From contig PMTM01000016.1 in assembly GCA_003167365.1 (NCBI GenBank), positions 1 through 61,779 of the forward strand: DNA of 61,779 bases. Direction: 5' to 3'. Made by a program: the position numbers and the translations under genes. The notes under the pieces are model-generated. The model was given only the letters and a program-made list of their open reading frames with translations, searched no databases and was not told where the DNA came from. Source of the stretch: Spartobacteria bacterium. GTDB lineage: Bacteria > Verrucomicrobiota > Verrucomicrobiia > Chthoniobacterales > UBA10450. Positions within the stretch are counted from its first letter, which is position 1, and each line of letters begins with the position of its first letter. Shown here piece after piece: positions 1-61,779 of this stretch.

Positions 1-70
1 GGTGTAGAGGCGCTCGCCGCGGCGAGCGCAGTTCCTGAAAATTGCGGCTGGGGACAGCATCCTCTACACC
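1..70. repeat. Nested palindromic intergenic element
   Basis: Bases 1-10 and 61-70 are perfect inverted copies, and bases 10-29 form a second perfect palindrome with 10-base arms. It lies just beyond the 3' end of the ABC permease gene. It could be a REP-like repeat or act as a transcription terminator; no T-run is visible. The left edge may continue outside the window. Confidence 0.6.
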
Positions 71-76
71 GAAACA

Positions 77-2668
77 CTATTCTGTCCGCAGTGCTTGCAT
101 CGGATTGATGCGTGTGGCGCGGCGGGCCGGGAGCCAGGTCGCGATGAGCGCCGCGGCGGCGAGCAACAGCGGCGCGGTCGTGAACGCAATCGGATCGAGC
201 GCGCCAACTTCGTAGAGCATTCCGCTCAGAATCTTTCCGGTCCCGGCGGCGAGCAGCAATCCGATCGCGACGCCACTGAACAACATGATCGAGCCTTCGC
301 GCATGATCATGCGCAACACCATCCCGGGTTGCGCGCCGAGCGCCATGCGGATGCCGATCTCACGAGTGCGTCGCGCGACCGAATACGCTTTCACGCCATA
401 CAAACCAACCACGGCTAGACAGAGAGCGAGTCCGCCAAAGACCGAGAACAACGCCGCGCCCGCGCGCACGATCCAGAGTTCGAAGTTGCTCTCGAGATGT
501 TGCGCGAAAGTTTTAAGGGAAAGAATTGGGATCGCAGCATCGACGTCCCGTACCGTGCGCCGCAGCAAATCGGCGGTGGCGGCTTCCCGGCCGGCCGGGA
601 GCGACGCGAATCTCACAAAAAAGGAAATGTTGCTTTGAAATCCGCGCCCGAACGGCACATAGATCGCGCCGCTCGGATCCTTTTCGAAGAGCGCATGGCG
701 CGTCGCGGGCACGATCCCGACAATCTCAATCGTTTCGCCCGGTTTGATTTCACCGCTCAGGTCTTCATTCATTCCGAAACTTCCGCTGCCGCTGCCTTTC
801 GCGCGCGGCGCCTTGTCACTGGCAAACTGAATGCGTTGCCCAAGTGCGTCGCCTTCCGGCCAAAGCTTCTTCGCCAGCACGTCGTCGATAATCGCGACCG
901 CCGGACCGCTGGATTGCGTCGCTTCCGTTTCCGTGAATGCGCGACCGCGCAAGATCGTTAATCCAACCGTCTTGAAGTAATCGGCGCCGATGCTATCCCA
1001 AGACGCCTTGAAGGCGAGACCTTCCGCGGCTGTCGCGGGCTTCGCATCAGGCGCCAGTTGCAGACCCGCGCGCTGGATGTTCTTGTCCAGCGAAATCATG
1101 CCGAACGGGACCGTCGCGGAAACGCTCGCGCGCTCGACTCCCGGCAACGCGGCGAGGCGCTCGTCCAGTTTTTGATAGAGTTCCTGCGCGTGCTTCGGAT
1201 CGTAACCGGCCAGGCTTGCGTCAACTTCAAGAAGGAAACTTGCGCCGGGCTTAAGGCCCGTCTCCACGGAAGCAGCCTTGTTCGCGCCGCGAATGAAAAG
1301 CGCAGCCGCGGTCAGCAGCGCGAGCGAAAACGCGATTTGAATAACCACGAGCGGATTGCGCGGCAGAAATTTCCACCGGCGGCGGATCACATCTTCGCCC
1401 GCTTGTTCCTTCAAATCCGCCACTACCGCGCTCCGTGAAAGTTTGAGCGCGGGCCCGAGCGCGAAGCCGAGCGTGCCGATCAGGCAAAAGCCGAAGGTGG
1501 CGGCAAGAATCGAAAGATTCGGTCCGCCCATCCAGACGATATCGATCGGGAGCATTTTGCCGAGCGACGCGATAAGAAGATCGGACGACCAGAGCCCGAG
1601 CAGAAGTCCGAACGCCCCCCCGAGCAGCGCAAGCACGAGACCCTCGGTGAGAAGCTGACGCACAATGCGCGAGCGACTGCCGCCGAGCGCGAGCCGAATC
1701 GCGATCTCTTTGCGGCGGGCGGTGCCGCGCGCGAGCAACATGTTGGCGAGATTAAGACATGCCACCACTAACACCACGATGGCCATGCCGAGAAGTAGCG
1801 GCGCGATCTTGTCCAATCCTCCTTCGCCCTGCGGACTGGTGCTGGTGGAAGAACGCGAGACCGGTGTCGCCATGAAGGTCTGATCTTTTTGCTCGACCGG
1901 AAATGCTTTCTCTAAATTTGCCGCCAACCCTTCGAGCTGCGGCTTGGCCGCGGCTGCGGTCATGCCCGGTTTGAGCCGGCCCACGATCAACAACTGGTTT
2001 CCGGCGCGATCGCCCAGCGCGGTTCTGTTTTCGGAGGCGAAATCGTTTGCCACCTGATCGTAAACGCCGAGTGGCAGCCACACTTCCGCGGAGATAATTT
2101 GCATCATTCCGGTGAACCCGCGCGGCATGATTCCGACGATGGTGAAGGGACGACCGTTGATCAGTAATTGCGAGCCAAGCAAATTGGAATCGAGATGATG
2201 TTTCTTCCAGTAACCGTAACTAACGATGACTACCTGCGCGCCGCGCCCGGGCGTTTCCTCTTCCGGCAGGAACGCACGTCCATGCATAGGCGGAACGCCG
2301 AGCACCGAGAAATAATTCGAACTGACTGTGGCGGCGAAGGCACGACGGGTGTCGCCTTTCTGGCCGAGGCCGACCAGCGCGAGATTGTAAGCCATCGTGT
2401 CGGTGAAGACGGTGTTCTGCTCGCGGATATCGCGATAAGTCGGATAAGAAAATCCGCGAAAAGTTTTCGGGTTCTTCTTGTCTTGCGAAAAGACCTGCAC
2501 CACTTCGTGCGGCTGCGCATAACTCGGCGGCGCATATAGCATGGTGTGCACCAAACTGAAGACGGCGGTATTCGCGCCAATCCCGAGCCCCAGCACAATC
2601 ACCGCCGCAATGGTAAATCCCGGCGCCTTGAACAACTGCCGGACCGCAAACTTAAAGTCTTGAATCAT
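77..2668 (-). CDS. MacB/FtsX-like ABC transporter permease (ADOP family)
   Basis: An 863-residue inner-membrane permease of the duplicated orphan permease type. The N-terminus (FKFAVRQLFKAPGFTIAAVI) is the family hallmark, followed by a periplasmic MacB core domain (about residues 40-240), an FtsX domain with three helices (about 285-410), a second periplasmic domain (about 440-700) and a second FtsX domain that ends with the typical RRATRINPMQALR. Such proteins normally work with a separate ATPase, and none is adjacent here. Substrates of this family are mostly unknown; macrolide, peptide or lipoprotein export are the usual guesses. The start is supported by a GGAGG about eight bases upstream of the ATG. 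It appears monocistronic and intact. Confidence 0.9.
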   Translation of the reverse strand: MIQDFKFAVRQLFKAPGFTIAAVIVLGLGIGANTAVFSLVHTMLYAPPSYAQPHEVVQVFSQDKKNPKTFRGFSYPTYRDIREQNTVFTDTMAYNLALVGLGQKGDTRRAFAATVSSNYFSVLGVPPMHGRAFLPEEETPGRGAQVVIVSYGYWKKHHLDSNLLGSQLLINGRPFTIVGIMPRGFTGMMQIISAEVWLPLGVYDQVANDFASENRTALGDRAGNQLLIVGRLKPGMTAAAAKPQLEGLAANLEKAFPVEQKDQTFMATPVSRSSTSTSPQGEGGLDKIAPLLLGMAIVVLVVACLNLANMLLARGTARRKEIAIRLALGGSRSRIVRQLLTEGLVLALLGGAFGLLLGLWSSDLLIASLGKMLPIDIVWMGGPNLSILAATFGFCLIGTLGFALGPALKLSRSAVVADLKEQAGEDVIRRRWKFLPRNPLVVIQIAFSLALLTAAALFIRGANKAASVETGLKPGASFLLEVDASLAGYDPKHAQELYQKLDERLAALPGVERASVSATVPFGMISLDKNIQRAGLQLAPDAKPATAAEGLAFKASWDSIGADYFKTVGLTILRGRAFTETEATQSSGPAVAIIDDVLAKKLWPEGDALGQRIQFASDKAPRAKGSGSGSFGMNEDLSGEIKPGETIEIVGIVPATRHALFEKDPSGAIYVPFGRGFQSNISFFVRFASLPAGREAATADLLRRTVRDVDAAIPILSLKTFAQHLESNFELWIVRAGAALFSVFGGLALCLAVVGLYGVKAYSVARRTREIGIRMALGAQPGMVLRMIMREGSIMLFSGVAIGLLLAAGTGKILSGMLYEVGALDPIAFTTAPLLLAAAALIATWLPARRATRINPMQALRTE

Positions 2669-2853
2669 CGAAGTATCCTCCGCTGCATTTCCTGTGAGAT
2701 GCGGGAAGGAGAAGACTTGGATTCAAATTTGTATTCCGAAACTATTGAAAACGTGAATCTGGTACATTGGGCGCTTCGCGGACGAACGACACTCCGTCGC
2801 GTTCAAACCGGATGTCTTTGATTGTGCGAATTGAAATCTGCGCGTGGTTCGGA

Positions 2854-2896
2854 CAATTGCTTTTATCAATTGAAGCTATAGATTGTCTCAATTGAG
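2854..2896. promoter_or_regulatory. Probable autoregulatory operator/promoter of the Xre-RES pair
   Basis: Three CAATTG palindromes lie at 2854-2859, 2867-2872 and 2889-2894; the last is part of the 10-base palindrome CTCAATTGAG. A TATAGA (2877-2882) between them could be the -10 box. Repeated palindromes immediately upstream of an antitoxin gene suggest an operator bound by the antitoxin. This is inference from position and symmetry only. Confidence 0.5.
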
Positions 2897-2902
2897 AAGA
2901 TT

Positions 2903-3310
2903 ATGGCAACAGCAACTTTGAAACGGTCGCAGGCAATTGCGACGGTTCATCAACAGATCGGGCGAATTCATGCAGGGTTGAATTTTAGCGCAGTTGTAAC
3001 TCTGCAAAAGGCACTAGATGTGCCGATGGAGAAGCTGGCCAGCGTGCTTGGGATGTCGCGGGCGACTCTGCATCGGCGGAAGCTTCAGGGGAAGATCGAT
3101 AAGGAAGAGTCGGAGAAATTGGTGCGGTATCAGCGGTTGTTGAAAAAGGCGGAGGACGTTTTCGGTGACGCGGATAGCGCGCGGGAATGGTTGACACATT
3201 CGCAGCCTGGACTGGGCAAGGCGGTGCCGATTGAGTTTGCCAAGAGTGAGATTGGCGCGCGCGAGGTGGAAAATCTTCTCGGCCGCATCGAGTTCGGCGT
3301 TTACTCCTGA
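2903..3310 (+). CDS. Xre/MbcA/ParS-type antitoxin (DUF2384)
   Basis: A 135-residue DNA-binding antitoxin. The middle (about residues 30-65) carries a helix-turn-helix-like segment with LASVLGMSRATLHRR. The C-terminal half is the DUF2384 toxin-binding region, with a typical EDVFGDADSAREWL stretch and the pattern around KAVPIEFAKSEIGAREVENLLGR. It should neutralise the RES toxin encoded immediately downstream and repress the operon through the palindromes just upstream. Its TGA stop overlaps the ATG of the toxin by one base, indicating translational coupling. Length and gene order match known Xre-RES pairs. It appears intact. Confidence 0.92.
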   Translation: MATATLKRSQAIATVHQQIGRIHAGLNFSAVVTLQKALDVPMEKLASVLGMSRATLHRRKLQGKIDKEESEKLVRYQRLLKKAEDVFGDADSAREWLTHSQPGLGKAVPIEFAKSEIGAREVENLLGRIEFGVYS

Positions 3311-3774
3311 TGGCCGAAGTCGTCGGCTGGCGCATCGTTAAAGAGAAACACGCTAAAGCTGCTTTCTCCGGCGAAGGCGCGCGTATTTACGAAGGACGCT
3401 GGAACTCGACCGGCGTGCCGATGGTTTATTGCAGCGAACATCTCTCGCTCGCCGCGCTGGAAATTCTCGCGCATATCCAGCCGGTCACGATCCGGGACAA
3501 ATTTCGTGTTTTTCGCGTGAGCTGGGACGAGACGCTGATGACAATGGTCGATCTGAAAAAATTGCCGAAGGGCTGGAACCATCAGCCGCCGAGCGCGGCG
3601 TCGAAGAATGTGGGCGACGAATGGATCAAATCCGGACGATCGGCCGTGTTGGCGTTGCCGAGCGTGCTTGTTCCGCAAGAACGGACGTTTCTGCTCAATC
3701 CAAAGCATCGCGATTTCGCGAAGATCAAAATCAAAGACACCGGCAATTTCGTTCTCGATCCGCGATTGCATTAG
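3310..3774 (+). CDS. RES-domain toxin of an Xre-RES toxin-antitoxin pair
   Basis: A 154-residue RES-family protein named for conserved Arg, Glu and Ser. The RES pattern is visible in GWRIV, then ARIYEGRWNSTG, then MVYCSEHLSLAALE. Characterised members degrade NAD+ or ADP-ribosylate PRPP synthetase, arresting growth until the antitoxin recovers. The fold resembles ADP-ribosyltransferases. The gene starts inside the stop codon of the antitoxin gene, so the pair is one operon. All expected segments are present, so the toxin is probably functional. Which of the two known activities it has cannot be read from sequence. Confidence 0.92.
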   Translation: MAEVVGWRIVKEKHAKAAFSGEGARIYEGRWNSTGVPMVYCSEHLSLAALEILAHIQPVTIRDKFRVFRVSWDETLMTMVDLKKLPKGWNHQPPSAASKNVGDEWIKSGRSAVLALPSVLVPQERTFLLNPKHRDFAKIKIKDTGNFVLDPRLH

Positions 3775-3894
3775 CGATGTTCGTTTTCGCCGGCTTTCCG
3801 AGTTGCTGACGCGTCACAGGGGCGTGGCGACACCAGAGACGCAAGATAGTTGATGGTTGATTGCTGGTGGTTGATTGAAAGGCAAAGGAAAAAG

Positions 3895-3945
3895 AAGTTT
3901 ATATCAAATCTGTGTTCCATCTGTGTCAATCTGCGGCCTGAGATC
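3895..3945. repeat. Short ATCTGTG direct repeats upstream of the antiporter gene
   Basis: The leader of the antiporter gene contains ATCTGTG or a one-base variant three times at spacings of roughly ten bases. The surrounding 3775-3952 stretch holds no convincing gene. Similar short tandem motifs occur in other gaps of this window, so it is probably repeat debris rather than a regulatory element. Confidence 0.4.
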
Positions 3946-3952
3946 CTCAACG

Positions 3953-5236
3953 ATGATTGTCGCGTTAATCGCTCCCACGGCAGAACCGAACTGGCTGATC
4001 ATGCTGCCGTTCGCGATTCTTCTGCTCTCGATCGCGTTCGCGCCGCTCATCCTGCAACACCATTGGGAACGTCATTATCACAGGCTCTGCATTGTTCTCG
4101 CGGGAATCGTTTGCGGCTATTACGTGTTCGCGATTGACGCCGCCGGGCGCGTTCTGCACGCGGGCCGGGATTACTCGAGCTTCATGGTCGTGGTCGGTTC
4201 CTTTTTTGTTGTAGCCGGCGGAATTCATCTCCGCGCCCGAGGTGTGGCCCGCCCCGCGGACAATGCGCTGTTCCTTCTTGCTGGAGCGCTTCTGGCCAAC
4301 CTCATCGGAACGATCGGCGCTTCGATGCTGCTCATTCGCCCCTGGATCGGAATGAACAAGTCGCGCTTTACCGGTATGCACCTGGCATTTTTTATTTTTA
4401 TCGTGAGCAACGTCGGCGGCGCGCTTCTGCCGGTGGGGCCGCCGCTCTTTCTCGGATTCCTGAAAGGCGTGCCGTTTTGGTGGACGCTGCAACACTGTTG
4501 GTTGGAGTGGTCGACGACTCTGGGATTTCTCCTGATCGTATTTTATTTTGCCGACCGAATAAATTTCCGCGCGGCTGGCAATTCCGTTCCCGAGACGGAG
4601 GCGACCTCGACACATTGGGGCTGCGACGGAACACAGAACTTTGTCTTTCTGGCCATACTTCTGGCTGCGCTCATTTTCGCTCCGGGAGGCTGGCGTGAAG
4701 CAATCATGATCGCGGCAGCGCTCGTTTCTTATCTGCGCACACACGAACGCATCCACCAAGCCAACAACTTCAGCTTTGCGCCGATCAAAGAGGTCGGCTG
4801 GCTCTTCCTCGGCATTTTCGGAACGATGATCCCGGTCCTCGATTACATGGAATTGCACGCCGCGAATCTCGGATTGCGCACGGATTTCCAATTCTATTGG
4901 GCGACGGGCGTGCTTTCAGGACTGCTCGATAACGCGCCGACGTATTTGGCGTTTCTCGCGGGCGCGCTCGGCCTTCGCGATCTCAACATCGACAACGCGC
5001 AGGACATTTCCACGTTCATTGCCCAACACGGCGGGACGTTGGCCGCGATCTCTCTGGGCGCGACTTGTTTCGGCGCGCTCACTTACATCGGGAACGGCCC
5101 GAATCTTCTGGTGAAAACAATCGCCGAGCATGCGCGCGTGCCGGTGCCGAGCTTCTTCAGCTACATCTGCAAATTCGCGGTGCCCGTGCTGCTACCGATC
5201 TTCGCATTAGTGTCGATCTTGTTTTTTTGGCGCTAG
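3953..5236 (+). CDS. Sodium:proton antiporter / citrate-transporter-like membrane protein
   Basis: A polytopic inner-membrane protein of about 427 residues from the ion-transporter superfamily (CitMHS_2-like, usually annotated as sodium:proton antiporter). The segment NVGGALLPVGPPLFLGFLKG and the later SGLLDNAPTYLAFLA plus IGNGPNLLVK are the two inverted hairpin-type signature regions of this superfamily, with many hydrophobic helices between. The reading frame is open further upstream, but that part is repeat-like. The ATG at 3953 (MIVALIAPTAEPNW) gives the normal N-terminus ahead of the first helix. Ion and substrate specificity are not determinable here. Confidence 0.8.
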   Translation: MIVALIAPTAEPNWLIMLPFAILLLSIAFAPLILQHHWERHYHRLCIVLAGIVCGYYVFAIDAAGRVLHAGRDYSSFMVVVGSFFVVAGGIHLRARGVARPADNALFLLAGALLANLIGTIGASMLLIRPWIGMNKSRFTGMHLAFFIFIVSNVGGALLPVGPPLFLGFLKGVPFWWTLQHCWLEWSTTLGFLLIVFYFADRINFRAAGNSVPETEATSTHWGCDGTQNFVFLAILLAALIFAPGGWREAIMIAAALVSYLRTHERIHQANNFSFAPIKEVGWLFLGIFGTMIPVLDYMELHAANLGLRTDFQFYWATGVLSGLLDNAPTYLAFLAGALGLRDLNIDNAQDISTFIAQHGGTLAAISLGATCFGALTYIGNGPNLLVKTIAEHARVPVPSFFSYICKFAVPVLLPIFALVSILFFWR

Positions 5237-5352
5237 CGCAATCCGATATCGCGCGTCGTCCGGACGCGCTCCACACGCATGGCTACACGAAGCAAAGAGG
5301 AGCATCGCTAAGTTTGATTGTCTGAGTCATTTTCTTAATTCAATCTCGCGGC

Positions 5353-5612
5353 ATGGCTGATACACAGACACCCCTGCCGCCGCTGCCGAAATCACAACCG
5401 TCGTTTGGCAAACGGCATAGCACCATGATCAAATTGCTCGGAGTCGGCGCGCTCGTGCTGATTTTATTGATCCCGCTGGCCATGATTACAGCATCACCTT
5501 GCGGCAACAGGACTATGCGCTACTCATGGGCGCGATCGCCCTATTTATCGTGCTGGCAGTTGTTATGTATGTAACGCGTAAAGTCGATTGGTATGCGCGG
5601 GACGCGAGCTAA
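5353..5612 (+). pseudogene. creD: creD remnant with large internal deletion
   Basis: The first 46 or so codons match the N-terminus of the CreD inner-membrane protein (HSTMIKLLGVGALVLILLIPLAMI). The sequence then jumps, in another reading frame from about 5490, to the typical CreD C-terminus (DYALLMGAIALFIVLAVVMY, then VTRKVDWYARD) with a stop at 5610-5612. CreD is normally about 450 residues, so most of the gene has been deleted and the two ends fused out of frame near 5485-5492. The truncated 73-residue frame would give a single membrane helix and is unlikely to function. Confidence 0.85.
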
Positions 5613-5677
5613 GATTTTTTCGTTTCGGCCGAACGAATATTGTTGACTATTTTCCTGATTTTTGAGGCATTAGAGCA

Positions 5678-6271
5678 GTGAGAAAAATATTCACGCTTAG
5701 CCTTAGTGTGCTTTGGGTCGCCGTGCTGGCTGCTCGGGCGGATATTATTCCCTCGTTCGCCGGAGTTACCCCTTCCGGCGGGAATACGGTCTGGGCCTAC
5801 ACGATCGACATTACTTCCGGGCAAAACGTCACGACGGGCGATTTTTTCACCATTTACGATTTCGGTCCGTTTATCGCTGGAACAGCCGTCCAGCCGAGCG
5901 GGTGGACGCTTAGCTCGTCCCTCGTTGGAGTTACGCCGTCACAAACGCTCCCCACGGATGATCCGACACTCTTGAATCTAACCTGGACCTATAGCGGTCC
6001 GACCATCGTCGGCGTAGGTCTCGGGCCATTTGAAGTGACCATTGCCGGAGTTACGCCGTCACCGGTCCCAATCCGCACTTCTCATTTTGCCGCCGAAGCC
6101 ACGCAGATTAACAGTGGTGATAAGGTCGACAATGTGGGACAAATTTCGGTGCCGGTTCTCGGAACGACGGTGCCGGAGGCGTCGACCTTCTCGCTGTTGG
6201 TTAGTGCGAGCGGCCTAATGGCAGTTTGCTGGTTAGTCTCGCGTCTCCGCAAACGTCAACTGCGAGGGTAG
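5678..6271 (+). CDS. PEP-CTERM sorting-domain secreted protein
   Basis: A 197-residue exported protein with a GTG start, an N-terminal signal peptide (about residues 1-21, cut after ARA) and a C-terminal PEP-CTERM signal. The signal consists of VPEAST, a hydrophobic helix, then basic RLRKR at the end. Such proteins are processed by exosortase and are usually linked to exopolysaccharide or biofilm matrix. The mature part is beta-rich and contains the pentapeptide GVTPS three times, encoded by near-identical GGAGTTACGCCGTC-type sequence. No exosortase is seen in this window. Its substrate or binding partner is unknown. Confidence 0.85.
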   Translation: MRKIFTLSLSVLWVAVLAARADIIPSFAGVTPSGGNTVWAYTIDITSGQNVTTGDFFTIYDFGPFIAGTAVQPSGWTLSSSLVGVTPSQTLPTDDPTLLNLTWTYSGPTIVGVGLGPFEVTIAGVTPSPVPIRTSHFAAEATQINSGDKVDNVGQISVPVLGTTVPEASTFSLLVSASGLMAVCWLVSRLRKRQLRG

Positions 6272-6325
6272 TGCGAACCAAGAACGAGCCGCCGCTCGTG
6301 CGGTTAATGTCGGCCTGGCCGCAGT

Positions 6326-7541
6326 CTAAAACTTTATTGTAAGCTGAACGGCGGCCAAGTTCTTGCCGATTAGATAAACGGCATCCTCGCAGTTATAGCT
6401 GTGCTGCACTTTTGCTTGGATGTTATTGTTGAAGCGATAGCCGAGCGCGGCGTCAACCCGCCAGATGTCGTTGCCCCATTGCACTTGCTCATCATCGTCG
6501 GGGACTGTGCCGTAGAGTTGCTGGTTCCAGCGCAGCGCGCAAAAGAGTTGCGGAGTGATTTTGTATTTCGCCTCAACGTAATAGGCAAAAGTGTCGGCGT
6601 TCCCTACGTTGGGGACTTGAAAGCGCGTTTCGAAGAACTCCGCCCACAATTCAAAATGATGCCAGGCGAAGGAGACATCCTGAGCCAGGAGAAGCTCACG
6701 ATAATCGCCGATGCTATTACCAGGGGGGAGTGTGGGCGCGGCCACCGGGAGCAAATAGGGACCCGCGCTGGCGGAGACACCAACATTCCACATTTCATTT
6801 GGGTGAAAACCAAGGCGGCCGCTGAAAGTTGGATGATCGAAGCCGACTTGGGTAGCGTCCCATGATTCAGGTCTCGAGGAGAGAGACGAGTTTTTCATTT
6901 CCGCGGCGTAATCAAATTTGCCAAGCGCTCCCGTGATCGCGACGCCAGAGGCGTAACTCGGACCCCAGATGATGGGAGTGCGTAGATAATTATTGGAGTA
7001 ATCCGGGGTGGCGTATTCCCCGACGTGTCCCCAAGTGAGCAGATCATCGACCTCGTCCGGCGCCATGCTATCCGAAATGCCGGTGAGGTTCTCATAGGGA
7101 AGTGGGGCGGTGATGAAAGGATTTTCCCATGAGTAATGACGCGGCACCCAGTTGCCCACGACTGTGCCGAACTTTCCAATTTGAATATTGATCCTCGAAT
7201 CATCCAGTGGCGTGTAGCGCAGCAGATATTCGTCGAGCCGCACCTGCATGCCTTCGTCGGAGGGATCGAACCCGCGATCGGCGCGCGCCTGGACGAAGAG
7301 TTTAAGATGCGAGGTGAAGTTAGCGTCGAGAAAAAGAGTTAGACGCGGGTTAAAAAGAAAGTCGCGGTCCGACCGGACCGATCGCGATCTCGGCGCTGGG
7401 TTGATAGCGCTGGTTCAGGCCGCGATCCGCTGCCGGTTTGGACAGTTGAACCCGCCCTTCGATCGCCGCTTGAGAGTAGACCGTCCCGATTGTTGCGGCC
7501 AAGCCGAGACCAAGAATGAAATAGAAGGTTATTCGTCGCAT
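6326..7541 (-). pseudogene. Outer-membrane porin gene broken by a frameshift or fusion near 7350
   Basis: The downstream part (7380 to 6326) encodes a beta-barrel porin ending in aromatic LTIKF. The recognisable porin frame begins at DFLFNPRLTLFLD, but it has no usable start until an internal ATG at 7249, inside the barrel. A separate frame from 7541 encodes a signal peptide (MRRITFYFILGLGLAATIG) plus EGRVQLSKPAADRGLNQRYQ and stops at 7350. Moving one base forward near 7360 would join the two. Either this is one gene with a single-base frameshift, or a deletion fused the 5' end of another secreted-protein gene to the middle of the porin. Barrel content is certain; functional status is doubtful. 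Confidence 0.65.
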
Positions 7542-7620
7542 GCAACCCTCCCCAGAGAGCGAGAAGAGTGCCAGTGGGGACAGCGCTTTCCCCGCCGTTC
7601 AGATCTAAACAAACAAGGAA

Positions 7621-8142
7621 CTAGGCCGCCAGCAGAGGCCTGATTTCGGCGGGCGTCGCGATTCCGTGGAATTTCGGGTAAAGGAACCTCGCGACGGGGG
7701 CATTTTCCCGAGCGATTGCAATTGCCCGCGAAAGTCCGGCCTCGCGCAAAAACGTAAGCGAGCTTTCCAGCAGTCGCGTGCCGAAACCGCGATTGCGGTA
7801 TTCCATCAGGATACACGGACCGGGCGCGAGATTGTTTTCCGCGTCGGGATCGAACGAGAGTACGGTCGCGCCGATGATGCGAAGACCGTGCCGCAAGGCA
7901 AGGCAGGTGCTCGTTTGCGAATCGAACGCGCGGCCGAGCCAGAGGTCGATCTTGCGCTTCACTTCCTGCATAGCGGGATTCCACGCTGGATCCAAAATAA
8001 AAGAGGTGGTGACGACTTTTCGCAGCTCGGTCTCGTCTTCCTTCGCGATCGGCGCGATTTGATAGTGCTCTGGCATTTGCGGATCGAGCATCGGTAGATT
8101 GGTCAAATCCCAAGTAAAATGAACCCAGTTAAGCAGCCTCAT
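7621..8142 (-). CDS. GNAT-family N-acetyltransferase
   Basis: A 173-residue protein with a single GNAT fold. The acetyl-CoA pyrophosphate-binding loop is represented by YRNRGFGTRLLES (a Q/RxxGxG/A-type motif, about residues 113-125), preceded by the strand GPCILME and followed by a helix and ARENAPVARFLYPKFHG typical of motif B. It would transfer an acetyl group from acetyl-CoA to an amine. The substrate cannot be predicted. It stands alone between the porin remnant and the pilus ATPase cluster. It appears intact and cytoplasmic. Confidence 0.8.
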   Translation of the reverse strand: MRLLNWVHFTWDLTNLPMLDPQMPEHYQIAPIAKEDETELRKVVTTSFILDPAWNPAMQEVKRKIDLWLGRAFDSQTSTCLALRHGLRIIGATVLSFDPDAENNLAPGPCILMEYRNRGFGTRLLESSLTFLREAGLSRAIAIARENAPVARFLYPKFHGIATPAEIRPLLAA

Positions 8143-8265
8143 AAATGTCGGTTCCCCATTGGATGTCCGTGTGTGCGGAATATTTAACCCAATTGCGGGC
8201 CTTTGGTTCCTCCAAATCCAAAAATTATTGTCGCGCCGGCGCCGTGCGCCGCTTAACCGCTCGGA

Positions 8266-8736
8266 TTAGAGCGACTGAACGCTCTTCAGCATCTCGTGAA
8301 AAGAGTGATAAAGCTCGCGATGCTGGGTGGTGCCGCGCCGCAGGACCGGTTTGAAGTTGGCCAGGTCTGCGATGTTGATGATTTGATCGACACTCTGCAC
8401 GAACGCGCTCATGGCGTCGTTCGTCGCAAAACGATGGCTGAGCAGAACAACGAAATGTTCGCGCCGCTGCCCGCCCGGGCGTTTGATCATTTCGCACAGG
8501 ATCGGATTCGACTGGAGAGTGGAGCCTTTGAAGTTCTCGTAAATCACGATCACGTCGTAGCTGTAGGTCTTGAGCTTGAGCAGCACGTCTTCCTCAAACA
8601 AACCGAGGTGCACCTTGTAGGTCATGTCGATGAGCTGCGGCACGATGATCTTTTGATATTGCTGATGATCGACGCAAACGAGCGCGGTGTTGTCGCCGAG
8701 ATCGAAAAACGTTGAGTCGTGTTGTTCCTGTTCCAT
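8266..8736 (-). CDS. Receiver-like protein linked to PilT ATPases
   Basis: A 156-residue protein with alternating beta strands and helices resembling a response-regulator receiver (TALVCVDH near residue 18, DVIVIYENF near 60, HFVVLLSHRF near 94). The usual phosphoacceptor aspartate context is not convincing, as the position reads IYENF. It follows the PilT-type gene with a gap of only seven bases and is probably translated with it. The context suggests a regulator or adaptor of twitching pili. Function is inferred from neighbours and fold resemblance only. Confidence 0.6.
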   Translation of the reverse strand: MEQEQHDSTFFDLGDNTALVCVDHQQYQKIIVPQLIDMTYKVHLGLFEEDVLLKLKTYSYDVIVIYENFKGSTLQSNPILCEMIKRPGGQRREHFVVLLSHRFATNDAMSAFVQSVDQIINIADLANFKPVLRRGTTQHRELYHSFHEMLKSVQSL

Positions 8737-8743
8737 GTCGATT

Positions 8744-9910
8744 TTAGAAAAATGCGTTTTCGTGCACGTCGAGGCGCAAACCTGAATCGAGGTCGCTGTC
8801 GATGCCGCGGGCCTTTTGAATCAAATCGACGCCGCGAATAATGCGGCCCTTGCGCGAAGCAAAGAGCTTTGCTGTGTCCTCAGTAATGAAATCGTTTTCG
8901 TAAGCGTTCAAGATCGACTGATCGAAGGTCAACCAGCCAAACGGCGAGCTCGACTCGATGATTTCGTAGAAGCTGCGGTGTTCGCCTTCGCCCAATGCGA
9001 CCGTCTCTTTCGTGCGCAAATTGTTGCCCATTATTTCGCAGAGCAATTGGCGCCCGCCACTGACCTTCGGGGCAAGCCGCTGGCTTACGATGTAACGCAG
9101 ACTGTCGGCCAGTCGAATACGCAGCTGTTGTTCTTCGCCGAGTGAAAAAAGACCAAGAATACGATTGATGGATTGGCCGGCATCTACCGTGTGCAACGTG
9201 CTGAGCACGAGGTGGCCGGTTTCTGCCGCCATCAATGCAACTTCCACGGTCGCGCGGTCGCGCATTTCGCCGACAAGAATGACTTTGGGAGCCTCACGCA
9301 ACGCCGCGCGCAAACCATTTGGATAATTGTTAAAATCCTGGCCCAGCTCGCGCTGGTTGAAGGTGGCTTTCATTTTCGGATGAACGAACTCGATCGGATC
9401 TTCCAAAGTGATGACATGCACCGGCTGCGTCTCGTTAATTTCGTTGAGCAACGCCGCGAGAGAAGTCGTTTTTCCGCTGCCAGTTGCGCCGGTGACGAGA
9501 ACCAGTCCGGTTTTCTCCTTTGCGATTTCATGGAAGATGGGCGGCAATCCCAATTGTTCGACTGTCGGCACATGTCCTTCGAGTTTGCGCAGAACGATCG
9601 AGAAATTTCCCTGTTGCCGGAAGATATTGACGCGGAAGCGTGCTTCCTCGCCGAGGGAGTAGCTCAAATCGCACGAACCGCCGGTGAGATAATCGTAGAT
9701 GAGCCGGCGATTGCCTTGCATAAGCGTAAGCGCGATCTGCTCGGTTTGGTAAGACGTGAGTGCTTCAATCGGCGGATCGACAAACACTTGTTTTAATTCG
9801 CCGAAGTCCTCCACCTGCAGCGGGTGGCCGGTGGAAAAATTGAGATCGGAGATGCCGCTGTAGGTTTTCAGCATCGCCGATAAAATTCTATCGAGGTCGG
9901 GTATTCTCAT
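8744..9910 (-). CDS. PilT/PilU-family type IV pilus retraction ATPase
   Basis: A 388-residue hexameric-type secretion ATPase. It has the Walker A GATGSGKTTS (about residues 141-150), the Asp box region ITLEDPIEFVH, the Walker B-type ILVGEMRD and the His box GHLVLSTLHTVDAG. The N-terminal PAS-like domain is present. It would power pilus retraction at the inner membrane, used for twitching, surface sensing and pulling in DNA. It lies three bases after a second PilT gene, a PilT/PilU-like tandem. Its divergent C-terminus and the Asp/His boxes place it closer to the PilU side, but this assignment is tentative. Confidence 0.88.
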   Translation of the reverse strand: MRIPDLDRILSAMLKTYSGISDLNFSTGHPLQVEDFGELKQVFVDPPIEALTSYQTEQIALTLMQGNRRLIYDYLTGGSCDLSYSLGEEARFRVNIFRQQGNFSIVLRKLEGHVPTVEQLGLPPIFHEIAKEKTGLVLVTGATGSGKTTSLAALLNEINETQPVHVITLEDPIEFVHPKMKATFNQRELGQDFNNYPNGLRAALREAPKVILVGEMRDRATVEVALMAAETGHLVLSTLHTVDAGQSINRILGLFSLGEEQQLRIRLADSLRYIVSQRLAPKVSGGRQLLCEIMGNNLRTKETVALGEGEHRSFYEIIESSSPFGWLTFDQSILNAYENDFITEDTAKLFASRKGRIIRGVDLIQKARGIDSDLDSGLRLDVHENAFF

Positions 9911-9913
9911 CGC

Positions 9914-10996
9914 TTATTCTTCCGATGCGTCCGCCGGCGGCTCCTTGAGGAACTGGCGAAATTTTTTCTTATCGAGCGATTTGTCGTAGGCCTCCTCGGG
10001 AGAAATCCGGGCGTTGCGCAAATGCTCCATGATCGCGTCATCGAGCGGCTGGTTTCCCTTCTTTTTGCCCACCTGAATCATGCCGGGAATTTGGTGCGTC
10101 TTTCCTTCACGAATGAGATTGGCGATCGCCATGTCCACCACCAGAATCTCCAGCGCGGCCACACGTCCCGGCTTGTCGATGGTTTTGAAAAGATTTTGCG
10201 CGATCACGGCTTTGAGCGACTCGGAAAGCGTCGTGCGGATTTGGTTTTGTTGATGAGTGGGAAACACGTCAATGATTCGGTCGACCGCTTTCGCCGCGCT
10301 CGAGGTGTGCAATGTTCCGAAAACAAGATGGCCAGTGGCAGCGGCGGTTAGCGCGAGCTCGATCGTTTCGTGGTCGCGCATTTCACCGACAAGAATGAGA
10401 TCGGGATCTTCGCGCAACGCGCCACGCAAGGCTGCGGCGAAAGAGCGCGTGTGAATGCCCACTTCGCGATGTTGAATCAAGCAGTTCTGGCTCCGGTGGA
10501 CGAATTCGATCGGGTCTTCCACCGTGATGATGTGGTCATGCCGGTGAAGATTTGCGTAATCGATCATTGCCGCCAGCGTCGTCGATTTTCCAGATCCGGT
10601 CGGGCCAGTGACAAGCACTAGTCCCTTCTTTAACATCGGAAACCTTTTCAGGACGGCCGGGAGATGCAGATCGTCCACAGTCTGAATGTTGGAAGGAATA
10701 AGGCGAAAAACGGCCGAGATGCCGTATTTCTGCTGAAAGAAATTTGCACGATAGCGAGCGACGCCGGGGACTTCGTATCCAAAATCGACATCGAGGCTTT
10801 CCTCAAACGATTTAATTTTCCCCTCCGGCGCGATCTCATAGACCATCGCTTTGAGGTCGTCGTTAAGCATGGGAGGAAAATCGACGCGCACCAGATCTCC
10901 GTTGATGCGCAACATCGGCGCATTGTTGGTCGAAAGGTGCAAGTCCGAGGCCTTTTGCTCGGACATCAGTTTGAAGAAAGAGTCAATGCGAGCCAT
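9914..10996 (-). CDS. pilT: PilT twitching-motility ATPase
   Basis: A 360-residue type IV pilus retraction ATPase. Its N-terminus (KLMSEQKASDLHLSTNNAPML) is the classic PilT start. Walker A GPTGSGKSTTLAAM lies at about residues 131-144, followed by ITVEDPIEFVH, the Walker B region LILVGEMRDHET and the His-box GHLVFGTLHTSSA. The C-terminal helical region contains the PilT-like MAIANLIREGKTHQIPGMIQ. It is the first gene of a compact three-gene unit with a second PilT-like ATPase and a receiver-like protein. Together with comEC at 20.6-22.9 kb it provides part of a natural-transformation machine. Confidence 0.92.
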   Translation of the reverse strand: MARIDSFFKLMSEQKASDLHLSTNNAPMLRINGDLVRVDFPPMLNDDLKAMVYEIAPEGKIKSFEESLDVDFGYEVPGVARYRANFFQQKYGISAVFRLIPSNIQTVDDLHLPAVLKRFPMLKKGLVLVTGPTGSGKSTTLAAMIDYANLHRHDHIITVEDPIEFVHRSQNCLIQHREVGIHTRSFAAALRGALREDPDLILVGEMRDHETIELALTAAATGHLVFGTLHTSSAAKAVDRIIDVFPTHQQNQIRTTLSESLKAVIAQNLFKTIDKPGRVAALEILVVDMAIANLIREGKTHQIPGMIQVGKKKGNQPLDDAIMEHLRNARISPEEAYDKSLDKKKFRQFLKEPPADASEE

Positions 10997-11086
10997 GAGC
11001 GACGCTCCACTAAGAAGCTAAATTGATGCCATAAGCCCTGGATTCAGGCTGCACTTTCGGGATCGTCGGCGCCTTCGCTTCTAAGC

Positions 11087-11932
11087 TCAACGTGTCGCGT
11101 GGCGGGTCGCCGCGTCTAGCGTCGAGCGAACTTGTTCTAGCAACTTCTCCCGGGTGTATGGTTTAGGAATGAAACCCCGGAGACCTTGTGCCAGCATGGC
11201 CGCGATTTTACTTTGCTCGGCGAACCCGCTGCTCAAGACAACATTGACGTTCGGATTAAGCGCGCGCAGTTCATCGAAAACCGCATCGCCGTCCATCACC
11301 GGCAGGAAAAAATCGAGAATCACTAGTCCAATCTGTTGGCCCATTTTTTCGTAAATTTTGAGCGCCTCGAAACCTTCCCGCGCCAGAATCACTTTGTAGC
11401 CCTCTTCCGCCAGCATTTCTGCGGCGAGCTCGGCCACCTCCGCTTCATCTTCGATTAGCAGGAGATATTCGCGATTACCCTTCGGATTTTTGACGTTTAT
11501 CTCCGATGGAATGCTGCTGACAATAACCGGCGATTCCTTTCGCGCTCCATTGGCGTGATCGGGAATCGTTGTGCGTGGCATCTCTAATTTCTCATCGGCA
11601 TGCGGCCCGTTAATCGTGTGCGCGGTGGTTTGCACAACCGAACGGACGGGCGAAGGCATAACGGTGAAGGCGGGTAGACCGCTCGGTGCCGAAGGAGGAG
11701 GCGGAGGCGCGGCTTTGCCTACAGATCCGGCGAGAATTTTTGAGGTGACGCGATCGAAGAGGCCCTGAGCGGTCTTGGTCGCGAGTTCAACTCGTTCGCC
11801 GAGCAAGTCGATGTAATTGTGTTCGCCCTTGTGCCGGCGAGCTAGGTCGCAATAGCGCGAGACCTGCTGCAAAATCGAATTCAGGTCTGTTGAAGCAGTG
11901 GCAATCCACTTCAGGTCGTCTTGATTCAGCAT
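11087..11932 (-). CDS. Response regulator with N-terminal helical domain
   Basis: A 281-residue protein. Residues 1-65 are predicted helical, starting with DDLKWIATASTDLNSILQQV. They resemble the dimerisation region upstream of hybrid kinases and are followed by a proline-rich linker (about 75-150). The C-terminal receiver domain (about 155-275) has the acidic pair in LLIEDEAEVAE, the phosphoacceptor Asp in VILDFFLPVMDG and the conserved Lys in FIPKPYTREKL. No DNA-binding domain follows, so it probably signals by protein contact. It sits just upstream of the pilT genes on the same strand and may control them. Confidence 0.85.
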   Translation of the reverse strand: MLNQDDLKWIATASTDLNSILQQVSRYCDLARRHKGEHNYIDLLGERVELATKTAQGLFDRVTSKILAGSVGKAAPPPPPSAPSGLPAFTVMPSPVRSVVQTTAHTINGPHADEKLEMPRTTIPDHANGARKESPVIVSSIPSEINVKNPKGNREYLLLIEDEAEVAELAAEMLAEEGYKVILAREGFEALKIYEKMGQQIGLVILDFFLPVMDGDAVFDELRALNPNVNVVLSSGFAEQSKIAAMLAQGLRGFIPKPYTREKLLEQVRSTLDAATRHATR

Positions 11933-12049
11933 ATCGGGGTCGTCCTCAATTTGGTGAGATGTCGTCCAGACACCGTTTCTCTAAAAGAGCACGCTGCATG
12001 CCCTCGACAAAGCCCCGCTGGGAATCGCAATTATTTCTTCGGAGCGAGT

Positions 12050-12285
12050 TTAACGCAAAAAAAGTTCTTTTGGCGCTGTTCCAGGGCAACTTAAAGCCAG
12101 CAACATGCGTATCGGAATCAGACGCCGTTTGAATGGATCCGGTATGAATCCGATGCTTTCGAGCATTTTTGCGCCCAGCAGCGGTTCGTCGCCTTTACCG
12201 AAAATCACAGGAGCCGCGCCGTCCGCGCCTTGTAACTCGAAGCAGCCGCCGCCGACGCGCCGGCCAAGTGAGTCGTGTTCCCTTT
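12050..12285 (-). pseudogene. Remnant of a clan AA (retropepsin-like) aspartic protease
   Basis: This gap has no annotated-size ORF, but one frame reads LGRRVGGGCFELQGADGAAP then VIFGKGDEPLLGAKMLESIG then FIPDPFKRRLIPIRMLLA, ending at a TAA at 12050-12052. This is the C-terminal half of the bacterial clan AA single-domain aspartic proteases, with their usual FG..GD.PLLGA.TLE and L.P signatures. The N-terminal part with the catalytic D-S/T-G is missing, since the region beyond 12287 belongs to the FAD oxidoreductase. It is therefore a truncated remnant. The rest of the 11933-12286 gap shows only the probable promoter of the response-regulator gene. Confidence 0.7.
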
Positions 12286-12286
12286 G

Positions 12287-13468
12287 TTATTTCCCTACAG
12301 CATTCCGCAATTCCCTCTTGGCCGCATCGACTTCGCGCGGCGTTTGCTGGCATAGGAGAATAGCGCGCAGTTTTTCTCCCTGATAGTAGCGCGCGATAAA
12401 TTTCTTCTTCGCGTAGGTCCCGCGTAGATTCACCTTCGTCGGTTGCACGCTGAAATCGCCGACGAAATCCATTCTTAGACCGAACATTTCCGTCCAAAAA
12501 TAAGGAATTTGTTCGTAGCGCTGTCGCTTCTTGCCCGTCATGTTCGCGCCGGCAACTAGACCTTGTTCGCGCGCATTCTCCCAATGAGTTTGACGACGTA
12601 CGCCGCCCATTAACCGGTCGGGATAAAAGGCAAGATCGCCGATGGCGTAAATTCCTTTCTCTTCCGTCTCGAGATACTCCGTAACTGGCGAACCGTGCGG
12701 CCCGGAAAGCGGCGTATTGCGAACAAGATCGAGATTGGGCTCGGCTCCGCAAGCGACCACGGCGAGGCCAGCCTGCACACGATTGCCGCTCTTTGTCTGG
12801 ATGTTGCGCAGGACGGTTTTGCCCTCAAACCCGTTGAGACTTTCGCCGATCAACATGGTGATGCCGTGTTTCGCGAAATATTCAGTCAGCCAGGTGCCGG
12901 TGTCGGGATCGAGGTAACGATTCAACAAGTAAGGATTTCGATGCATCATGCCCACCTTGAGTTTCATCATGCGCAGGTTCGCCGCGGCTTCGCAGGCCAG
13001 CAGTCCGCCACCGATGATCATGACTGTTTTCTCCAGGTTCGCCATCTCTCGCAATGCCAGTGCATCGCGGATCGTTCGCAGATAAATAACGTTGCCGAGA
13101 TTCACGCCCGCGACTGGCGGCCGCACCGGGCGGCTTCCCATCGCGAGGCAAGCCTTGTTGAATTCGATGCTCTCGCCGTTGCCGAGGACCGCCAGGCGCC
13201 GATCGATGTTCAGCTGCGTGACAATAGTGCCGAGCCGCGTCTCAATTTTGTGCGAATCGTACCACCGTGGATCGACAATCGGCAGTTTCTTCAACGGGGG
13301 CGTTTTTTCGCGGAGGAAACTTTTCGAAAGCATCCAGCGTTTGTAAGGATGAAAAATCTCCGCGCCGACAAGCGTGACTGTGCCGCGCTTATCGTGCTTG
13401 CGAATTCCTTCGCACGCGCTAGCGCCGCCGATGCCGCTTCCAATAATGAGATAGTCGCGCTGAATCAT
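12287..13468 (-). CDS. FAD-dependent pyridine-nucleotide-disulfide-type oxidoreductase
   Basis: A 393-residue flavoprotein. The N-terminal FAD-binding Rossmann motif is YLIIGSGIGGASACEGI (about residues 6-22). The second dinucleotide-binding motif MIIGGGLLACEAA lies near 150. The C-terminal FAD contact is GIYAIGDLAFYPD near 285. No redox-active CxxxxC pair is visible in the N-terminal third, placing it with rubredoxin/ferredoxin reductase or AIF-like NAD(P)H oxidoreductases. Electron acceptor unknown; no ferredoxin or rubredoxin gene is adjacent. The C-terminal residues 330-393 form a small extra domain with a QTPREVDAAKRELR helix. Confidence 0.82.
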   Translation of the reverse strand: MIQRDYLIIGSGIGGASACEGIRKHDKRGTVTLVGAEIFHPYKRWMLSKSFLREKTPPLKKLPIVDPRWYDSHKIETRLGTIVTQLNIDRRLAVLGNGESIEFNKACLAMGSRPVRPPVAGVNLGNVIYLRTIRDALALREMANLEKTVMIIGGGLLACEAAANLRMMKLKVGMMHRNPYLLNRYLDPDTGTWLTEYFAKHGITMLIGESLNGFEGKTVLRNIQTKSGNRVQAGLAVVACGAEPNLDLVRNTPLSGPHGSPVTEYLETEEKGIYAIGDLAFYPDRLMGGVRRQTHWENAREQGLVAGANMTGKKRQRYEQIPYFWTEMFGLRMDFVGDFSVQPTKVNLRGTYAKKKFIARYYQGEKLRAILLCQQTPREVDAAKRELRNAVGK

Positions 13469-13551
13469 TTGCCAGAACTGGGACGATAAAAATCAAATAC
13501 CCGGCTGGCGAGGGAAAAATTCGCTTATTCGTAAATCAATTGTCCATCCGT

Positions 13552-14925
13552 TCATCCAAGCACGGCGCGGCAAACGACCACAGAAGCGATCACGCCGGTG
13601 AGATCAGCCAGCAAACCTGCTGGGATAGCATGCCGCGTTTGCTTCACGCCGACGGCTCCAAAATAGACCGCCACCACGTAAAATGTCGTCTCGGTGCTTC
13701 CATAAATCGTCGCCGCCGTCAGGCTGACAATATTTTCTGGCCCGAGCCGGTGAACGATGTCCGTCAAAAGCGCCAGGGTCGCGCTTCCACTCAATGGCCG
13801 CATCAGCGCCAGCGGCAAGAGATCGGGCGGAAATTGCAGCGGAGCGAGGATCGGTTTTAACGCGCTGGTCAGTAAATCGATTCCGCCCGCACCCTTAAAC
13901 ATCCCGATCGCCACGAGCATGGTCACCAAAAACGGAATGATCTTAAGGATCACGCCGAAACCTTCCTTCGCGCCTTCCACGAACTCTTCGTAGACTTTAA
14001 GGCCGCGCGCGGCGGCGTAAATCGGGAAAAAACTGAGCAAGAATGGGATCGCTAGGATCGACAATGCATTCACGCTGCGCACAAAAACATTCTGCGACGC
14101 CATTTCGGCGGGAACAGGAAGATTAAAAAGCCCCGGCGACACGATTCGCAGGAAGAGCGCAAAGAAAAAGACAGTAAGCAGAACGACCGCGATTAAACCC
14201 AGCGCCGATAACCGGCGCGGCGGCTCTTCAACAATCGGCATTTCTTCGGGCAATTGCGTTGTCAATCTTCGCGCTGATGGGGTCGGCGACTTATCGAACA
14301 CTTCACCCGGCTCGCGCCGCGGTTGGAAGATCGTCAGCCTTTCGAAGAACTTCGCTGAAATGACCGCTACTGTTGCAGCACAAAGTGTCGCGAGAAATGC
14401 AGTCCCCACGATCGCGGTCGGCCTCGTCGACCCGGATGCAGCCAAAATCGCGATCGCCGTTGCCGGAATCAATTGCACGGAACTGGTGTTGATCGCTAGG
14501 AATGTGCACATCGCGTTGGTGGCGACACCAGGACGCGGATTGAGCGTTTCCAAGTCGCGCATTGCGCGCAAACCCAGCGGCGTCGCGGCGTTGCCCAAGC
14601 CGAGCATGTTGGCCGCCATGTTCATCAACATCGATCCCATCGCCGGATGATTTGAGGGAACGTCGGGGAAAAGCCGCTGCAATAGGGGTCGCAATCCGCG
14701 CGCAATTCTCTGCACCAGCCCCGCGCGCTCGGCCAGGCGCATGATGCCCAACCAAAGCGCCATGATCCCGATTAGGCCGAGCGCGATGGTCACCGCGGTC
14801 TTAGCCCCATCGAACGCGCCGCCCGTCACCTCCTTCAACCGGTCGTTCCAGCCGCCGATCACGACCGCGCAGACGACTAGCGCCAGCCAGATATAGTTGA
14901 GCACGGCTAACGTTTTAGCCGTCAT
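13552..14925 (-). CDS. Fused spore-maturation-type membrane protein SpmA-SpmB
   Basis: A polytopic membrane protein of about 457 residues joining two homologous nucleoside-recognition (Gate) domains. The first half matches SpmA (PAMGSMLMNMAANMLGLGNA, then FLAINTSSVQLIPAT). The second matches SpmB (EGFGVILKIIPFLVTMLVAIG, then RPLSGSATLALL and ATIYGSTETTFYVVAVYFG). In spore formers these are two separate genes for spore core dehydration. In non-sporulating bacteria the fused form is common and its role is unknown, perhaps small-molecule transport. The frame is open to 15027, but the ATG at 14925 (MTAKTLAVLNYIWL) fits the first helix. It appears intact. Confidence 0.8.
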   Translation of the reverse strand: MTAKTLAVLNYIWLALVVCAVVIGGWNDRLKEVTGGAFDGAKTAVTIALGLIGIMALWLGIMRLAERAGLVQRIARGLRPLLQRLFPDVPSNHPAMGSMLMNMAANMLGLGNAATPLGLRAMRDLETLNPRPGVATNAMCTFLAINTSSVQLIPATAIAILAASGSTRPTAIVGTAFLATLCAATVAVISAKFFERLTIFQPRREPGEVFDKSPTPSARRLTTQLPEEMPIVEEPPRRLSALGLIAVVLLTVFFFALFLRIVSPGLFNLPVPAEMASQNVFVRSVNALSILAIPFLLSFFPIYAAARGLKVYEEFVEGAKEGFGVILKIIPFLVTMLVAIGMFKGAGGIDLLTSALKPILAPLQFPPDLLPLALMRPLSGSATLALLTDIVHRLGPENIVSLTAATIYGSTETTFYVVAVYFGAVGVKQTRHAIPAGLLADLTGVIASVVVCRAVLG

Positions 14926-14941
14926 CGTCGACCGCGGAAAG

Positions 14942-15150
14942 TCAATTGTCGATATTACGGTAGGAGCGCCTAAACTGATTAAAACGGCGGTCATAGGCCG
15001 CCAGTGCAGTTGCCCTTGATTGAGCAACCTGTCGTTTCAGTAAACTAGCCGCCAATTCCAACGCCGATTCGCTCTTGCCGCCGAGCATCCGGGCGATTTC
15101 TTCCTGGCGGCCTTTACCAGAGACTTCGGTGAGCTATGAGTGCGTGCTGG
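14942..15150 (-). pseudogene. Detached, diverged copy of the recN 3' end
   Basis: Reading the minus strand from about 15150 gives SGKGRQEEIARMLGGKSESA followed by LELAASLLKRQ. This matches the RecN C-terminus encoded at 16479-16610 (SGKARQEEIARMLGGKSDEA), with about 80% nucleotide identity over roughly 95 bases. The frame closes at 14942-14944. No other part of recN is present. The copy and the true recN end lie in the same orientation on either side of the acyltransferase gene, like a long direct repeat. The divergence suggests an old duplication or a remnant of a second recN. Confidence 0.75.
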
Positions 15151-15259
15151 CCGCAGCCAATCATTTCAGAGCGAGCCGCCTATTTCGACGGCGGTTTCGA
15201 ACATAGCCGGCCACGGCAGTTCAAGAGCCGCACAGTACGGTTATTGCTTTGAAAAACGA

Positions 15260-16468
15260 GTGACCGTTCTCTCCTCCAAAAATTCCGGCTACGAAACGTT
15301 AGCCAATGCGTTCGATCCGAGCAAAAATGCTTTTGGATTTCTTCGATTCGCTTTAGCCGCCTTAGTCGTTTTTTCCCATTGCTATCCTTTGGGAGGCTTC
15401 GGTCCCGATCCTTTGGCACTTTTCACCACCGAACGTTTGTCTCTCGGTCTTTTTGCTGTCGCGCTTTTTTTTGTACTCAGCGGATTTTTGATCACGCGCA
15501 GCGCGTTGCGAACTCCCATGGGCCGATTCCTCTGGCACCGATTTTTGCGAATTTTTCCCGGCTACTGGGTCTGCCTCGCAGTCTGCGCATTCATCCTCGC
15601 GCCGATCATTTACCAGATCGAATACGCCCATGGTTACCGGATTTTCACTGCGCCGCACGATTCACCACAAGCGTACCTTGCGGGAAATTTTGCGATGCTT
15701 CATCTCAATGAATGGAGCATCGGTGGGGTGATGAAAGTCTGCCCGCTCTCCATCGGCGCGACGCTGCATAGCAATCCGTATCCCTTCATCTTCAACGGCT
15801 CAATCTGGACCCTTCCGTTCGAATTGGTCTGCTATCTCGGCGTCGCGGCTTTGACCCTCCTCGGTATCATAAAGCGCGCGCGGCGAGTGCTGCTTTTTGT
15901 CTTCGTGTTGGGGTGTAGCCTCTACGCCTTCAACTGGCTGGCGCCGGTTGTATTTCAAGAATTTTTCCCTTTTCGCTATCTGGACCCACTGCTCATGCTC
16001 AGCCTCTATTTCCTTGGTGGCGCCCTCTGTTTTCTCTATCGGGAAGAAATTCCATTTTCGCCCGCACTCCTGCTCCTTGCGGCGCTGCTACTCGCGGGCG
16101 GACTGATGGCTGGATGGTTCGGCGTGATTGCGCCACTCGCGCTGCCCTATTTGTTTCTTTGGCTTGCGTGCAAGTTGCCGGTCCAACGTTTCGATGCACG
16201 CGGAGACTATTCTTACGGCCTCTATATGTACGCGTTTCCAATTCAACAAACGCTTGTATTTTTCCATCTGCAGGCTGCCGGTTTCTGGACCTACTTCTTC
16301 TGCGCACTGTTGTTGAGCACGCTCTTTGGCATTCTCAGTTTTCGCCTGATCGAAGCGCCTTGTTTGCGTTTCAAAAACGCCGACCCGCGCGCTCTGATCG
16401 CGAAGTTTCGAGCGAAACGCCAGCCGGTCCACCTCGCGGCGCCACCAGTCGAATCGACTTCGCACTAA
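15260..16468 (+). CDS. Acyltransferase 3 family integral membrane protein
   Basis: A membrane O-acyltransferase of about 400 residues. The N-terminal catalytic His context is LVVFSHCYPLGG, followed by GLFAVALFFVLSGFLITRSA and the conserved Arg-rich turn FLWHRFLRIFPGYWVCL. About ten hydrophobic helices follow. Such enzymes acetylate or succinylate sugars of polysaccharides, LPS or antibiotics. The frame is open from 15140, but that part falls in the recN-like repeat. A GTG at 15260 (VTVLSSKNSGYETLANAF) is a better start, although no strong Shine-Dalgarno is seen. The flanking recN-end copies suggest the gene was inserted here. Confidence 0.82.
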   Translation: MTVLSSKNSGYETLANAFDPSKNAFGFLRFALAALVVFSHCYPLGGFGPDPLALFTTERLSLGLFAVALFFVLSGFLITRSALRTPMGRFLWHRFLRIFPGYWVCLAVCAFILAPIIYQIEYAHGYRIFTAPHDSPQAYLAGNFAMLHLNEWSIGGVMKVCPLSIGATLHSNPYPFIFNGSIWTLPFELVCYLGVAALTLLGIIKRARRVLLFVFVLGCSLYAFNWLAPVVFQEFFPFRYLDPLLMLSLYFLGGALCFLYREEIPFSPALLLLAALLLAGGLMAGWFGVIAPLALPYLFLWLACKLPVQRFDARGDYSYGLYMYAFPIQQTLVFFHLQAAGFWTYFFCALLLSTLFGILSFRLIEAPCLRFKNADPRALIAKFRAKRQPVHLAAPPVESTSH

Positions 16469-16478
16469 ATTGTTAGCG

Positions 16479-18134
16479 CTACGGCAACATAGCCCCAGCC
16501 AGCTTCATCGCTTCATCGCTCTTCCCGCCGAGCATGCGCGCAATTTCTTCCTGGCGAGCTTTACCCGAGACTTCGGTGAGCTGCGAATGCGTGCGGCCGC
16601 GCACGACTTCCTTGGTCACGACAAAATGTGACGAAGCGCACGCAGCAACCGGCGGCAGATGCGTGATGCAAAGCACCTGATGATCGTCGGCCAACGCTTT
16701 CATCTTCGCGCCGACCGCGTGCGCAATCTCACCGCCGACATTTGTGTCGATCTCATCAAAAACGAGAAGGGGAATTGCGTCCTGGGCGGCGAGCGCGGAC
16801 TTGATGGCAAGCATGACGCGTGAGATTTCGCCGCTCGATGCCACGGATCGAAGCGGCTTCAACGGCTCGCCTGGGTTCGGCGAGAAAAGCAATTCGACCG
16901 AATCGAAACCGGTCGCGCGCGGCTCGGGCAACGTCGACAACTGTGCTTCGAATTCCGATTGTCGAAAACCAAGATCGACAAGGTTCTTGCGAATATTGGC
17001 AGAAAGTTTGGGCGCTACTTTCGCGCGCAGTTTGCGCAAGGTTTCGCCGCTGCGGTCTAGGTTTGTCCGGGCGGTTTCGATCTCGGCGGCCAGGCGTTCC
17101 AGTTCGGCGTCGCGTCCCTCGATCTTGCGCATGCGTTCGGCTGCGCGATTGCCGAATTCGATCACTTCTGCGATTGAGCCGCCGTACTTGCGCTTCAAAG
17201 TTTCGAAAAGCGAAACGCGTTGCTCGAGTACCGCCAGTTGCTCCGGATCGAGGTCGAGTTTTTCCGCGTAATTGGATAACGATCGGGCGATTTCCGAAAG
17301 TTCGACGACGGCAGTCTCATGCGCCGAGGCAAACTGCGAGATGGAATTGTCGATCTTCTCCAGTTCGCGCAAGAGCCGTTGCGTTTCCGCAAGTTGCGAC
17401 AGAACGGCATCGTCCGATTCGGAGAGCCGCCGCGCGACGCCGCCGGCAAGCTCGATGAGGCGCTTACTGTTGCTCGCTAGCTTGTAGCGAGTTTCGATTT
17501 CTTCTTCCTCTCCCGCGACAAGATTCGCCGATGCAATTTCGTTGATTTGATGACGCAGGAGGTCGAGCTCCTGCTCGCGCGCCGTCTCGACCGTGTTCAG
17601 GGCAGCGTATTCCGTGGTTAACGTCTGTAACTGCCGAAAATGTCTCTGATATTCATCGAGTTGGTCGCCAGCACGCGCGAAGGAATCAAGCAACGCCAAC
17701 TGCTTGTCGGGCGAAAGCAATGACTGGTGATCGTGGGGTCCGTGAAGGTCGACAAGTTCGTCTCCAAGATTTTTCAAGATCGACAACGTCGTTGGCGAGC
17801 CGTTGATGAACTGGCGATTGCTGCCGCCCGTGGAAAGCGTTCGCTTTAGAATGAGGTCCTCGCCGCAAGGTTCGACGCCAGCTTCGATGAGTTGCGGATT
17901 CAGTTTCTGCAATTCCTCTCCGGTAAAGATCGCCTCGACTGTGCACAGATCGGCGCCCGTCCGGATGACCGATTTATCGGCCCGCTCGCCGAGCAACAGT
18001 TGCAGCGCCCCGATGATAATCGATTTACCAGCGCCAGTTTCCCCGGTAATCGCAACGAATCCCGGCGCGATCTGCCATTCGAGCTCTTCTACGAGCGCGA
18101 GGTTTTTGATTCGCAAGAGATTGAGAACGGCCAT
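16479..18134 (-). CDS. recN: DNA repair protein RecN
   Basis: A 551-residue SMC-like ATPase for double-strand break repair. Walker A GETGAGKS is at residues 31-38 after the usual LRIKNLALVEELEW start. A long coiled coil spans about 150-370, and the C-terminal ABC region shows SSGEISRVMLAIKSALA, the Walker B LLVFDEIDTNVGGE and ITHLPPVAA. The ATG at 18134 is chosen because the upstream in-frame part derives from an intergenic heptamer repeat. The gene carries three copies of the dispersed 10-mer (16971, 17348, 17776), each read in a different frame (LVDL, KIDN, LSIL). The C-terminus is duplicated at 15.1 kb. Confidence 0.95.
   Translation of the reverse strand: MAVLNLLRIKNLALVEELEWQIAPGFVAITGETGAGKSIIIGALQLLLGERADKSVIRTGADLCTVEAIFTGEELQKLNPQLIEAGVEPCGEDLILKRTLSTGGSNRQFINGSPTTLSILKNLGDELVDLHGPHDHQSLLSPDKQLALLDSFARAGDQLDEYQRHFRQLQTLTTEYAALNTVETAREQELDLLRHQINEIASANLVAGEEEEIETRYKLASNSKRLIELAGGVARRLSESDDAVLSQLAETQRLLRELEKIDNSISQFASAHETAVVELSEIARSLSNYAEKLDLDPEQLAVLEQRVSLFETLKRKYGGSIAEVIEFGNRAAERMRKIEGRDAELERLAAEIETARTNLDRSGETLRKLRAKVAPKLSANIRKNLVDLGFRQSEFEAQLSTLPEPRATGFDSVELLFSPNPGEPLKPLRSVASSGEISRVMLAIKSALAAQDAIPLLVFDEIDTNVGGEIAHAVGAKMKALADDHQVLCITHLPPVAACASSHFVVTKEVVRGRTHSQLTEVSGKARQEEIARMLGGKSDEAMKLAGAMLP
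17346..17357 (-). repeat. Dispersed 12-mer AAGATCGACAAT, copy in recN
   Basis: Exact 12-mer; encodes KIDN in recN. Two further 10-mer copies lie in the same gene. Confidence 0.8.
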
Positions 18135-18141
18135 TGGGGAA

Positions 18142-18235
18142 GGTTGAGAGTTCGTAGTTGAGAGTTGAGAGTCCAAGCTTGCCAACTCAACCCTCAACCC
18201 TCAACTCCGAAAGCTTTCGCGAGCGAGGCTCTCAA
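18142..18235. repeat. Heptameric inverted repeat between recN and the MBL gene
   Basis: TTGAGAG-type heptamers at 18143-18171 face their complements (CCCTCAA/CTCAACT) at 18183-18206 and 18229-18235. The divergent start regions of recN and the metallo-beta-lactamase-fold gene both lie in it, giving both proteins possible SxLxTxxS-type N-terminal extensions. It could form a long hairpin. It is probably a mobile or slippage-derived repeat similar in style to those at 35.8 and 46 kb. Confidence 0.6.
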
Positions 18236-19003
18236 CTCTGCCTCACTTTCCTTGGGACCGGCACTTCGCAGGGCGTGCCGATGATCGGCTGCGATTGCGC
18301 GGTGTGTCGCTCCAGCGATCCGCGCGACCAACGGCTGCGTTCATCGATTTATGTGGAAACGCCGGAGGGTTCGTGGGTGGTCGATACCGGCACCGATTTC
18401 AGGACGCAAGCGCTCCGCGAAAACATTCGAAGAGTCGATGCTGTCATTTTCACGCATTCGCACACGGACCACATTATGGGCTTCGACGATCTCCGCCGCT
18501 TTTCGCATGCGCGCGGGTCGATGCCGGTTTATGCCTCCGCCGAAACGATGCGCGATCTTGAGCGAGTTTTTGAATTTGCCTTCAAGGGCTCGAATCCGTT
18601 TCCCGGTTATTTGAAACCGGAGCCGCACGTGATTGATGGACCATTTAAGTTAGGCTCGACAACCATCACACCGTTGCCTGTGCCACACGGTAATTTTCTG
18701 GTGAACGGCTATCTCTTTGCCCGCGATGGCGAAAAACTAGTGGCGTACTTGAGCGATTGCAGCGCAGTGCCTACTGCGATTGCGGATATTATCGTGGGCG
18801 TGAAAGCGCTGATCATCGATGCTCTTCGAGAAAAACCGCACCCGACTCATTTGAGTGTGGAGCAGGCTTTGGAGGTCGCGTCACGAGTGCGCCCGAGCAA
18901 AACTTATTTCACGCACATTGCCCATGAATTGCCGCAGGCAGCGGAATCGCGACTTCCTGCCGGAACACATATCGCGTACGACGGTCTCAAGCTCAGTTTG
19001 TAA
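18158..19003 (+). CDS. MBL-fold hydrolase (PhnP/phosphoribosyl cyclic phosphodiesterase-like)
   Basis: A metallo-beta-lactamase-fold enzyme of about 255-281 residues. The start LTFLGTGTSQGVPMIGCDC, followed by VCRSSDPRDQRLRSS, is typical of PhnP-like phosphodiesterases, with Cys residues that may bind a structural metal. The catalytic metal motif is THSHTDHIMG; later ligands are LPVPHG, YLSDCSA and THIAHE. It probably hydrolyses a cyclic phosphodiester or similar ester. The only start codon ahead of the conserved part is a TTG at 18158 inside the heptamer repeat, so the exact start is uncertain. Its TAA is followed directly by the ATG of the next gene. Confidence 0.82.
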   Translation: MRVESPSLPTQPSTLNSESFRERGSQLCLTFLGTGTSQGVPMIGCDCAVCRSSDPRDQRLRSSIYVETPEGSWVVDTGTDFRTQALRENIRRVDAVIFTHSHTDHIMGFDDLRRFSHARGSMPVYASAETMRDLERVFEFAFKGSNPFPGYLKPEPHVIDGPFKLGSTTITPLPVPHGNFLVNGYLFARDGEKLVAYLSDCSAVPTAIADIIVGVKALIIDALREKPHPTHLSVEQALEVASRVRPSKTYFTHIAHELPQAAESRLPAGTHIAYDGLKLSL

Positions 19004-20572
19004 ATGAAGCATTACCGATTTTTGTTCCTGTTTTTTTTCGCGCTTGCGATCGATGCTGACGCGGAGGCTCCGCTTACTGCATCGACGATCGTCGTCTATA
19101 ACAAGACAGTTTCGGATTCAGTCGCCCTGGCGACTTTTTATGCGCAGCAGCGCGGCATTGCGCGCGATCATCTCATCGGACTGGCTTGTTCGACCGAAGA
19201 GGAAATTAGCCGCGAAGAATACGACACGACCATCGCGGAGCCTTTGCGCGAGATTTTCAAGCAGCGGCAATGGTGGCGGCTGCGCGATACGCCGGAGCAA
19301 ACGATTGCCGGAAGCAATATTCATTTTGTTGCCACAATTAAAGGGATACCGCTCAAAATCCGCGGCACGACGTCGCCTTACCCCGGAGATGTACCGGGGC
19401 CCGCGCCGGTTTTGGACCGCAACGAAGCCTCAGTCGATTCGGAGTTGGCAACGCTGGCAATTCCGACGCGGCAGATTTCAGGACCGGGGGACAATCCATA
19501 TTTCAAAAGTTTTCGTCCAATTACTGCCATTGAGGATTCAACCCAGCTGCTGGTTTGTCGCTTGGATGGACCGACGACGGCGGCGGTGCGGCAGATAATT
19601 GTCGACTCAATCGCCGTGGAGAAAAATGGTCTGTGGGGACGCGCCTATATCGACAGTGCTCACAACACGTCTGGTGGAATGGAACTGGGCGATAAATGGC
19701 TCAGCGAGGTCAAAGAGCAGCTTCACAAAGTCGGCGTGCCGGTTGTTTACGATGACTTGCCTGCCGTTTTTCCGGATGGCTATCCGATGACGGACTGTGC
19801 GCTTTACTACGGTTGGTACACGCAAAACGTGGCCGGTCCTTTCAACCAGCCGGGCTTTCGATTCGTTCCGGGCGCGGTCGCGATTCATATCCATTCATAC
19901 AGCGCGAGCACGTTGCGAGACCCGAACGTCGGCTGGGTGGGGCCGCTCATCGCGAGGGGTGCGGCTGCGAGTATTGGCAATGTTTACGAACCGTTTCTGC
20001 AAATCACTGCCCACCTCGATCTCTTCAACGATCGGCTCCTGCATGGATTTACTCTCGCCGAAAGCGCTTATGCTTCGCTCCCGGCGCTCTCATGGATGGC
20101 GGTGGTGGTTGGAGATCCGCTTTACCGGCCGTACGCGACGTGGTTGCAAATCGACACGGCGCGCGATTCGAACAAGACGGCGGCGAACTGGCGGATGTAT
20201 CACGAGTTCGCTATCAAATACTTTCCGAACTCGTCGTCGCAGTACCGGTTGCTTGCCCGACAAGCCGCATCGCGCGCGAAAAATTGTCCAATGATAGAAG
20301 ACCTTGGGTTGATGGAAGCGGGCGATGGAAATTTTGCCGGCGCGACAAGTTATTTTCAGCAAGCCCGTACCTGTTACACGGCGCGCGACGACATTTTGCG
20401 CGTCGTTCTTGAAGAGGCGGACGCGTGGACGAAGCAAAACAAACCAAAACGTGCTCTCGATCTGGTTCGAAGCGTCTTAAGAATCGTTTCCGATGCGCCG
20501 GCCACGCCGCTGCTCAGAAAAATCGAGCACGATTTAACTACATCGCCTGCGATTCCGCCGAAGAAACCTTAG
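19004..20572 (+). CDS. TIGR03790 family secreted protein
   Basis: A 522-residue exported protein with a signal peptide (MKHYRFLFLFFFALAIDADA). The body has the family pattern VVYNKTVSDSVALATFYAQQ, then RGIARDHLIGL, then VATIKGIPLKIRG. A central block YYGWYTQNVAGPF and AVAIHIHSYSASTLR follows, and near 340 SIGNVYEPFL. Family members are common in Verrucomicrobiota, Planctomycetota and Acidobacteriota and have no defined activity. The C-terminal 130 residues look TPR-like (ARTCYTARDDILRVVLEEAD). It starts immediately after the stop of the MBL-fold gene, so the two are co-transcribed. Confidence 0.82.
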   Translation: MKHYRFLFLFFFALAIDADAEAPLTASTIVVYNKTVSDSVALATFYAQQRGIARDHLIGLACSTEEEISREEYDTTIAEPLREIFKQRQWWRLRDTPEQTIAGSNIHFVATIKGIPLKIRGTTSPYPGDVPGPAPVLDRNEASVDSELATLAIPTRQISGPGDNPYFKSFRPITAIEDSTQLLVCRLDGPTTAAVRQIIVDSIAVEKNGLWGRAYIDSAHNTSGGMELGDKWLSEVKEQLHKVGVPVVYDDLPAVFPDGYPMTDCALYYGWYTQNVAGPFNQPGFRFVPGAVAIHIHSYSASTLRDPNVGWVGPLIARGAAASIGNVYEPFLQITAHLDLFNDRLLHGFTLAESAYASLPALSWMAVVVGDPLYRPYATWLQIDTARDSNKTAANWRMYHEFAIKYFPNSSSQYRLLARQAASRAKNCPMIEDLGLMEAGDGNFAGATSYFQQARTCYTARDDILRVVLEEADAWTKQNKPKRALDLVRSVLRIVSDAPATPLLRKIEHDLTTSPAIPPKKP

Positions 20573-20623
20573 GAATGGAGAGCGCCGCTTCGTCGACGCC
20601 TAAGCCCAAATTCAGTTTCCCCC

Positions 20624-22915
20624 ATGAACTTGTTGAGTGCGCCCCGCCAGCCCTTCGTCGGTTTGGCGTTGATCGCTGGCATAGGAATTACTCTGGCGGA
20701 TTTTCTACCGTTTTCCTCGCTCGTTTTGCTTTGGGTATTGGCAATCGTGGCGATCGGCGTGCTGATTTGGCCGAGTTCGATTTTAACTCATGTGCTGGTC
20801 GGGACCGGTTTTTTTTGGCTGCATAGCTTTCATCTGCAGAACTCGCCCGGATTACGGCTCGCCGCGCAATTGGGCGGTGCTCCGCGGGCAATCAGTGCGA
20901 CCGGGGCCGTAATCAGCGAACCTAAGATAGCGTCGAATGGATTCTCTAATTTTTTGTTGCGCCTTGAGTCAATCGATCTCGAAAGGAAACACGAGCTGAC
21001 GGCCGCGACCATCATGGTGCGCTGGCGCGGGATTCCAGAATTCGGCGACGATTTGAAGTTGTTCGGCATCGCCGGAGAAGTTCCGAGTCCGCGCAATCCC
21101 GGCGAATTCGACCTGCGATCGTATCTCGCGCACCGCGATATTCACCGAAGTTTGTTGGTGCGTTACGCCGAGGATGGCGTGGTCCTTCAGCATGGCGGAG
21201 GAAATCCAATTTTGCGCGCCGCTCATACGTCGCGTGGTTGGATGCAAGCGACGCTATGCCGGGGGCTGGAGGATTCGCCGGACGTGCAGAATTTCATCAG
21301 CGGAATTGCGCTCGGCCTTCGACATCAGACGCCCGAAGACATCGAGGAACCGTTTCAACAAACTGGAACGTTGCATCTTTTTGCCGTGGCCGGCCTGCAC
21401 GTGGGGATCGTGGCTCGATTGTTGTGGATGTTGGCAACGGTAGCGCGGTTGTCGCGGAAATGGGCCGCAGGGTTGATTATTCCGCTCGTTCTTTTTTACG
21501 CAGCGGTCACCGGGTTGCATGTCTCGAGCGTGCGAGCGGCGATGATGTGTTCGATTCTCCTAGGCGGTTTGTTTTTCGAGCGAAAGGTTTTCGCCTTTAA
21601 CAGTCTCGCGGCGGCAGCGTTCTTTCTCCTTTGTTGGGATACGAACCAGTTTTTCACAACTGGTTTTCAGCTTTCCTTTGCTGTGGTCGGGGGAATTCTT
21701 CTGCTGGCCGAACCACTTTCACGCATGATGATCCGCTGGGTAACGCCTGATCCGTTTTTGCCGCGGAATTTATTGAGCGCCCCGCGACGGCTCATCCATG
21801 TTTGTTTTGGATGGATTTGCCGCGGTGCATCCGTTTCGTTGGCGGCCTGGATCGGTTCGCTGCCGCTGGTCTGGTGGTATTTCAATCTCGCCACGCCGAT
21901 TTCTCTGATCGCCAATCTGGTCGTCGTTCCACTTGCTTTCTTTATCCTTGCCATCGGACTGCTATCCCTCTTAACGGCGCCAATTCTTTCAACTGTTTCG
22001 GTTGTCTTTAACAGTACGAACTGGCTCTTGGCGAAACTCGTCTTCGCCCTCGTGCATTTATTCGCGCAAATCCCGGGTGGGCATTACTATTTTGAGCATC
22101 CACATTGGCCGGCGCCCGTAAACGCGAAGGTTATGGTGCTCGACGCCGGCGCGGGCGCCGCTGTGCATTTGCACTCAGGCAATGCCGACTGGCTGTTTGA
22201 TTGCGGAAGCGAGCGCAATTACGAGCGCACTCTTCGCGCCTATTTACATTCGGCGGGCGTGAATCGGCTGACTGGATTGTTGCTAACCCACGGCGATGCG
22301 CTTCACATCGGCGCCGCCGCGCGGCTGCTCGACGATTTGCCGCCAGGAATTTTGATCGACAATGCCGCGGGCGACCATTCCGTCGTTCATCGAAGATTGC
22401 GTTTGGAATTCTGGCGACGCGGATTTAGATCAAAGAAGTTATTTGCTGGTGAAGATGTCGCGCTCTCGCAATGCGTCCTCGCGAAAATTCTGCATCCGCC
22501 GCCGGGATTCGCCGCAACTACCGGTGACGACCAAGCGCTCGTAATCCAATTAACGATCGAGCCATCCACGAAAGTCTTGCTTTTGTCCGACAGCGGTTAC
22601 GAAACAGAAAACGCGCTGATCGCGAGTGGCGCCGATTTGCGCAGCGACGTTATTGTTAAGGGCCAGCATCATTCTGGTCAATCTGGATCCGACGCATTTC
22701 TTGATGCGGTGCGACCTCGATTGATCGTTGCCACGTCACGCGATTTTCCCGGGCACGAACGCGTAAGCGATGAGTGGGTCGCGGGCGTGCGCGCAAGAGG
22801 AATCAAACTTTTTCGTCAGGATGAAACCGGCGCGGTCGAGCTGCGGTTTGCGTCCGATGAGTGGATCGCTCGTGCCTACATTACCGGCGAAACTTTCCGA
22901 AGTTCGAACCGGTAG
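20624..22915 (+). CDS. comEC: ComEC/Rec2 DNA-uptake channel protein
   Basis: A 763-residue competence protein. The order is N-terminal helices, a DUF4131/OB-like segment (about 60-190), the Competence membrane domain with GIALGLRHQTPEDIEEPF and TGTLHLFAVAGLHVGIVARL (about 225-490), and a C-terminal MBL domain starting VMVLDAGAGAAVHLHSG. The MBL domain has LLTHGDALHIGAAA instead of HxHxDH, so metal binding is altered but the fold continues (LLLSDSGYE, VKGQHHSGQSGS). It forms the inner-membrane channel that carries single-stranded DNA into the cytoplasm. Its 3' end overlaps the convergent trmB by 40 bases. Confidence 0.92.
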   Translation: MNLLSAPRQPFVGLALIAGIGITLADFLPFSSLVLLWVLAIVAIGVLIWPSSILTHVLVGTGFFWLHSFHLQNSPGLRLAAQLGGAPRAISATGAVISEPKIASNGFSNFLLRLESIDLERKHELTAATIMVRWRGIPEFGDDLKLFGIAGEVPSPRNPGEFDLRSYLAHRDIHRSLLVRYAEDGVVLQHGGGNPILRAAHTSRGWMQATLCRGLEDSPDVQNFISGIALGLRHQTPEDIEEPFQQTGTLHLFAVAGLHVGIVARLLWMLATVARLSRKWAAGLIIPLVLFYAAVTGLHVSSVRAAMMCSILLGGLFFERKVFAFNSLAAAAFFLLCWDTNQFFTTGFQLSFAVVGGILLLAEPLSRMMIRWVTPDPFLPRNLLSAPRRLIHVCFGWICRGASVSLAAWIGSLPLVWWYFNLATPISLIANLVVVPLAFFILAIGLLSLLTAPILSTVSVVFNSTNWLLAKLVFALVHLFAQIPGGHYYFEHPHWPAPVNAKVMVLDAGAGAAVHLHSGNADWLFDCGSERNYERTLRAYLHSAGVNRLTGLLLTHGDALHIGAAARLLDDLPPGILIDNAAGDHSVVHRRLRLEFWRRGFRSKKLFAGEDVALSQCVLAKILHPPPGFAATTGDDQALVIQLTIEPSTKVLLLSDSGYETENALIASGADLRSDVIVKGQHHSGQSGSDAFLDAVRPRLIVATSRDFPGHERVSDEWVAGVRARGIKLFRQDETGAVELRFASDEWIARAYITGETFRSSNR

Positions 22916-23457
22916 ATCTCGAAGCCTCGCTCCTTGTATTGCGTCTCGAACGTCGATGCGGGGTAGTCGCTCCCATTGCTTTCCGCCAACCCGAAAAGTT
23001 CTGATTGCGCGGCCACCCCGCGAATCTGATCGAAATACTCCGCCTGGTCGGTGGCGATTCGCAAAACTCCATCGGGAACGAGGGCCGCATAGATTGCTTT
23101 CAGAAAATCAGGAGTAACAATGCGACGCTGTTCGTGTCTTCGCTTTGTCCACGGATCGGGAAATAGGAGATGAAACATTTCCACCGATTGCTCGGGCAGC
23201 AGATACCGGACGGCGTAGGGAGTATCGATCCTGAGTACGCGCATGTTGTCGATCGTGTCGGCCTTGCGGCAGGCTTTTTTGACGCGGTGCAGCAGTCGCT
23301 CGAAGCCTAGAAAATCCTTTCCCGGCGTTTGTTCCGCCAGGGCGAAAAGAAAGGCACCGTCGCCGCAGCCAAGATCGACGTGCAGCGGCGCGACCCGGCC
23401 GAAGATTTTCGGCAAATCGAGTGGTGCAAAGTACGACTCCGGGATCAGTCCGACCAC
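22876..23457 (-). CDS. trmB: tRNA (guanine-N7-)-methyltransferase TrmB
   Basis: A 193-residue SAM-dependent methyltransferase that makes m7G46 in tRNA. The SAM motif is LHVDLGCGDGAFLFALAEQ (about residues 25-43), followed by FLGFERLLHRVKKA and the family signature FHLLFPDPWTKRRHEQRRIV (about 93-112). The later FETQYKERGFEIYRFEL is the usual C-terminal TrmB motif. The listed start is a GTG. The frame stays open upstream with RGVESPRVRRESVS, so a slightly longer N-terminus is possible. It converges on comEC with a 40-base overlap. Confidence 0.93.
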   Translation of the reverse strand: MVGLIPESYFAPLDLPKIFGRVAPLHVDLGCGDGAFLFALAEQTPGKDFLGFERLLHRVKKACRKADTIDNMRVLRIDTPYAVRYLLPEQSVEMFHLLFPDPWTKRRHEQRRIVTPDFLKAIYAALVPDGVLRIATDQAEYFDQIRGVAAQSELFGLAESNGSDYPASTFETQYKERGFEIYRFELRKVSPVM

Positions 23458-23522
23458 GGAGACAGACTCGCGCCTGACGCGAGGCGATTCAACCCCGCGT
23501 ACAAACGTGTCGTAAACGAGAA

Positions 23523-23919
23523 TTAAGCGGTCGAGGTATCGCGTCCGCCGGGCCCGAAGCCTATGATTAGCATTACCGCAGCGAGTCCGACGTGCAGCCA
23601 GGTGTCAGCCATGTTGCTTGAAATCAAACCGAGCAGAGGCTTGTCCCCGTTCATGAAGCCCAGGATGGCCAACGATTGCGTAAACAATTCCGAAAATGCG
23701 GAAGAATGTCCGTGAGGCGCCGGCACCGGCCATGCCGCAGAGAAGAAAGACTGCTCCGGAAGCGAGATGAACGATGTTGTGCGCCGTATTGACGTGGAAG
23801 ATGCCGAGCAGCATCGGCATCCCGTTCCCGTTCATGTCGGTCGTGCAGGCCGGGACGAACCCGAGAACGCCGACGACAAGGAAGACGATACCGAAAAGAA
23901 TTGCAGCTGTCCTGACCAT
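23523..23919 (-). pseudogene. DUF4383 small membrane protein, frameshifted
   Basis: The 5' part (from 23919) encodes helices MVRTAAILFGIVFLVVGVLG and HNIVHLASGAVFLLCGMAGA up to FGIVYAI. The expected continuation LAILGFMNGDKPLLGLI and TWLHVGLAAVMLIIGFGPGG is in another frame, ending at 23523. Together they make the usual four-helix DUF4383 protein of about 130 residues. The shift lies near 23665-23685, around TCGTTGGCCATCC on the minus strand, and needs only one base. It is a recent pseudogene, a sequencing error or, less likely, programmed frameshifting. The protein's role in the membrane is unknown. Confidence 0.75.
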
Positions 23920-24016
23920 AGTTGCCTCCTATTAGGTTAAGAGCCTACGCTTATGGCAGTCGCGGCCCACACTGGCAAGCTGAAAACTGCGAAACAAAAA
24001 GGGCTTCGTGCTGTCT

Positions 24017-24028
24017 AAGATCGACAAT
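24017..24028 (+). repeat. Dispersed 12-mer AAGATCGACAAT, copy at the msrA start
   Basis: Exact 12-mer ending one base before the ATG of msrA (24030). Confidence 0.8.
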
Positions 24029-24029
24029 C

Positions 24030-24641
24030 ATGAAGGGACTTTTCCATCGGTTTTTGCTCGCGACGCTTGTGTTGATTGTCGATGGCACCGCCGCGCAGGG
24101 GCCGCCTCCGCCCAACGCCAGGACGGCCGTTTTGGCCGGCGGTTGTTTTTGGTGCATCCAGCCCTCATTCGACAAAGCACCGGGCGTGATCAAGACCCTG
24201 GTCGGCTATTGTGGCGGGACCGAACCGAACCCGACTTATGAGCTGGTCGGATCGGAAAAGACGAAGTACCGGGAATCAATCGAGATCACTTACGATCCGG
24301 CGAAGATTTCGTTCGATCAGTTGCTCGATATTTATTGGAAGGAGATCGATCCGACCCAGGCCGACGGCCAATTTACCGACATTGGACCGAGCTATCGGGC
24401 TGCGATCTTCGTTAGCAACGACGAAGAAAAAAAGATCGCGGAAGCATCGAAAGAAAAACTGGCGCGCTCAGGCAAGTTCGACAAACCGATCGTCACCGAG
24501 ATTCTACCCGGGATGAGATTTTATCCGGCCGAAGCCTATCATCAGAAATATTACCAACAGAATGCCGCGCACTTCGAAGCCTTCGAAGAAGGCTCTGGAC
24601 GTAAATCGTTCCAAAAGAAAATGTGGGGAAAATCGCCGTGA
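24030..24641 (+). CDS. msrA: Peptide methionine-S-sulfoxide reductase MsrA, secreted
   Basis: A 203-residue protein with a cleavable signal peptide (cut near GTAAQG) and a complete MsrA domain. The catalytic motif is AGGCFWC with the active Cys in GCFW, followed by VKT-type VGYCGGTEPNPTYE and the C-terminal MRFYPAEAYHQKYYQ. It reduces the S-epimer of methionine sulfoxide in exported proteins. The signal peptide points to the periplasm. The ATG at 24030 is chosen over an upstream in-frame start because it directly begins the signal peptide. No MsrB neighbour is present. The reductant in the periplasm is not evident here. Confidence 0.93.
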   Translation: MKGLFHRFLLATLVLIVDGTAAQGPPPPNARTAVLAGGCFWCIQPSFDKAPGVIKTLVGYCGGTEPNPTYELVGSEKTKYRESIEITYDPAKISFDQLLDIYWKEIDPTQADGQFTDIGPSYRAAIFVSNDEEKKIAEASKEKLARSGKFDKPIVTEILPGMRFYPAEAYHQKYYQQNAAHFEAFEEGSGRKSFQKKMWGKSP

Positions 24642-24681
24642 GTTAACGGCCGCGAGCCGACGCTGCAATGCCTAGCGCGTC

Positions 24682-25131
24682 CTAGTATTTAAACACTTGC
24701 GCTTGCTTCGACTCCACAAATTCTGCGTTGCTCACGGAAAGTGACTCGTTGAGTACCTTGGAAAGCTCTTGCGCCAAGACAATGGCAATGGCGCGCGCGT
24801 CTCGCGTATAAACGGGAATGGTAAACGAACCGGCGTTACGGTCGTAGCCGTAAATTGTGCCGTCGGTTTCCCAAACACAGTAGGCATGCCCGGCCGGATG
24901 ATCGTCATACCGGACCAGGAGAATCTTTGCCCAAAAATCTTGATCCAAACTGTGTTGGGTCTTTACCACCGCGAGGTAGTTGCAGGCCGAGATGACGCAG
25001 CCGTTCAGGACTACCAAATCGTCTTCGCCCGGCGTCAGAACGACAGGCTGTTGCGGGCGCGCGCCCAAGGTAAAGCAGGCGAGGAGAATAGCGGAGTGAT
25101 ACGCAGCTTTGCCAAGGAAACCAGGATTCAT
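24682..25131 (-). CDS. Secreted hypothetical protein, possible cysteine-peptidase-like fold
   Basis: A protein of about 149 residues starting MNPGFLGKAAYHSAILLACF, a likely signal peptide. An upstream in-frame start at 25188 exists but adds a non-signal extension. The mature part has GCVISACNYLAVV and HPAGHAYCVWETDGTIYGYD. A Cys near the start of a helix followed by a His and an Asp is reminiscent of papain-like or bacteriocin-leader peptidases, but no family is recognised. It ends in QAQVFKY. It lies next to tmRNA on the same strand, beyond the tmRNA terminator. Confidence 0.55.
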   Translation of the reverse strand: MNPGFLGKAAYHSAILLACFTLGARPQQPVVLTPGEDDLVVLNGCVISACNYLAVVKTQHSLDQDFWAKILLVRYDDHPAGHAYCVWETDGTIYGYDRNAGSFTIPVYTRDARAIAIVLAQELSKVLNESLSVSNAEFVESKQAQVFKY

Positions 25132-25220
25132 AGAATGAAGCAACCGAGAGATTATGGAAGTTATAAGATTTATAACACCTCCTCTCATTCATTGTGAAGC
25201 TTTATTTTGTTCAGAGCGAA

Positions 25221-25248
25221 GAAAAAGTTCTTGCCAAGACTTGGCAAG
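25221..25248 (-). terminator. Rho-independent terminator of tmRNA
   Basis: CTTGCCAAG and its complement (25230-25248) form a near-perfect 9-bp hairpin just past the tmRNA 3' end, followed on the minus strand by AACTTTTTC (25221-25229). Confidence 0.85.
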
Positions 25249-25252
25249 TTTT

Positions 25253-25608
25253 TGGAGGCGAGGGGAGTTGAACCCCTGTCCTCATCGCTATCCACGCAGC
25301 CATCTACATGTTTATCCGGTGTTTAGTTTTAAGGAGCCGAACGTTGCACCGGCACACTGCCGGCCCCCGAGCGTCCGCGAAATTCCTTCACCTTTCGACG
25401 CGGTCGCTCCGCCGAAAGATTAGCCTGCTGTCCACGTTTGGCGCCGTAGCAGGCGTCCAGCTCCAAACGTCACGGTCAATTAAGCCGCGAGAGCGAGATC
25501 TTGGTGATCTGCGTTTATTTGTTTTGGCTCGGTTTTTAACGAGGCCAACGAACCATCCTCGACATGCCGCCTGCGCTTCCAACAACAAGTCGAAGCCAGT
25601 ACGCCCCC
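25253..25608 (-). ncRNA. ssrA: Transfer-messenger RNA (tmRNA)
   Basis: A 356-nt one-piece tmRNA that rescues stalled ribosomes. The 5' end GGGGGCGTACTGGCTTCGAC pairs with the 3' end CGCCTCC, and the T-arm reads GGGGTTCAACTCCCC. CCA is not encoded. The tag frame ends ALAA then TAA at 25480-25482. Read back in frame it gives EPKQINADHQDLALAA (25483-25530), so the tag is probably Ala-EPKQINADHQDLALAA. The EPK start is like the tags I recall from Chlamydia, fitting a PVC bacterium. Pseudoknot regions follow the tag. The resume codon is inferred, not proven. Confidence 0.95.
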
Positions 25609-25624
25609 ATTTCTGAAGAATGGA

Positions 25625-25652
25625 AATATATCGCCCAAACGAAACAAAACAA
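25625..25652 (-). promoter_or_regulatory. Likely sigma-70 promoter of tmRNA
   Basis: On the minus strand TTGTTT (25647-25652) and TATATT (25625-25630) are separated by 16 bases and lie upstream of the mature tmRNA 5' end at 25608. This allows a short leader removed by RNase P. Confidence 0.55.
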
Positions 25653-25723
25653 TTAGGAAAACAGGAACGGACAACCTGGGTATTCGGTATTTCCTTCTTT
25701 CGGATTTCTGATTCTGTTGCTCC

Positions 25724-26515
25724 ATGCCAGAGCTCAAGAATTTCGCGGGCTCCGTCGCCGTGGTCGTGTCGAGCTGCGACGCATTCTTCGACGCTTGGCA
25801 GCCCTTCGCGGCATTCCTGCGAAAATTCTGGGCCGATTGTCCATTCGAAATTTTTCTGATCGTGAATCATTTGCGCGTCCGATCGGATTTGTTGAAGTCA
25901 ATCGCCGTGGGTGAAGACCAAGGCTGGAGTTCGAATATGCAGGCGGCGTTGAAACAGATCGCGCAACCGTACGTCCTCTACTTGCAAGAGGATTATTTTC
26001 TCGTTTCGCAGGTGCAGGGCGCGCAATTGGCGGAAGATTTCGCGCTTGTTATGGAAGCCGGCGCTGACTCGCTTTGTTTCCGCGCCCGCTCGGAACCAGA
26101 CGACGGTTTCCGATCGATTAACGATCGGTTCGGTGAGGTTCCGCTCCAATCCGACGGACGAACGCGCTGTCAGGTGACGCTCTGGAAACGCACCGCGCTT
26201 GAATCGATCTTGCGAGACCGTGAGACGGCGTGGGACTTTGAGGCGCGCGGGAGCGCACGAACCCAGCAAATGCGCATCCTCTCCTACGCCCGTCGCGAGA
26301 ACGCGCCGATCCATTATCTCATGTCGGCTATTTCGCGCGGCCTCTGGATGCCCGATGCCATCAAACTTTGCCGTGAGCACCAGGTGAAGATCGAGTGGGA
26401 TTTTCGGCCGGGTTATTCTCCACGTCCATGGCAGCGGCGTCTGCGGCGTGCGGTTGGCCGGTCGCGCCTGCGACGCGAGTTGCGCGCTTTAGAAGGCAAG
26501 GAAATCGAAATATAG
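25724..26515 (+). CDS. Glycosyltransferase-like protein
   Basis: A 263-residue cytoplasmic protein. The N-terminal strand VAVVVSSCDAFFDAWQPFAA and the acidic motif YVLYLQEDYFLVSQV (about residues 84-98) resemble a GT-A glycosyltransferase with a diverged DxD. The C-terminal 40 residues are strongly basic (PRPWQRRLRRAVGRSRLRRE), suggesting membrane or nucleic-acid contact. It is followed four bases later by a sulfotransferase, so the pair may build or decorate a sulfated glycan. Family assignment rests on fold-like motifs only. The ATG at 25724 is the first in frame after the tmRNA promoter region. Confidence 0.6.
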   Translation: MPELKNFAGSVAVVVSSCDAFFDAWQPFAAFLRKFWADCPFEIFLIVNHLRVRSDLLKSIAVGEDQGWSSNMQAALKQIAQPYVLYLQEDYFLVSQVQGAQLAEDFALVMEAGADSLCFRARSEPDDGFRSINDRFGEVPLQSDGRTRCQVTLWKRTALESILRDRETAWDFEARGSARTQQMRILSYARRENAPIHYLMSAISRGLWMPDAIKLCREHQVKIEWDFRPGYSPRPWQRRLRRAVGRSRLRRELRALEGKEIEI

Positions 26516-26519
26516 CGTC

Positions 26520-27353
26520 ATGACCCGGCGCTTGATCCGATGGAATTTTAGCAGTCGCGCGCGCGAGCTTTCAGGCGGCGACGCGATCGTTGTATCGATT
26601 CCGAAGAGCGGCCGGACGTGGGTGCGGGTGTTCTTGTGTGCATATTTTTGTAAACGTCACGAACTTGAGTTCTCACTCGAGCCCGAGCGTTATGGAAACG
26701 CGGAAATTCCGCGCATTATTTATTCACACGATGTCTTCGAACAACGAACAAAATCCAATTTCTGGGAAGGCGTGCGCGGTAAATATCTAATTCCGGCGCG
26801 CGAATTGCGTCGCGCGAAGGTTATCTTGCTCGCACGCGATCCGCGTGATGCTTTCGTTTCGCTTTACCTTCAATTAACGCATCGAGATCCGGGCACACCT
26901 GCCGATGTGCGGCAGAAAAACGTGACTGAAATGCTCCGCGATGAGCGCTTCGGGATCCGCTCGATCATCGAGATAATGAATCATTGGCTCAAAGAATTTT
27001 CCGGCTGTTCTAAATTCCTCCTCATTCGTTACGAATCATTGCGGGCAGCGCCGGAGAATAATTTTCGCGACCTGCTTCTGTTTTTAGGCGGACGGGAACC
27101 CGATGCGGTTGCATTTCAAGCCGCGCTCGATTTTTCCGCCTTTGAGAACATGAAAAAACTCGAAGCGGCCGGCGCATTCGAGTCCAAAATTTTGCGCGCG
27201 GGCGATGTCAGCGATCCGGAATCGTTTAAGGTGCGCCGCGGGAAAGTAGGCGGCTACGAAGAATATCTTTCAGCCGAAGATCAGCAATATGCCGCGGAGG
27301 CGTTGCAGAAGCTCGATCCGCGTTTTGGTTATTCGATCAAAGCGCAGTCTTAA
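26520..27353 (+). CDS. PAPS-dependent sulfotransferase
   Basis: A 277-residue sulfotransferase domain protein. The 5'-phosphosulfate-binding loop is VVSIPKSGRTWVRVFL (about residues 24-39) and the 3'-phosphate-binding motif is LLARDPRDAFVSLYLQ (about 102-117). The later KFLLIRYESLRAAPENNF and the C-terminal KVRRGKVGGYEEYLS (an RKGxxGdW-like motif) complete the family pattern. It transfers sulfate from PAPS to a hydroxyl or amine, probably on a carbohydrate, given the adjacent glycosyltransferase-like gene. It may be linked in metabolism with the sulfonate-type ABC transporter that follows. Confidence 0.88.
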   Translation: MTRRLIRWNFSSRARELSGGDAIVVSIPKSGRTWVRVFLCAYFCKRHELEFSLEPERYGNAEIPRIIYSHDVFEQRTKSNFWEGVRGKYLIPARELRRAKVILLARDPRDAFVSLYLQLTHRDPGTPADVRQKNVTEMLRDERFGIRSIIEIMNHWLKEFSGCSKFLLIRYESLRAAPENNFRDLLLFLGGREPDAVAFQAALDFSAFENMKKLEAAGAFESKILRAGDVSDPESFKVRRGKVGGYEEYLSAEDQQYAAEALQKLDPRFGYSIKAQS

Positions 27354-27409
27354 ATGATTGACCTCTGGTAGAATCGCGCTGATTTGAAACAAGGCTCCCT
27401 TTGGAAAAT

Positions 27410-28378
27410 GTGAAGAGCAAAAAAATCGCACTATGGATCGGCGCAATCGTGTTTTGCGCGCAAGTTGCCGGCGCATCGGAGAAGACGGTAATCCGGTTCG
27501 GGCATTTCCCGAATATCACGCATGCCCAGGGCGTGATTGCTCACGCGCTTTCGCGCCAGGGCAAAGGCTGGTTCGAAGAACGGCTCGGGCCGAATATCGA
27601 GATTCAATGGTTCACCTATAACGCCGGGCCATCGGCGACGGAGGCGATTTTCGCAGGCTCGCTCGACCTGACGTATGTCGGACAGGGACCGGCATTGAAC
27701 GCGCATTTCAAATCGAACGGTGAAGAAATTCGCGTGATCTCGGGCGCGGCCAACGGCGGGGCGGCGCTTGTGGTCAAGGCCGATTCGGCCATCAAGACAC
27801 CGGCGGATTTTCGTGGCAAGAAAATCGCAACTCCGCAGCTCGGCAATACGCAGGACATTTCATGCCGCGCGTGGCTAAAGGCGAACGGTTTCAAAGTTAC
27901 GCAAACAGGTGGCGATGTAACGGTCCTGCCCACGGCAAATCCCGATCAGCTCGCGCTCTTTCAAAATGGCGGGGTCGATGCGGTATGGACAGTTGAGCCG
28001 TGGGTGACGCGACTCGAGCGCGAAGCGAAAGCGCGCGTCTTTTTGGAAGACAAGGACGTCATCACGACGTGGCTCGTTTCGAGCGCCAAATTCCTGCGCG
28101 ATCATCGCGATCTCGCAAGAAAAATCGGCGAGGCAAATGTGGAACTAACCAAATGGATTCAGGATAATCCGGATGAAGCGCAGAAAATCCTCGTTGCAGA
28201 AATGAAAGCGGAAACGAAGTCCGATTTCGCGCCCGACGCTATCGCGCAAGCCTGGAAGCGGATCAAGTTCACCACCGATGTGCCGCGCGAGATGATCGCG
28301 AAAGCAGTGCAAGACGGAAAGGACGCCGGTTTCCTGAAAGGCGCCACTGACACGTCCAGACTAATCGAAAATCCGTAA
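27410..28378 (+). CDS. Sulfonate/nitrate-type ABC transporter substrate-binding protein
   Basis: A periplasmic solute-binding protein of about 322 residues (SsuA/TauA/NrtA type). The signal peptide is KKIALWIGAIVFCAQVAGA. The mature start VIRFGHFPNITHAQGVIAHA, then GSLDLTYVGQGPALNAH and FRGKKIATPQLGNTQDISCR, are characteristic. It should capture an alkanesulfonate or similar anion for the SsuB and SsuC partners. The GTG at 27410 is preferred over a TTG nine bases upstream. Its TAA overlaps the ATG of the ATPase gene by one base, so the three ABC genes form an operon. Confidence 0.88.
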   Translation: MKSKKIALWIGAIVFCAQVAGASEKTVIRFGHFPNITHAQGVIAHALSRQGKGWFEERLGPNIEIQWFTYNAGPSATEAIFAGSLDLTYVGQGPALNAHFKSNGEEIRVISGAANGGAALVVKADSAIKTPADFRGKKIATPQLGNTQDISCRAWLKANGFKVTQTGGDVTVLPTANPDQLALFQNGGVDAVWTVEPWVTRLEREAKARVFLEDKDVITTWLVSSAKFLRDHRDLARKIGEANVELTKWIQDNPDEAQKILVAEMKAETKSDFAPDAIAQAWKRIKFTTDVPREMIAKAVQDGKDAGFLKGATDTSRLIENP

Positions 28379-29208
28379 TGCGTCGAAGAGCCGGCCGTTC
28401 GTCTGCCACGCGAGAGCTCGAGGTCATTGCGCCTTCGAAGCTCATGATCGACAACGTCTCGAAAAGTTTTCAGAGCGCCTCCGGCACAGTCCTCGCGCTC
28501 GATCGTGTGAGCTTGAATGTCGCCGAAGGCGAATTCGTTTGTCTGGTTGGCGCGAGCGGCTGCGGGAAATCTACGCTGCTCAACATCATCGCCGGCTTGG
28601 AGAAGCCGGACAGCGGTACCGTGTTCGCCGATGGAAAACCAGTAACGCAACCTGGTCGCGAACGCCTCGTCATGTTTCAGGAGCCAGCCCTGTTTCCATG
28701 GCTTGATGTTCTTGGGAACGTGCTCTTCGGACTCAAGCTCAAGCCAAACTTGACGAACAAAGACCGTCGGGATATCGCGAAATATTACCTCGAATTGGTT
28801 GGCCTCAGCCGCTTCGAACATGCAAACATCCACGAGCTCTCTGGTGGAATGAAGCAGCGCGTTGCGCTCGCTCGAGCGCTCGCGCCCAATCCTCGCGTGC
28901 TGCTCATGGACGAACCGTTCGCGGCGCTCGATGCACTCACGCGCGAGCAGCTTTACGGCGATATCCAGCAAATTTGGGAATCTCGCCGCAAGACCATTGT
29001 CTTCGTTACCCATAATGTCCGCGAAGCCGCCTGTCTCGGCGATCGCGTGCTGGTTTTCTCGCCGCATCCGGGGAGAATTCAGGAAGAGTTTCTCGTTAAA
29101 CTCCCGCGCCCACGCGACATCAATAGTGTCGATCTTGCTGCTCACGCCACGCGGATTAGAAAAAGCCTGAAAAGTTTCAGCCAACCCGAGGCTACCGTCG
29201 CCGAATGA
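28378..29208 (+). CDS. Sulfonate/nitrate-type ABC transporter ATP-binding protein
   Basis: A 276-residue ATPase of the SsuB/TauB/NrtD class. Walker A is GASGCGKSTLLNIIAG (about residues 60-75), Q-loop MFQEPALFPWLDVLGNV, ABC signature ELSGGMKQRVALARAL, Walker B VLLMDEPFAALDA and switch His VFVTHNVREA. The first 20 residues are extra and variable. It energises the neighbouring permease for import. Its end overlaps the permease start by four bases (ATGA-type coupling at 29205). The 10-mer TGTCGATCTT occurs near its 3' end. Confidence 0.9.
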   Translation: MRRRAGRSSATRELEVIAPSKLMIDNVSKSFQSASGTVLALDRVSLNVAEGEFVCLVGASGCGKSTLLNIIAGLEKPDSGTVFADGKPVTQPGRERLVMFQEPALFPWLDVLGNVLFGLKLKPNLTNKDRRDIAKYYLELVGLSRFEHANIHELSGGMKQRVALARALAPNPRVLLMDEPFAALDALTREQLYGDIQQIWESRRKTIVFVTHNVREAACLGDRVLVFSPHPGRIQEEFLVKLPRPRDINSVDLAAHATRIRKSLKSFSQPEATVAE

Positions 29209-29972
29209 AGCGCTTTGTTCTCGCCGCCGGTTTCTTTGTCATCCTTCTCTTTCTCTGGGAATTGGCGTTTCGCTTAAAAATTTGGTCACCGGTGTTGTTG
29301 CCCGCACCCGAGCAAGTCGCGAGTTACCTGAAAAGCTCCGCCGCGGACGGCACTCTTGTGAGTGCGACGCTGATTACGATGCGCCGGCTGCTTATCGGCT
29401 ACTTCGTCGGACTTATCGGTGGACTTCCTCTTGGATTATTGACCGCGCGCTGGAATTTATTCCGCGACACCATCGGCACCATGGCGCTCGGTCTGCAAAC
29501 GTTGCCGAGCGTCTGCTGGGTTCCACTCGCGCTTCTGTGGTTTGGCCAAACGGAAACCGCCATGCTTTTCGTTGTCGTGATGGGAACGCTTTGGTCGGTG
29601 ATCATTGCCACCGAGACCGGCGTGCGCAACGTTCCGCCGATTTATCGCCGCGCCGCGCTGACGATGGGATCGAAGCGATTACATATCTGGCTTAAGGTGA
29701 TCCTGCCCGCAGCGCTGCCGTTCATCGTCAGCGGAATGAAACAAGGCTGGGCTTTCGCCTGGCGCTCGCTCATGGCCGCTGAAATTTTTGTCACGATCTT
29801 GACCGGTTTTGGTCTCGGCCAGCTTCTGCATTACGGACGAGAGCTGAGCGCCATGGATCAAGTCATCGCCATCATGCTCGTGATCGTTGTTATTGGACTG
29901 CTCGCCGACAAAATCGTTTTTTCGCCCATCGAGAAATTTCTTCATCGGCGCTGGGGCACAAGCCAGGCATGA
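29205..29972 (+). CDS. Sulfonate/nitrate-type ABC transporter permease
   Basis: A 255-residue inner-membrane permease of the SsuC/TauC type, about six helices. The binding-protein-dependent transport signature (EAA loop) is LTMGSKRLHIWLKVILPAAL with PFIVSGMKQGWAFAW after it. Preceding helices include GLIGGLPLGLLTARW and LQTLPSVCWVPLALLWFG, a sequence typical of this subfamily. It is coupled to the ATPase gene upstream and overlaps the HPr gene downstream by four bases, so HPr is in the same transcript. Confidence 0.9.
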   Translation: MKRFVLAAGFFVILLFLWELAFRLKIWSPVLLPAPEQVASYLKSSAADGTLVSATLITMRRLLIGYFVGLIGGLPLGLLTARWNLFRDTIGTMALGLQTLPSVCWVPLALLWFGQTETAMLFVVVMGTLWSVIIATETGVRNVPPIYRRAALTMGSKRLHIWLKVILPAALPFIVSGMKQGWAFAWRSLMAAEIFVTILTGFGLGQLLHYGRELSAMDQVIAIMLVIVVIGLLADKIVFSPIEKFLHRRWGTSQA

Positions 29973-30274
29973 AATTCTTTCGCGAAAAGCGTACGCCGGT
30001 TTCAGCGCAGCGCGAGGTGCGTATTAGCAATGAGCTTGGCCTGCACGCGCGTCCCGCCGCTGAGTTTGTCAAATGGGTGAATAATTTTCGATCGGAAATC
30101 TGGGTGGTGAAGGACGGAAATCGATACTCGGCTGCGAGTCTCATCGATATTTTACGCGCGAATCTCGATTTCGGCGCCACTGCCACGCTTGAAGCCCATG
30201 GCGTTGACGCGGAAGAAGCAGTCGAACGGCTAGAGAAATTGCTCGGGGAATTTCAGAATCGGGAAAAACCCTAG
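29969..30274 (+). CDS. HPr-family phosphocarrier protein
   Basis: A 101-residue PTS-type HPr. The active His is in NELGLHARPAAEFVKW (His near residue 27), and the regulatory-site region is SAASLIDILRANL, with a Ser aligned to the site phosphorylated by HPr kinase. Its N-terminus is about ten residues longer than classic HPr. Start overlaps the ABC permease stop by four bases and its end overlaps the convergent amidase-like gene. No PTS sugar permease is nearby, so it may serve a regulatory nitrogen/carbon PTS, as in other PTS-poor bacteria. Confidence 0.9.
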   Translation: MKFFREKRTPVSAQREVRISNELGLHARPAAEFVKWVNNFRSEIWVVKDGNRYSAASLIDILRANLDFGATATLEAHGVDAEEAVERLEKLLGEFQNREKP

Positions 30275-31167
30275 CGCAACGGTCGCGCAACCAGAATGCC
30301 CGAATCGGTGCGGTAGCGAGCAAGATAACTCGAGAGCCGCGAATCGACGACGACGCGCCCGGAATTGCTGGGCGAGGACGCATGCATGAAATGCAAAACG
30401 CCGTCGCTCGAGCGAAGGGCCAGTCCGACGTGCGATGTCGAGTAAAGGCCCGATCTGTCACGCGAGACGATCCCGATAATGTCGCCACTTCGCAGTTTCG
30501 ATTCGATTCTCGGAACGCGGCTCTTTGCAATTTGATAAAGAGGATGCGACGACACGCGCGCTTCCATTTGAGCAAGTGGCCGAAGTAGCGAGCGATTCGC
30601 GGCGAGATAACGGTAATGTCTCCATCCGATCGACATTTCGCGGGCCGAATGCGGCACGCTGCTGCCACCGAGTTCCGTTGTGAGATCGCTGACCAGGCCG
30701 CGCCGATCGTTGTCCGCCAGCCAGTCTTCCAAATAATGGAGGCGCGAAAGATATTCGCCCGTGCATTGGCCGGCGCGATAGCGATCGACCTCGATGTAAT
30801 GCAGCAAACCTTCCGGAGTCCAATTCGACTCGGGTTCATCGAGCATGCGCGCGAAGGCGAGCGAAATCTCGAAGAACGTCCAGCAATCCATGCCGGTAAA
30901 ATTTGCCGATGGCGCCTCGATCCGATTGTCGATCTCGAGAGTGAAATGTTTGTAACGTGTGCCGACGAGTGCTTGTCCGACTGCCGCCGTTCGTTCGCCG
31001 ATGGGCAACGATTTCCAATTTTCACTGCGTGCGTTTGATACCAGACGTTCGAACTGTTCGCGACCTTTGAACACGGTTGAGAATGGCAACCGCGATTCAG
31101 CGACAGCAACCGAAGAAAAGACAAACAAAAGAGGAACAAGAATTCTAAAGCCGCGCATATCGCGCAC
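30271..31167 (-). CDS. DUF1460 N-acetylmuramoyl-L-alanine amidase-like protein, exported
   Basis: A 298-residue protein with an N-terminal signal peptide (GFRILVPLLFVFSSVAVAES) and a DUF1460 (NlpC/P60-related) domain. Visible signature parts are VGQALVGTRYKHFTLE, the putative catalytic Cys in FTGMDCWTFFE, the segment EYLSRLHYLEDW, and the His in LYSTSHVGLALRSSDG followed by HFMHASS. Structures of this family show a papain-like amidase cleaving peptidoglycan stems or related amides. It is likely periplasmic and acts on cell wall. Two ATGs (31167 and 31158) are possible starts. Confidence 0.83.
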   Translation of the reverse strand: MRDMRGFRILVPLLFVFSSVAVAESRLPFSTVFKGREQFERLVSNARSENWKSLPIGERTAAVGQALVGTRYKHFTLEIDNRIEAPSANFTGMDCWTFFEISLAFARMLDEPESNWTPEGLLHYIEVDRYRAGQCTGEYLSRLHYLEDWLADNDRRGLVSDLTTELGGSSVPHSAREMSIGWRHYRYLAANRSLLRPLAQMEARVSSHPLYQIAKSRVPRIESKLRSGDIIGIVSRDRSGLYSTSHVGLALRSSDGVLHFMHASSPSNSGRVVVDSRLSSYLARYRTDSGILVARPLR

Positions 31168-31241
31168 AACAGAGTGCCGATTCCAGCTTCAATCAACCCC
31201 GATAATGTAGCGGCGCGTGTCCTCACGCGCAGATTTAAAGA

Positions 31242-31739
31242 TCATTGCGGCCGAGCGCGGTCGCTCACTATCGCATCGATCACGACGTCGTGCGGCTCGG
31301 TCGGAATTGTCTCTAGAAGTTGAAATGAAAAGCAAACTCCCAGTTTAAATGCGCCCGCTGCCCTCCCCGCCAGCAACCGGTCGAAGAAGCCGCCGCCGCG
31401 CCCGAGCCGATGTCGATCTTGCGAAAAAGCCAGGCCAGGAACCAAAATAAAATCGATTGTTTCGGGAAGATGCAGCTCGGATTCGGTGCGTGCGGTTTGC
31501 GGAATGATAAACGCGGAGACTTTGCGCGCGTCGCAATCCAATTTTAGCGGCGTGATGATCGGCTCGCTTGGCAGCGGCGAGAAGAGGATAACGTTTTGCG
31601 CCTCCAGCCACGGAGATAACTGCAGCACGCGTTCGCAAATTTCTTCCGAAAGCGATTGTCGATCTTCCGCGGTCAGTTGGCGCAGGCGATGACGCATCTC
31701 CTCGCGCAAAGCCGCTTTCAGCGTAGAGCTTTCGTTCAT
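31242..31739 (-). CDS. 5-formyltetrahydrofolate cyclo-ligase
   Basis: A 165-residue enzyme converting 5-formyl-THF to 5,10-methenyl-THF with ATP. N-terminal KAALREEMRHRLRQLTAEDR is the usual substrate-side helix. The signature is FILVPGLAFSQDRHRLGRGG followed by GFFDRLL (ATP-binding), with a C-terminal HDVVIDAIVSD. It is slightly short (165 against about 185) but all motifs are present. In many bacteria this gene follows 6S RNA. The upstream region here (31740-31862) instead holds a repeat shared with 34.8 kb. Confidence 0.92.
   Translation of the reverse strand: MNESSTLKAALREEMRHRLRQLTAEDRQSLSEEICERVLQLSPWLEAQNVILFSPLPSEPIITPLKLDCDARKVSAFIIPQTARTESELHLPETIDFILVPGLAFSQDRHRLGRGGGFFDRLLAGRAAGAFKLGVCFSFQLLETIPTEPHDVVIDAIVSDRARPQ
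31655..31666 (-). repeat. Dispersed 12-mer AAGATCGACAAT, copy in the cyclo-ligase gene
   Basis: Exact 12-mer; read as AEDRQSLSE in the minus-strand gene, a different frame from the recN copy. Another 10-mer lies at 31411. Confidence 0.8.
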
Positions 31740-31744
31740 GTGCG

Positions 31745-31815
31745 CAAAAGGTTTTGATTCAACCAGACCAGGTTATATGCTTCCACGAAAGTGCCGATTC
31801 CTTTTTTCAAGAAAT
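31745..31815. repeat. Copy A of a ~70-bp intergenic repeat
   Basis: The core TATATGCTTCCACGAAAGTG followed by CCGATTCCTTTTTTC (about 31773-31808) recurs at 34.8 kb with few changes; flanking parts (AAAGGTTTTGATTCA) are also related. It lies between the divergently oriented cyclo-ligase and glycosyltransferase genes. All three reading frames are open in both copies, so a coding origin is not indicated. Confidence 0.7.
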
Positions 31816-31862
31816 CAGAGCATGCGGAGGCGAGTTAAGGCAATCAATCAGTGGAGCGGCGA

Positions 31863-33293
31863 ATGGCAGTGGAACGATCAAGCTGGGGAGATGCGCTCAA
31901 TCGCCTGCGCGAGCAGATGCGGGGCCTGCAGACTACGCCGGGGCTGAACTCGCTCGCGATAGGCTGGCAAAAAGGCGATTGGCTCCTCTCCCGCATCGGG
32001 CGCCAGTGGCTAAGCGATCGCGTGGCAAGAGTTGCCGACTCAGCAGAGTTTCGGCCGAATGGACCCGATGTCTTCATTGCCACCACGCTTTATCCTATCG
32101 GTGGGCACACTGCGTTGATGGGAGATTTCGCACGCGCTCTTGCCGAGATAACGCCCGAAGCGCTGTCGCCCCATCTTATCGTAACGAATTCCAATCGTGA
32201 ACACATTGAGGCGCCTCCTTCTGAAACAACGGCGCGCACTGGCGTCGATCTTGATAGGATCGACATCTTAGCGGGCCCGGAGTTGGCCGATCGGTTGGAA
32301 CAATTGTTCGAGCGCCTTTGTCAGTTGCGTCCGCGTCGGTTGTTCCTGTTTCATCACCCGGATGATCCGGTAGCCTGCGCGGTCGTTCAGCCCGAAATCG
32401 CCGCTCAAACGTTTCTCGTTCATCATGCCGACAGGGTGCCATCGTTCGGATTGCATCTGGTCGGCATTCAAATTATCGACGTAACGCCCAGCGCCGTCGC
32501 CCTGACACGCGTGCAAGGACTTGCCTCGGCGTTACTTCTCCTGACAGCCCCTGATCCTGGCGCGCGGCCGATCGGCTTTCTCCAGCGAGAAAATCTGGTG
32601 ACGGCAACGTGCGGGACGCATCACAAGTTCATGAGCGATCACCGATACGGCTATGCAGAGACGGTCGGCGTTATTTTGCGCACGACGCGCGGCTGGCACG
32701 TTCATATAGGACATCTGGAAGACTTCCAAATGTCAAAAATTGGAGATGCGCTCCGGAGCCAGAATGTGGATATGGAGCGATTCATCCATGTGCCGCGAAC
32801 CGGCTCGCTCGCGACTACACTTTGGGAACATGGGTGCGATCTTTATTTCGCGTCATTTCCGGTCGATGGCGCCAGGGCGAAAGTAGAAGTTCTGGCTTCG
32901 GCCACGCCGTATCTTGGCTATTCCGCGCGACCCAAAGAGGTTTTTCCTCGCGACGAGTTGCGGCCGGACGGCGGTTTCGTCTGGCGCTCCTGGGAAGAAC
33001 TGGAGGCTGTGCTGAAGAGTGCGTCCAACGATAAGATCCTGACGGAAAGATCAAAGTTGATGCGCGTGGCCTATGACAATCTGCACCATTCCCGACTCTT
33101 CGCGGCGCGACTGGGAAATCTTTTGGAAGGCAAGAATGGATTTGACGATCCACACAAAATCGAGCGTGAGCGTCAGGCCATTCATCGCGTGATGGGTTGC
33201 GGGCAAGCTGCTGGCGCCAATCTGATACCGTCGCCTCCTGAATTTTCGATTGCGTGGCTCGAAGAGATGATCGAGCGCGCGACTGAATCCTAA
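31863..33293 (+). CDS. Glycosyltransferase-like protein
   Basis: A protein of about 476 residues. An N-terminal Rossmann-like half begins near PDVFIATTLYPIGGHTALMG (a donor GT-B-type start with a Gly-rich turn), and a C-terminal half carries FIHVPRTGSLATTLWEHGCD and LYFASFPVDGARAKVEVLAS. The latter resembles the nucleotide-sugar-binding end of GT4-like enzymes. FLFHHPDDPVACAV lies between. Exact family and product are unknown. Start placed at ATG 31863; a GTG at 31851 is also in frame. Its 3' end overlaps the convergent Mpl-like gene by four bases. Confidence 0.65.
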   Translation: MAVERSSWGDALNRLREQMRGLQTTPGLNSLAIGWQKGDWLLSRIGRQWLSDRVARVADSAEFRPNGPDVFIATTLYPIGGHTALMGDFARALAEITPEALSPHLIVTNSNREHIEAPPSETTARTGVDLDRIDILAGPELADRLEQLFERLCQLRPRRLFLFHHPDDPVACAVVQPEIAAQTFLVHHADRVPSFGLHLVGIQIIDVTPSAVALTRVQGLASALLLLTAPDPGARPIGFLQRENLVTATCGTHHKFMSDHRYGYAETVGVILRTTRGWHVHIGHLEDFQMSKIGDALRSQNVDMERFIHVPRTGSLATTLWEHGCDLYFASFPVDGARAKVEVLASATPYLGYSARPKEVFPRDELRPDGGFVWRSWEELEAVLKSASNDKILTERSKLMRVAYDNLHHSRLFAARLGNLLEGKNGFDDPHKIERERQAIHRVMGCGQAAGANLIPSPPEFSIAWLEEMIERATES

Positions 33294-34723
33294 ATGTTCG
33301 CTTGCTCCAAGGATTTCTCCAGAGCTTCCTCGATCGTTGCCACGAAATGACTGTATTGTTCCGGCAAGGTCAGCACGATCACATCTCCGTTCTTGAGCTC
33401 GCCAGCGATGGTTTCGGGAAGATCTTCTATGGTCGCTGCGACGGTCAGGTCGGCGCCAAGACTGGTTAGGTCCGAGACCAGCAAATCGAGCTGAAATGGA
33501 TCGTTCCTCCAGAGGGTTTCTGGCGGGGGATTATGTTCGTATGGGTGGGTTAGAATTATCTTGTCGAAATTGGACAACGCGCTCGGCAATTCACTTTGAT
33601 ATATCCAGGATCGTCCACCAGTGGCCCGCGGCTGCATTACCGAGACCAGACGTTGGCCAGGAAAGCGCTGCCGCAGTGCGCGCGCCAATTCCCCCAGCGC
33701 ATACGGATGCGACGCCTTGTCGGTTACAAAAGTGTATCGCCCTACTTTTTTTTCTTCCTGTCGATTGGCCACGCCCCGAAAAAGTCTTAGAGCCTTGGCC
33801 GATTCTTCCAGGTCGATTCCAACTTGTAACGCCGCCACCGCCGCGAAGGCGGCATCGATTACATTCATTTCTCCACAGACCGGCACTTCGAATTGGCATT
33901 GCTTCAATTGGAAACATGACCTGTCTTTATGTAACGTCAGATCGTGGATTCGCATGGTTGCGGATTCGCCGGTGCCAACGATCAGAACCTTGCATTGGGC
34001 CGAATCCGCCAGCTGCACCGCCGTCGGGTCTCGCTCGGGAACAATCAGGCAGCCTTTGGTTGGGAGCGTTTCCATCAGGGCCGAGAAGGCGTTCCGCACG
34101 GCTTCAAAGCCTCCGTAAAGATCAGGATGATCTTCAAGAATGTTTGTGATCACTGCCACTTCCGGCCGGTAATATAGAAACTTTGGCTTCGGATCATTGA
34201 AACACGACGCATACTCATCGCCCTCGAGCACGGCCAACGCTGACTGCGCAAAGCGCGCCGGCGCTGAAAAATTTCTCGCGAAGCCGCCGATCAGGTAATC
34301 CGGTTTCGTCCCGGCGTGCTCGAGAATCCAGGCGAGCATTGCAGTCGTCGTCGTTTTGCCCAGCGCCCCGGTAACAACGATATTTCGAGAGTGCCGGAGA
34401 AAACGCTCGTGTAGCAGCTGTGGAAATGAACGAAAAGGAATTTGATTCTCGAGGACATATTGTAGGTCCGGGTTCGCTTCCGTCGTCCGTTTCCCCACGA
34501 TCGCCATCGCGATGTTTGCCGGCACACTCGTCTCTCCCTCCGGCAGCGAGATCTCGATTCCGCAATCGCGCAGGTAGTCGCTCATCGGCGGATACGGACT
34601 TTCATCCGAACCGGTAATTGCCCACCCCTCGCGTTGCAGAGCCGTCGCGATACCGCCCATCGCCTTCCCGCAGATGCCGATAAAGTGTAGTCGCTCCTTT
34701 TTTCGTGTGTGGTCCACTGCCAT
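33290..34723 (-). CDS. mpl: Mur ligase of the Mpl/MurC type
   Basis: A 477-residue Mur ligase. The N-terminal domain begins LHFIGICGKAMGGIATAL. The central ATPase domain has the P-loop VTGALGKTTTTAMLAWIL (about residues 115-132) and LEGDEYASCFND plus NILEDHPDLYGG. The C-terminal domain follows from about 325. The motif order fits Mpl (UDP-MurNAc:tripeptide ligase, peptidoglycan recycling). Two typical motifs are altered: GALGKTTT in place of GTHGKTTT, and DKASHPYALGE where Mpl usually has a DFAHHP-like stretch. It could therefore be a diverged Mur ligase with another acceptor. Confidence 0.8.
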   Translation of the reverse strand: MAVDHTRKKERLHFIGICGKAMGGIATALQREGWAITGSDESPYPPMSDYLRDCGIEISLPEGETSVPANIAMAIVGKRTTEANPDLQYVLENQIPFRSFPQLLHERFLRHSRNIVVTGALGKTTTTAMLAWILEHAGTKPDYLIGGFARNFSAPARFAQSALAVLEGDEYASCFNDPKPKFLYYRPEVAVITNILEDHPDLYGGFEAVRNAFSALMETLPTKGCLIVPERDPTAVQLADSAQCKVLIVGTGESATMRIHDLTLHKDRSCFQLKQCQFEVPVCGEMNVIDAAFAAVAALQVGIDLEESAKALRLFRGVANRQEEKKVGRYTFVTDKASHPYALGELARALRQRFPGQRLVSVMQPRATGGRSWIYQSELPSALSNFDKIILTHPYEHNPPPETLWRNDPFQLDLLVSDLTSLGADLTVAATIEDLPETIAGELKNGDVIVLTLPEQYSHFVATIEEALEKSLEQANI

Positions 34724-34740
34724 CGAATGTCTAAGCCGTT

Positions 34741-35787
34741 TTGAAAAGTTTATGGAAGCAGGGCGCGCAACCTTCTCTGGCCGTGGAAACCTTTTGCTTC
34801 ACCCGTCTGAGCTTATATGCTTCCGCGAAAGTGCCGATTCCTTTTTCGAAGAAAAGCCGGAGGAACGTCGTTCGCCAGGCGGCGGAAAATGGCGCTGAGA
34901 ATAAGCGCTCCACCCGTGTCCGCCTTCGCCTTCGCGCGGATTGGCATCGGCGCAATTTTCTCACCGAAGTTCTTATTCCCTCGCTCTTCACGAAGCGTTC
35001 TGGCGATCACACCCCGCCGAAATTTCCGGAAATTCGAAAAGGCGAGATTTGCATTACATGGATTGGGCACGCTTCTTTTTTGATTCAGACGCATGAAGTA
35101 AATGTATTGATCGATCCGAATTGGTCGATGTGGTTGAAGGTGATCAAGCGGCTGAAACAACCCGGTTTCGAGATTAAACATTTGCCCGAAATCGATTTCG
35201 TTTTGGTGACCCACGCGCACTTCGATCATCTCGATCGGCGTACGTTGCGCCGCGTGGCGGCCGATCAACCGATCGTTGTCCCGATCGGAGTGGGAAATCT
35301 CGTGCACGATCTTGGGTTTCAGATCGTGCACGAGCTTGATTACTGGCAGACGGTCAAGCTCGGTCCGATCGAGGTTTCTCTAACGCCTTGTTATCACTGG
35401 GGCGCGCGTTTTCTGGCCGATTCGCATCGCGGCTTCGGCGGCTTCGCCATCGCGATGGATGGCCGTACGATTTTTCATTGTGGCGACAGCGCGTTTTTTC
35501 CCGGTTTCAGAGAAATCGGCGAGCGTTATAAGATCGACGTCGCGTTGTTGCCCATCGGCGCGTACGACGCACCGACCGGCCGAGTGGTCCACATGAATCC
35601 GGAAGAAGCGGTGAGAACGTTCACCGAGCTTGGCGCGGAAACTTTGATCCCGATGCATTACGGAACTTTTCGTCTCGGCTTCGAACCAATGGATGAACCG
35701 CTCAAGCGCTTGCGAGCAGCCGCGCACACGCATGGAATCGAAGATAAAGTGCTCGTCATGACCGAAGGCAAGCCGGTCGTGTTATGA
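34741..35787 (+). CDS. MBL-fold hydrolase (UlaG/NAPE-PLD-like)
   Basis: A metallo-beta-lactamase-fold enzyme of about 290-348 residues. The domain starts at ICITWIGHASFLIQTHEVNV with IDPNWSMWL. The metal motif is VTHAHFDHLD; later ligands are in PCYHWGARFL, FHCGDSAFFPG and LIPMHYGTFRLG. The pattern matches NAPE-PLD/UlaG-like proteins, so phosphodiester or lactone hydrolysis is plausible. The start is uncertain: the listed start is a TTG, and residues 10-45 are encoded by the intergenic repeat (copy B), so the true start may be a non-ATG codon nearer residue 60. Confidence 0.8.
   Translation: MKSLWKQGAQPSLAVETFCFTRLSLYASAKVPIPFSKKSRRNVVRQAAENGAENKRSTRVRLRLRADWHRRNFLTEVLIPSLFTKRSGDHTPPKFPEIRKGEICITWIGHASFLIQTHEVNVLIDPNWSMWLKVIKRLKQPGFEIKHLPEIDFVLVTHAHFDHLDRRTLRRVAADQPIVVPIGVGNLVHDLGFQIVHELDYWQTVKLGPIEVSLTPCYHWGARFLADSHRGFGGFAIAMDGRTIFHCGDSAFFPGFREIGERYKIDVALLPIGAYDAPTGRVVHMNPEEAVRTFTELGAETLIPMHYGTFRLGFEPMDEPLKRLRAAAHTHGIEDKVLVMTEGKPVVL
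34783..34862. repeat. Copy B of the ~70-bp intergenic repeat
   Basis: Matches copy A (31.75 kb) through TATATGCTTCCGCGAAAGTG and CCGATTCCTTTTTC (about 34813-34847). It lies upstream of the conserved part of the MBL-fold gene and in its apparent 5' coding extension. Both copies precede a plus-strand gene. Confidence 0.7.
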
Positions 35788-35791
35788 TGAA

Positions 35792-35889
35792 GAAAACGCC
35801 GAACGCCGAACGTCGAACATCCAATCAGGGGAAATACAGAGCTTCTGAATTCGGCATTGGACGTTGGACGATGGACGTCCGGCGTTTTC
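35792..35889. mobile_element. 98-bp MITE-like element related to the four-helix-bundle element
   Basis: The left end GAAAACGCCGAACGCCGAAC (35792 on) and the right end (35842-35889, finishing GGACGTCCGGCGTTTTCC) are inverted copies built from CGAACGC-type heptamers. The right arm shares CTTCTGAATTCG plus the following inverted repeat with the right end of the element at 46.0-46.5 kb, which carries a gene. This copy has no gene, so it looks like an internally deleted derivative. It fills the gap between the MBL-fold gene and the YfhO-like gene. Confidence 0.65.
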
Positions 35890-35897
35890 CTTGTTAG

Positions 35898-38189
35898 ATG
35901 TCCGAGCCGCGCTCTACGCGTTCGGAAATAATCGGCGCAGTCATAGCCGGTTTGATAGTCGTCGCCTTTTCTTTGCTGCTGCTCTGGCATGACCCGCTTG
36001 TTTTCTGGAGCGACGATTATGAATTGTCGATCTTGCCCGTGTTCGCGGATGTCGCACGCAGTTGGAGCGAAGGTCACCTTCCTCTCTTAAGTCCATATTC
36101 GTGGATCTGCAGCAATCTCGCTGGTGAATTTCAATACGGAACATTCTCGATTTTTGTAAACGCAGCCGTCTTTCTAATCTGGAAATTCCCGCTGGCCTTC
36201 CCGCAACAAGCCGCCGCGCTTTCCATTACCCATCTTTTCGTGCTCGCGGCCGGCGCGTTCCTGCTCGCGCGCTCTCGCAGAATTTCCACTTCGCTGTCGA
36301 TTTTCGTTTCCCTCATCGCGGCGTTGAACGGTTGGATCATTTGTTGGGGCGCGACCGATTGGTTCGGCGCTCTCGGCGCGTTTGCCTGGCTGCCATGGGC
36401 GTGGTGGGGAGTCGAGCGCGCGCTGGATCGACAGCGAGGTCGCTGGCGATTCCTGTGGCCGGCGCCGTTTGTCTATCTGCTGGTTACCGGCGGTTTTCCT
36501 TACACCGTCGTCATGCTCGCGGTGCTGATCGCATGGCTTTCAATTAGGTCATTAGTCCAATCCCGAAGTTTCCTGCCGATCTTGCCGATGGCGTTTGGCA
36601 TTGCGCTGGGCTTCGGACTCTCCGCGCCGGCGTGGCTCGCGATCTTCGATTACCTCCACGGTTCCGCGCGCGAAGTCCAGCCGAGTTCCGCGCATTGGCA
36701 ATGGCTTGTTCCGCCATCGGCGTTGCCCGGGCTTATTCTTCCATGCTGGACAGCGAGGTGGGTCGACTTTTCCACGCGCTTGATACCGCACTCGGCGATC
36801 GAGTTGGCTTGCGGCCTCGTGCCGCTGCCCGCTCTTATCGCCGGATTATGGACCAAACATGCTACGCGTGTAGCAGCGCACGCAGCGAATTCTCCTAAAG
36901 CGGAATCCGGGCGACTACTTTGGAGAATTCGATGGGAGCTTGGCTTGCTCTTGCTTGTGCTCTTGCTCGCGATGTTGCCGACCGCCGGCATGTTCCGTTG
37001 GAGTTTCCGTTGGCTTCCGTTTTTTCATTTGATTCTCGCGCTCTGCGCCGCCGAAGCGCTACGCGATCTCGCTGGGCAGGGCCGGCAGCGACTCATCGCG
37101 CGGCCCGGCCTCCTCGCTTTCATCCTCATCGTGTTGATCGCAGTCACGATGTCGATTTTGCGAGCCGGCGGCTCTCATGCATTTCCGCTTACGTGGATTC
37201 TGCTGGGGATCGCCACGGTCTGGGCGTTGTCAGAATTTGGCAGGCGGGACGCCGCGCTGCGGCGTCCAGGACAGCGTGGCGCGTCGTTCCTACCTCGCGA
37301 GTGGATGCCGGCGTGCGTGACCTTTGTCGCGTTGCTCGTGACCTATCTTTGCGTTCCGCCGAATGTCGGCGTTCCGAAATACAACCTTTCTCAGGAGCTA
37401 ACGAAGTCCGCGCCGCTCGATCCGGAGCGGCTTTATTTGAGCGTTTATCCACCGCCCGAATTCAATTATCGCGTCGAATGGAAGCCCGCACCGATCGGTC
37501 AAATCCTTCGGCCGGGCAGCACATCGATGTGGGCAGGATTGCGCTTTGTAAATGGTTACAGCCCGATTCGTCCTGCAGGCATCGCGCGTCGCTTGAATTC
37601 ACAAATCCACGGTGAGCTCGATCCGCAAATCGCGGCACAGATGCTCGAAAAAGAAGCCGGCACGGAAGGCGAGCTCGCGCGCATGGGCGTCGACGGAATT
37701 ATTGTCTCGCGCGAATTCGATTTCGTTCCCAAACCGGATTCTGAGTGGAAGCTTACATTTTCGAACGATGAAGGGCGCGTCTATCATCGAATCGGCGAAT
37801 CGCTTCCACGAGTACGCTCGGTCACTTCGATTGATTCGCGCCCACATGAGGGATTTGCCGCCGCGACAATTTTACGAGTTAACGATTCACGAAATCGCAT
37901 CGAGATGGATGTCGATGTACCGAGCCAGGGCGGACCGGCCTTGTTGGTTTTTTCGCGTCCGTTTTTCCACGGTTATCAAGCGCGGCTCAATAACCAAAAT
38001 CTTCGCGTTGATTCTTATCGAGGATTGTTTCCAATGGTGGAAGTGCCTGCGGGAACGCACGCGGAGCTTATCCTAAGTTATCGACCCTCGTGGCTAATGT
38101 ACGGAGCGGCATTATCTGCGGTGAGTTGCGTGATCTTGCTCGTTGGATTGTTAGCTGCGCTTCGGAACATGCGCGCGATGGCGCTGTAG
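35898..38189 (+). CDS. YfhO-like polytopic membrane protein (GT-C type)
   Basis: A 763-residue integral membrane protein with about twelve hydrophobic helices and an extracytoplasmic C-terminal domain. The N-terminal loop WSDDYELSILPVF carries the acidic residues typical of GT-C lipid-linked sugar transferases, and EFQYGTFSIFVN with WGATDWFGALGAFAWLPWAW fits YfhO proteins, some of which glycosylate lipoteichoic acids. The C-terminal part ends with a soluble beta domain and a final helix. A perfect palindrome (37248-37266) and another short one near 36858 sit in frame within loop regions, suggesting captured repeat DNA. Substrate unknown. Confidence 0.78.
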   Translation: MSEPRSTRSEIIGAVIAGLIVVAFSLLLLWHDPLVFWSDDYELSILPVFADVARSWSEGHLPLLSPYSWICSNLAGEFQYGTFSIFVNAAVFLIWKFPLAFPQQAAALSITHLFVLAAGAFLLARSRRISTSLSIFVSLIAALNGWIICWGATDWFGALGAFAWLPWAWWGVERALDRQRGRWRFLWPAPFVYLLVTGGFPYTVVMLAVLIAWLSIRSLVQSRSFLPILPMAFGIALGFGLSAPAWLAIFDYLHGSAREVQPSSAHWQWLVPPSALPGLILPCWTARWVDFSTRLIPHSAIELACGLVPLPALIAGLWTKHATRVAAHAANSPKAESGRLLWRIRWELGLLLLVLLLAMLPTAGMFRWSFRWLPFFHLILALCAAEALRDLAGQGRQRLIARPGLLAFILIVLIAVTMSILRAGGSHAFPLTWILLGIATVWALSEFGRRDAALRRPGQRGASFLPREWMPACVTFVALLVTYLCVPPNVGVPKYNLSQELTKSAPLDPERLYLSVYPPPEFNYRVEWKPAPIGQILRPGSTSMWAGLRFVNGYSPIRPAGIARRLNSQIHGELDPQIAAQMLEKEAGTEGELARMGVDGIIVSREFDFVPKPDSEWKLTFSNDEGRVYHRIGESLPRVRSVTSIDSRPHEGFAAATILRVNDSRNRIEMDVDVPSQGGPALLVFSRPFFHGYQARLNNQNLRVDSYRGLFPMVEVPAGTHAELILSYRPSWLMYGAALSAVSCVILLVGLLAALRNMRAMAL
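36023..36034 (-). repeat. Dispersed 12-mer AAGATCGACAAT, copy in the YfhO-like gene
   Basis: Exact 12-mer, read as ELSILP from the plus-strand gene. Confidence 0.8.
37248..37266. repeat. Palindrome inside the YfhO-like coding region
   Basis: GACGCCGC-GCT-GCGGCGTC, perfect 8-base arms. It encodes the odd DAALRRP stretch in a loop between helices and resembles intergenic palindromes of this genome. Confidence 0.5.
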
Positions 38190-38215
38190 GGGCAGCCGTG
38201 TCGGCTGCGACATTT
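38190..38215. repeat. GCAGCCG palindromic intergenic repeat, copy 1
   Basis: GCAGCCG-TGT-CGGCTGC (38192-38208) directly after the YfhO-like stop; a close copy is at 52872-52888. It may serve as a terminator between the convergent genes. Confidence 0.5.
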
Positions 38216-38252
38216 GCTAAGCTGCAGGCGGCACGTCGACAATCACTCACAA

Positions 38253-39410
38253 TCAATAAACGTCGCGCTTGTAACGTTTGTCACTTTTGAGTTTTTCGAC
38301 GTACGCGTTCGCTTCGTCCAGCGTTTTGCCCCCCTGATTCTGCATGATTTTGCGCAAAGCAGCATCGACATCCTTGGCCATGCGCCGTGCGTCGCCGCAG
38401 ACGAAGAAGTGCGCGCCTTCGCCGTCCAGCCATTTCCAGATTTCGGCGCCGTTATCGAGCATGTGGTTTTGCACGTAGATCTTTTTTTCCTGGTCGCGCG
38501 ACCAGGCGCAATCGAGCCGCGTGAGCAGCCCGTCCTTCTTCATTTGGTCGAGTTCCTCCTTGTAAAAATAATTACAGCTCGCTTTCTGCGATCCGAAAAA
38601 GAGCCAGTTTCTTCCTTTCGCTCCGACTGCTTTTCGTTCCTGCAGATACGCGCGAAACGGCGCAACGCCTGTTCCCGGGCCGACCATGATGATTGGCGTG
38701 TTGCCATCCTCCGGCAGACGAAACTTTGACGTGTTCGGAAAGACTGGGATCGGCACGTTTTCCGCGCGCTCGGCCAGGAACGACGAACAGACGCCTTTGC
38801 GCATGCGGCCATGACTTTCGTAATGCACGACATCGATCGTGAAATGGACCTGCTCGGGATGCGCCTTTAGACTCGACGAAATCGAATACAAACGCGGCTG
38901 CAGCTTCGCGAGAAGATCGACAAGCTCCTGCGGCGCAAACTTGATCGAGGGATGCTCGATCAGAAAATCGATCACCTCCATGCCCCAAAGATATCGGTCG
39001 AGGTCCTCTTTGCGCGATGGATCGAGAAGTTCGTTCAACAACGGCGCAGCGCTCGCGCGTTCCGCGATCGCTTTCAAAAACTTCGGCGTGGTTTGGGTGA
39101 TGCGGCAATCGCGCAGCAACGCTTCGCGCAACGTCGTCGGCCCTTTCGGCCCGGTGACCTGTTCGTCGCCCTTTGCGCCGATCGTCTTAATGATTTCTTC
39201 GACCAGCGCTGGATCGTTCATCGGCCAAACGGTCATCGAATCGCCGACTTCGTAATTCAATCCCCAGCCTTTGAGATCGATCTCAAAGTGCCGCGTGTCT
39301 TTGTCCGAGCCCTCGCCGCAAAGGCTGCGATTGACGACGAGTTTCCCGGGAAACGGATTGGTGCGTGTGTAAGGCGAAGCGGGAGCCGCTGCCGTAGGAT
39401 TGTCCGCCAT
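38253..39410 (-). CDS. Sulfite reductase flavoprotein (CysJ-like) lacking the flavodoxin domain
   Basis: A diflavin-reductase-type protein of about 385 residues. It contains the FAD-binding domain with RLYSISSSLKAHPEQVHFTI (RxYS motif), GVCSSFLAERA, and the NADP-binding part MVGPGTGVAPFRAYLQERKA, NWLFFGSQKASCNYFYKEEL and FFVCGDARRMAKDVDAAL. The N-terminal FMN-flavodoxin domain of CysJ is absent, as in some short SorB/CysJ-like forms. It probably passes NADPH electrons directly to a ferredoxin. A ferredoxin gene lies 35 bases upstream on the same strand. Start at ATG 39410 is chosen; the in-frame extension to 39479 overlaps the ferredoxin gene. Confidence 0.85.
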   Translation of the reverse strand: MADNPTAAAPASPYTRTNPFPGKLVVNRSLCGEGSDKDTRHFEIDLKGWGLNYEVGDSMTVWPMNDPALVEEIIKTIGAKGDEQVTGPKGPTTLREALLRDCRITQTTPKFLKAIAERASAAPLLNELLDPSRKEDLDRYLWGMEVIDFLIEHPSIKFAPQELVDLLAKLQPRLYSISSSLKAHPEQVHFTIDVVHYESHGRMRKGVCSSFLAERAENVPIPVFPNTSKFRLPEDGNTPIIMVGPGTGVAPFRAYLQERKAVGAKGRNWLFFGSQKASCNYFYKEELDQMKKDGLLTRLDCAWSRDQEKKIYVQNHMLDNGAEIWKWLDGEGAHFFVCGDARRMAKDVDAALRKIMQNQGGKTLDEANAYVEKLKSDKRYKRDVY

Positions 39411-39445
39411 GACGATGTCGATCTTACCCGCGATGATCGGGTTCG

Positions 39446-39676
39446 CTAGCCGTCGTTGCCGATCGCCAGCGTCGGGCAAACTTCCATGGCGCGTTGCGCC
39501 GCGGCCTTTTCGTCGTCGGTTTCCGGCTGTTTAAAAAAGTAAACGGCCGTCTCGTCGTCGTTATATTTCAAAAGATTTGGGGCTTCTTCGAGACAAACGC
39601 GGCACGGCGTGCACGTCGTGTCCACATACCAAGCTCCAGGAGTGTTCTGAGGCTGTTTGCTTGCTTTGTCCGGCAT
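39446..39676 (-). CDS. Small single-cluster ferredoxin
   Basis: A 76-residue ferredoxin with TTCTPCRVCLEEAP (CxxCxxC) and a distant AMEVCPTLAI (CP), the ligand set of one [4Fe-4S] (or [3Fe-4S]) cluster. No second cluster motif is seen. It ends just ahead of the short CysJ-like reductase on the same strand and is likely its electron partner. Direct NADPH to FAD to ferredoxin flow would replace the missing FMN domain. The cell compartment is cytoplasmic. Confidence 0.85.
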   Translation of the reverse strand: MPDKASKQPQNTPGAWYVDTTCTPCRVCLEEAPNLLKYNDDETAVYFFKQPETDDEKAAAQRAMEVCPTLAIGNDG

Positions 39677-39736
39677 AGAATCTCTTACTACTAGCTTCGC
39701 TTAGGCGCGGCAACGTCTTTCTCACGGACTGGATCT

Positions 39737-42172
39737 CTACCCTGCCGGTTTGGACGTTCCTGTCAAAATAGGCCGGTCCTTCCCCGCGGCGGGCGCGAGC
39801 GAAGAGATCAGATGTTCGAAGCGCGCGTCTCCACGCAAGTCAGCCCAATCGGGGCTTAGTCTGAGATAGCCGTAATGATAGGCGTGCGGCATGTTTCGGA
39901 GCGATTCTAATTTGGTGACGGCTTCCTCCTTTTGGCCGCACCAAGCGCTGATCTGCGCGGAAAAAACCGCCAGATCCGCGGCGCCAAAGGCATCGCTGTT
40001 TTTATCGCTGGCTTGAAGAGTAATCGCCCGGCGTGCCTCATCGAGAGCTTGATCTTTGCTTCCAGTTGCAGCGTCTGCTTCCGCGAGCAACATCAGTCGA
40101 TAGGGTTGGTCAGGCCGCTTCCCGAAGCTTTCCGCCAGAAACGGACGCGCTTTGCTGAAAGCATCGCGCGCAACCGATTGGTCTCCCCGCGCCCGCGCAA
40201 TCAAACCCTCAAGCCTTTCGCGCGGGTAAAGTCCTTCTTCAAACTGCTTTCGAGGGTCGGCCGCAAGCGCGCGCTCCGCTTCGTCAAACTGTCCATCATC
40301 TAGGGCGGCCACGATCCGCGTGCGAGTTATTTTTTCGGCAAATTCCGGTTGCTTGGCCAACGCCTGACAAGCGGCACGAAGACCAGCCGTTGTCCCTTCT
40401 TCATTGAGCGCGAGTTGACCACGCTCCAGCGCGAACCAGTTCGGATTCAATCCGGCCGCCGTCGCTTGATCGAGAACGCGGCGCGCGTCGTCGTAACGTC
40501 GAAGAGATCGATAAGCATCTACGAGAAAATCAACCGTGTTGCGGTCTCGCGGGCTCAATTCATAAGCTTTTTCAAGATCGACGATCATATCTTGCCATCG
40601 CCCGTCGCGTTCCGCGATTACGCCGCTGAAAAATACGGTGGGCCAGCTGTTTGGAAGTTTTTCCTGTGCCAAAGCCAATTCCTGTCGCCCGCGATAATCG
40701 TCGCGATGTTCCGAGAAATAATAAACTGCCGCGGAAAAATGCGGCGGACCTTCGTTAGGACGAAGGTGCAACGCTTTTTGCACCGCCTCCTCGGCCAGAG
40801 CAAGCCGGTCCGGCGTGTGATCGTACATTTCGTACATGCTATTCTGCGCAATGGCGAGAATTGACCACGCCCCCGCAAAATCCGGATCGCGCCGAGTCGC
40901 TTCGGTGAGCAACGTTACCCCCTGAGCAGTGTTAGCTTGCAGATCGCTGTCATGAATCCCCTCGCTGAGTAACGAACTGGCTCGCAGAAAAAGATCGTAG
41001 GCCGCTACATCGTGGGTCGGCGCCTCTTCGATTTGTTGCTTTACGGCCGGCGACAAATGCGCTTTGAGTTGCTCCGCGATCTTTTTTGCGATCTCGCTTT
41101 GGATAGCGAAGACATCGTCAATCGGACGATCGTAATGCTCGGCCCTAAGATGCGCGTCCGTTCCAGCATCGATCAGTTGCGCGGTCACGCGCACGCGATT
41201 TCCCGCGCGTTGCACGCTGCCTTCCAACACGTGAGCGACCCGAAGCTTTCTTCCAATTTCGGGGATGTTATGTGTCGATCCACTTTTGAAATCCATCACA
41301 CTGGAGCGGCTGATTACTTTCAAATCGCCGATCTTGGCCAGGTCGGTGAGAATTTCATCCTGCATTCCGTCGGCGAAGTAAGCGTTCTGTTTGTCTTCGC
41401 TCATATTTTCGAACGGCAACACCGCGATGCTCTTGGCGGAAGCCGCGCCGGATTCCGGCGGTGTCTTCGCGCGCCAGAATCTCCAAAACCCGAAAGCCAA
41501 AAGCGTGATTAGCGTCACGGCTGAAATCATCATCCAGGCTCGGCTTACTCTGTTTGTCGGGGCAATTGCGCCCGCGGTGTTTTGCTCTCTCGCCTTCTTA
41601 ATTTTTTCCGGCAACACCGGATTTCCCAGTTCGTCGGTGTAAAAATTTACAATCTCGAGGCGGACGCCGTGCTTTACTTCGACCTCGCCTAGCGAATGCA
41701 AGTGCGACTGCCACTTTCGGTATTGACCCAAATCGTCGGCAACGCGTTTCGATAACAAGATGTGTCCGTGATCTCCGCAATCCATCACCCGTTGTGCCAT
41801 GTTGATGCCCGCGCCTGCTACGTTCATCCGGTCGTTCACGTCGGAAATTGCCTCGACCGGGCCGCTGTGAATTCCCATTCGAAGTCGCAGCTGCGAATGA
41901 TCTTTTAACGCCTTGCTAATTTCCATCGCGCAGCGGACGGGCGCATCGGTGCTGGTGAAGAAAGCGAGCGCCATTCCGTCACCGGTCGGAATTCGAATCA
42001 ATTTCCCGCTCGCTTCCGCGCTTTGGAATTGTTCCGTGCCGCGCACCAGTCGAAACAATTCCTGAATCAACTCGCTCTGCTCATCTACCAATTGTTTCGA
42101 GTATCCGACAATGTCCATGAACAATACGTGCGCGATCTCTAGTTCCGAATCAGGCCTTGCTTCGATCGACAT
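39737..42172 (-). CDS. Class III adenylate/guanylate cyclase with TolB-like and TPR domains
   Basis: An 811-residue multidomain signalling protein. The N-terminal cyclase homology domain has IAHVLFMDIVGYSKQLVDEQ, RIPTGDGMALAF and LRMGIHSGPVEAISDVNDR (about residues 10-180). A membrane helix (AWMMISAVTLITLLAFGFW, near 212-230) follows, then the TolB-like segment SIAVLPFENMSEDKQNAYFA and a tail of TPR repeats from about 380. Such proteins are common in Acidobacteriota, Verrucomicrobiota and rhizobia and may sense envelope state. It lies 16 bases downstream of the decaheme gene on the same strand, so may be co-transcribed. Confidence 0.88.
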   Translation of the reverse strand: MSIEARPDSELEIAHVLFMDIVGYSKQLVDEQSELIQELFRLVRGTEQFQSAEASGKLIRIPTGDGMALAFFTSTDAPVRCAMEISKALKDHSQLRLRMGIHSGPVEAISDVNDRMNVAGAGINMAQRVMDCGDHGHILLSKRVADDLGQYRKWQSHLHSLGEVEVKHGVRLEIVNFYTDELGNPVLPEKIKKAREQNTAGAIAPTNRVSRAWMMISAVTLITLLAFGFWRFWRAKTPPESGAASAKSIAVLPFENMSEDKQNAYFADGMQDEILTDLAKIGDLKVISRSSVMDFKSGSTHNIPEIGRKLRVAHVLEGSVQRAGNRVRVTAQLIDAGTDAHLRAEHYDRPIDDVFAIQSEIAKKIAEQLKAHLSPAVKQQIEEAPTHDVAAYDLFLRASSLLSEGIHDSDLQANTAQGVTLLTEATRRDPDFAGAWSILAIAQNSMYEMYDHTPDRLALAEEAVQKALHLRPNEGPPHFSAAVYYFSEHRDDYRGRQELALAQEKLPNSWPTVFFSGVIAERDGRWQDMIVDLEKAYELSPRDRNTVDFLVDAYRSLRRYDDARRVLDQATAAGLNPNWFALERGQLALNEEGTTAGLRAACQALAKQPEFAEKITRTRIVAALDDGQFDEAERALAADPRKQFEEGLYPRERLEGLIARARGDQSVARDAFSKARPFLAESFGKRPDQPYRLMLLAEADAATGSKDQALDEARRAITLQASDKNSDAFGAADLAVFSAQISAWCGQKEEAVTKLESLRNMPHAYHYGYLRLSPDWADLRGDARFEHLISSLAPAAGKDRPILTGTSKPAG

Positions 42173-42187
42173 GTTTCGGCTGTTTGG

Positions 42188-45100
42188 CTAGGGCGCTTTC
42201 CTTTTCGTGGACGTCTCGCTTGGGATCGCCGTAGGTTCAACCTCGGGTTCCGTTGGGAGCGTGATCGGAGTCGCGGACGGAATTGGCGTCGGGATCGGCG
42301 TCAAAGTCGTGCCGCTTTTGGTCGAGAGTACGCCGCCGGAAAGCGTCACGTCTTCCACGCGATACAATTCTCCCTTGCGTCGAACATCGACATCTTTTGC
42401 GTCGCTGATTTCCGCGCGGCGATAAAAACGTTCCATCTCATCGAGATGAAATGGCCGCGCCCCGCGACGCCCAAACACAACCGTTTGTCCACCCGTTTCA
42501 TCGACTACGCGATCGCGCTCGAGCCCGCGCGAAACGCAAATCGCTTCGCCTTTGGTGTGGTGAGTTGCGATCAACTTCGGATTCGGAAGGGGACTGAATC
42601 CCTGGGCACCTGGAACGGTGTCGGGCGAAATCAATTGCACGACGCGCAACCCATTTTTTCCATCGGCCACGAGTGCAAACTGCGAAGCGCTCACGCTCCC
42701 GATTTGCACCGCGCGGGTGTCGTTCAGCGCGCCGCCGGCGTTGAACATTTGATCGAGCCGAGGCGACTCAGGATCCTCAACATCGACAATGGCCAAACCT
42801 TCCGGACCGTTGGCGACGTAAGCATAAGTGCGCGCAACGTACAATCGTCCCGCGTTTCGCAGACGAACAGTTGCGCGCGGAAGAGGAATAGGCCGAGTCG
42901 GCTCAGTAAGATCGACAACCTTTAATCCGTCATCATCCGTGATGAATCCGTAGCGAAACTGAATGGCGATGCATCGTGGATTCTTCAGGAAATTTCCGGT
43001 GAGTTGTCCGGCGATGCGCGGATGCATCGGATCGGTTACATCGACAACGAAAAGTCCGCGCGGCGTCGTCATATAAAGCCGATGGCCGGCCGTCGCGACA
43101 AAGGTTGCACCGCTCAAGGCGCCGTCCGGATTAAAGACGACGTCCTTGTTCAGGAAATTGTCGGTGGGATTCCCGTTAACCAGCGTCGCGACATTGACGA
43201 CGACCAGGCCTTCTACCCGGTCGGAGACGAAAACGAATGCGTAGAAGGGATCGATCGGTTGCTCTTCGTTTTCCGGAATGTGCAGACGTGCCGGATCGAG
43301 CGCGAGCGTGCTTGGCAACGCTACCGAAGTTGCATAAGGCGTATGCACATACGTGCGCTGGCCAAGCGGCGAAACCGGCGAAGTGACAATGCGTTCTGAA
43401 AATCCTTTTTGATCGATGTTCGCCACATCGAAGACTTCGAACCCGCCGGGGCCGTTCGCGGTGTAAAGATATTCACCGCGCAGCACGATGTCCTGAATGT
43501 CTTTGCCGGAATGTTCGTACGCTTCCTGTAACTCACCGCCAAGATCGACATGTTTCTTGTAATTCGCCGGATACGCGATGCTGTGCAGGTGGCTTCCGAT
43601 GACTGCTTGCGGTTCATCTGCTTCCGTCCACACGACCGCGTGCAATCCCTCACGTCCTTCGCCGACATACGCGTAACGCCCGAAGAAATTCACCGTTCCG
43701 GTGCCGAAGCCGAGCAACTGTGTCATCCATGCGTTGTTGTCATTCTCCTTCGATAAATGGCAGTCCGTGCAAGTCTTGGTTGTTCCAACGCTGCTGGTGG
43801 TGTGCGGGAAATGCGGATTAAACGCCTGGCCGCTGTAACCTTCCGCGGAAAATGTTTGTTGCTGGGAGTAAACCCATTCGCGATTCGCATTCTGTGAACT
43901 GACCACGACCGCGCTGGACGATCGGATCACCGCCATCCGGTTCTTCTTCACCGTGCCGTCAATGCCGAGCATGAACACGTCGTCGCGCACGACTTGCGGA
44001 TTGTAAGTGGTGTAGTTCCGGTCGGTCACGCCTTCGAATTTGTTTTGCGGAACGCGCTGGTTCGCTTTCATCGGCAAATGGCAGCCGAAACAACTCGTCG
44101 CCCACGAGGTGTGGCAGATTTGGCAATCCATCGCCGAATTGTCATGCGCGAGTTTGACGCGCCGCTCTTCCGGCGTGGCCGGTATGACGCCGCCCCATTT
44201 GTCTTCGTCCCGTCGCAAAGTTTTGGCGTAAGCGGACTTCGGATTATAGTGCGCGGAAAGCGGATCGATCGTGTCCATCGTTTGCGGAATTTCCCAGCGA
44301 ACATCCGGCGACATGGTCGATTGCTGCCAGAGCATGTTGCCTTCCCAACTAAAGCGCGGTCCGAACGGCGTGTTGCTTGTGTGCAGCAAATCGATTTGTC
44401 CTGCGTTGCCGGAAGTAACCAGCGTGGGCCGTTGAGCGATCGTGCCGTGACAATCGATGCAATTGATCGTGGTCGCGTTGCGCGGCTCGCCGTAAAGCAT
44501 GCCGTTGCCGTGAACATCAACATCGAAATGGCAATCGGCGCACTGCATGCCCTTCGCCAGATGCACATCTTTCAAATGCACCGCTTTCGCGAATTTGTTC
44601 CGGTCGTCATTGTCGATCTTGTTGTCTTCGAGATCGAGCAAGTTGCCTTTGCGGTCGTGTTTGAAGATCGCGCGAAAGACCCAGCCGTGTCCGTGATAAT
44701 CGGCGAACTGCGTGTGCTTAAGTTGCGGGTTTAATTCCGCTACCCGATCGAGAAAATCTTTGTCGCCCCATAAACCGCGCGCCGCCGCCGCTTCCGGATT
44801 TTCCATTGTCGATCTTACAAGCTCGGCATCGGTCGGATCATGTTGCTCCTTCGGATACATGAACTCGCCGTCGGTCTCCTGGTCCCACCAGGTATAACCG
44901 AGATAGGGATTCACGAAGAGGTTTCCTTGATGCATGTGGCAATTCATGCATTGGCTTGAAGGAATCGAGCGCGTGAACTGATGCGTGATCGGATGTCCGC
45001 GCTCGGCTTTCGGAATCGTTTCGTCGGCGGTGAAACTCAGGCCTTGATGTCCGTACTTGCTCCACCAACCGGAGTTGGTCGGCGAGCGGTCGTTGGCATA

Positions 45101-46090
45101 CACAACGTGGCAGGCCGAGCATCCGCTCGATCTGTAATCGCCAGGGTGATCGTTTGATCCGAGGAAGCCAAGCAACGGATCGTGCAAGCGCGTCTTTTGC
45201 AGACCGAGAAAGACCGGATCAGTGCGATTGAGCGTGCCGAGGCCGCGCTCGGACAAACGTCGCTCCGGTTTGCCACCCGGTTCGTCGGCGGTTGGAAGAC
45301 CGAGCGAAAGTTGGTTGCGTCCGCCCTTCTCGAAAATGCGCAGAATATTTCCAGGGTTGCTCAAATTGAAACGAGGCAGCGGCTCAAGAAACGGAAGGAT
45401 GCCGTGCGTCCGTGTATCTTCACTACTCACCGGTGTGTAGTTATCCAAGCGTAGCGGAACGCCGTCCGCGCCGTAAGCTTGGCCGAAGCGGTAGTTCTTC
45501 AGATAGAAACCGCCGTTATTGTATAAAGCCGCGCCCCAGAGCATCGCGCCGTGATTCATCATGCTGTGATCGACGTTGCGAATGATGTCGCCATGACAAA
45601 GGCCGCACGATTGCTGGGCGACGCGCAGGTCGCCGGGATTCATGAAGCGAATGAATTCGGGCGACTCGTGATTGAGCCACGCGTTTGAGTTCGGCGGATT
45701 GGCGGATGTTTTCCAAAACTCTTTGTTCTTCGGCAAGATGTGCGCCTGCTCCTTGGTCAGGCCGCGCGCCGGGTTGCCGCCGTGGCAATCGGTGCACCCG
45801 AGCACGACGTTTTCCGATTTATGCATCGGCTCAACGCCCTTGTGACACTGCAAGCAGCCGATGCTCTTGGCGTTTGCTTCGGCTTGGGTTTGATCGATCC
45901 AATTACGCGGCGGTAAGGACGCGCGTGCGATTGTCGATATTGCAGCGGGGACGGAGGTCGGCGGGCCGTAGCCGGAAGTGGCGAGTTCTTGGGCAATTGC
46001 TGAACTCGAGATGCTGATAAGAAGCAGCAGAAAACGCCGAACGCCGAACGCCGAACGCCGAATGCCGAAGTCATACAACCACAAGTTCAT
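42188..46090 (-). CDS. Decaheme c-type cytochrome with LVIVD beta-propeller
   Basis: A 1300-residue exported cytochrome. Ten CxxCH haem motifs are visible: CLQCH, CTDCH, CGLCH, CSACH, CMNCH, CADCH, CIDCH, CQICH, CFGCH and CTDCH (roughly residues 70-780). From about 870 come six LVIVD-type repeats, for example GLFVVDVTDPMHPRIAGQL and GLAIVDVEDPESPRL, then a Pro/Thr-rich tail. The signal peptide is RRFLLLLISISSSAIAQ. Its basic start is encoded by the inverted repeat of the element at 46.03-46.54 kb. The start ATG overlaps the four-helix gene stop (ATGA). With the neighbouring barrel it may form an outer-membrane electron conduit; this is inference. Confidence 0.9.
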   Translation of the reverse strand: MNLWLYDFGIRRSAFGVRRFLLLLISISSSAIAQELATSGYGPPTSVPAAISTIARASLPPRNWIDQTQAEANAKSIGCLQCHKGVEPMHKSENVVLGCTDCHGGNPARGLTKEQAHILPKNKEFWKTSANPPNSNAWLNHESPEFIRFMNPGDLRVAQQSCGLCHGDIIRNVDHSMMNHGAMLWGAALYNNGGFYLKNYRFGQAYGADGVPLRLDNYTPVSSEDTRTHGILPFLEPLPRFNLSNPGNILRIFEKGGRNQLSLGLPTADEPGGKPERRLSERGLGTLNRTDPVFLGLQKTRLHDPLLGFLGSNDHPGDYRSSGCSACHVVYANDRSPTNSGWWSKYGHQGLSFTADETIPKAERGHPITHQFTRSIPSSQCMNCHMHQGNLFVNPYLGYTWWDQETDGEFMYPKEQHDPTDAELVRSTMENPEAAAARGLWGDKDFLDRVAELNPQLKHTQFADYHGHGWVFRAIFKHDRKGNLLDLEDNKIDNDDRNKFAKAVHLKDVHLAKGMQCADCHFDVDVHGNGMLYGEPRNATTINCIDCHGTIAQRPTLVTSGNAGQIDLLHTSNTPFGPRFSWEGNMLWQQSTMSPDVRWEIPQTMDTIDPLSAHYNPKSAYAKTLRRDEDKWGGVIPATPEERRVKLAHDNSAMDCQICHTSWATSCFGCHLPMKANQRVPQNKFEGVTDRNYTTYNPQVVRDDVFMLGIDGTVKKNRMAVIRSSSAVVVSSQNANREWVYSQQQTFSAEGYSGQAFNPHFPHTTSSVGTTKTCTDCHLSKENDNNAWMTQLLGFGTGTVNFFGRYAYVGEGREGLHAVVWTEADEPQAVIGSHLHSIAYPANYKKHVDLGGELQEAYEHSGKDIQDIVLRGEYLYTANGPGGFEVFDVANIDQKGFSERIVTSPVSPLGQRTYVHTPYATSVALPSTLALDPARLHIPENEEQPIDPFYAFVFVSDRVEGLVVVNVATLVNGNPTDNFLNKDVVFNPDGALSGATFVATAGHRLYMTTPRGLFVVDVTDPMHPRIAGQLTGNFLKNPRCIAIQFRYGFITDDDGLKVVDLTEPTRPIPLPRATVRLRNAGRLYVARTYAYVANGPEGLAIVDVEDPESPRLDQMFNAGGALNDTRAVQIGSVSASQFALVADGKNGLRVVQLISPDTVPGAQGFSPLPNPKLIATHHTKGEAICVSRGLERDRVVDETGGQTVVFGRRGARPFHLDEMERFYRRAEISDAKDVDVRRKGELYRVEDVTLSGGVLSTKSGTTLTPIPTPIPSATPITLPTEPEVEPTAIPSETSTKRKAP
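44609..44620 (-). repeat. Dispersed 12-mer AAGATCGACAAT, first copy in the decaheme gene
   Basis: Exact 12-mer, read as NKIDND. Two further 10-mers lie at 42908 and 43541 in the same gene. Confidence 0.8.
44805..44816 (-). repeat. Dispersed 12-mer AAGATCGACAAT, second copy in the decaheme gene
   Basis: Exact 12-mer, read as VRSTME, so a different frame from the copy 196 bases away. Confidence 0.8.
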
Positions 46091-46536
46091 TTTGCATTTT
46101 TCTCCGTGGTTCGGACGCTGGCGGAGAAAATTCTGATAAGCTCTTCGATTTCACTTAAATTTGCGCGCAATGCAGCGCTTTCAGCAAGTTGCAATCGTCC
46201 GATCAAGCGTAGCCAACGCCACGTTTCGCGCAGTTCTTTCAGGCAAATACGCAACTTGTGCAGAAAATCTTTACGAGATTCCGCTGCTTCCACTTCGCCA
46301 TGATTTGCGAGAGGCGAAGTGCCGCAACGGAGCAGCTGTCCGGCAATATGATTGCCCGCCTTTGTGTTTGGTAACGAGTCGGCCAACTGAACGATGCTCG
46401 CCGTGAATTCTAGAAGCCGCTCTTCGAGATCGTACTTTGGTCGCCGACTCCCTGCATAATTGCCATCGGGTGTCTCCGCCACGTACCCACTTCTGAATTC
46501 GAGATTGGGCGTTCGGCGTTGGGCGTTCGGCATTTT
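46030..46536 (-). mobile_element. Four-helix-bundle (IVS-type) element with heptameric inverted-repeat ends
   Basis: The left end (46030-46069) is GAAAACGCCGAACGCCGAAC continuing in CGAACGC heptamers. The right end (46490-46536) is the inverse, GTTCGGCGTTGGGCGTTCGG then CATTTTC. Between them lies one gene for a four-helix-bundle protein of the 23S rRNA intervening-sequence family. In rRNA genes such elements fold by their ends and are removed by RNase III. Here it sits inside a protein operon, and both its own gene and the decaheme gene start within its repeats. A gene-less relative lies at 35792-35889. Confidence 0.7.
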
Positions 46537-46542
46537 CTTCAT
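46087..46542 (-). CDS. Four-helix-bundle protein (23S rRNA intervening-sequence/S23 family)
   Basis: A 151-residue protein. The conserved family pattern starts with KYDLEERLLEFTASIVQLAD and continues LPNTKAGNHIAGQLLRCGTS, EAAESRKDFLHKLRICLKEL and RETWRWLRLIGRLQLA, the four amphipathic helices of the IVP fold. Relatives form basic pentamers and include the Avd accessory protein of retroelements. The first 15 residues (KKMPNAQRRTPNLEF) are encoded by the inverted repeat. Start ATG follows the barrel gene's TAA directly and its TGA overlaps the decaheme ATG, so it is translated as part of that operon. Molecular role unknown. Confidence 0.85.
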   Translation of the reverse strand: MKKMPNAQRRTPNLEFRSGYVAETPDGNYAGSRRPKYDLEERLLEFTASIVQLADSLPNTKAGNHIAGQLLRCGTSPLANHGEVEAAESRKDFLHKLRICLKELRETWRWLRLIGRLQLAESAALRANLSEIEELIRIFSASVRTTEKNAK

Positions 46543-48765
46543 TTAGTAGGTCAGCGTCAGCGTCACGATTCCGCTGTAGAGAAAATCATCCACGTGTCCG
46601 GGAGACGGGCCTGGATAACCCGGCACCGGTGTCGTATTCGCACGGTAAATGTCCTTGTAGCCTTGGCCCGGCACGAAAAATCCAGCGCCCGCGCTGACAA
46701 TAATATTTTCGATGAGTAACGGCCGCCATTGAAAGCCGAGGCTGCAATCGAGTCCAAGATTATTGCTGGCGTGATTAGTAAAGAGCACTTGCTCAGTGAC
46801 CGCGGTGTCGGCCGTCCAGACGTAGTTCACATTCAGGAAGCCCTTGAGCTTTGGCGTCACATCTGCGTCGAGACCGTAACCGACAATGACCGCGCCCGGA
46901 TTGACAAAATTTGATTGGCCTTCCGTTTTACTCGTGCGGAAATCAGGCACCAAACTGTCGGGCTGCTTAAAGTTCACGGACGTGCCGGCGAGATTGAAGC
47001 CTTGATGCACGTAAAAGCTAAACGGGCCGCCGAAGAAAAACGGATGATCTAAAACCGTATCGAAGCCGGTAGCGTGCGAATTGCGTGGATTGTCATCACC
47101 GCTCGCGTAAAAGACCGATAACTTGTGCCGCATCCAATTTTTATCGATGGAAAGCTCAAGTGCGGCCATCTGCGCGCTGATCTCCACGGGTCGCCCGGCG
47201 ATCCCATTGAAGCTGTCTTCACCAAAGACCTGATAAAAAGCGTGATCGATATTCAGCCAGCCGATGTGTCCGTCGCCCGTCCAGCCAATGTAGTACGCTT
47301 GCACGTAATGATCGCGCACGTCGCCGATCGGCGCCGGCCGCGTGATGAAACCGTTCTTGTCGTAGTGCTGGCTGTCGCCGTCGAAATTGGCAAGGAAATT
47401 AAGCTGGCCGGTGTAACCTTTCCAAATCAAATCCTGACGATAAACATTCGCGACATAAACCTGCTGGTCGCGTCGTTCGTTAATCTCATTTAAATCCGAA
47501 TACGTGTCCTTCTCGAGCATGTCGAAGGCGGCAAGGTTGTATTGCCAGCGGTTGTCGTCGTAGTTGCCGAAGATGCGCGCGCCGAGATTCGTGTCGTCGA
47601 AAATGAAACCGCGGAAGTCGCTTACGAATGGTTGAATGCCGACGCGCGAGGAGATGAAATCGTAATTGTTCGACAAATCGCGGATGTGGATTTCGGCGAA
47701 CGCTTCCTGCAATGAGAAGAATTCCTTTTCGCGCGTCGTCCCGTTTTGTGGATTGGGATTCACGACGTTGTTCTCCTGCACGTCGATGTAGTTGTGATTG
47801 TAAACGCCTAACAAACGCACCGCCCATTCCACCGGCTTGAAGGCGGTCTCTCCTTTGAAAAGATCGACACCGATCGAGAAATCGTTCGATGCAAGAATCT
47901 GTTCGCTTCGTCCGAAAAATTCGGAGCTGTTCGGTTGATTCGCGCTCACACCGCTCGGAGTCGGCAAGCGGCGCGCGTCGAATTGAGAGAAATCGCTGGC
48001 CGTGACGTTGAGAAAAATGTCCTGGCCATAAATCGGCGCATCGCCTTTGAACAAGCTTTGCAGATAAGGATGCCAATACTTTAATGTGCCGGACTGATAC
48101 GCGGTTTCGGTGGAGGGATCGGCATAACGCTTCCATCGCCCGAAGCCAATGAACCAGCGATTCGGCACCGGCTCCGAGTCGGGCAACGCGCCGATTCCAT
48201 TCGCCGATTCCGGATAGGTTTCGTATTCGAGCTTGCGCCGGCGCGGAACAACTTCGCGCACGCCTTTGCGCGGAAGCTGCAACGAACGCGGTAATGCTTC
48301 TTCGCCATACTCCGGAACCTGCGGCAGGATCGGTGGGAAAAGATCGGGCGGCGCTTCCGGCTCGGTCTGGTTACGCGCGCCGGGATCTGGATTGAACTGC
48401 GAAGGCGACAACGGCCCTTCGTCGTAGGCGTCGTTTTGCGCGACAACATCGACAGTTGCGAAAGTCACATCGTGTGGAAGCTCGACGACTGGCGAAGCGA
48501 TAGCGATCGCGCGCGGAAGTTCCACAATTGGTGAAGGCAAAGCCGTGTCACGCGGAAGCTCGACAATTGGTGAGGTGAGAGTCACGTCGCGTGGAAGTTC
48601 GACGATCGGAGAAACGGGACCCAACTCGACGATCGGAAAGGAGGAACTTGAACCGACTAGCTGTATCGGCGCGCCATTGATGTCAAAAAAAAACAATAGC
48701 CCGGCTAGGGGCGCGACTTTCCGGCGCAAAATCGCGCCGGTGACACACTGAGTTGACCAGCGCAT
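46543..48765 (-). CDS. Large outer-membrane beta-barrel (porin) of the cytochrome operon
   Basis: A protein of about 740 residues. The ATG at 48765 gives a signal-like start (MRWSTQCV then APLAGLLFFF). Next come four 13-residue tandem units of the form SPIVELPRDVTLT (encoded at 48457-48612), a Pro-rich linker, then many alternating aromatic strands from about residue 200. It ends in VTLTLTY, a typical barrel C-terminus. It is first in an operon with the four-helix protein and the decaheme cytochrome, so it may house that cytochrome in the outer membrane, as in porin-cytochrome conduits. No haem motif is in this protein. The frame is open to 48870. Confidence 0.75.
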   Translation of the reverse strand: MRWSTQCVTGAILRRKVAPLAGLLFFFDINGAPIQLVGSSSSFPIVELGPVSPIVELPRDVTLTSPIVELPRDTALPSPIVELPRAIAIASPVVELPHDVTFATVDVVAQNDAYDEGPLSPSQFNPDPGARNQTEPEAPPDLFPPILPQVPEYGEEALPRSLQLPRKGVREVVPRRRKLEYETYPESANGIGALPDSEPVPNRWFIGFGRWKRYADPSTETAYQSGTLKYWHPYLQSLFKGDAPIYGQDIFLNVTASDFSQFDARRLPTPSGVSANQPNSSEFFGRSEQILASNDFSIGVDLFKGETAFKPVEWAVRLLGVYNHNYIDVQENNVVNPNPQNGTTREKEFFSLQEAFAEIHIRDLSNNYDFISSRVGIQPFVSDFRGFIFDDTNLGARIFGNYDDNRWQYNLAAFDMLEKDTYSDLNEINERRDQQVYVANVYRQDLIWKGYTGQLNFLANFDGDSQHYDKNGFITRPAPIGDVRDHYVQAYYIGWTGDGHIGWLNIDHAFYQVFGEDSFNGIAGRPVEISAQMAALELSIDKNWMRHKLSVFYASGDDNPRNSHATGFDTVLDHPFFFGGPFSFYVHQGFNLAGTSVNFKQPDSLVPDFRTSKTEGQSNFVNPGAVIVGYGLDADVTPKLKGFLNVNYVWTADTAVTEQVLFTNHASNNLGLDCSLGFQWRPLLIENIIVSAGAGFFVPGQGYKDIYRANTTPVPGYPGPSPGHVDDFLYSGIVTLTLTY
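48457..48612 (-). repeat. Four 39-bp in-frame tandem repeats in the barrel gene
   Basis: Encodes SPIVELPRDVTLT, SPIVELPRDTALP, SPIVELPRAIAIA and SPVVELPHDVTFA in a row, preceded by a partial unit (FPIVELGPV). Copy number may vary between strains. The units lie directly after the signal peptide, so would be periplasmic. Confidence 0.8.
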
Positions 48766-48832
48766 GGGAGGGCGAGGATGCCGGAAAATGCCTCCTATTG
48801 GCAAGCCTAACGGCACCGGCGTCTGCCCGGGG

Positions 48833-48844
48833 AAGATCGACAAT
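48833..48844 (+). repeat. Dispersed 12-mer AAGATCGACAAT, intergenic copy
   Basis: Exact 12-mer between the divergent barrel and HbpS-like genes. Confidence 0.8.
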
Positions 48845-48900
48845 CGCTTTTTGGCTATTTTGCGTGGCAATCCGCTTGGGATTTGATAATCCCGTTACCG

Positions 48901-50376
48901 ATGAAGCTGCGAACCTTGCTCCTCGCCTCCGCGGCAAGTCTGACCGTTTCTTCAGCATTGGGTCAACTCACGCTTGCTGACGTTCAGACAATCGTCAATC
49001 GAGCTGTGACGCGCGCCGTCGCGATCTCGCCCAACAGCGTGATCGCGGTGACGGATCGTGAAGGTTACGTGCTCGGCATCTGGAATGTGGCCGGCGGCGA
49101 ACCTACGGCGACACAAATTGCCAACGCGGTTTCTAAAGCGGGCACCGCCGTATTTTTGAGCAGCAATCAAAATGCGTTCACGTCGCGCACAGCTGGATTC
49201 ATCATCCAACAGCACTTTCCTGACGGCGTGCGCAATACTCCTCCGGGCCCGCTCGTCGGTGTCGGATTTTCCAATCTACCGTTTTCCGATGTGAACCGGT
49301 TCAAAAAAACCGACCTGATCCCGACAAGCACTTCCCCGGGAACTTTCGGGTCGCCGATTCCCGGCACATCCCTTGATGGATCGCCCGGAGGTATGCCGAT
49401 TTACAAAAACGGAATTCTCGTCGGCGGTGTGGGCGTTACCGGCGACGGCACCGATAACTCGATCCCGTTCATCTCCAGTTACGATAAAGATGAGGACGTC
49501 GCGCTTTCCGGCCAGCAAGGCTATCGGCCCTCTTCGAGCATCACGGCGGACAATGTTTTCATCAACGGTATCAGCCTCGCCTACACCGCCGTGTCGCCGA
49601 CAAGTATCACCACGATCGTCTTGCAGGGAAACGCATCGGTGCAATTTCCACTTCAAGCCGCGCCGCCGCCGTTTCCCTATCCGACCGGAACGTTTGGCGG
49701 AGTGAGTGGCCAAATTCGTCAGCCGATTATTCCCGATCCAATTCCCGGGTTGATCAACGGCCAAGCGCGCCTTACCGCCGCGGAAGTCACAAGCATTATT
49801 AATTTCGCGGCCGATCGTGTTCGCATTACGCGCTCCGGCATCCGATTGCCGATCGGGATTCAGATGGAAGCCTACATTACCGTCGTGAATTTCCCGAATA
49901 TGCCGGGCACACCGCCAACCGTGCTCGGTGCTTTCCGCACTGGCGAAGCGACTAATTTTAGTTGGGATGTGGCCGTGCAAAAAGGGCGCACCGCCGTCGG
50001 TTTCTCGAATAACGGAAACACCATGGCGATCTCGACCCGCACCGTCGGATTTCTGGCGCAGAGCAATTATCCGCCCGGCATCGATGGTCAACCTCCCGGT
50101 CCTTACAATGGGTTGCAGGAGATGCTTTCCATGCCGCCGCCCAATCCAAATTTTCCAAACGGCATCACAATTTTTCCCGGTGGCTTTCCGCTTTATCGAA
50201 ATGGCCAAATGATTGGTGCGATTGGCGTTAGCGGCGACGGTGTCGATCAAGACGACATCGTTGCGGCATCGGGCACGCAGGACTTTCTCGCGCCCGACGC
50301 AATCCGTGCCGATCAATTCTTTTTCAAAGGCACGCGGCTTCCGTACGCGAAATTCCCGCGCGATCCCGGGCTATAG
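48901..50376 (+). CDS. Exported protein with two HbpS/GlcG-type haem-binding domains
   Basis: A 491-residue exported protein. The signal peptide is MKLRTLLLASAASLTVSSAL (cut after GQ). The first HbpS/GlcG domain runs from LTLADVQTIVNRAVTRAVAI through VIAVTDREGYVLGIW to FPDGVRN and MPIYKNGILVGGVGVTGDG. The second, from LTAAEVTSIINFAADRVRIT, repeats the pattern up to FPLYRNGQMIGAIGVSGDGV. HbpS domains bind or degrade haem and respond to redox stress. It is divergent from the barrel-cytochrome operon, so a role in haem supply or redox sensing for it is plausible but unproven. The ATG at 48901 is chosen over 48883. Confidence 0.85.
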   Translation: MKLRTLLLASAASLTVSSALGQLTLADVQTIVNRAVTRAVAISPNSVIAVTDREGYVLGIWNVAGGEPTATQIANAVSKAGTAVFLSSNQNAFTSRTAGFIIQQHFPDGVRNTPPGPLVGVGFSNLPFSDVNRFKKTDLIPTSTSPGTFGSPIPGTSLDGSPGGMPIYKNGILVGGVGVTGDGTDNSIPFISSYDKDEDVALSGQQGYRPSSSITADNVFINGISLAYTAVSPTSITTIVLQGNASVQFPLQAAPPPFPYPTGTFGGVSGQIRQPIIPDPIPGLINGQARLTAAEVTSIINFAADRVRITRSGIRLPIGIQMEAYITVVNFPNMPGTPPTVLGAFRTGEATNFSWDVAVQKGRTAVGFSNNGNTMAISTRTVGFLAQSNYPPGIDGQPPGPYNGLQEMLSMPPPNPNFPNGITIFPGGFPLYRNGQMIGAIGVSGDGVDQDDIVAASGTQDFLAPDAIRADQFFFKGTRLPYAKFPRDPGL

Positions 50377-50475
50377 TGTCGCCTCGTCCGCTTATTTTTA
50401 TTTCTGCGGTCAGTCGGGAACTTCGGAGCGCCCGGCAGTTGGTCGCCAATACACTGATCTTTCTCGGTTACGAGC

Positions 50476-50568
50476 CTGGCGAACAACCTCGCAAATCAAC
50501 ACAAATATCCGGATGCGGAGAGTGAGTTTCGCGCGTTAATCGTGCAGGCTTTGGCAAAAGAACACTGA
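50476..50568 (+). pseudogene. Fragment of a TPR-repeat protein
   Basis: One frame reads LANNLANQHKYPDAESEF followed by RALIVQALAKEH and a TGA at 50566-50568. The phrase LA..L..Q.KY.EAE.EFR is a standard tetratricopeptide unit of the kinesin-light-chain-like type. No start or further repeats lie upstream, so it is a short relic. The rest of the 50377-50648 gap shows no gene. Confidence 0.55.
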
Positions 50569-50648
50569 CCGGGATTGCCCCGCGTAGCTTGCGGCGACAG
50601 TCGTTAACTTTACACTCTCGTGCGCGTGTTCGAACGACGCGCTCGAAC

Positions 50649-52061
50649 ATGCCGCCACCAACTGATCCAGCGCCGTACGATTCGCCGAGTGATCAACGCC
50701 CGGCGATCGCGCCGCCAATTGTTCCGACGGGGCGACGACATGATCCTTACGCCGCGTTTCGGTCTCGGGGATTCAGTTTTTTCACGGCGGGCAATTTGCT
50801 CTCGATCGTGGGCCGTCAAATGCTCGCGGTCGCCGTCGAGTGGGAAATGTACGCGCGCACCCACTCGGCCACGGCGCTCGGTCTTGTCGGTCTAGTTATC
50901 GCAGTTCCAGTGGTCGCGCTCTCGCTGCCGGCCGGCCATTTGGCCGATCGATTCAGCCGCAAACGAATCCTTCTGGTTTCGCAGATTTTTAGCGCACTGG
51001 CTTCCGTCGCGCTCGCCTTGGTTTCATGGAAGCATCTCGCCATTCCGCAAATGCCCATCTTGCGGCAGGGAAACGGAATGCTGCGCGCGATCGCCACTGT
51101 CTTCGAGCGTCACCATCCGGCATTTCATTTTGACGATGCCTCCATTCCTCTGATCTACATTTTGCTTTTCTTCTACGGCACGGCACGCACTTTCGGGTGG
51201 GCGGCGCGCGCTTCGTTTTTTCCGACGCTCATCTCACGCGACGCCTTCGCGAACGCGGTTACGTGGAACAACAGCGTCTTCCAGATTGGATCGGTGGCGG
51301 GCCCCGCGATCGGCGGCTTTCTTATCGCGGGCGCCGGCTTTCCATTCGTTTACGTTCTCGATGCACTTTGCGCGCTGGCTTTTTTCGTGCTCGTGCTGCC
51401 GATCCGCCATGGCACGCGCATCGCTAACCGGACAGACGAAAGCACCTGGCGCAGTCTTGTCGCTGGTTTGCGATTCGTTTTCAGCAAGCAAGTTATTCTC
51501 GCGACTATCACGCTCGATTTGTTCGCTATGCTGCTTGGCGGTGCGACCGCCCTGCTGCCGATCTTCGCGGACAAAATTCTGCATTGCGGACCAGTCGGCC
51601 TCGGTTGGATGCGCGCGTCGCCTGCCGTCGGCGCGTTTGTGATGGCGCTCGTCGTCGCCTATCTACCGCCAATGCGGCACGCCGGTAAAGCGCTGCTTTG
51701 GTGTGTCACCGGTTTTGGAATCGCGACGATCGTTTTCGGCGTGTCGAAAGTTCTCTGGTTATCGCTCGGCATGCTGTGTCTGGCCGGCGCCTTCGACAGC
51801 GTCAGCGTGATCATCCGTGGCTCGATCGTTCAGCTGGTCACGCCGGATGAGATGCGCGGCCGCGTCTCCGCTGTGAACAACATTTTTATCGGGACCTCGA
51901 ACGAGTTTGGCGCGCTCGAGTCCGGCCTAACTGCGGCGCTCTTCGGCCCGGTTGTTTCAGTCGTCGCCGGCGGAATCGGGACGATTCTGGTCGTGCTCGG
52001 TGTCGCTAGGTTTTGGCCGGAGACGCGCAAAATCGGGGCGCTCGATAGAACTTTGCGCTAA
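50649..52061 (+). CDS. MFS transporter (EntS/enterobactin-exporter-like)
   Basis: A 470-residue major facilitator with about twelve helices. The first cytoplasmic loop motif is LPAGHLADRFSRKRILLVSQ (MFS motif A). Other family parts are FFYGTARTFGWAARASFFPT, WNNSVFQIGSVAGPAIGGFL and RGSIVQLVTPDEMRGRVSAV, the last typical of the EntS/MFS_3 branch. It is likely a proton-driven exporter; substrate unknown. The frame is open from 50589, but the ATG at 50649 is followed by a Pro-rich cytoplasmic start and is preferred. Its TAA overlaps a copy of the dispersed 10-mer, and a nitrilase follows closely. Confidence 0.88.
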   Translation: MPPPTDPAPYDSPSDQRPAIAPPIVPTGRRHDPYAAFRSRGFSFFTAGNLLSIVGRQMLAVAVEWEMYARTHSATALGLVGLVIAVPVVALSLPAGHLADRFSRKRILLVSQIFSALASVALALVSWKHLAIPQMPILRQGNGMLRAIATVFERHHPAFHFDDASIPLIYILLFFYGTARTFGWAARASFFPTLISRDAFANAVTWNNSVFQIGSVAGPAIGGFLIAGAGFPFVYVLDALCALAFFVLVLPIRHGTRIANRTDESTWRSLVAGLRFVFSKQVILATITLDLFAMLLGGATALLPIFADKILHCGPVGLGWMRASPAVGAFVMALVVAYLPPMRHAGKALLWCVTGFGIATIVFGVSKVLWLSLGMLCLAGAFDSVSVIIRGSIVQLVTPDEMRGRVSAVNNIFIGTSNEFGALESGLTAALFGPVVSVVAGGIGTILVVLGVARFWPETRKIGALDRTLR

Positions 52062-52075
52062 GATCGACATCGAAC

Positions 52076-52861
52076 GTGAAAGTTGCTGTTGCCCAGATTT
52101 CGTGCGCTCTCGGTGATCTCAACGCGAACCTTCTTAAGATTCGCGACTTTTCTTCGCGCGCCAAGAGTTCGGGAGCTGAACTGATTATTTTCCCGGAAAT
52201 GGTCGACACCGGTTATTCGATGCCGGCAATTCATGCCCACGCGACTTCCTGGACCGATGGAGCCGTTCCCGAAATGCAAAAGATCGCGAAAGGTTTTTTG
52301 ATTGGAATTATCTGCGGCGTTTCGGAACGAGACGGCCCGTCCATTTACAATTCTCAGGTTTTCATCGACGCGAACGGCGAAGTCGCCGCGAAATACCGGA
52401 AGATTCATCTATTCACTGCTGCTCCGATCGAAGAGCACAAATGCTTCGCGGCGGGCGGTGAATTCACAAGTGTGGCGGTCGGCGGATGGCGTTTTGGCCT
52501 TAGCATCTGCTACGATCTGCGGTTTCCGGAATTGTATCGGACGCTTGCCGTCGAAGAAGAGGTGAGAGCTTTCATCATCTCTTCGGCCTGGCCATTTCCT
52601 CGCGTGGAACATTTCCGCACCCTGGCAACGGCGCGTGCGATCGAAAACCAAAGTTACATGATTGCCGCGAATCGAGTCGGGATGGACGACGGCGTCACAT
52701 TCTGTGGCTCATCCGCGATTATCGATCCTTATGGCGTGGTTATCGCAGCTGCTTCGACGGATCGTGAAGAACTCATCCAGGCTGAAATCTCGGAAGAGGT
52801 CGTGAATTCTGTGCGGGACCGGATGGCGGTGTTCGCGCAGCGCCGGCAAGATCTTTACTGA
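52076..52861 (+). CDS. Carbon-nitrogen hydrolase (nitrilase superfamily)
   Basis: A 261-residue nitrilase-fold enzyme. The catalytic Glu is in LIIFPEMVDTGYS, Lys in KYRKIHLFTAAP and Cys in GLSICYDLRFPELYR. Sequence features fit small amidases such as omega-amidase or the Nit2/YafV-like group, which repair deaminated metabolites or hydrolyse amides. The start is a GTG at 52076, seven bases after a 10-mer copy (52060-52069). It is close to the MFS gene on the same strand, so may be co-transcribed. Substrate not predictable. Confidence 0.88.
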   Translation: MKVAVAQISCALGDLNANLLKIRDFSSRAKSSGAELIIFPEMVDTGYSMPAIHAHATSWTDGAVPEMQKIAKGFLIGIICGVSERDGPSIYNSQVFIDANGEVAAKYRKIHLFTAAPIEEHKCFAAGGEFTSVAVGGWRFGLSICYDLRFPELYRTLAVEEEVRAFIISSAWPFPRVEHFRTLATARAIENQSYMIAANRVGMDDGVTFCGSSAIIDPYGVVIAAASTDREELIQAEISEEVVNSVRDRMAVFAQRRQDLY

Positions 52862-52867
52862 AAAAGT

Positions 52868-52892
52868 AATGGCAGCCATGCCGGCTGCGTCT
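52868..52892. repeat. GCAGCCG palindromic intergenic repeat, copy 2
   Basis: GGCAGCC-ATG-CCGGCTGC-like hairpin (52871-52888) after the nitrilase stop, matching the element at 38.19 kb. It could terminate transcription between convergent genes. Confidence 0.5.
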
Positions 52893-52929
52893 CCAAATTT
52901 ACAGGCGACACGCTACCCGCTACAGAATT

Positions 52930-53838
52930 CTAGAACGCGCCGTGCAACGAAATCATTCCGTACGGCGCGCCGCCATCTTCGTTAAAGCGGATATGGGCGC
53001 GATAGAAGTCGAAGCTTCGATACGGCTGATAACCAGCCTCCGTTGTCAGCGTCAGGACCGGCGAGATTTTCCAATCGAGGCCCGCCCCCGTTCGCACTTC
53101 ACTGTAACTGAGCACAGCATGATCGAGTCGCGGATTTCCGCGTGCGTCGCCAAAGCTATCGTCCACCCGAAAATTCGTCTCTATGATATTTGCGCCAACA
53201 GACAGCGTGACATCTTTGTTCCATTCAAACTCGATTTGCGGTTTCGGCAAAACGGCGTCGATCACCCACTGCCGCGAAACTTTCCAGCGAACACCGGCGG
53301 CTGGAAGCACTGGATGTTTTCGCTCAATGTCGACGCTGACGCCAGCGATAAACTGCAAGTTGGGATTATAAATGTAGGTGCCGCCGGCGACGAACGGCAT
53401 ATTGAAGTCGTCCGACATGCTTTCGACGCCGGTGTTGTAAGCGCCGGGCTGGGCTTCTACTCGAAGGAGGATGGAATCGGAAATTTGCGTATCAAGTCCT
53501 ATGACCAAGCCGACCGATTGCAGTGTGTCCGGAATATGATCGGTGTTGGAAACGCTGAAACCGAATCGCTCCCATTCCAAGCCCAGCCGCAATATCCCAA
53601 AGCTGACTCGCGGAGTGAAGACGAAGCGCAGGATAGAATCGTTTTCATCAAAGTTGTTCACGGACTGGCCGTTTCTCCTGTGAACGTCGCCGGAACCGAC
53701 GTAAGTTTCTTCGGCTAGGTATTCGCCGGAAAAACCAAACAGGCCCGGTTCTTCCACTGCTTCTTCAGCCAGCGTCGGCCCGCTCAGCCAGCAAAGGCCG
53801 AGCAAAGCCGCGACGAAGTGGAAAGATCGACGATTCAT
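52930..53838 (-). CDS. Outer-membrane beta-barrel protein, DUF6268-like (pair 1)
   Basis: A 302-residue protein with a signal peptide (FHFVAALLGLCWLSGPTLAE) and regularly alternating strands ending in MISLHGAF, a terminal Phe typical of barrels. The stretch KHPVLPAAGVRWKVSRQW and LSYSEVRTGAGLDWKISPVL aligns with DYPVLPLAGLVWRPNDEW and VDYSEYRANAGFVYSPCQNF of the protein at 59500-60402, so the two are paralogues. It follows the secreted protein gene at 53842 by three bases. Function unknown; could be a channel or lipid-anchoring barrel. Confidence 0.75.
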   Translation of the reverse strand: MNRRSFHFVAALLGLCWLSGPTLAEEAVEEPGLFGFSGEYLAEETYVGSGDVHRRNGQSVNNFDENDSILRFVFTPRVSFGILRLGLEWERFGFSVSNTDHIPDTLQSVGLVIGLDTQISDSILLRVEAQPGAYNTGVESMSDDFNMPFVAGGTYIYNPNLQFIAGVSVDIERKHPVLPAAGVRWKVSRQWVIDAVLPKPQIEFEWNKDVTLSVGANIIETNFRVDDSFGDARGNPRLDHAVLSYSEVRTGAGLDWKISPVLTLTTEAGYQPYRSFDFYRAHIRFNEDGGAPYGMISLHGAF

Positions 53839-53841
53839 TCG

Positions 53842-54897
53842 TCAACGCCCGCCGTTGTCGCGCCGGAAAAGTGTCACCGCTTTGGAAATGTCTTTCACCA
53901 TGGCAGATTCAGAACCTAGCCGCTCGACGCCGTGGAGCGACGCGAGCGATGCGGACGAAATCATGTCACCCCGCCAGACAAGAGTCGATGCCTTTCCTTC
54001 GACCGTTACCGGCCACATCTGATAAAGCGCGAGCGCGACGTAATAGCCGCCGCTCGCGTAATAAAGAATGTCGGCGGCCTGGTAAGTTCCGCCCGCACCG
54101 GCGCGACTGTAAAACCCGCCTAGCGTGAGCACGCCGCGATCGTCCACTTCGAGAAGTTCCCAATACAATTCCGGAGAGAGCGATCCGGCGCCACGGCCAA
54201 TTCCGGTCTGGCCGAGGAAACCGGAAAACTGGCGGCGAATTTTCTCCTGTTGTTTCAGCAGTGAATTCGCCTCCTCGTTCGGACGAATCGAATCGCCAGT
54301 GTGATCGTACGGCTGCTGCGCCGACGTTCCGCCTTTGATGAAACTTGCCGCGCGCCCGGCCAGAATCTCGCTCCAAAATGTGGCGACCGCCTGAGGCATC
54401 GCGCCACCACCGCTCGCGTTGGTAGCGGAAAATCTTTTCGCTTCATCCTTACTGATTTGAAGCTCGGAACTGACTTTTTGTGTGGCGGCGACCAGCGTGC
54501 CGACAGCGCTGTTGTCCGGCGCACTCTTGAGCTTGGCGAAATTTGCCGGGCTGGGGGAGTTGGGAAGATCGGAGTGTAGAAAAACTTTTAGTTCGCTATG
54601 TTTGGTCGGGTTCCATTTCCGAAGCGCTTCGATCTGTTGCGCCGGTGAGCCCGACGCAACGTAACAACTTTGTACGGACAGAAATTGCCCGTTCATGGGC
54701 GGGCCGTGCTCCGTTCTTACATTGCTCTTCGCGAGTTCTGCGATGTCGATCTTGTCGAAAATGGAGAAACCGGCCAGCTCGCTGGCCGGATCGGCCAGAG
54801 CGATTGTCGATCTTGTGATGAGAAAGGCAATGAGTGCGGCGGCGACGGAATTCGTGGGGCGAAGACGCCGGAAAGCTCGCGGGATTTCAGATTTCAT
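53842..54897 (-). CDS. Secreted hypothetical protein of a duplicated two-gene module (pair 1)
   Basis: A protein of about 351 residues with a signal peptide (VAAALIAFLITRSTIALADP). It shares with the protein at 58464-59480 a W..TKH.E motif (RKWNPTKHSELKVFL), FWSEILAGRAAS, LYQMWPV and the end MVKDISKAVTLFRRDN. No known family is recognised. It is encoded with a DUF6268-like barrel gene three bases downstream, the same partnership as in the second module in reversed order. ATG at 54897 is preferred to 54951. It carries the 10-mer at 54744 and 54805. Confidence 0.7.
   Translation of the reverse strand: MKSEIPRAFRRLRPTNSVAAALIAFLITRSTIALADPASELAGFSIFDKIDIAELAKSNVRTEHGPPMNGQFLSVQSCYVASGSPAQQIEALRKWNPTKHSELKVFLHSDLPNSPSPANFAKLKSAPDNSAVGTLVAATQKVSSELQISKDEAKRFSATNASGGGAMPQAVATFWSEILAGRAASFIKGGTSAQQPYDHTGDSIRPNEEANSLLKQQEKIRRQFSGFLGQTGIGRGAGSLSPELYWELLEVDDRGVLTLGGFYSRAGAGGTYQAADILYYASGGYYVALALYQMWPVTVEGKASTLVWRGDMISSASLASLHGVERLGSESAMVKDISKAVTLFRRDNGGR
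54803..54814 (-). repeat. Dispersed 12-mer AAGATCGACAAT, copy in the signal peptide of pair 1
   Basis: Exact 12-mer encoding RSTIAL within the signal peptide; another 10-mer lies 61 bases away, read as DKIDIA. Confidence 0.8.
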
Positions 54898-54968
54898 GAG
54901 TAAAGAATAACTATTCGTCGTGACGGATGGTTGCAAATAGGCGGGCATCATCGCAATAAAGAATCCAG

Positions 54969-55919
54969 ATGAGCGAGCCAGTCATTGCCCTAAACAGCCT
55001 GAGCAAGAGCTTTGGCAATGTGCACGCGGTGCGCAATGTGTCACTCACAATCGATGCCGGCACCATCTTCGGGTTTCTCGGCGCGAACGGCGCGGGCAAA
55101 ACCACGACCATGCAAATGCTTTGCGGGTTGACCCATCCCACGGGCGGCACCGCTTCGATTGCTGGTCACGAGGTTTGGAAAGATCGGCATCTGGTGCGAA
55201 CGAAATTCGGTTATGTCGCGCAACGCTTCAGCCTTTATCCCGATCTTACCGTCGAGGAAAATCTTCGCTTCTTTGGCGGCGCCTGTCGGGTGCCGGCAGG
55301 CGAACTCAATGAACGCATCGAACGTCTGCTCGGTTTGACCGATCTCGAGCCAAAGCGGACGACTGCCGCCGGAAGTTTGTCCGGTGGGATGCGTCAATTG
55401 CTCGCCTTGGATTGCGCGCTGATCCACGATCCGCTGTTGCTTTTCCTGGATGAGCCAACGGCTGGCCTCGACCCGGTTCATCGCCAACAAATTTGGAATT
55501 TGCTCTACGATTTGAGCAGCCAGGGCAAGACCATCTTCGTCACTACACACTACATGGACGAAGCGGAACGGTGCACGGAAGTTGGCTTTCTCGATAGCGG
55601 ACAGCTTCTGGCCAAGGCTTCGCCACGGGATTTGAAGGAAAGCTTTAACGCACGATTGCTCGAGATCGATGTCGAACCGGTCATGCCGGCATTGGTTCGG
55701 TTGCGCGATGTTCCCGGTGTCCTTGGAGTTTCCTTGCGCAGCGGAAGTTTGCGGATTTACGCGCCGCATCCCGAGGAGTTGATGGCAAAGTGGCGCGCGA
55801 ACTGGCCGTTTCCGGACATCCGTTTACTGGGTGACCGCCTGGTCGAGCCCGACATGGAAGATGTTTTTACCGCGTATTCGCAGCGTTACGACACGCTCTT
55901 GAAAAGATCGACATCATGA
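54969..55919 (+). CDS. ABC-2 type exporter ATP-binding protein
   Basis: A 316-residue ATPase of the NodI/YbhF/CcmA-like class. Walker A is GANGAGKTTTMQMLCGL (about residues 39-55), signature GSLSGGMRQLLALDCALIHD, Walker B LLLFLDEPTAGLDPVHRQQ and switch FVTTHYMDEAERC. The C-terminal 90 residues form the usual regulatory DUF4162-like tail. With the following permease it would export drugs, lipids or polysaccharide parts. It ends with a 10-mer copy (55904-55913) and overlaps the permease start by four bases. It is divergent from the secreted pair gene. Confidence 0.9.
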   Translation: MSEPVIALNSLSKSFGNVHAVRNVSLTIDAGTIFGFLGANGAGKTTTMQMLCGLTHPTGGTASIAGHEVWKDRHLVRTKFGYVAQRFSLYPDLTVEENLRFFGGACRVPAGELNERIERLLGLTDLEPKRTTAAGSLSGGMRQLLALDCALIHDPLLLFLDEPTAGLDPVHRQQIWNLLYDLSSQGKTIFVTTHYMDEAERCTEVGFLDSGQLLAKASPRDLKESFNARLLEIDVEPVMPALVRLRDVPGVLGVSLRSGSLRIYAPHPEELMAKWRANWPFPDIRLLGDRLVEPDMEDVFTAYSQRYDTLLKRSTS

Positions 55920-57103
55920 AAGGAACATCTCTCAGCGCGATCGCGAGCGTCGCTTACAAAGAATTTCTGCACATTTATCGCGACCGGCGCGTTCTCGTGC
56001 TCCTGCTCATCCTGCCGCCGGTCTTCACTCTCATTTTCGGTCACGCCTTTGAGGCGGATGAAATGACAAACGTGCCCGCGCTCTTGATCGATCGCGACCA
56101 CACGCCGCGCACGCAGCGTTTCATCGACATCGTGGAAAAGAACAAAACTTTTCAATGGGAAAAACTGCCGGCCGAAGTGAAGGACGAATCCGATCTGCTC
56201 AAACACCACGTCTGGGCTTCGCTCGTCTTGCCCGCGGGCTGGAGCGATTCGCTGGCAAAGGGCGACCCGCATCCACTCATTCTTTATCTCGATGGCAGCG
56301 ACACGAACACGGGTTCGGCGCTCGAAGGGAGCGTGCAAAAGAGCTTGGCCGATTTTCAATTGAAGGAACGCGACGCCATGATCGAGACGTTGCCCGACGA
56401 TGTGATTGAGCTTGGCAAAAAACTTCCGGTCGAAATCCGCAAGCAATTCGTCTCACTCATGGAGGCGTGGTCGGTCGAGAGCAGGATTCTTTACAATCCC
56501 AAGACGCGCTTCATCGATTATGTCGTGCCGGGAATCATCGGTCTGATTTTGCAACTGCTCACCGTGACACTCATGGCCTGCACGATTGCGCGCGAGCGCG
56601 AATCGGGAACGCTTTACCAATTGATGGTCACGTCGCTGCGACGCGGCGAGATCGTCATCGGCAAGATCTTGCCGTATCTCGCCGTCTCAATCTTCCTGAT
56701 CGTCGTGATTCTGGCGCTGGCCTGGTGGCACTTCGATGTCCGATTCCATGGGATGCCTGCGTTGGCTGTCATTTGTTTTCTTTTTCTGCTTTGCTCGCTC
56801 GGTCTCGGTCTGCTCATCTCCGCGATTTCCCGGACGCAAACGCAAGCCATACAATTTTCCGTGTTCTTCCTGCTCCCGGTCTTCGTCCTGTCGGGCGCGT
56901 TCGCGCCACTCGATCAACTGCCGAAATTTATCCGCTACGTTTCGGAACTTTTTCCGCTCACCCATTTCTGTCGCGCGTTTCGGCTGGTAAACATGTATCA
57001 CGCGAGCGTTTCGTTTTACGCGGTCGATCTTGTTGTGCTCCTGGCCGGCGCGCTGATCACCTTCGCCGGCGCGGCCTTTCTTTTGAAACGAATCGAACAA
57101 TAA
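55916..57103 (+). CDS. ABC-2 type exporter permease
   Basis: A 395-residue inner-membrane permease of the YhhJ/YbhR type. An N-terminal helix (RVLVLLLILPPVFTLIFGHAF) precedes a large periplasmic domain (about 45-185). Five helices follow, including VVPGIIGLILQLLTVTLMAC and the conserved IARERESGTLYQLMVTSLRR with ELFPLTHFCRAFR. Start overlaps the ATPase gene (ATGA). The exported substrate is unknown. Intact, with normal length for a half-transporter that dimerises. A separate HlyD-like adaptor usual for YbhFSR is not present here. Confidence 0.9.
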   Translation: MKGTSLSAIASVAYKEFLHIYRDRRVLVLLLILPPVFTLIFGHAFEADEMTNVPALLIDRDHTPRTQRFIDIVEKNKTFQWEKLPAEVKDESDLLKHHVWASLVLPAGWSDSLAKGDPHPLILYLDGSDTNTGSALEGSVQKSLADFQLKERDAMIETLPDDVIELGKKLPVEIRKQFVSLMEAWSVESRILYNPKTRFIDYVVPGIIGLILQLLTVTLMACTIARERESGTLYQLMVTSLRRGEIVIGKILPYLAVSIFLIVVILALAWWHFDVRFHGMPALAVICFLFLLCSLGLGLLISAISRTQTQAIQFSVFFLLPVFVLSGAFAPLDQLPKFIRYVSELFPLTHFCRAFRLVNMYHASVSFYAVDLVVLLAGALITFAGAAFLLKRIEQ

Positions 57104-57162
57104 CTCCGTCGCATTCCTCACAAAAGCTTGACGTTACGCGGCGAGCTCAAAAGAATCGCGCC

Positions 57163-57849
57163 ATGAATACTCTCCCGATTGCACTACCTAGATTACTCGC
57201 AGTTCTTGCGACTGCGTTGCTAGTTATCCCATCGTTTGCGCAAGGCCAAACGTCTGCACCCGCGACCAGCCCGGCGGCCAGCGCTAGTCAAACCGCCGCG
57301 ACTGGACAACCGAACCCGGCCGAGATGATGAAGCAGATGATCGAGCTGGCGAAGTTGAACGACAACCACAAGCTGCTCGCGAACTTGGCCGGCACTTGGA
57401 GTTACAAGGTTAAATTCTGGATGAACCCCGATCCGAAAGCGTCGCCGAGCGAATCATCCGGCACTTCCGTTACTAAGGCGACGATGGGTGGGCGTTACTT
57501 CGTCACCGACGTCACCGGCATGATGAAGATGCCCGGCGCGGACGGCAAAATGAAAGATGTGCCGTTCAAAGGCATGTCGCTTGATGCCTACGACAATGCC
57601 AAACAGAAATTCACGTCTTCGTGGATCGACAATATGGGCACCGGCATCATGGCGTCAGAAGGCACCTACGATCCCGCGACCAAGACATTCACCTACAACG
57701 CGGAAATGGAAGTGATCCCCGGCATGAAGCAAAAGGTCCAGGAAATGATTAAGATTGTCGATAAAGACCATCACACCTTTGAGTATTACGAGGACCGTGG
57801 CGGCCAGGAAGCGAAGACAATGGAAATCAACTACACCCGCAAGAAATAA
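57163..57849 (+). CDS. DUF1579 exported protein
   Basis: A 228-residue protein with a signal peptide (LLAVLATALLVIPSFAQGQT), an Ala/Ser/Thr-rich linker (about residues 28-48), then a DUF1579 domain. Family marks are LAGTWSYKVKFWMNPDPKAS, a GRYFVTDVTG strand, FKGMSLDAYDNAKQKFTSSW and GTYDPATKTFTYN. DUF1579 folds as a lipocalin-like barrel of unknown ligand. The ATG at 57163 is used; the open frame extends far upstream over the permease gene, which is out of frame and clearly not coding. A hairpin terminator follows. Confidence 0.85.
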   Translation: MNTLPIALPRLLAVLATALLVIPSFAQGQTSAPATSPAASASQTAATGQPNPAEMMKQMIELAKLNDNHKLLANLAGTWSYKVKFWMNPDPKASPSESSGTSVTKATMGGRYFVTDVTGMMKMPGADGKMKDVPFKGMSLDAYDNAKQKFTSSWIDNMGTGIMASEGTYDPATKTFTYNAEMEVIPGMKQKVQEMIKIVDKDHHTFEYYEDRGGQEAKTMEINYTRKK

Positions 57850-57883
57850 TCAGTCTTTCGCCGACTCAGTTTTAACAAAGTCC

Positions 57884-57923
57884 GGGCCAGCCGCGCCGTC
57901 GCAACGGAGGCTGGCCCTCTTTG
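57884..57923 (+). terminator. Probable hairpin terminator after the DUF1579 gene
   Basis: GGGCCAGCC (57884-57892) pairs with GGCTGGCCC (57909-57917), followed by TCTTTG. Stem of nine pairs with a 16-base loop; the T-run is short. Confidence 0.55.
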
Positions 57924-57997
57924 TCCCTAGAATTCCGCCTCGGTGTCTAAATTCCGCGCCTGGCTGGCTTTTTCCCGGATCTCGGCTATGGTTTACA

Positions 57998-58357
57998 ATG
58001 TCCAAACCATCTGGTGCTACCTTCGCGCGTCGGGCGCCCGACAACATCACTGAAGAGCTTGTTGCGGTGCTTTCTTCCAAGGCCTCATTTGAATTCAAGG
58101 CCCTGTTCGACATTATCTTCCTCAATCTCAAGGAACGGAATGCTGCCAGTGGAGGGGAAGAGATGCTGCGCTTGCGCACCTATGAAAAGCTTCAGAGCCT
58201 CGTCAGCCAGGGCACGGTCACGAGAACGGTCAACGGTATCACCAAGAAATATAAGGGCGTCGCGGCGCGACTAGTCACCCTAAACGCGGAGATGAAAGTC
58301 TTACGTGCCGAATGGGGCCAGAAGCTTCTGGCCAAGGCTGCCGCTGCCAGGAGCTGA
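57998..58357 (+). CDS. Small conserved-looking hypothetical protein
   Basis: A 119-residue soluble, basic, helix-rich protein (MSKPSGATFARRAPDNITEE). The middle EEMLRLRTYEKLQSLVSQGT and VTRTVNGITKKYKGVAARLV look like a well-conserved core with several Lys/Arg, suggesting nucleic-acid or ribosome contact. No family is recognised. The frame is open upstream from 57755, but the ATG at 57998 marks the start of compositional regularity. It is preceded by a terminator hairpin, so probably has its own promoter. It is not in an obvious operon. Confidence 0.65.
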   Translation: MSKPSGATFARRAPDNITEELVAVLSSKASFEFKALFDIIFLNLKERNAASGGEEMLRLRTYEKLQSLVSQGTVTRTVNGITKKYKGVAARLVTLNAEMKVLRAEWGQKLLAKAAAARS

Positions 58358-58463
58358 TTGCCACCGCTCGCCGGGCTTTCGAAAGCATTTAGCGTTTAGC
58401 GGTTAGCTCCGAAGGGTTCGCGAGATGAGTTGTGGAGGGGTTGATCGGGACGTTGCAGAGTGA

Positions 58464-59480
58464 CTACTTCTCGACGTCGCGACGGAACAATTGGATCGCT
58501 TTAGCCGATTCTTTCACCATTTCTTTTCCGGCAAAGAAGCGATCGGCGCCGCCGAGATAGGATCGGAAGGGCGCGGATACGAAATCGATTTGCCAAACGA
58601 GCGTTCCATTCTCGACTGGAAACAATTCGTAGAGCGTGATCGACATGAAATAGGTGTCGGAGGTGAAATAGGTACAATCGGCCAACTGCCACGATTTCAT
58701 TTTTTGCGCGCAGAGAAATCCAGTATGCACGGTGGTATGGCCGCGCACGAGGTTTTGCTGCCAGTAAGGCACGATGACGTCGGCGGGATTTCCGTCTCCG
58801 GCAAACGGACGGGCGCCGATCAGCGGTTGGAAATGCGCGGCAACTTTCGGAGCGAGCTTCATCAATCCGTCGAGCTCGGCGCGAATGGACATGTCGAGGT
58901 AGGAAGCGGAAAAATGCGGGAGCGCGTTCAATCCGCCGGATGCGAGCGCCTTGTCGCGGGACGCGAGAATGTTCTTCCAGAATTCAACAACTTTGGCGTC
59001 GCGTTGATTCAGTAAAGCTCCAGTCAGACGCGCGGCGGCTGCTTCATTCGCCGTCACGAACAATTCGCCAGGCTTTCCGGTGTTCAGAGTTTGCCAGGTG
59101 TGATCGATCAACCATTTGTCTTTGGCATGATCGGAACTGAGCGCGAGCGAGTCGAAAACATTTGCTGGTGTGGGCCAGTTGTATTCGCGCAGGAGCGAAA
59201 TCTCGAATTCCGGATGTTTCGACGTGTCCCAATGCAGCAATGTTTCACCAACAGCCGGCAATGATGCGCGCACAAAAAAGCAGGACTCGACGTAAACGCC
59301 GCGCGGAAAACTTCCGAGCGGACCGCGCACGCCCGCGATTTCGCCGCGCTTAAGTTTGTCGAGATCGAGCGCGGGTAATCTCGACGCCGAACGAATTTGG
59401 TCGATCGGACTGCCGGCAAATGCCACGCCGAGCGGTAATATTGTTAAGACGCCACAGAGGGCGAGGAGATACAGCCGCAC
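58464..59480 (-). CDS. Secreted hypothetical protein of a duplicated two-gene module (pair 2)
   Basis: A 338-residue protein with signal peptide MRLYLLALCGVLTILPLGVA. Shared marks with the pair 1 protein are HWDTSKHPEFEISLL, VEFWKNILASRDKALASGGL, TLYELFPVENGTLVW and the end MVKESAKAIQLFRRDVEK. No known domain is recognised; extended beta content in the C-terminal half suggests a periplasmic or surface protein. It lies 19 bases downstream of its barrel partner on the same strand. The repeated association suggests the two proteins act together, for instance as cargo and outer-membrane channel. Confidence 0.7.
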   Translation of the reverse strand: MRLYLLALCGVLTILPLGVAFAGSPIDQIRSASRLPALDLDKLKRGEIAGVRGPLGSFPRGVYVESCFFVRASLPAVGETLLHWDTSKHPEFEISLLREYNWPTPANVFDSLALSSDHAKDKWLIDHTWQTLNTGKPGELFVTANEAAAARLTGALLNQRDAKVVEFWKNILASRDKALASGGLNALPHFSASYLDMSIRAELDGLMKLAPKVAAHFQPLIGARPFAGDGNPADVIVPYWQQNLVRGHTTVHTGFLCAQKMKSWQLADCTYFTSDTYFMSITLYELFPVENGTLVWQIDFVSAPFRSYLGGADRFFAGKEMVKESAKAIQLFRRDVEK

Positions 59481-59499
59481 TTTCCGAGCCTAAGCTAAT

Positions 59500-60402
59500 T
59501 TAGAACTTCGCGCTGAACTCAAGCCGCAGGAATGGCGCGGGATCGGAGCGGAAATAATAATCGGCGCGCGTAAATGCGAATTGGCGCTGAATAGCGTAAC
59601 CGCCGGCTAGATCGATTGAAAAATTTTGGCAGGGCGAATAAACGAAACCAGCGTTCGCCCGATACTCCGAGTAATCGACCTGTGCACCATCGAGTTTGCG
59701 CGGAAGAATCGTCTGGTCGTGATCGGTGCGAAAAGAGCCACCTGCCAGTTCGCCGCCCGCATAAACTTCGAAACTCTTCGTCGGCCGATAAGTCAGGCGC
59801 GGTTCCGGGACAAGGGCACTAACTTCCCACTCATCGTTTGGCCGCCAAACCAAACCGGCCAGAGGCAGGACCGGATAGTCGCCGCGAAGAAAATCCGCGT
59901 TCGCGCCCACGAAAAGGTAGAGATGGTCCGGCTGCAAAGTGAAGGCGCGTCCCAGAGTGATCGGCGCGTCGAAAGATGCGATGCCGATATGTTCTTCGGT
60001 ATAGAAGCCAGGTTTGACCCAGATGAACGCGCCGAGATCGCTCCCATGCATGTAATCGACGCCGATGATGGCGGCCATGCTTTGCAAGTGCACCGGAACC
60101 GGCGCGACGGTGTGGCCGAAATCAAAACGGTTGTAAGCAAGGCCGAGACGCAGATAAATCGGGTCTTTGATCAGAAACCGGTGGTTGTATTCGAACCGAC
60201 TTTGAAACGAATACTGTTCGCCGAAACTCACGCCGCCGTGCACAAGGTTGCTCTCGAAAACGTAACTGCTCTCGGTCTCGACCCAATCGGTCGAAATTTT
60301 TTCCTCCGAACTCGATCCGGCGGACAACTCCGGTTCCGTAGCGGCCAGCGCCGTACCAGTCACGGACAAGCTGGCGAGAAGAGAGAGAACGGCGAATTTC
60401 AT
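59500..60402 (-). CDS. Outer-membrane beta-barrel protein, DUF6268-like (pair 2)
   Basis: A 300-residue barrel with a signal peptide (MKFAVLSLLASLSVTGTALA). It has alternating strands throughout, such as YLRLGLAYNRFDFGHT, FAFTRADYYFRSDPAP and a terminal Phe (LRLEFSAKF). It is a paralogue of the barrel at 52930-53838 (see the shared VLPxAGxxW and YSExRxxAG stretches). First gene of the pair 2 operon, upstream of the secreted partner, the opposite order from pair 1. Function unknown. Confidence 0.75.
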   Translation of the reverse strand: MKFAVLSLLASLSVTGTALAATEPELSAGSSSEEKISTDWVETESSYVFESNLVHGGVSFGEQYSFQSRFEYNHRFLIKDPIYLRLGLAYNRFDFGHTVAPVPVHLQSMAAIIGVDYMHGSDLGAFIWVKPGFYTEEHIGIASFDAPITLGRAFTLQPDHLYLFVGANADFLRGDYPVLPLAGLVWRPNDEWEVSALVPEPRLTYRPTKSFEVYAGGELAGGSFRTDHDQTILPRKLDGAQVDYSEYRANAGFVYSPCQNFSIDLAGGYAIQRQFAFTRADYYFRSDPAPFLRLEFSAKF

Positions 60403-60461
60403 GTCGGTGTTGTTTAGTCCATTCGTGTCTCTAGCACAACGTGGATTCGTTTTTCAGCAGA

Positions 60462-61226
60462 TTACGAACCGCTGAGCGGAATCGTTTCGCCGATCTTCAT
60501 CTCTCGCATTTCACTCTTTGCGCACTGTTTTTTGAGCGCGGCAGCGAATGCTTCCGGTGTTCCCGTCAAAACCGGAAAGGTGGCGAAATGCATTGGCACG
60601 ACCATTTTCGGCTGAACCAGTTTCACGGCATAGGCCGCGCGCACCGGACCCATGGTGTAGTGATCACCGATGCAAGCGAGCATGACGTCGATCTGGTGAA
60701 ATTGCGGGATCAACGCCATGTCCCCAAACACGTCGGTATCGCCGGTGTGATAAATGACCGGACCGTTGCGAATAGTAATCACAAAAGCTCCGGCCGCACC
60801 GCCATAACGCGGCCCAGATTTTTCATTAACCGTGATGCCCGAACCGTGATCGGCTCGAACGAACAGCACCCTTACTTCGCCATCGAGCAAACTGGTTTCG
60901 CCCCCGAATAGGCCCCCGCTGGCTGCGTCCGCCAGCTCAGCCGGGTAGCCGAGAAAGTTTACGAGCGCGTCCCCCAGATCGTTGTTCGCGACCAACTTCG
61001 CGTGCGTCCGCCGGCCAATCTCCACCGCATCGCCCACATGGTCGCCATGCCCATGGGTAATAAACATCAGATCGACCTTGGTTAAATTCGCGAGATCGGT
61101 CTTGGCGTTTTTATTTAGGGGATTTGTAATCCAAGGATCGATCAACAGGACTTTGCCGGTCGGTGTAACAATTTTGAAGGCGGACTGACCGTACCAGGTG
61201 AGTTGGGTGGCGTTGGTTTCAGGCAT
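60462..61226 (-). CDS. UPF0173 metal-dependent hydrolase (MBL fold)
   Basis: A 254-residue metallo-beta-lactamase-fold protein. The start [20 protein letters not shown] and [13 protein letters not shown], the motif [17 protein letters not shown], the ligand regions VRADHGSG and [14 protein letters not shown], plus [12 protein letters not shown], match UPF0173 (YtkL-like). It is probably a zinc enzyme; substrate unknown. It is intact and seems monocistronic. The stop lies 59 bases from the pair 2 barrel start on the same strand. Confidence 0.92.
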
Positions 61227-61278
61227 GAGGAGATAAAATCAGAGATAGGAAGCCGAGCAAAATATTTTTCTGGCAGTT

Positions 61279-61395
61279 TGTCATTCTTCGGTCGCCGCGG
61301 CGACCGAAGAACCCCGCAATCGAAACTTTTACATCCATTTCTTGGAACGTGAACATTGGCCATGTGAGAGGTCCCTCACTCCGTTCGGGATGACA
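61279..61395. repeat. REP-like element with TGTCATT...ATGACA ends
   Basis: The element begins TGTCATT and ends ATGACA. Inside, 61284-61311 is a perfect palindrome with 14-base arms (TTCTTCGGTCGCCG and complement), and the other end has CCCTCACTCCGTTCGGGATG. Read backwards it yields the spurious peptide CHPERSEGP that often appears from dispersed repeats of this kind in other genomes. It lies between a UPF0173 gene and the AlkA-like gene. Confidence 0.7.
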
Positions 61396-61472
61396 GAGGG
61401 TTGGCGCCATTCGATCGACAGTTATCCGGCGCGAGAGTTGACGAACGGCGAGGTGAATGAAATCAATCAACT

Positions 61473-61779
61473 GTGCCGACTCCGGAAAAACATCTCGCCG
61501 CCACTCACCCGAATTTCGCTGAGCTAATCGCTCGCTCTAGGCGTTACAAAGTCACGCCGGAAAAAAGCATCCGCCCGTTCGATGCGCTCGCCGAATCGAT
61601 CGCTTATCAGCAATTGAGCGGCAAAGCCGCCGCGACAATCTGGGGCAGAGTTCGCGCGCTTTTTAAGGAAAAGTATCTCGATCCGAAATTGGTCCTGGAG
61701 ACGCCGGATGAAACTTTGCGCGCGGCCGGTTTATCACGCAGCAAAGTGGCCGCGCGCAAAGATCTGGCGGCGAAAACCC
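61473..61779 (+). CDS. DNA-3-methyladenine glycosylase (AlkA-like), N-terminal part
   Basis: A GTG start at 61473 opens a frame that runs off the window after 102 codons. It reads MPTPEKHLAATHPNFAELIA, then TPEKSIRPFDALAESIAYQQ and LSGKAAATIWGRVRALF, then LRAAGLSRSKVAARKDLAAK. The ESIxxQQLSxKAAxxIxxR stretch and the LRxxGLSxxK motif are signatures of the HhH-GPD base-excision glycosylases that remove alkylated purines. The helix-hairpin-helix and catalytic Asp would lie beyond the window. A dispersed repeat lies upstream. Confidence 0.85.
   Translation, partial: MPTPEKHLAATHPNFAELIARSRRYKVTPEKSIRPFDALAESIAYQQLSGKAAATIWGRVRALFKEKYLDPKLVLETPDETLRAAGLSRSKVAARKDLAAKT

Follow-up and report, generated by a model that had tools for sequence, protein, structure and literature searches.

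An IVP-family gene between inverted heptamer arrays in a decaheme cytochrome operon of a Spartobacteria bacterium: a candidate REPIN-like element

The decaheme cytochrome operon of a Spartobacteria bacterium (GenBank assembly GCA_003167365.1, contig PMTM01000016.1) contains a four-helix-bundle gene of the IVP family that is set between two inverted arrays of tandem heptamers, at positions 46029–46538 of the window, by which we mean the whole stretch of 61,779 nt that was analysed. With a probability of roughly 0.62, we read this block as a non-rRNA member of the IVS/IVP class of elements, REPIN-like in its organization, with the IVP gene in the position of the transposase, and domesticated at this locus. 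IVP genes in many phyla show the same inverted-heptamer layout, with a heptamer that differs from element to element, and the arms of the window's element belong to a dispersed repeat family of about 44 nt that also forms hairpins lacking an IVP gene, as REPs form REPINs. Neither of these two points was part of the initial annotation, which had been made from the letters of the window.

Table 1. Positions of the operon genes, the arms of the element and the IVP-less hairpin in the window (arms named relative to transcription).
Feature	Position	Strand	Remarks
775-aa upstream gene	46543..48870	-	no Pfam or NCBIfam match; barrel-like by inference only
Four-helix-bundle gene, 151 aa	46087..46542	-	PF05635 23S_rRNA_IVP / TIGR02436
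Decaheme c-type cytochrome gene, 1300 aa	42188..46090	-	exactly ten CxxCH motifs; LVIVD repeat
5' arm, tandem heptamers	46494..46538	.	four-helix gene codons 2-17; copy of dispersed ~44-nt repeat
3' arm, 5' arm inverted	46029..46073	.	decaheme codons 6-21, signal peptide n-region
IVP-less hairpin, 104 nt, two inverted repeat copies	35786-35890	+	directly after stop of gene 34741-35787

The three genes of the operon (Table 1) are read from the minus strand in the order 775-aa gene, four-helix gene and decaheme gene, with stop and start codons that abut or overlap at both joints. The stop codon of the 775-aa gene abuts the ATG of the four-helix gene, and the stop of the four-helix gene forms an ATGA overlap with the decaheme start, just as the initial annotation had it. 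The four-helix ORF reaches 48.1 bits against PF05635 (cut-off 33.8) and 76.1 bits against TIGR02436 (cut-off 24). These two were its only profile matches above cut-off, with no transposase and no Y1 HUH (RAYT) among them; a catalytic domain, whether of a transposase, an RT or another enzyme, was likewise not seen in the element.

The arms measure 45 nt each, stand 420 nt apart around the four-helix gene and are 87% complementary. They are built of tandem CGAACGC-type units (AACGCCG/AACGCCC in one arm, GGCGTTC in the opposite one), which agrees with the inverted heptamer ends proposed earlier, the coordinates being correct within a few bases. Their score of 30.0 compares with a best value of 13.5 among 500 dinucleotide shuffles of the region, and the only other period-7 inverted pair in the window is found at 35794-35878. 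Two short period-7 arrays, at 18184-18208 (CAACCCT) and 58384-58408 (TTAGCGG), are without a clear inverted partner. The decaheme ATG (46088-46090) lies inside the element, as had been proposed, and the n-region of the decaheme signal peptide is indeed coded by the array; the arm extends over codons 6-21 (YDFGIRRSAFGVRRFL). The ATG of the four-helix gene, whose start had been placed in the repeat, stands just outside the arm.

Genomes of the family were searched for orthologous decaheme operons, yielding 21 in which the joint could be read, counting the window's own. A four-helix element with matched arms is present at the joint in 14 of them, a heptamer hairpin without an IVP gene in three (L053, L057, L064) and other short repeats in one (L037). 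The remaining three (L045, L050, L055) keep the same gene order across a clean joint, which bears out the view of an inserted IVP-family element; in L045 this joint is a plain TGATG overlap, and the decaheme signal peptide is MKRVALIFVLVARVLLAQ. The initial annotation implied that the decaheme N-terminus should not recur in relatives lacking the repeats, and the N-terminus does differ between operons with and without the element. Operons that carry the element have an array-coded n-region whatever the heptamer class (RRSAFGVRR; LNVGRWTLDVGR; LGVGRWALGVGR), and in those with an IVP-less hairpin heptamers even code for the hydrophobic core (WSLVLGAS, WGLAFGAS). The two arms co-vary between operons (AACGTCC with GGACGTT, AACGCCC with GGGCGTT), to the point that an alternating order of variants in L040 is mirrored exactly in the opposite arm, and arm pairing has a median of 29 within an operon versus 19 across operons.

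The four-helix protein shows dN/dS values of 0.02 and 0.08 in the two ortholog pairs below saturation, which identifies the 151-aa reading frame as a gene under selection. Since the element is kept in 14 of the 21 operons, is under purifying selection and has its array in the signal peptide, the window's copy is best read as old and domesticated, behaving as a fixed gene whose array has been taken into the cytochrome. An alternative explanation assigns the four-helix protein a present role as host regulator of this operon, exerted by translational coupling or hairpin binding, with mobility irrelevant today. Retention of the gene in most of these operons, the strong purifying selection and the stop/start overlaps on both sides of the gene would all fit such a role. 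However, the element is absent in G011, G093 and G045, where the decaheme genes are nonetheless long and intact, and in G054, G039 and G042 IVP-less hairpins take its place; we consider a present-day regulator unlikely.

Strict vertical inheritance at the decaheme locus was considered and is not adopted, because the gene trees partly disagree (EVEA-type IVP, two g7 genomes), at low support for the IVP tree. Two operons differ in structure. The decaheme start region and array of L054 (G062) are tandemly doubled in one reading frame, giving near-identical signal peptide regions. The four-helix gene of L046 (G007) is without its 5' array and N-terminus, and the 3' array coding for the decaheme n-region is retained.

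IVP genes are common beyond this locus: 80 of the family's 83 genomes have them, often 5-10 each, as do 221 of the 289 genomes sampled from the phylum. Genome contigs were also scanned, which provided 80 IVP loci with record titles naming many phyla (Verrucomicrobiota, Acidobacteriota, Bacillota, Bacteroidota, Pseudomonadota, Planctomycetota, Patescibacteria, Chloroflexota, Desulfobacterota and Ignavibacteriota, among others), and the 76 with enough flank were analysed; this and the other locus sets consist of best IVP matches, mostly from draft genomes, and are phylogenetically non-independent. The best complementarity between flanks had a median of 19 over the 76 loci, compared with 7.5 when the two flanks came from different elements and 8.5 for flanks at a distance of 900 nt, and the between-element 99th percentile was exceeded by 53 of 76 IVP loci and by none of 62 distant controls. 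Scores above 12 were reached at 147 of 181 IVP loci versus 3 of 175 control ORFs from the same stretches. Identity at lag 7 amounted to 0.402 near IVP genes and 0.259 far away (76 loci), with lags 14, 21 and 28 giving the only further peaks; lag 7 was the best of lags 4-12 in 60 of the 76 loci. The heptamer is specific to each element (GTTGAGA, GTGACGA, GCTTAAA, TAGTGGC, CGGGGAC and others); its variants often stand in mirrored order on the other side of the IVP gene.

Matching of the arms through base composition alone is excluded by the dinucleotide shuffles, the between-element pairs, the distant flanks and the control ORFs. A phage-borne element was also considered and set aside, only 22 loci having been found on viral contigs (2.9 million). 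The recurrence of the layout around relatives in about ten phyla suggests that these are tiny genetic elements of a class that has received little notice.

In the window's own genome, a 14-nt heptamer pattern has 29 matches at no more than one mismatch, versus 3 for the reversed control. Many of these matches are a single repeat of about 44 nt, roughly GAAGAAAACGYCSAACGCCSAACGYCCAATCTCGAATTCAGAAG, and its copies have a common descent, since their non-heptamer ends are shared as well. It occurs in more than ten other places of the genome, singly or as inverted pairs without an IVP gene (the 104-nt hairpin of Table 1, L025, L033), and the IVP cassette has two copies of it, inverted to each other, as its ends. 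Within the genus g7, it is G051 and G056 that have the most dispersed GTGACGA arrays, and these are the two genomes that match an IVP with GTGACGA arms, so that a link between arrays and IVP is suggestive only. Another REPIN-like family in the genus is a repeat of about 35 nt, scattered over many places and often arranged as inverted pairs with some 25 nt in between (L071:3250-3300; G051, G018, G053).

Hairpins that stand without an IVP gene could mean that heptamer hairpins are self-standing, born by slippage or REP-like and moved by another factor such as RAYT, with IVP a frequent passenger. Such hairpins do occupy the same slots as elements (L053, L057/L064, L348, G054, G045), the IVP has no catalytic motif, and heptamer arrays have been described without reference to IVP (PMC4679880, PMC4692102). 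Yet arms are found at about 80% of the 181 IVP loci versus 2% of control genes, which is unexpected for a random passenger, and the purifying selection on the IVP of the window's locus also speaks against this explanation. We regard it as doubtful and prefer to see the IVP gene as a part of the element.

The elements sit in sense at stop/start junctions of co-directional genes. With genes predicted by a simple ORF caller, 141 elements have close neighbours on either side; 112 of these are flanked by two co-directional genes and share their sense, and 4 are antisense to such a pair. The L071 element stands between a TAA stop and an ATG; at the same site, G006 and G055 have unrelated hairpins of about 80 nt, and G054 has an IVP-less heptamer hairpin. 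The joint of L075/L080, compared over 31 species, contains an IVP element in ten, an IVP-less heptamer hairpin in one, and otherwise several unrelated hairpin repeats or nothing (G020). Comparison of G013 with G020 at the L075 site displays an insertion with the 3-nt ATT repeated at its ends, in this single case. The L236 site is a bare ATGA stop/start overlap in G015, a 37-nt array in G046, an IVP-less hairpin of the same class in G045 and an IVP element in G049 and G022.

Elements can also be compared between sites. L236 (G049) and L241 (G047) are 85.6% identical over 564 nt, beginning and ending at the outer arm ends, and the flanks compared display no protein similarity; the G047 copy is situated in the same broader neighbourhood, so the move may have been a local one. 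L076 and L220 agree only from one array to just past the other. Empty sites and the finding of one element at two unrelated sites suggest mobility, and movement of the element is likely. The joint accepts many alternative insertions and thus appears to be a tolerant slot, so that position alone is no proof of targeting, and gain is hard to tell from loss because relatives at several sites carry different hairpins and not nothing. In the genus g4, hairpins with the same heptamer and without IVP are found in the same slot, so that the IVP may enter or leave existing hairpins.

Copying of the arms from the target was considered, as the outermost heptamer equals the start of the downstream gene in L071 (ATGTCACT) and at an ATGAACT site. 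However, a single orthologous site accounts for most of this effect among 82 loci, and such copying is not claimed. One stop/start joint (L326-L365; G020 and g5 genomes) holds many unrelated hairpin repeats depending on the species, e.g. GTAGGGCGCGACCG... and TGTCATTCCGAGCGAAGTCGAGGAATC, and operon joints hence seem to be a general landing slot for small repeats. A second, non-heptamer family of hairpin repeats of about 146-166 nt (L075:492-657 in G013) is dispersed in G013 and G041, with some twenty partial matches in G013; it is cleanly absent from G020, with GATT repeated at its ends.

The initial annotation had placed emphasis on insertion in 23S rRNA genes and on removal by RNase III, and the data point elsewhere. 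None of 40 IVP loci tested, which came from many phyla, overlaps an rRNA family, an Rfam scan of positions 35600-46700 gave no match, and the window's element lies between two protein genes, not in 23S rRNA. An element acting at the RNA level, as in 23S IVSs, would have its arms form a stem in the mRNA that is cut by RNase III; the pairing would be selected, and cleavage would separate or regulate the flanking messages. The window's mRNA is indeed predicted to fold with the arms paired (z = -5.55), elements lie in sense within operons, and the arms at the decaheme locus pair better within than across operons. However, selection on an RNA duplex would give more G.U than A.C mismatches, and the arms of 136 elements contain 137 and 148, respectively (p = 0.55), which leaves the 23S/RNase III reading weak. 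A cut in the stem would furthermore fall inside decaheme codons 6-21 and sever the ATG from the remaining message. The arms are symmetric, as expected of a DNA-level element, and carry no RNA-strand signature. An RNA-level element therefore appears quite improbable to us.

For the preferred reading of a REPIN-like IVS/IVP element, we hypothesize that spreading takes place at the DNA level, with the arms as boundaries of the moving unit. The IVP protein, placed relative to the arms as RAYT is relative to REPs, may be the element's own nucleic-acid-binding factor, acting on arrays or hairpins, and would work together with host (or RAYT- or RT-type) machinery. More tentatively, and at somewhat less than even odds, such an IVP-REPIN may represent a very widespread minimal class of mobile element, whose protein recognises or maintains the heptamer ends and spreads IVP-less hairpins into stop/start junctions, with 23S IVSs as one special landing site. 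If this were true, the heptamer repeats of Xanthomonas, Nostoc and Beggiatoaceae would be IVP footprints. PF05635 is an abundant uncharacterised family named after rRNA insertions, and its genes between inverted heptamer arrays outside rRNA link the family to heptameric repeats and to rRNA IVSs, both unexplained. At the decaheme locus, moreover, a repeat element repeatedly supplies the signal peptide of a multiheme cytochrome.

REP and REPIN sequences with RAYT (TnpA_REP) are short dispersed extragenic repeats, single or in inverted pairs, with the gene located between two inverted copies. The window's element resembles them in its dispersed short repeat, its inverted pairs and its single gene flanked by inverted copies. 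It differs in that the flanked gene belongs to PF05635 and does not encode a Y1 HUH transposase, and in that the repeat is a heptamer array. Solved structures of the IVP family exist, deposited as uncharacterised proteins: a PDB sequence search with profile A1, considered also in relation to the Avd protein of diversity-generating retroelements, which come with a linked reverse transcriptase, TR and VR, returned only 2GSC (XCC0516; E 2e-40) and 2RLD (E 4e-24). The window's protein is a subtype apart from these two (TSPLANHGE instead of VSIPSNIAEG).

Heptameric tandem repeats are known from several bacteria, namely Beggiatoaceae (TAACTGA; PMC4679880), Xanthomonas (GGGAATC; PMC4692102) and Nostoc (GGGGA(C/T)T; PMC4692102). 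They share with the window's repeat the period of 7 and a dispersed, intergenic location, often just before start codons. The Xanthomonas repeats often form convergent inverted pairs, as here, with 70 paired cases in one genome, and the authors remark on the absence of literature (PMC4692102). The passages considered tie no four-helix gene to the repeats (PMC4679880, PMC4692102), and our full-text search, with subscription papers outside its scope, found no literature linking heptamer arrays to IVP or four-helix genes.

A further related system is that of the 23S rRNA IVSs with an S23p/IVP ORF (Leptospira, Coxiella, Xanthomonas), which share the protein family, a similar size (about 430-510 nt) and complementary ends that form one long stem. 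A mobile nature, or an origin as remnants of transposition, has been proposed for IVS elements, and in Coxiella the IVS contains, like the window's element, tandem heptamers, there as three GACAGAT units ahead of the S23p ORF (PMC4990558). IVP ORFs have also been noted in rRNA insertions of CPR bacteria (PMC11270868). Unlike the 23S IVSs, the window's element displays no RNA-strand pairing signature and stands between two protein genes, with heptamer arms on both sides that double as coding sequence.

Follow-up and report, generated by a model that had tools for sequence, protein, structure and literature searches.

A secreted protein (secA), the outer-membrane barrel encoded directly behind it (barrelA), an ABC ATPase and an ABC-2 permease form a conserved four-gene unit in the Chthoniobacterales. 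Based on this genetic unit, whose members co-occur, adjoin and are missing together, and on two predicted folds, the module is proposed (with a probability of roughly 0.5) to be a trans-envelope transport or export route for a hydrophobic cargo, in which a START-like carrier replaces the adaptor protein.

The window analysed is a whole contig of 61.8 kb from a 3.13-Mb genome. All four secreted-protein and barrel genes are open reading frames, each on the minus strand, where the first-pass annotation had placed them, and the locus is composed of the following features:

52930..53838, minus strand: barrelA, an outer-membrane beta-barrel (DUF6268) with a signal peptide and a C-terminal Phe, encoded second in the secA operon
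53842..54897, minus strand: secA, a secreted protein of predicted START-like fold with a helical insert; its stop codon lies 3 bp before barrelA
54898..54968, no strand: divergent intergenic region between secA and the ATPase gene, 71 bp, with a palindromic TTGCAA at 54931-54936
54969..55919, plus strand: ABC ATPase (DrrA/RbbA-type; PF00005, 110 bits), divergent to secA
55916..57103, plus strand: ABC-2 permease (PF12698, 159 bits, cut-off 31.6), with a 4-bp overlap with the ATPase stop
57163..57849, plus strand: DUF1579 gene (PF07617, 131 bits), a lineage-specific insertion outside the module
57998..58357, plus strand: 119-aa ORF, family unknown, with no Pfam match; probably outside the module
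58464..59480, minus strand: secB, a divergent secA paralogue 3' of barrelB, restricted to genus g12 and the genus of the window
59500..60402, minus strand: barrelB, a barrelA paralogue, present at the locus also in module-less relatives

The two secreted proteins are paralogous (28% identity over 326 columns, E 2e-30, BLASTP), as are the two barrels (30% identity over 226 columns, E 4e-26), and the order within the pairs is swapped, all as had been proposed initially. In transcription order, pair A runs from secA to barrelA with 3 bp between them and pair B from barrelB to secB with 19 bp between them, while the plus strand between the pairs carries the ATPase, the permease, the DUF1579 gene and the 119-aa ORF. 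An apparent Sec signal peptide without a lipobox can be read at the start of both secreted proteins and both barrels, and a search of the genome itself returned no additional copy of either the secreted protein or the barrel. The DUF1579 gene had zero tblastn matches in 20 regions of relatives and is an insertion specific to this lineage. A secA start further upstream, at 54951, was rejected, as the conserved TTGCAA would then fall within the gene and the alignment of relatives begins at the 54897 codon. The TTGCAA motif occurs in 24 of 34 homologous secA/ATPase spacers, compared to 0.72 expected from shuffles, and may provide a common -35 element for divergent promoters that overlap. When the spacer region was scanned with the sigma-70 consensus, the number of sites was not above that of shuffles, and the TTGCAA sites did not stand out. 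Elsewhere in the window there are a 1300-aa protein that contains LVIVD repeats and weakly matches multihaem cytochrome c3/c7 (42188-46090), a protein with two HbpS-like (haem-degrading) stretches (48883-50376), an adenylate/guanylate cyclase domain fused to TolB-N and TPR-type regions (39737-42172) and a tmRNA gene with the tag ADHQDLALAA (25253-25608).

A search for secA-type genes in the window's own family covered 83 genomes, 46 of which were positive. In 43 of the 46, secA is directly followed by barrelA in the same orientation, with a contig end in the other three, and outside the family the same pair was found in 15 genomes of the order. A further three loci outside the family hold the secreted gene and the exporter with no adjoining barrel, and three divergent copies of the secreted gene have neither partner (flanks read for all but G110:C445). 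The secreted protein and the barrel are thus the stable neighbours that had been claimed; the converse, that most homologues of the secreted protein would be without a barrel, was checked with the same neighbourhood counts and is not the case. In genus g23, a separate divergent clade of the secreted protein (L148:1653-2573 and L150:6770-7687) has no barrel or exporter recognised nearby. In another relative, at L144:6878-9809, the secreted gene, a barrelA-type and a barrelB-type gene lie in tandem and the exporter is found with a second copy of the secreted gene on contig L145.

The exporter between the two pairs is no bystander. It belongs to the unit: its co-occurrence with secA is near-perfect and the two are usually divergently adjacent. 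In an order-wide search, permease orthologues (at least 53% identity) were cleanly separated from paralogues (at most 34%), and the secreted family was present in 69 genomes and the orthologous permease in 65. Both were found in 62 genomes, the secreted protein only in seven, the permease only in three and neither in 141 (Fisher 1e-41), where a few cells are uncertain, as the former search covered 213 genomes and the latter 210, and related genomes are non-independent. The mismatches that can be inspected are contig breaks or have exporter genes beside the secreted gene: in all three permease-only genomes the module is broken off at a contig edge, in four genomes with only the secreted protein (G069, G052, G103 and G152) exporter genes adjoin it, and the other three (G048, G143 and G155) represent fragments or contig-edge pieces.

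Beyond the order, a 387-genome sample of the phylum yielded six distant relatives of the secreted protein, one with an adjoining barrel and five without a recognised partner; four of these belong to a single genus, with genomes of 2.2-2.5 Mb. At L189-L192 (four genomes, one genus of the class), the secreted gene is without a barrel or exporter and lies between glycosyltransferase-like and panB-looking genes. Relatives of the secreted protein that carry names are from Verrucomicrobiota MAGs with labels such as Chthoniobacterales, Spartobacteria and Candidatus Udaeobacter.

As reported in the first-pass annotation, the secreted proteins have no recognised family, with nothing at E<=1 in Pfam or NCBIfam, and a family profile searched against the sequences of solved structures returned chance matches only (best E, 0.21). 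An AlphaFold (AF2) model of secA built from 41 sequences (pLDDT, 89.6; pTM, 0.85) is predicted to have a START-like fold. Foldseek placed START-type proteins on top with weak E-values (2e-3) and, after realignment, the best match was 3qsz, a bacterial (Xanthomonas) START protein (Z, 11.6), followed by Z values of 10.9 for both the CERT START domain and a CoxG-type protein. All 50 structural matches listed possess a START/Bet v 1-type fold (Z, 10.1-11.6). In the predicted model, strands at 243-315 and a C-terminal helix at 323-347 make up the helix-grip core shared with these START/SRPBCC proteins, from which secA differs in being secreted and in a mostly helical insert of ~130 residues that follows the strand at 105-111 (precursor ~112-240). 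secA is termed START-like here, and not assigned to START/SRPBCC, because no curated sequence profile for these proteins matched it. The predicted fold points to the carriage of a ligand.

The description of both barrels as DUF6268-like (PF19783) applies to barrelA, which at 29 bits exceeds the gathering cut-off of 22.8 bits, and fails for barrelB (14.9 bits), which is too diverged for the Pfam model and is tied to DUF6268 solely via its homology with barrelA. The barrelA model (AF2; pLDDT, 85.6) has its best structural matches in OmpG (Z, 16.9) and CymA (Z, 15.6), and channels for hydrocarbons and fatty acids are among the matches, though not at the top (CymD, TbuX and TodX, Z 14.3-14.5; FadL, Z ~14), such that a porin-like barrel of the OmpG/CymA/FadL kind is predicted. 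In the literature searched, DUF6268 is mentioned in a single paper, which concerns Akkermansia adhesion. Barrels of the DUF6268 type are often present without the module; what sets the barrels of this locus apart is the accompanying START-like partner and exporter.

From the genetic unit and the predicted folds, we infer the binding, the direction and the cargo of the proposed transport route as follows. The ABC-2 exporter would bring a hydrophobic molecule, probably a lipid, to the periplasmic side of the inner membrane. There the START-like protein would accept it in its helix-grip pocket, perhaps using the helical insert as a lid or docking part. The loaded carrier would then ferry the cargo across the periplasm to the DUF6268 barrel, which may either receive it in the outer membrane or pass it through. 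Counting against this proposal are the weak Foldseek E-values for START, the occurrence of START-like folds in enzymes and sensors, the DUF6268-type barrels present without the module, the three loci with no adjoining barrel and the relatives in one genus of the class that have the secreted protein alone.

In a rival reading, the same parts handle a different cargo. The ATPase possesses the Walker A (GANGAGKTT), signature (LSGG) and Walker B (LLFLDEP) motifs and, together with the permease, represents an ABC-2 exporter of the same ATPase and permease families as RbbA-YhhJ and DrrAB; the top NCBIfam models are drrA and RbbA for the ATPase and RbbA/DrrB for the permease. A DrrAB-like exporter could serve in detoxifying efflux of hydrophobes that are toxic or antibiotic; the START-like protein would catch the drug in the periplasm and the barrel, predicted to resemble monomeric channels, would provide the exit. 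Multidrug resistance is described for Candidatus Udaeobacter, a member of this group (PMC7343977). However, passages of that study name MdtABC and MacB and not the module locus, the scores of both exporter proteins for these drug families are below the curated cut-offs, and no HlyD-type adaptor or TolC-like gene occurs among the classified neighbouring genes. Of the genes classified between 50.6 and 61.2 kb of the window, none encodes a membrane-fusion protein, though a remote gene is possible, and the place of such a protein alongside the exporter is occupied by the START-like protein and the barrel. Efflux is considered unlikely as the role of the module. A plasmid search with the ATPase DNA returned only short matches to other ABC ATPases, and PADLOC gave no match to a defence system.

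An outer-membrane assembly or secretion pair had been suggested at first. In such a pair the secreted protein would be a chaperone or plug for the barrel, and the 3-bp spacing in the window and the adjacency in nearly all relatives would suit such a role. The predicted START-like fold is unlike known barrel chaperones and suggests the carriage of a ligand and not barrel assembly, and the linkage of the secreted protein with the exporter is no looser than that with the barrel, three loci having the exporter and no barrel, making this role improbable. It is similarly improbable that the genes only share an ancestral neighbourhood with no joint function. Most members of the family are indeed syntenic over long stretches that take in the MFS and amidase genes on the flanks, but the module genes are absent jointly while the flanks persist (at the module-less L076-L079 the flanking genes are intact and barrelB is alone at the site), stay in the same genomes when unlinked (G101, G110 and G112 have all kept the secreted gene and barrel on one contig and the ATPase and permease on another), and in another family are still linked, though arranged differently; at L118, L119, L153-L155 and L157 the secreted gene, barrel, ATPase and permease all run in one direction. 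Many of the structural matches to secA are PYL-type hormone receptors, yet these matches reflect a common fold, no linked signalling gene was found and the barrel is not readily explained, so that a ligand sensor controlling the exporter or barrel, in place of a carrier, is very improbable.

Pair B has a history of its own, for which a duplicated two-gene module is too simple a description. In the barrel tree, the barrelA and barrelB clades are split at 100/100, and the barrelB clade takes in a gene from another family of the order (G106), located in tandem behind a secreted gene and barrelA; as the clade spans this other family, the barrel duplication probably dates back at least to the origin of these families. 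secB branches deeply (100/100), separate from every secA in the order, on a long branch that makes its exact place unsure. A recent duplication of the whole pair is rejected by the trees of both the secreted protein and the barrel. barrelB usually occurs without a secreted partner, and the barrelB-secB pair is limited to six genomes in two genera, with secB kept in only two of the 14 genera of the family (the window genus and g12). The two genera have the pair at the same site and are not neighbours in the secA tree. This distribution suits an early presence of secB in the family followed by repeated loss, and transfer is a possible alternative. Under the proposed transport route, secB and barrelB would represent an older, diverged carrier and barrel branch for a related cargo, perhaps served by the same exporter.

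With regard to the cargo, the candidate to consider first is a triterpenoid such as a hopanoid. Squalene-hopene cyclase (SHC), counted at a threshold of ~300 bits chosen so that split genes count, is present in 64 of 72 genomes with the module (the three permease-only genomes being classed as carriers) and 58 of 141 without it. Within family f4 the proportions are 10 of 11 and 7 of 29 (p 2e-4), while in the window's own family nearly all genomes have SHC, whether they carry the module or not (p 0.38), so the module is not needed for hopanoid synthesis. The association is confounded by kinship, with genera that cluster, and a hopanoid cargo is a lead only. A carotenoid cargo was rejected, as the phytoene desaturase crtI is not associated with the module (odds ratio, 1.05).

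The RND transporter HpnN, which belongs to a different transporter superfamily than the module, has been proposed to place hopanoids in the outer membrane, and most hosts of the module carry SHC. None of the 210 order genomes pass the HpnN cut-off (TIGR03480). This absence was rejected as proof of a vacant role, as MMPL/RND proteins with partial HpnN similarity occur in 202 of the 210 and hpnN has been reported, by the criteria of that study, in Verrucomicrobia having hpnFG, including Chthoniobacter flavus (PMC9543262); another hopanoid route beside the module is possible. One parallel in organisation is the BstABC sterol transport of Methylococcus capsulatus (PMC10942540), where a polycyclic lipid in a Gram-negative bacterium is handled by an inner-membrane transporter with separate carriers. 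The components differ. BstABC combines an RND protein (BstA) with a phosphonate-type binding protein (BstB) and a TRAP T-component-like protein (BstC), whereas the module pairs its ABC-2 exporter with a protein of START-like fold and a barrel; known lipid routes that have separate carriers, BstABC being one example, rely on other folds. It is tentatively suggested, as a rather doubtful extension of the transport proposal, that an ABC-2 exporter, a free START-like shuttle and a DUF6268 channel constitute a new architecture for moving lipids across the Gram-negative envelope. Chthoniobacterales-type Verrucomicrobiota would use it for the placement of hopanoids or other triterpenoids, and a few genera would possess a second set of carrier and barrel.

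The module is real and conserved, and no published description of it was found in the literature searched; it is likely an undescribed form of ABC-linked transport across the cell envelope. A protein family without a name, from soil bacteria that are abundant, thereby gains a predicted fold, a set of partners and a role that can be tested, and one branch of DUF6268 becomes part of a defined module and is no longer an orphan barrel. The locus further suggests that proteins of START-like fold can serve an exporter as periplasmic shuttles and, if the cargo is a hopanoid, would bear on how bacteria without a clear HpnN place their hopanoids.
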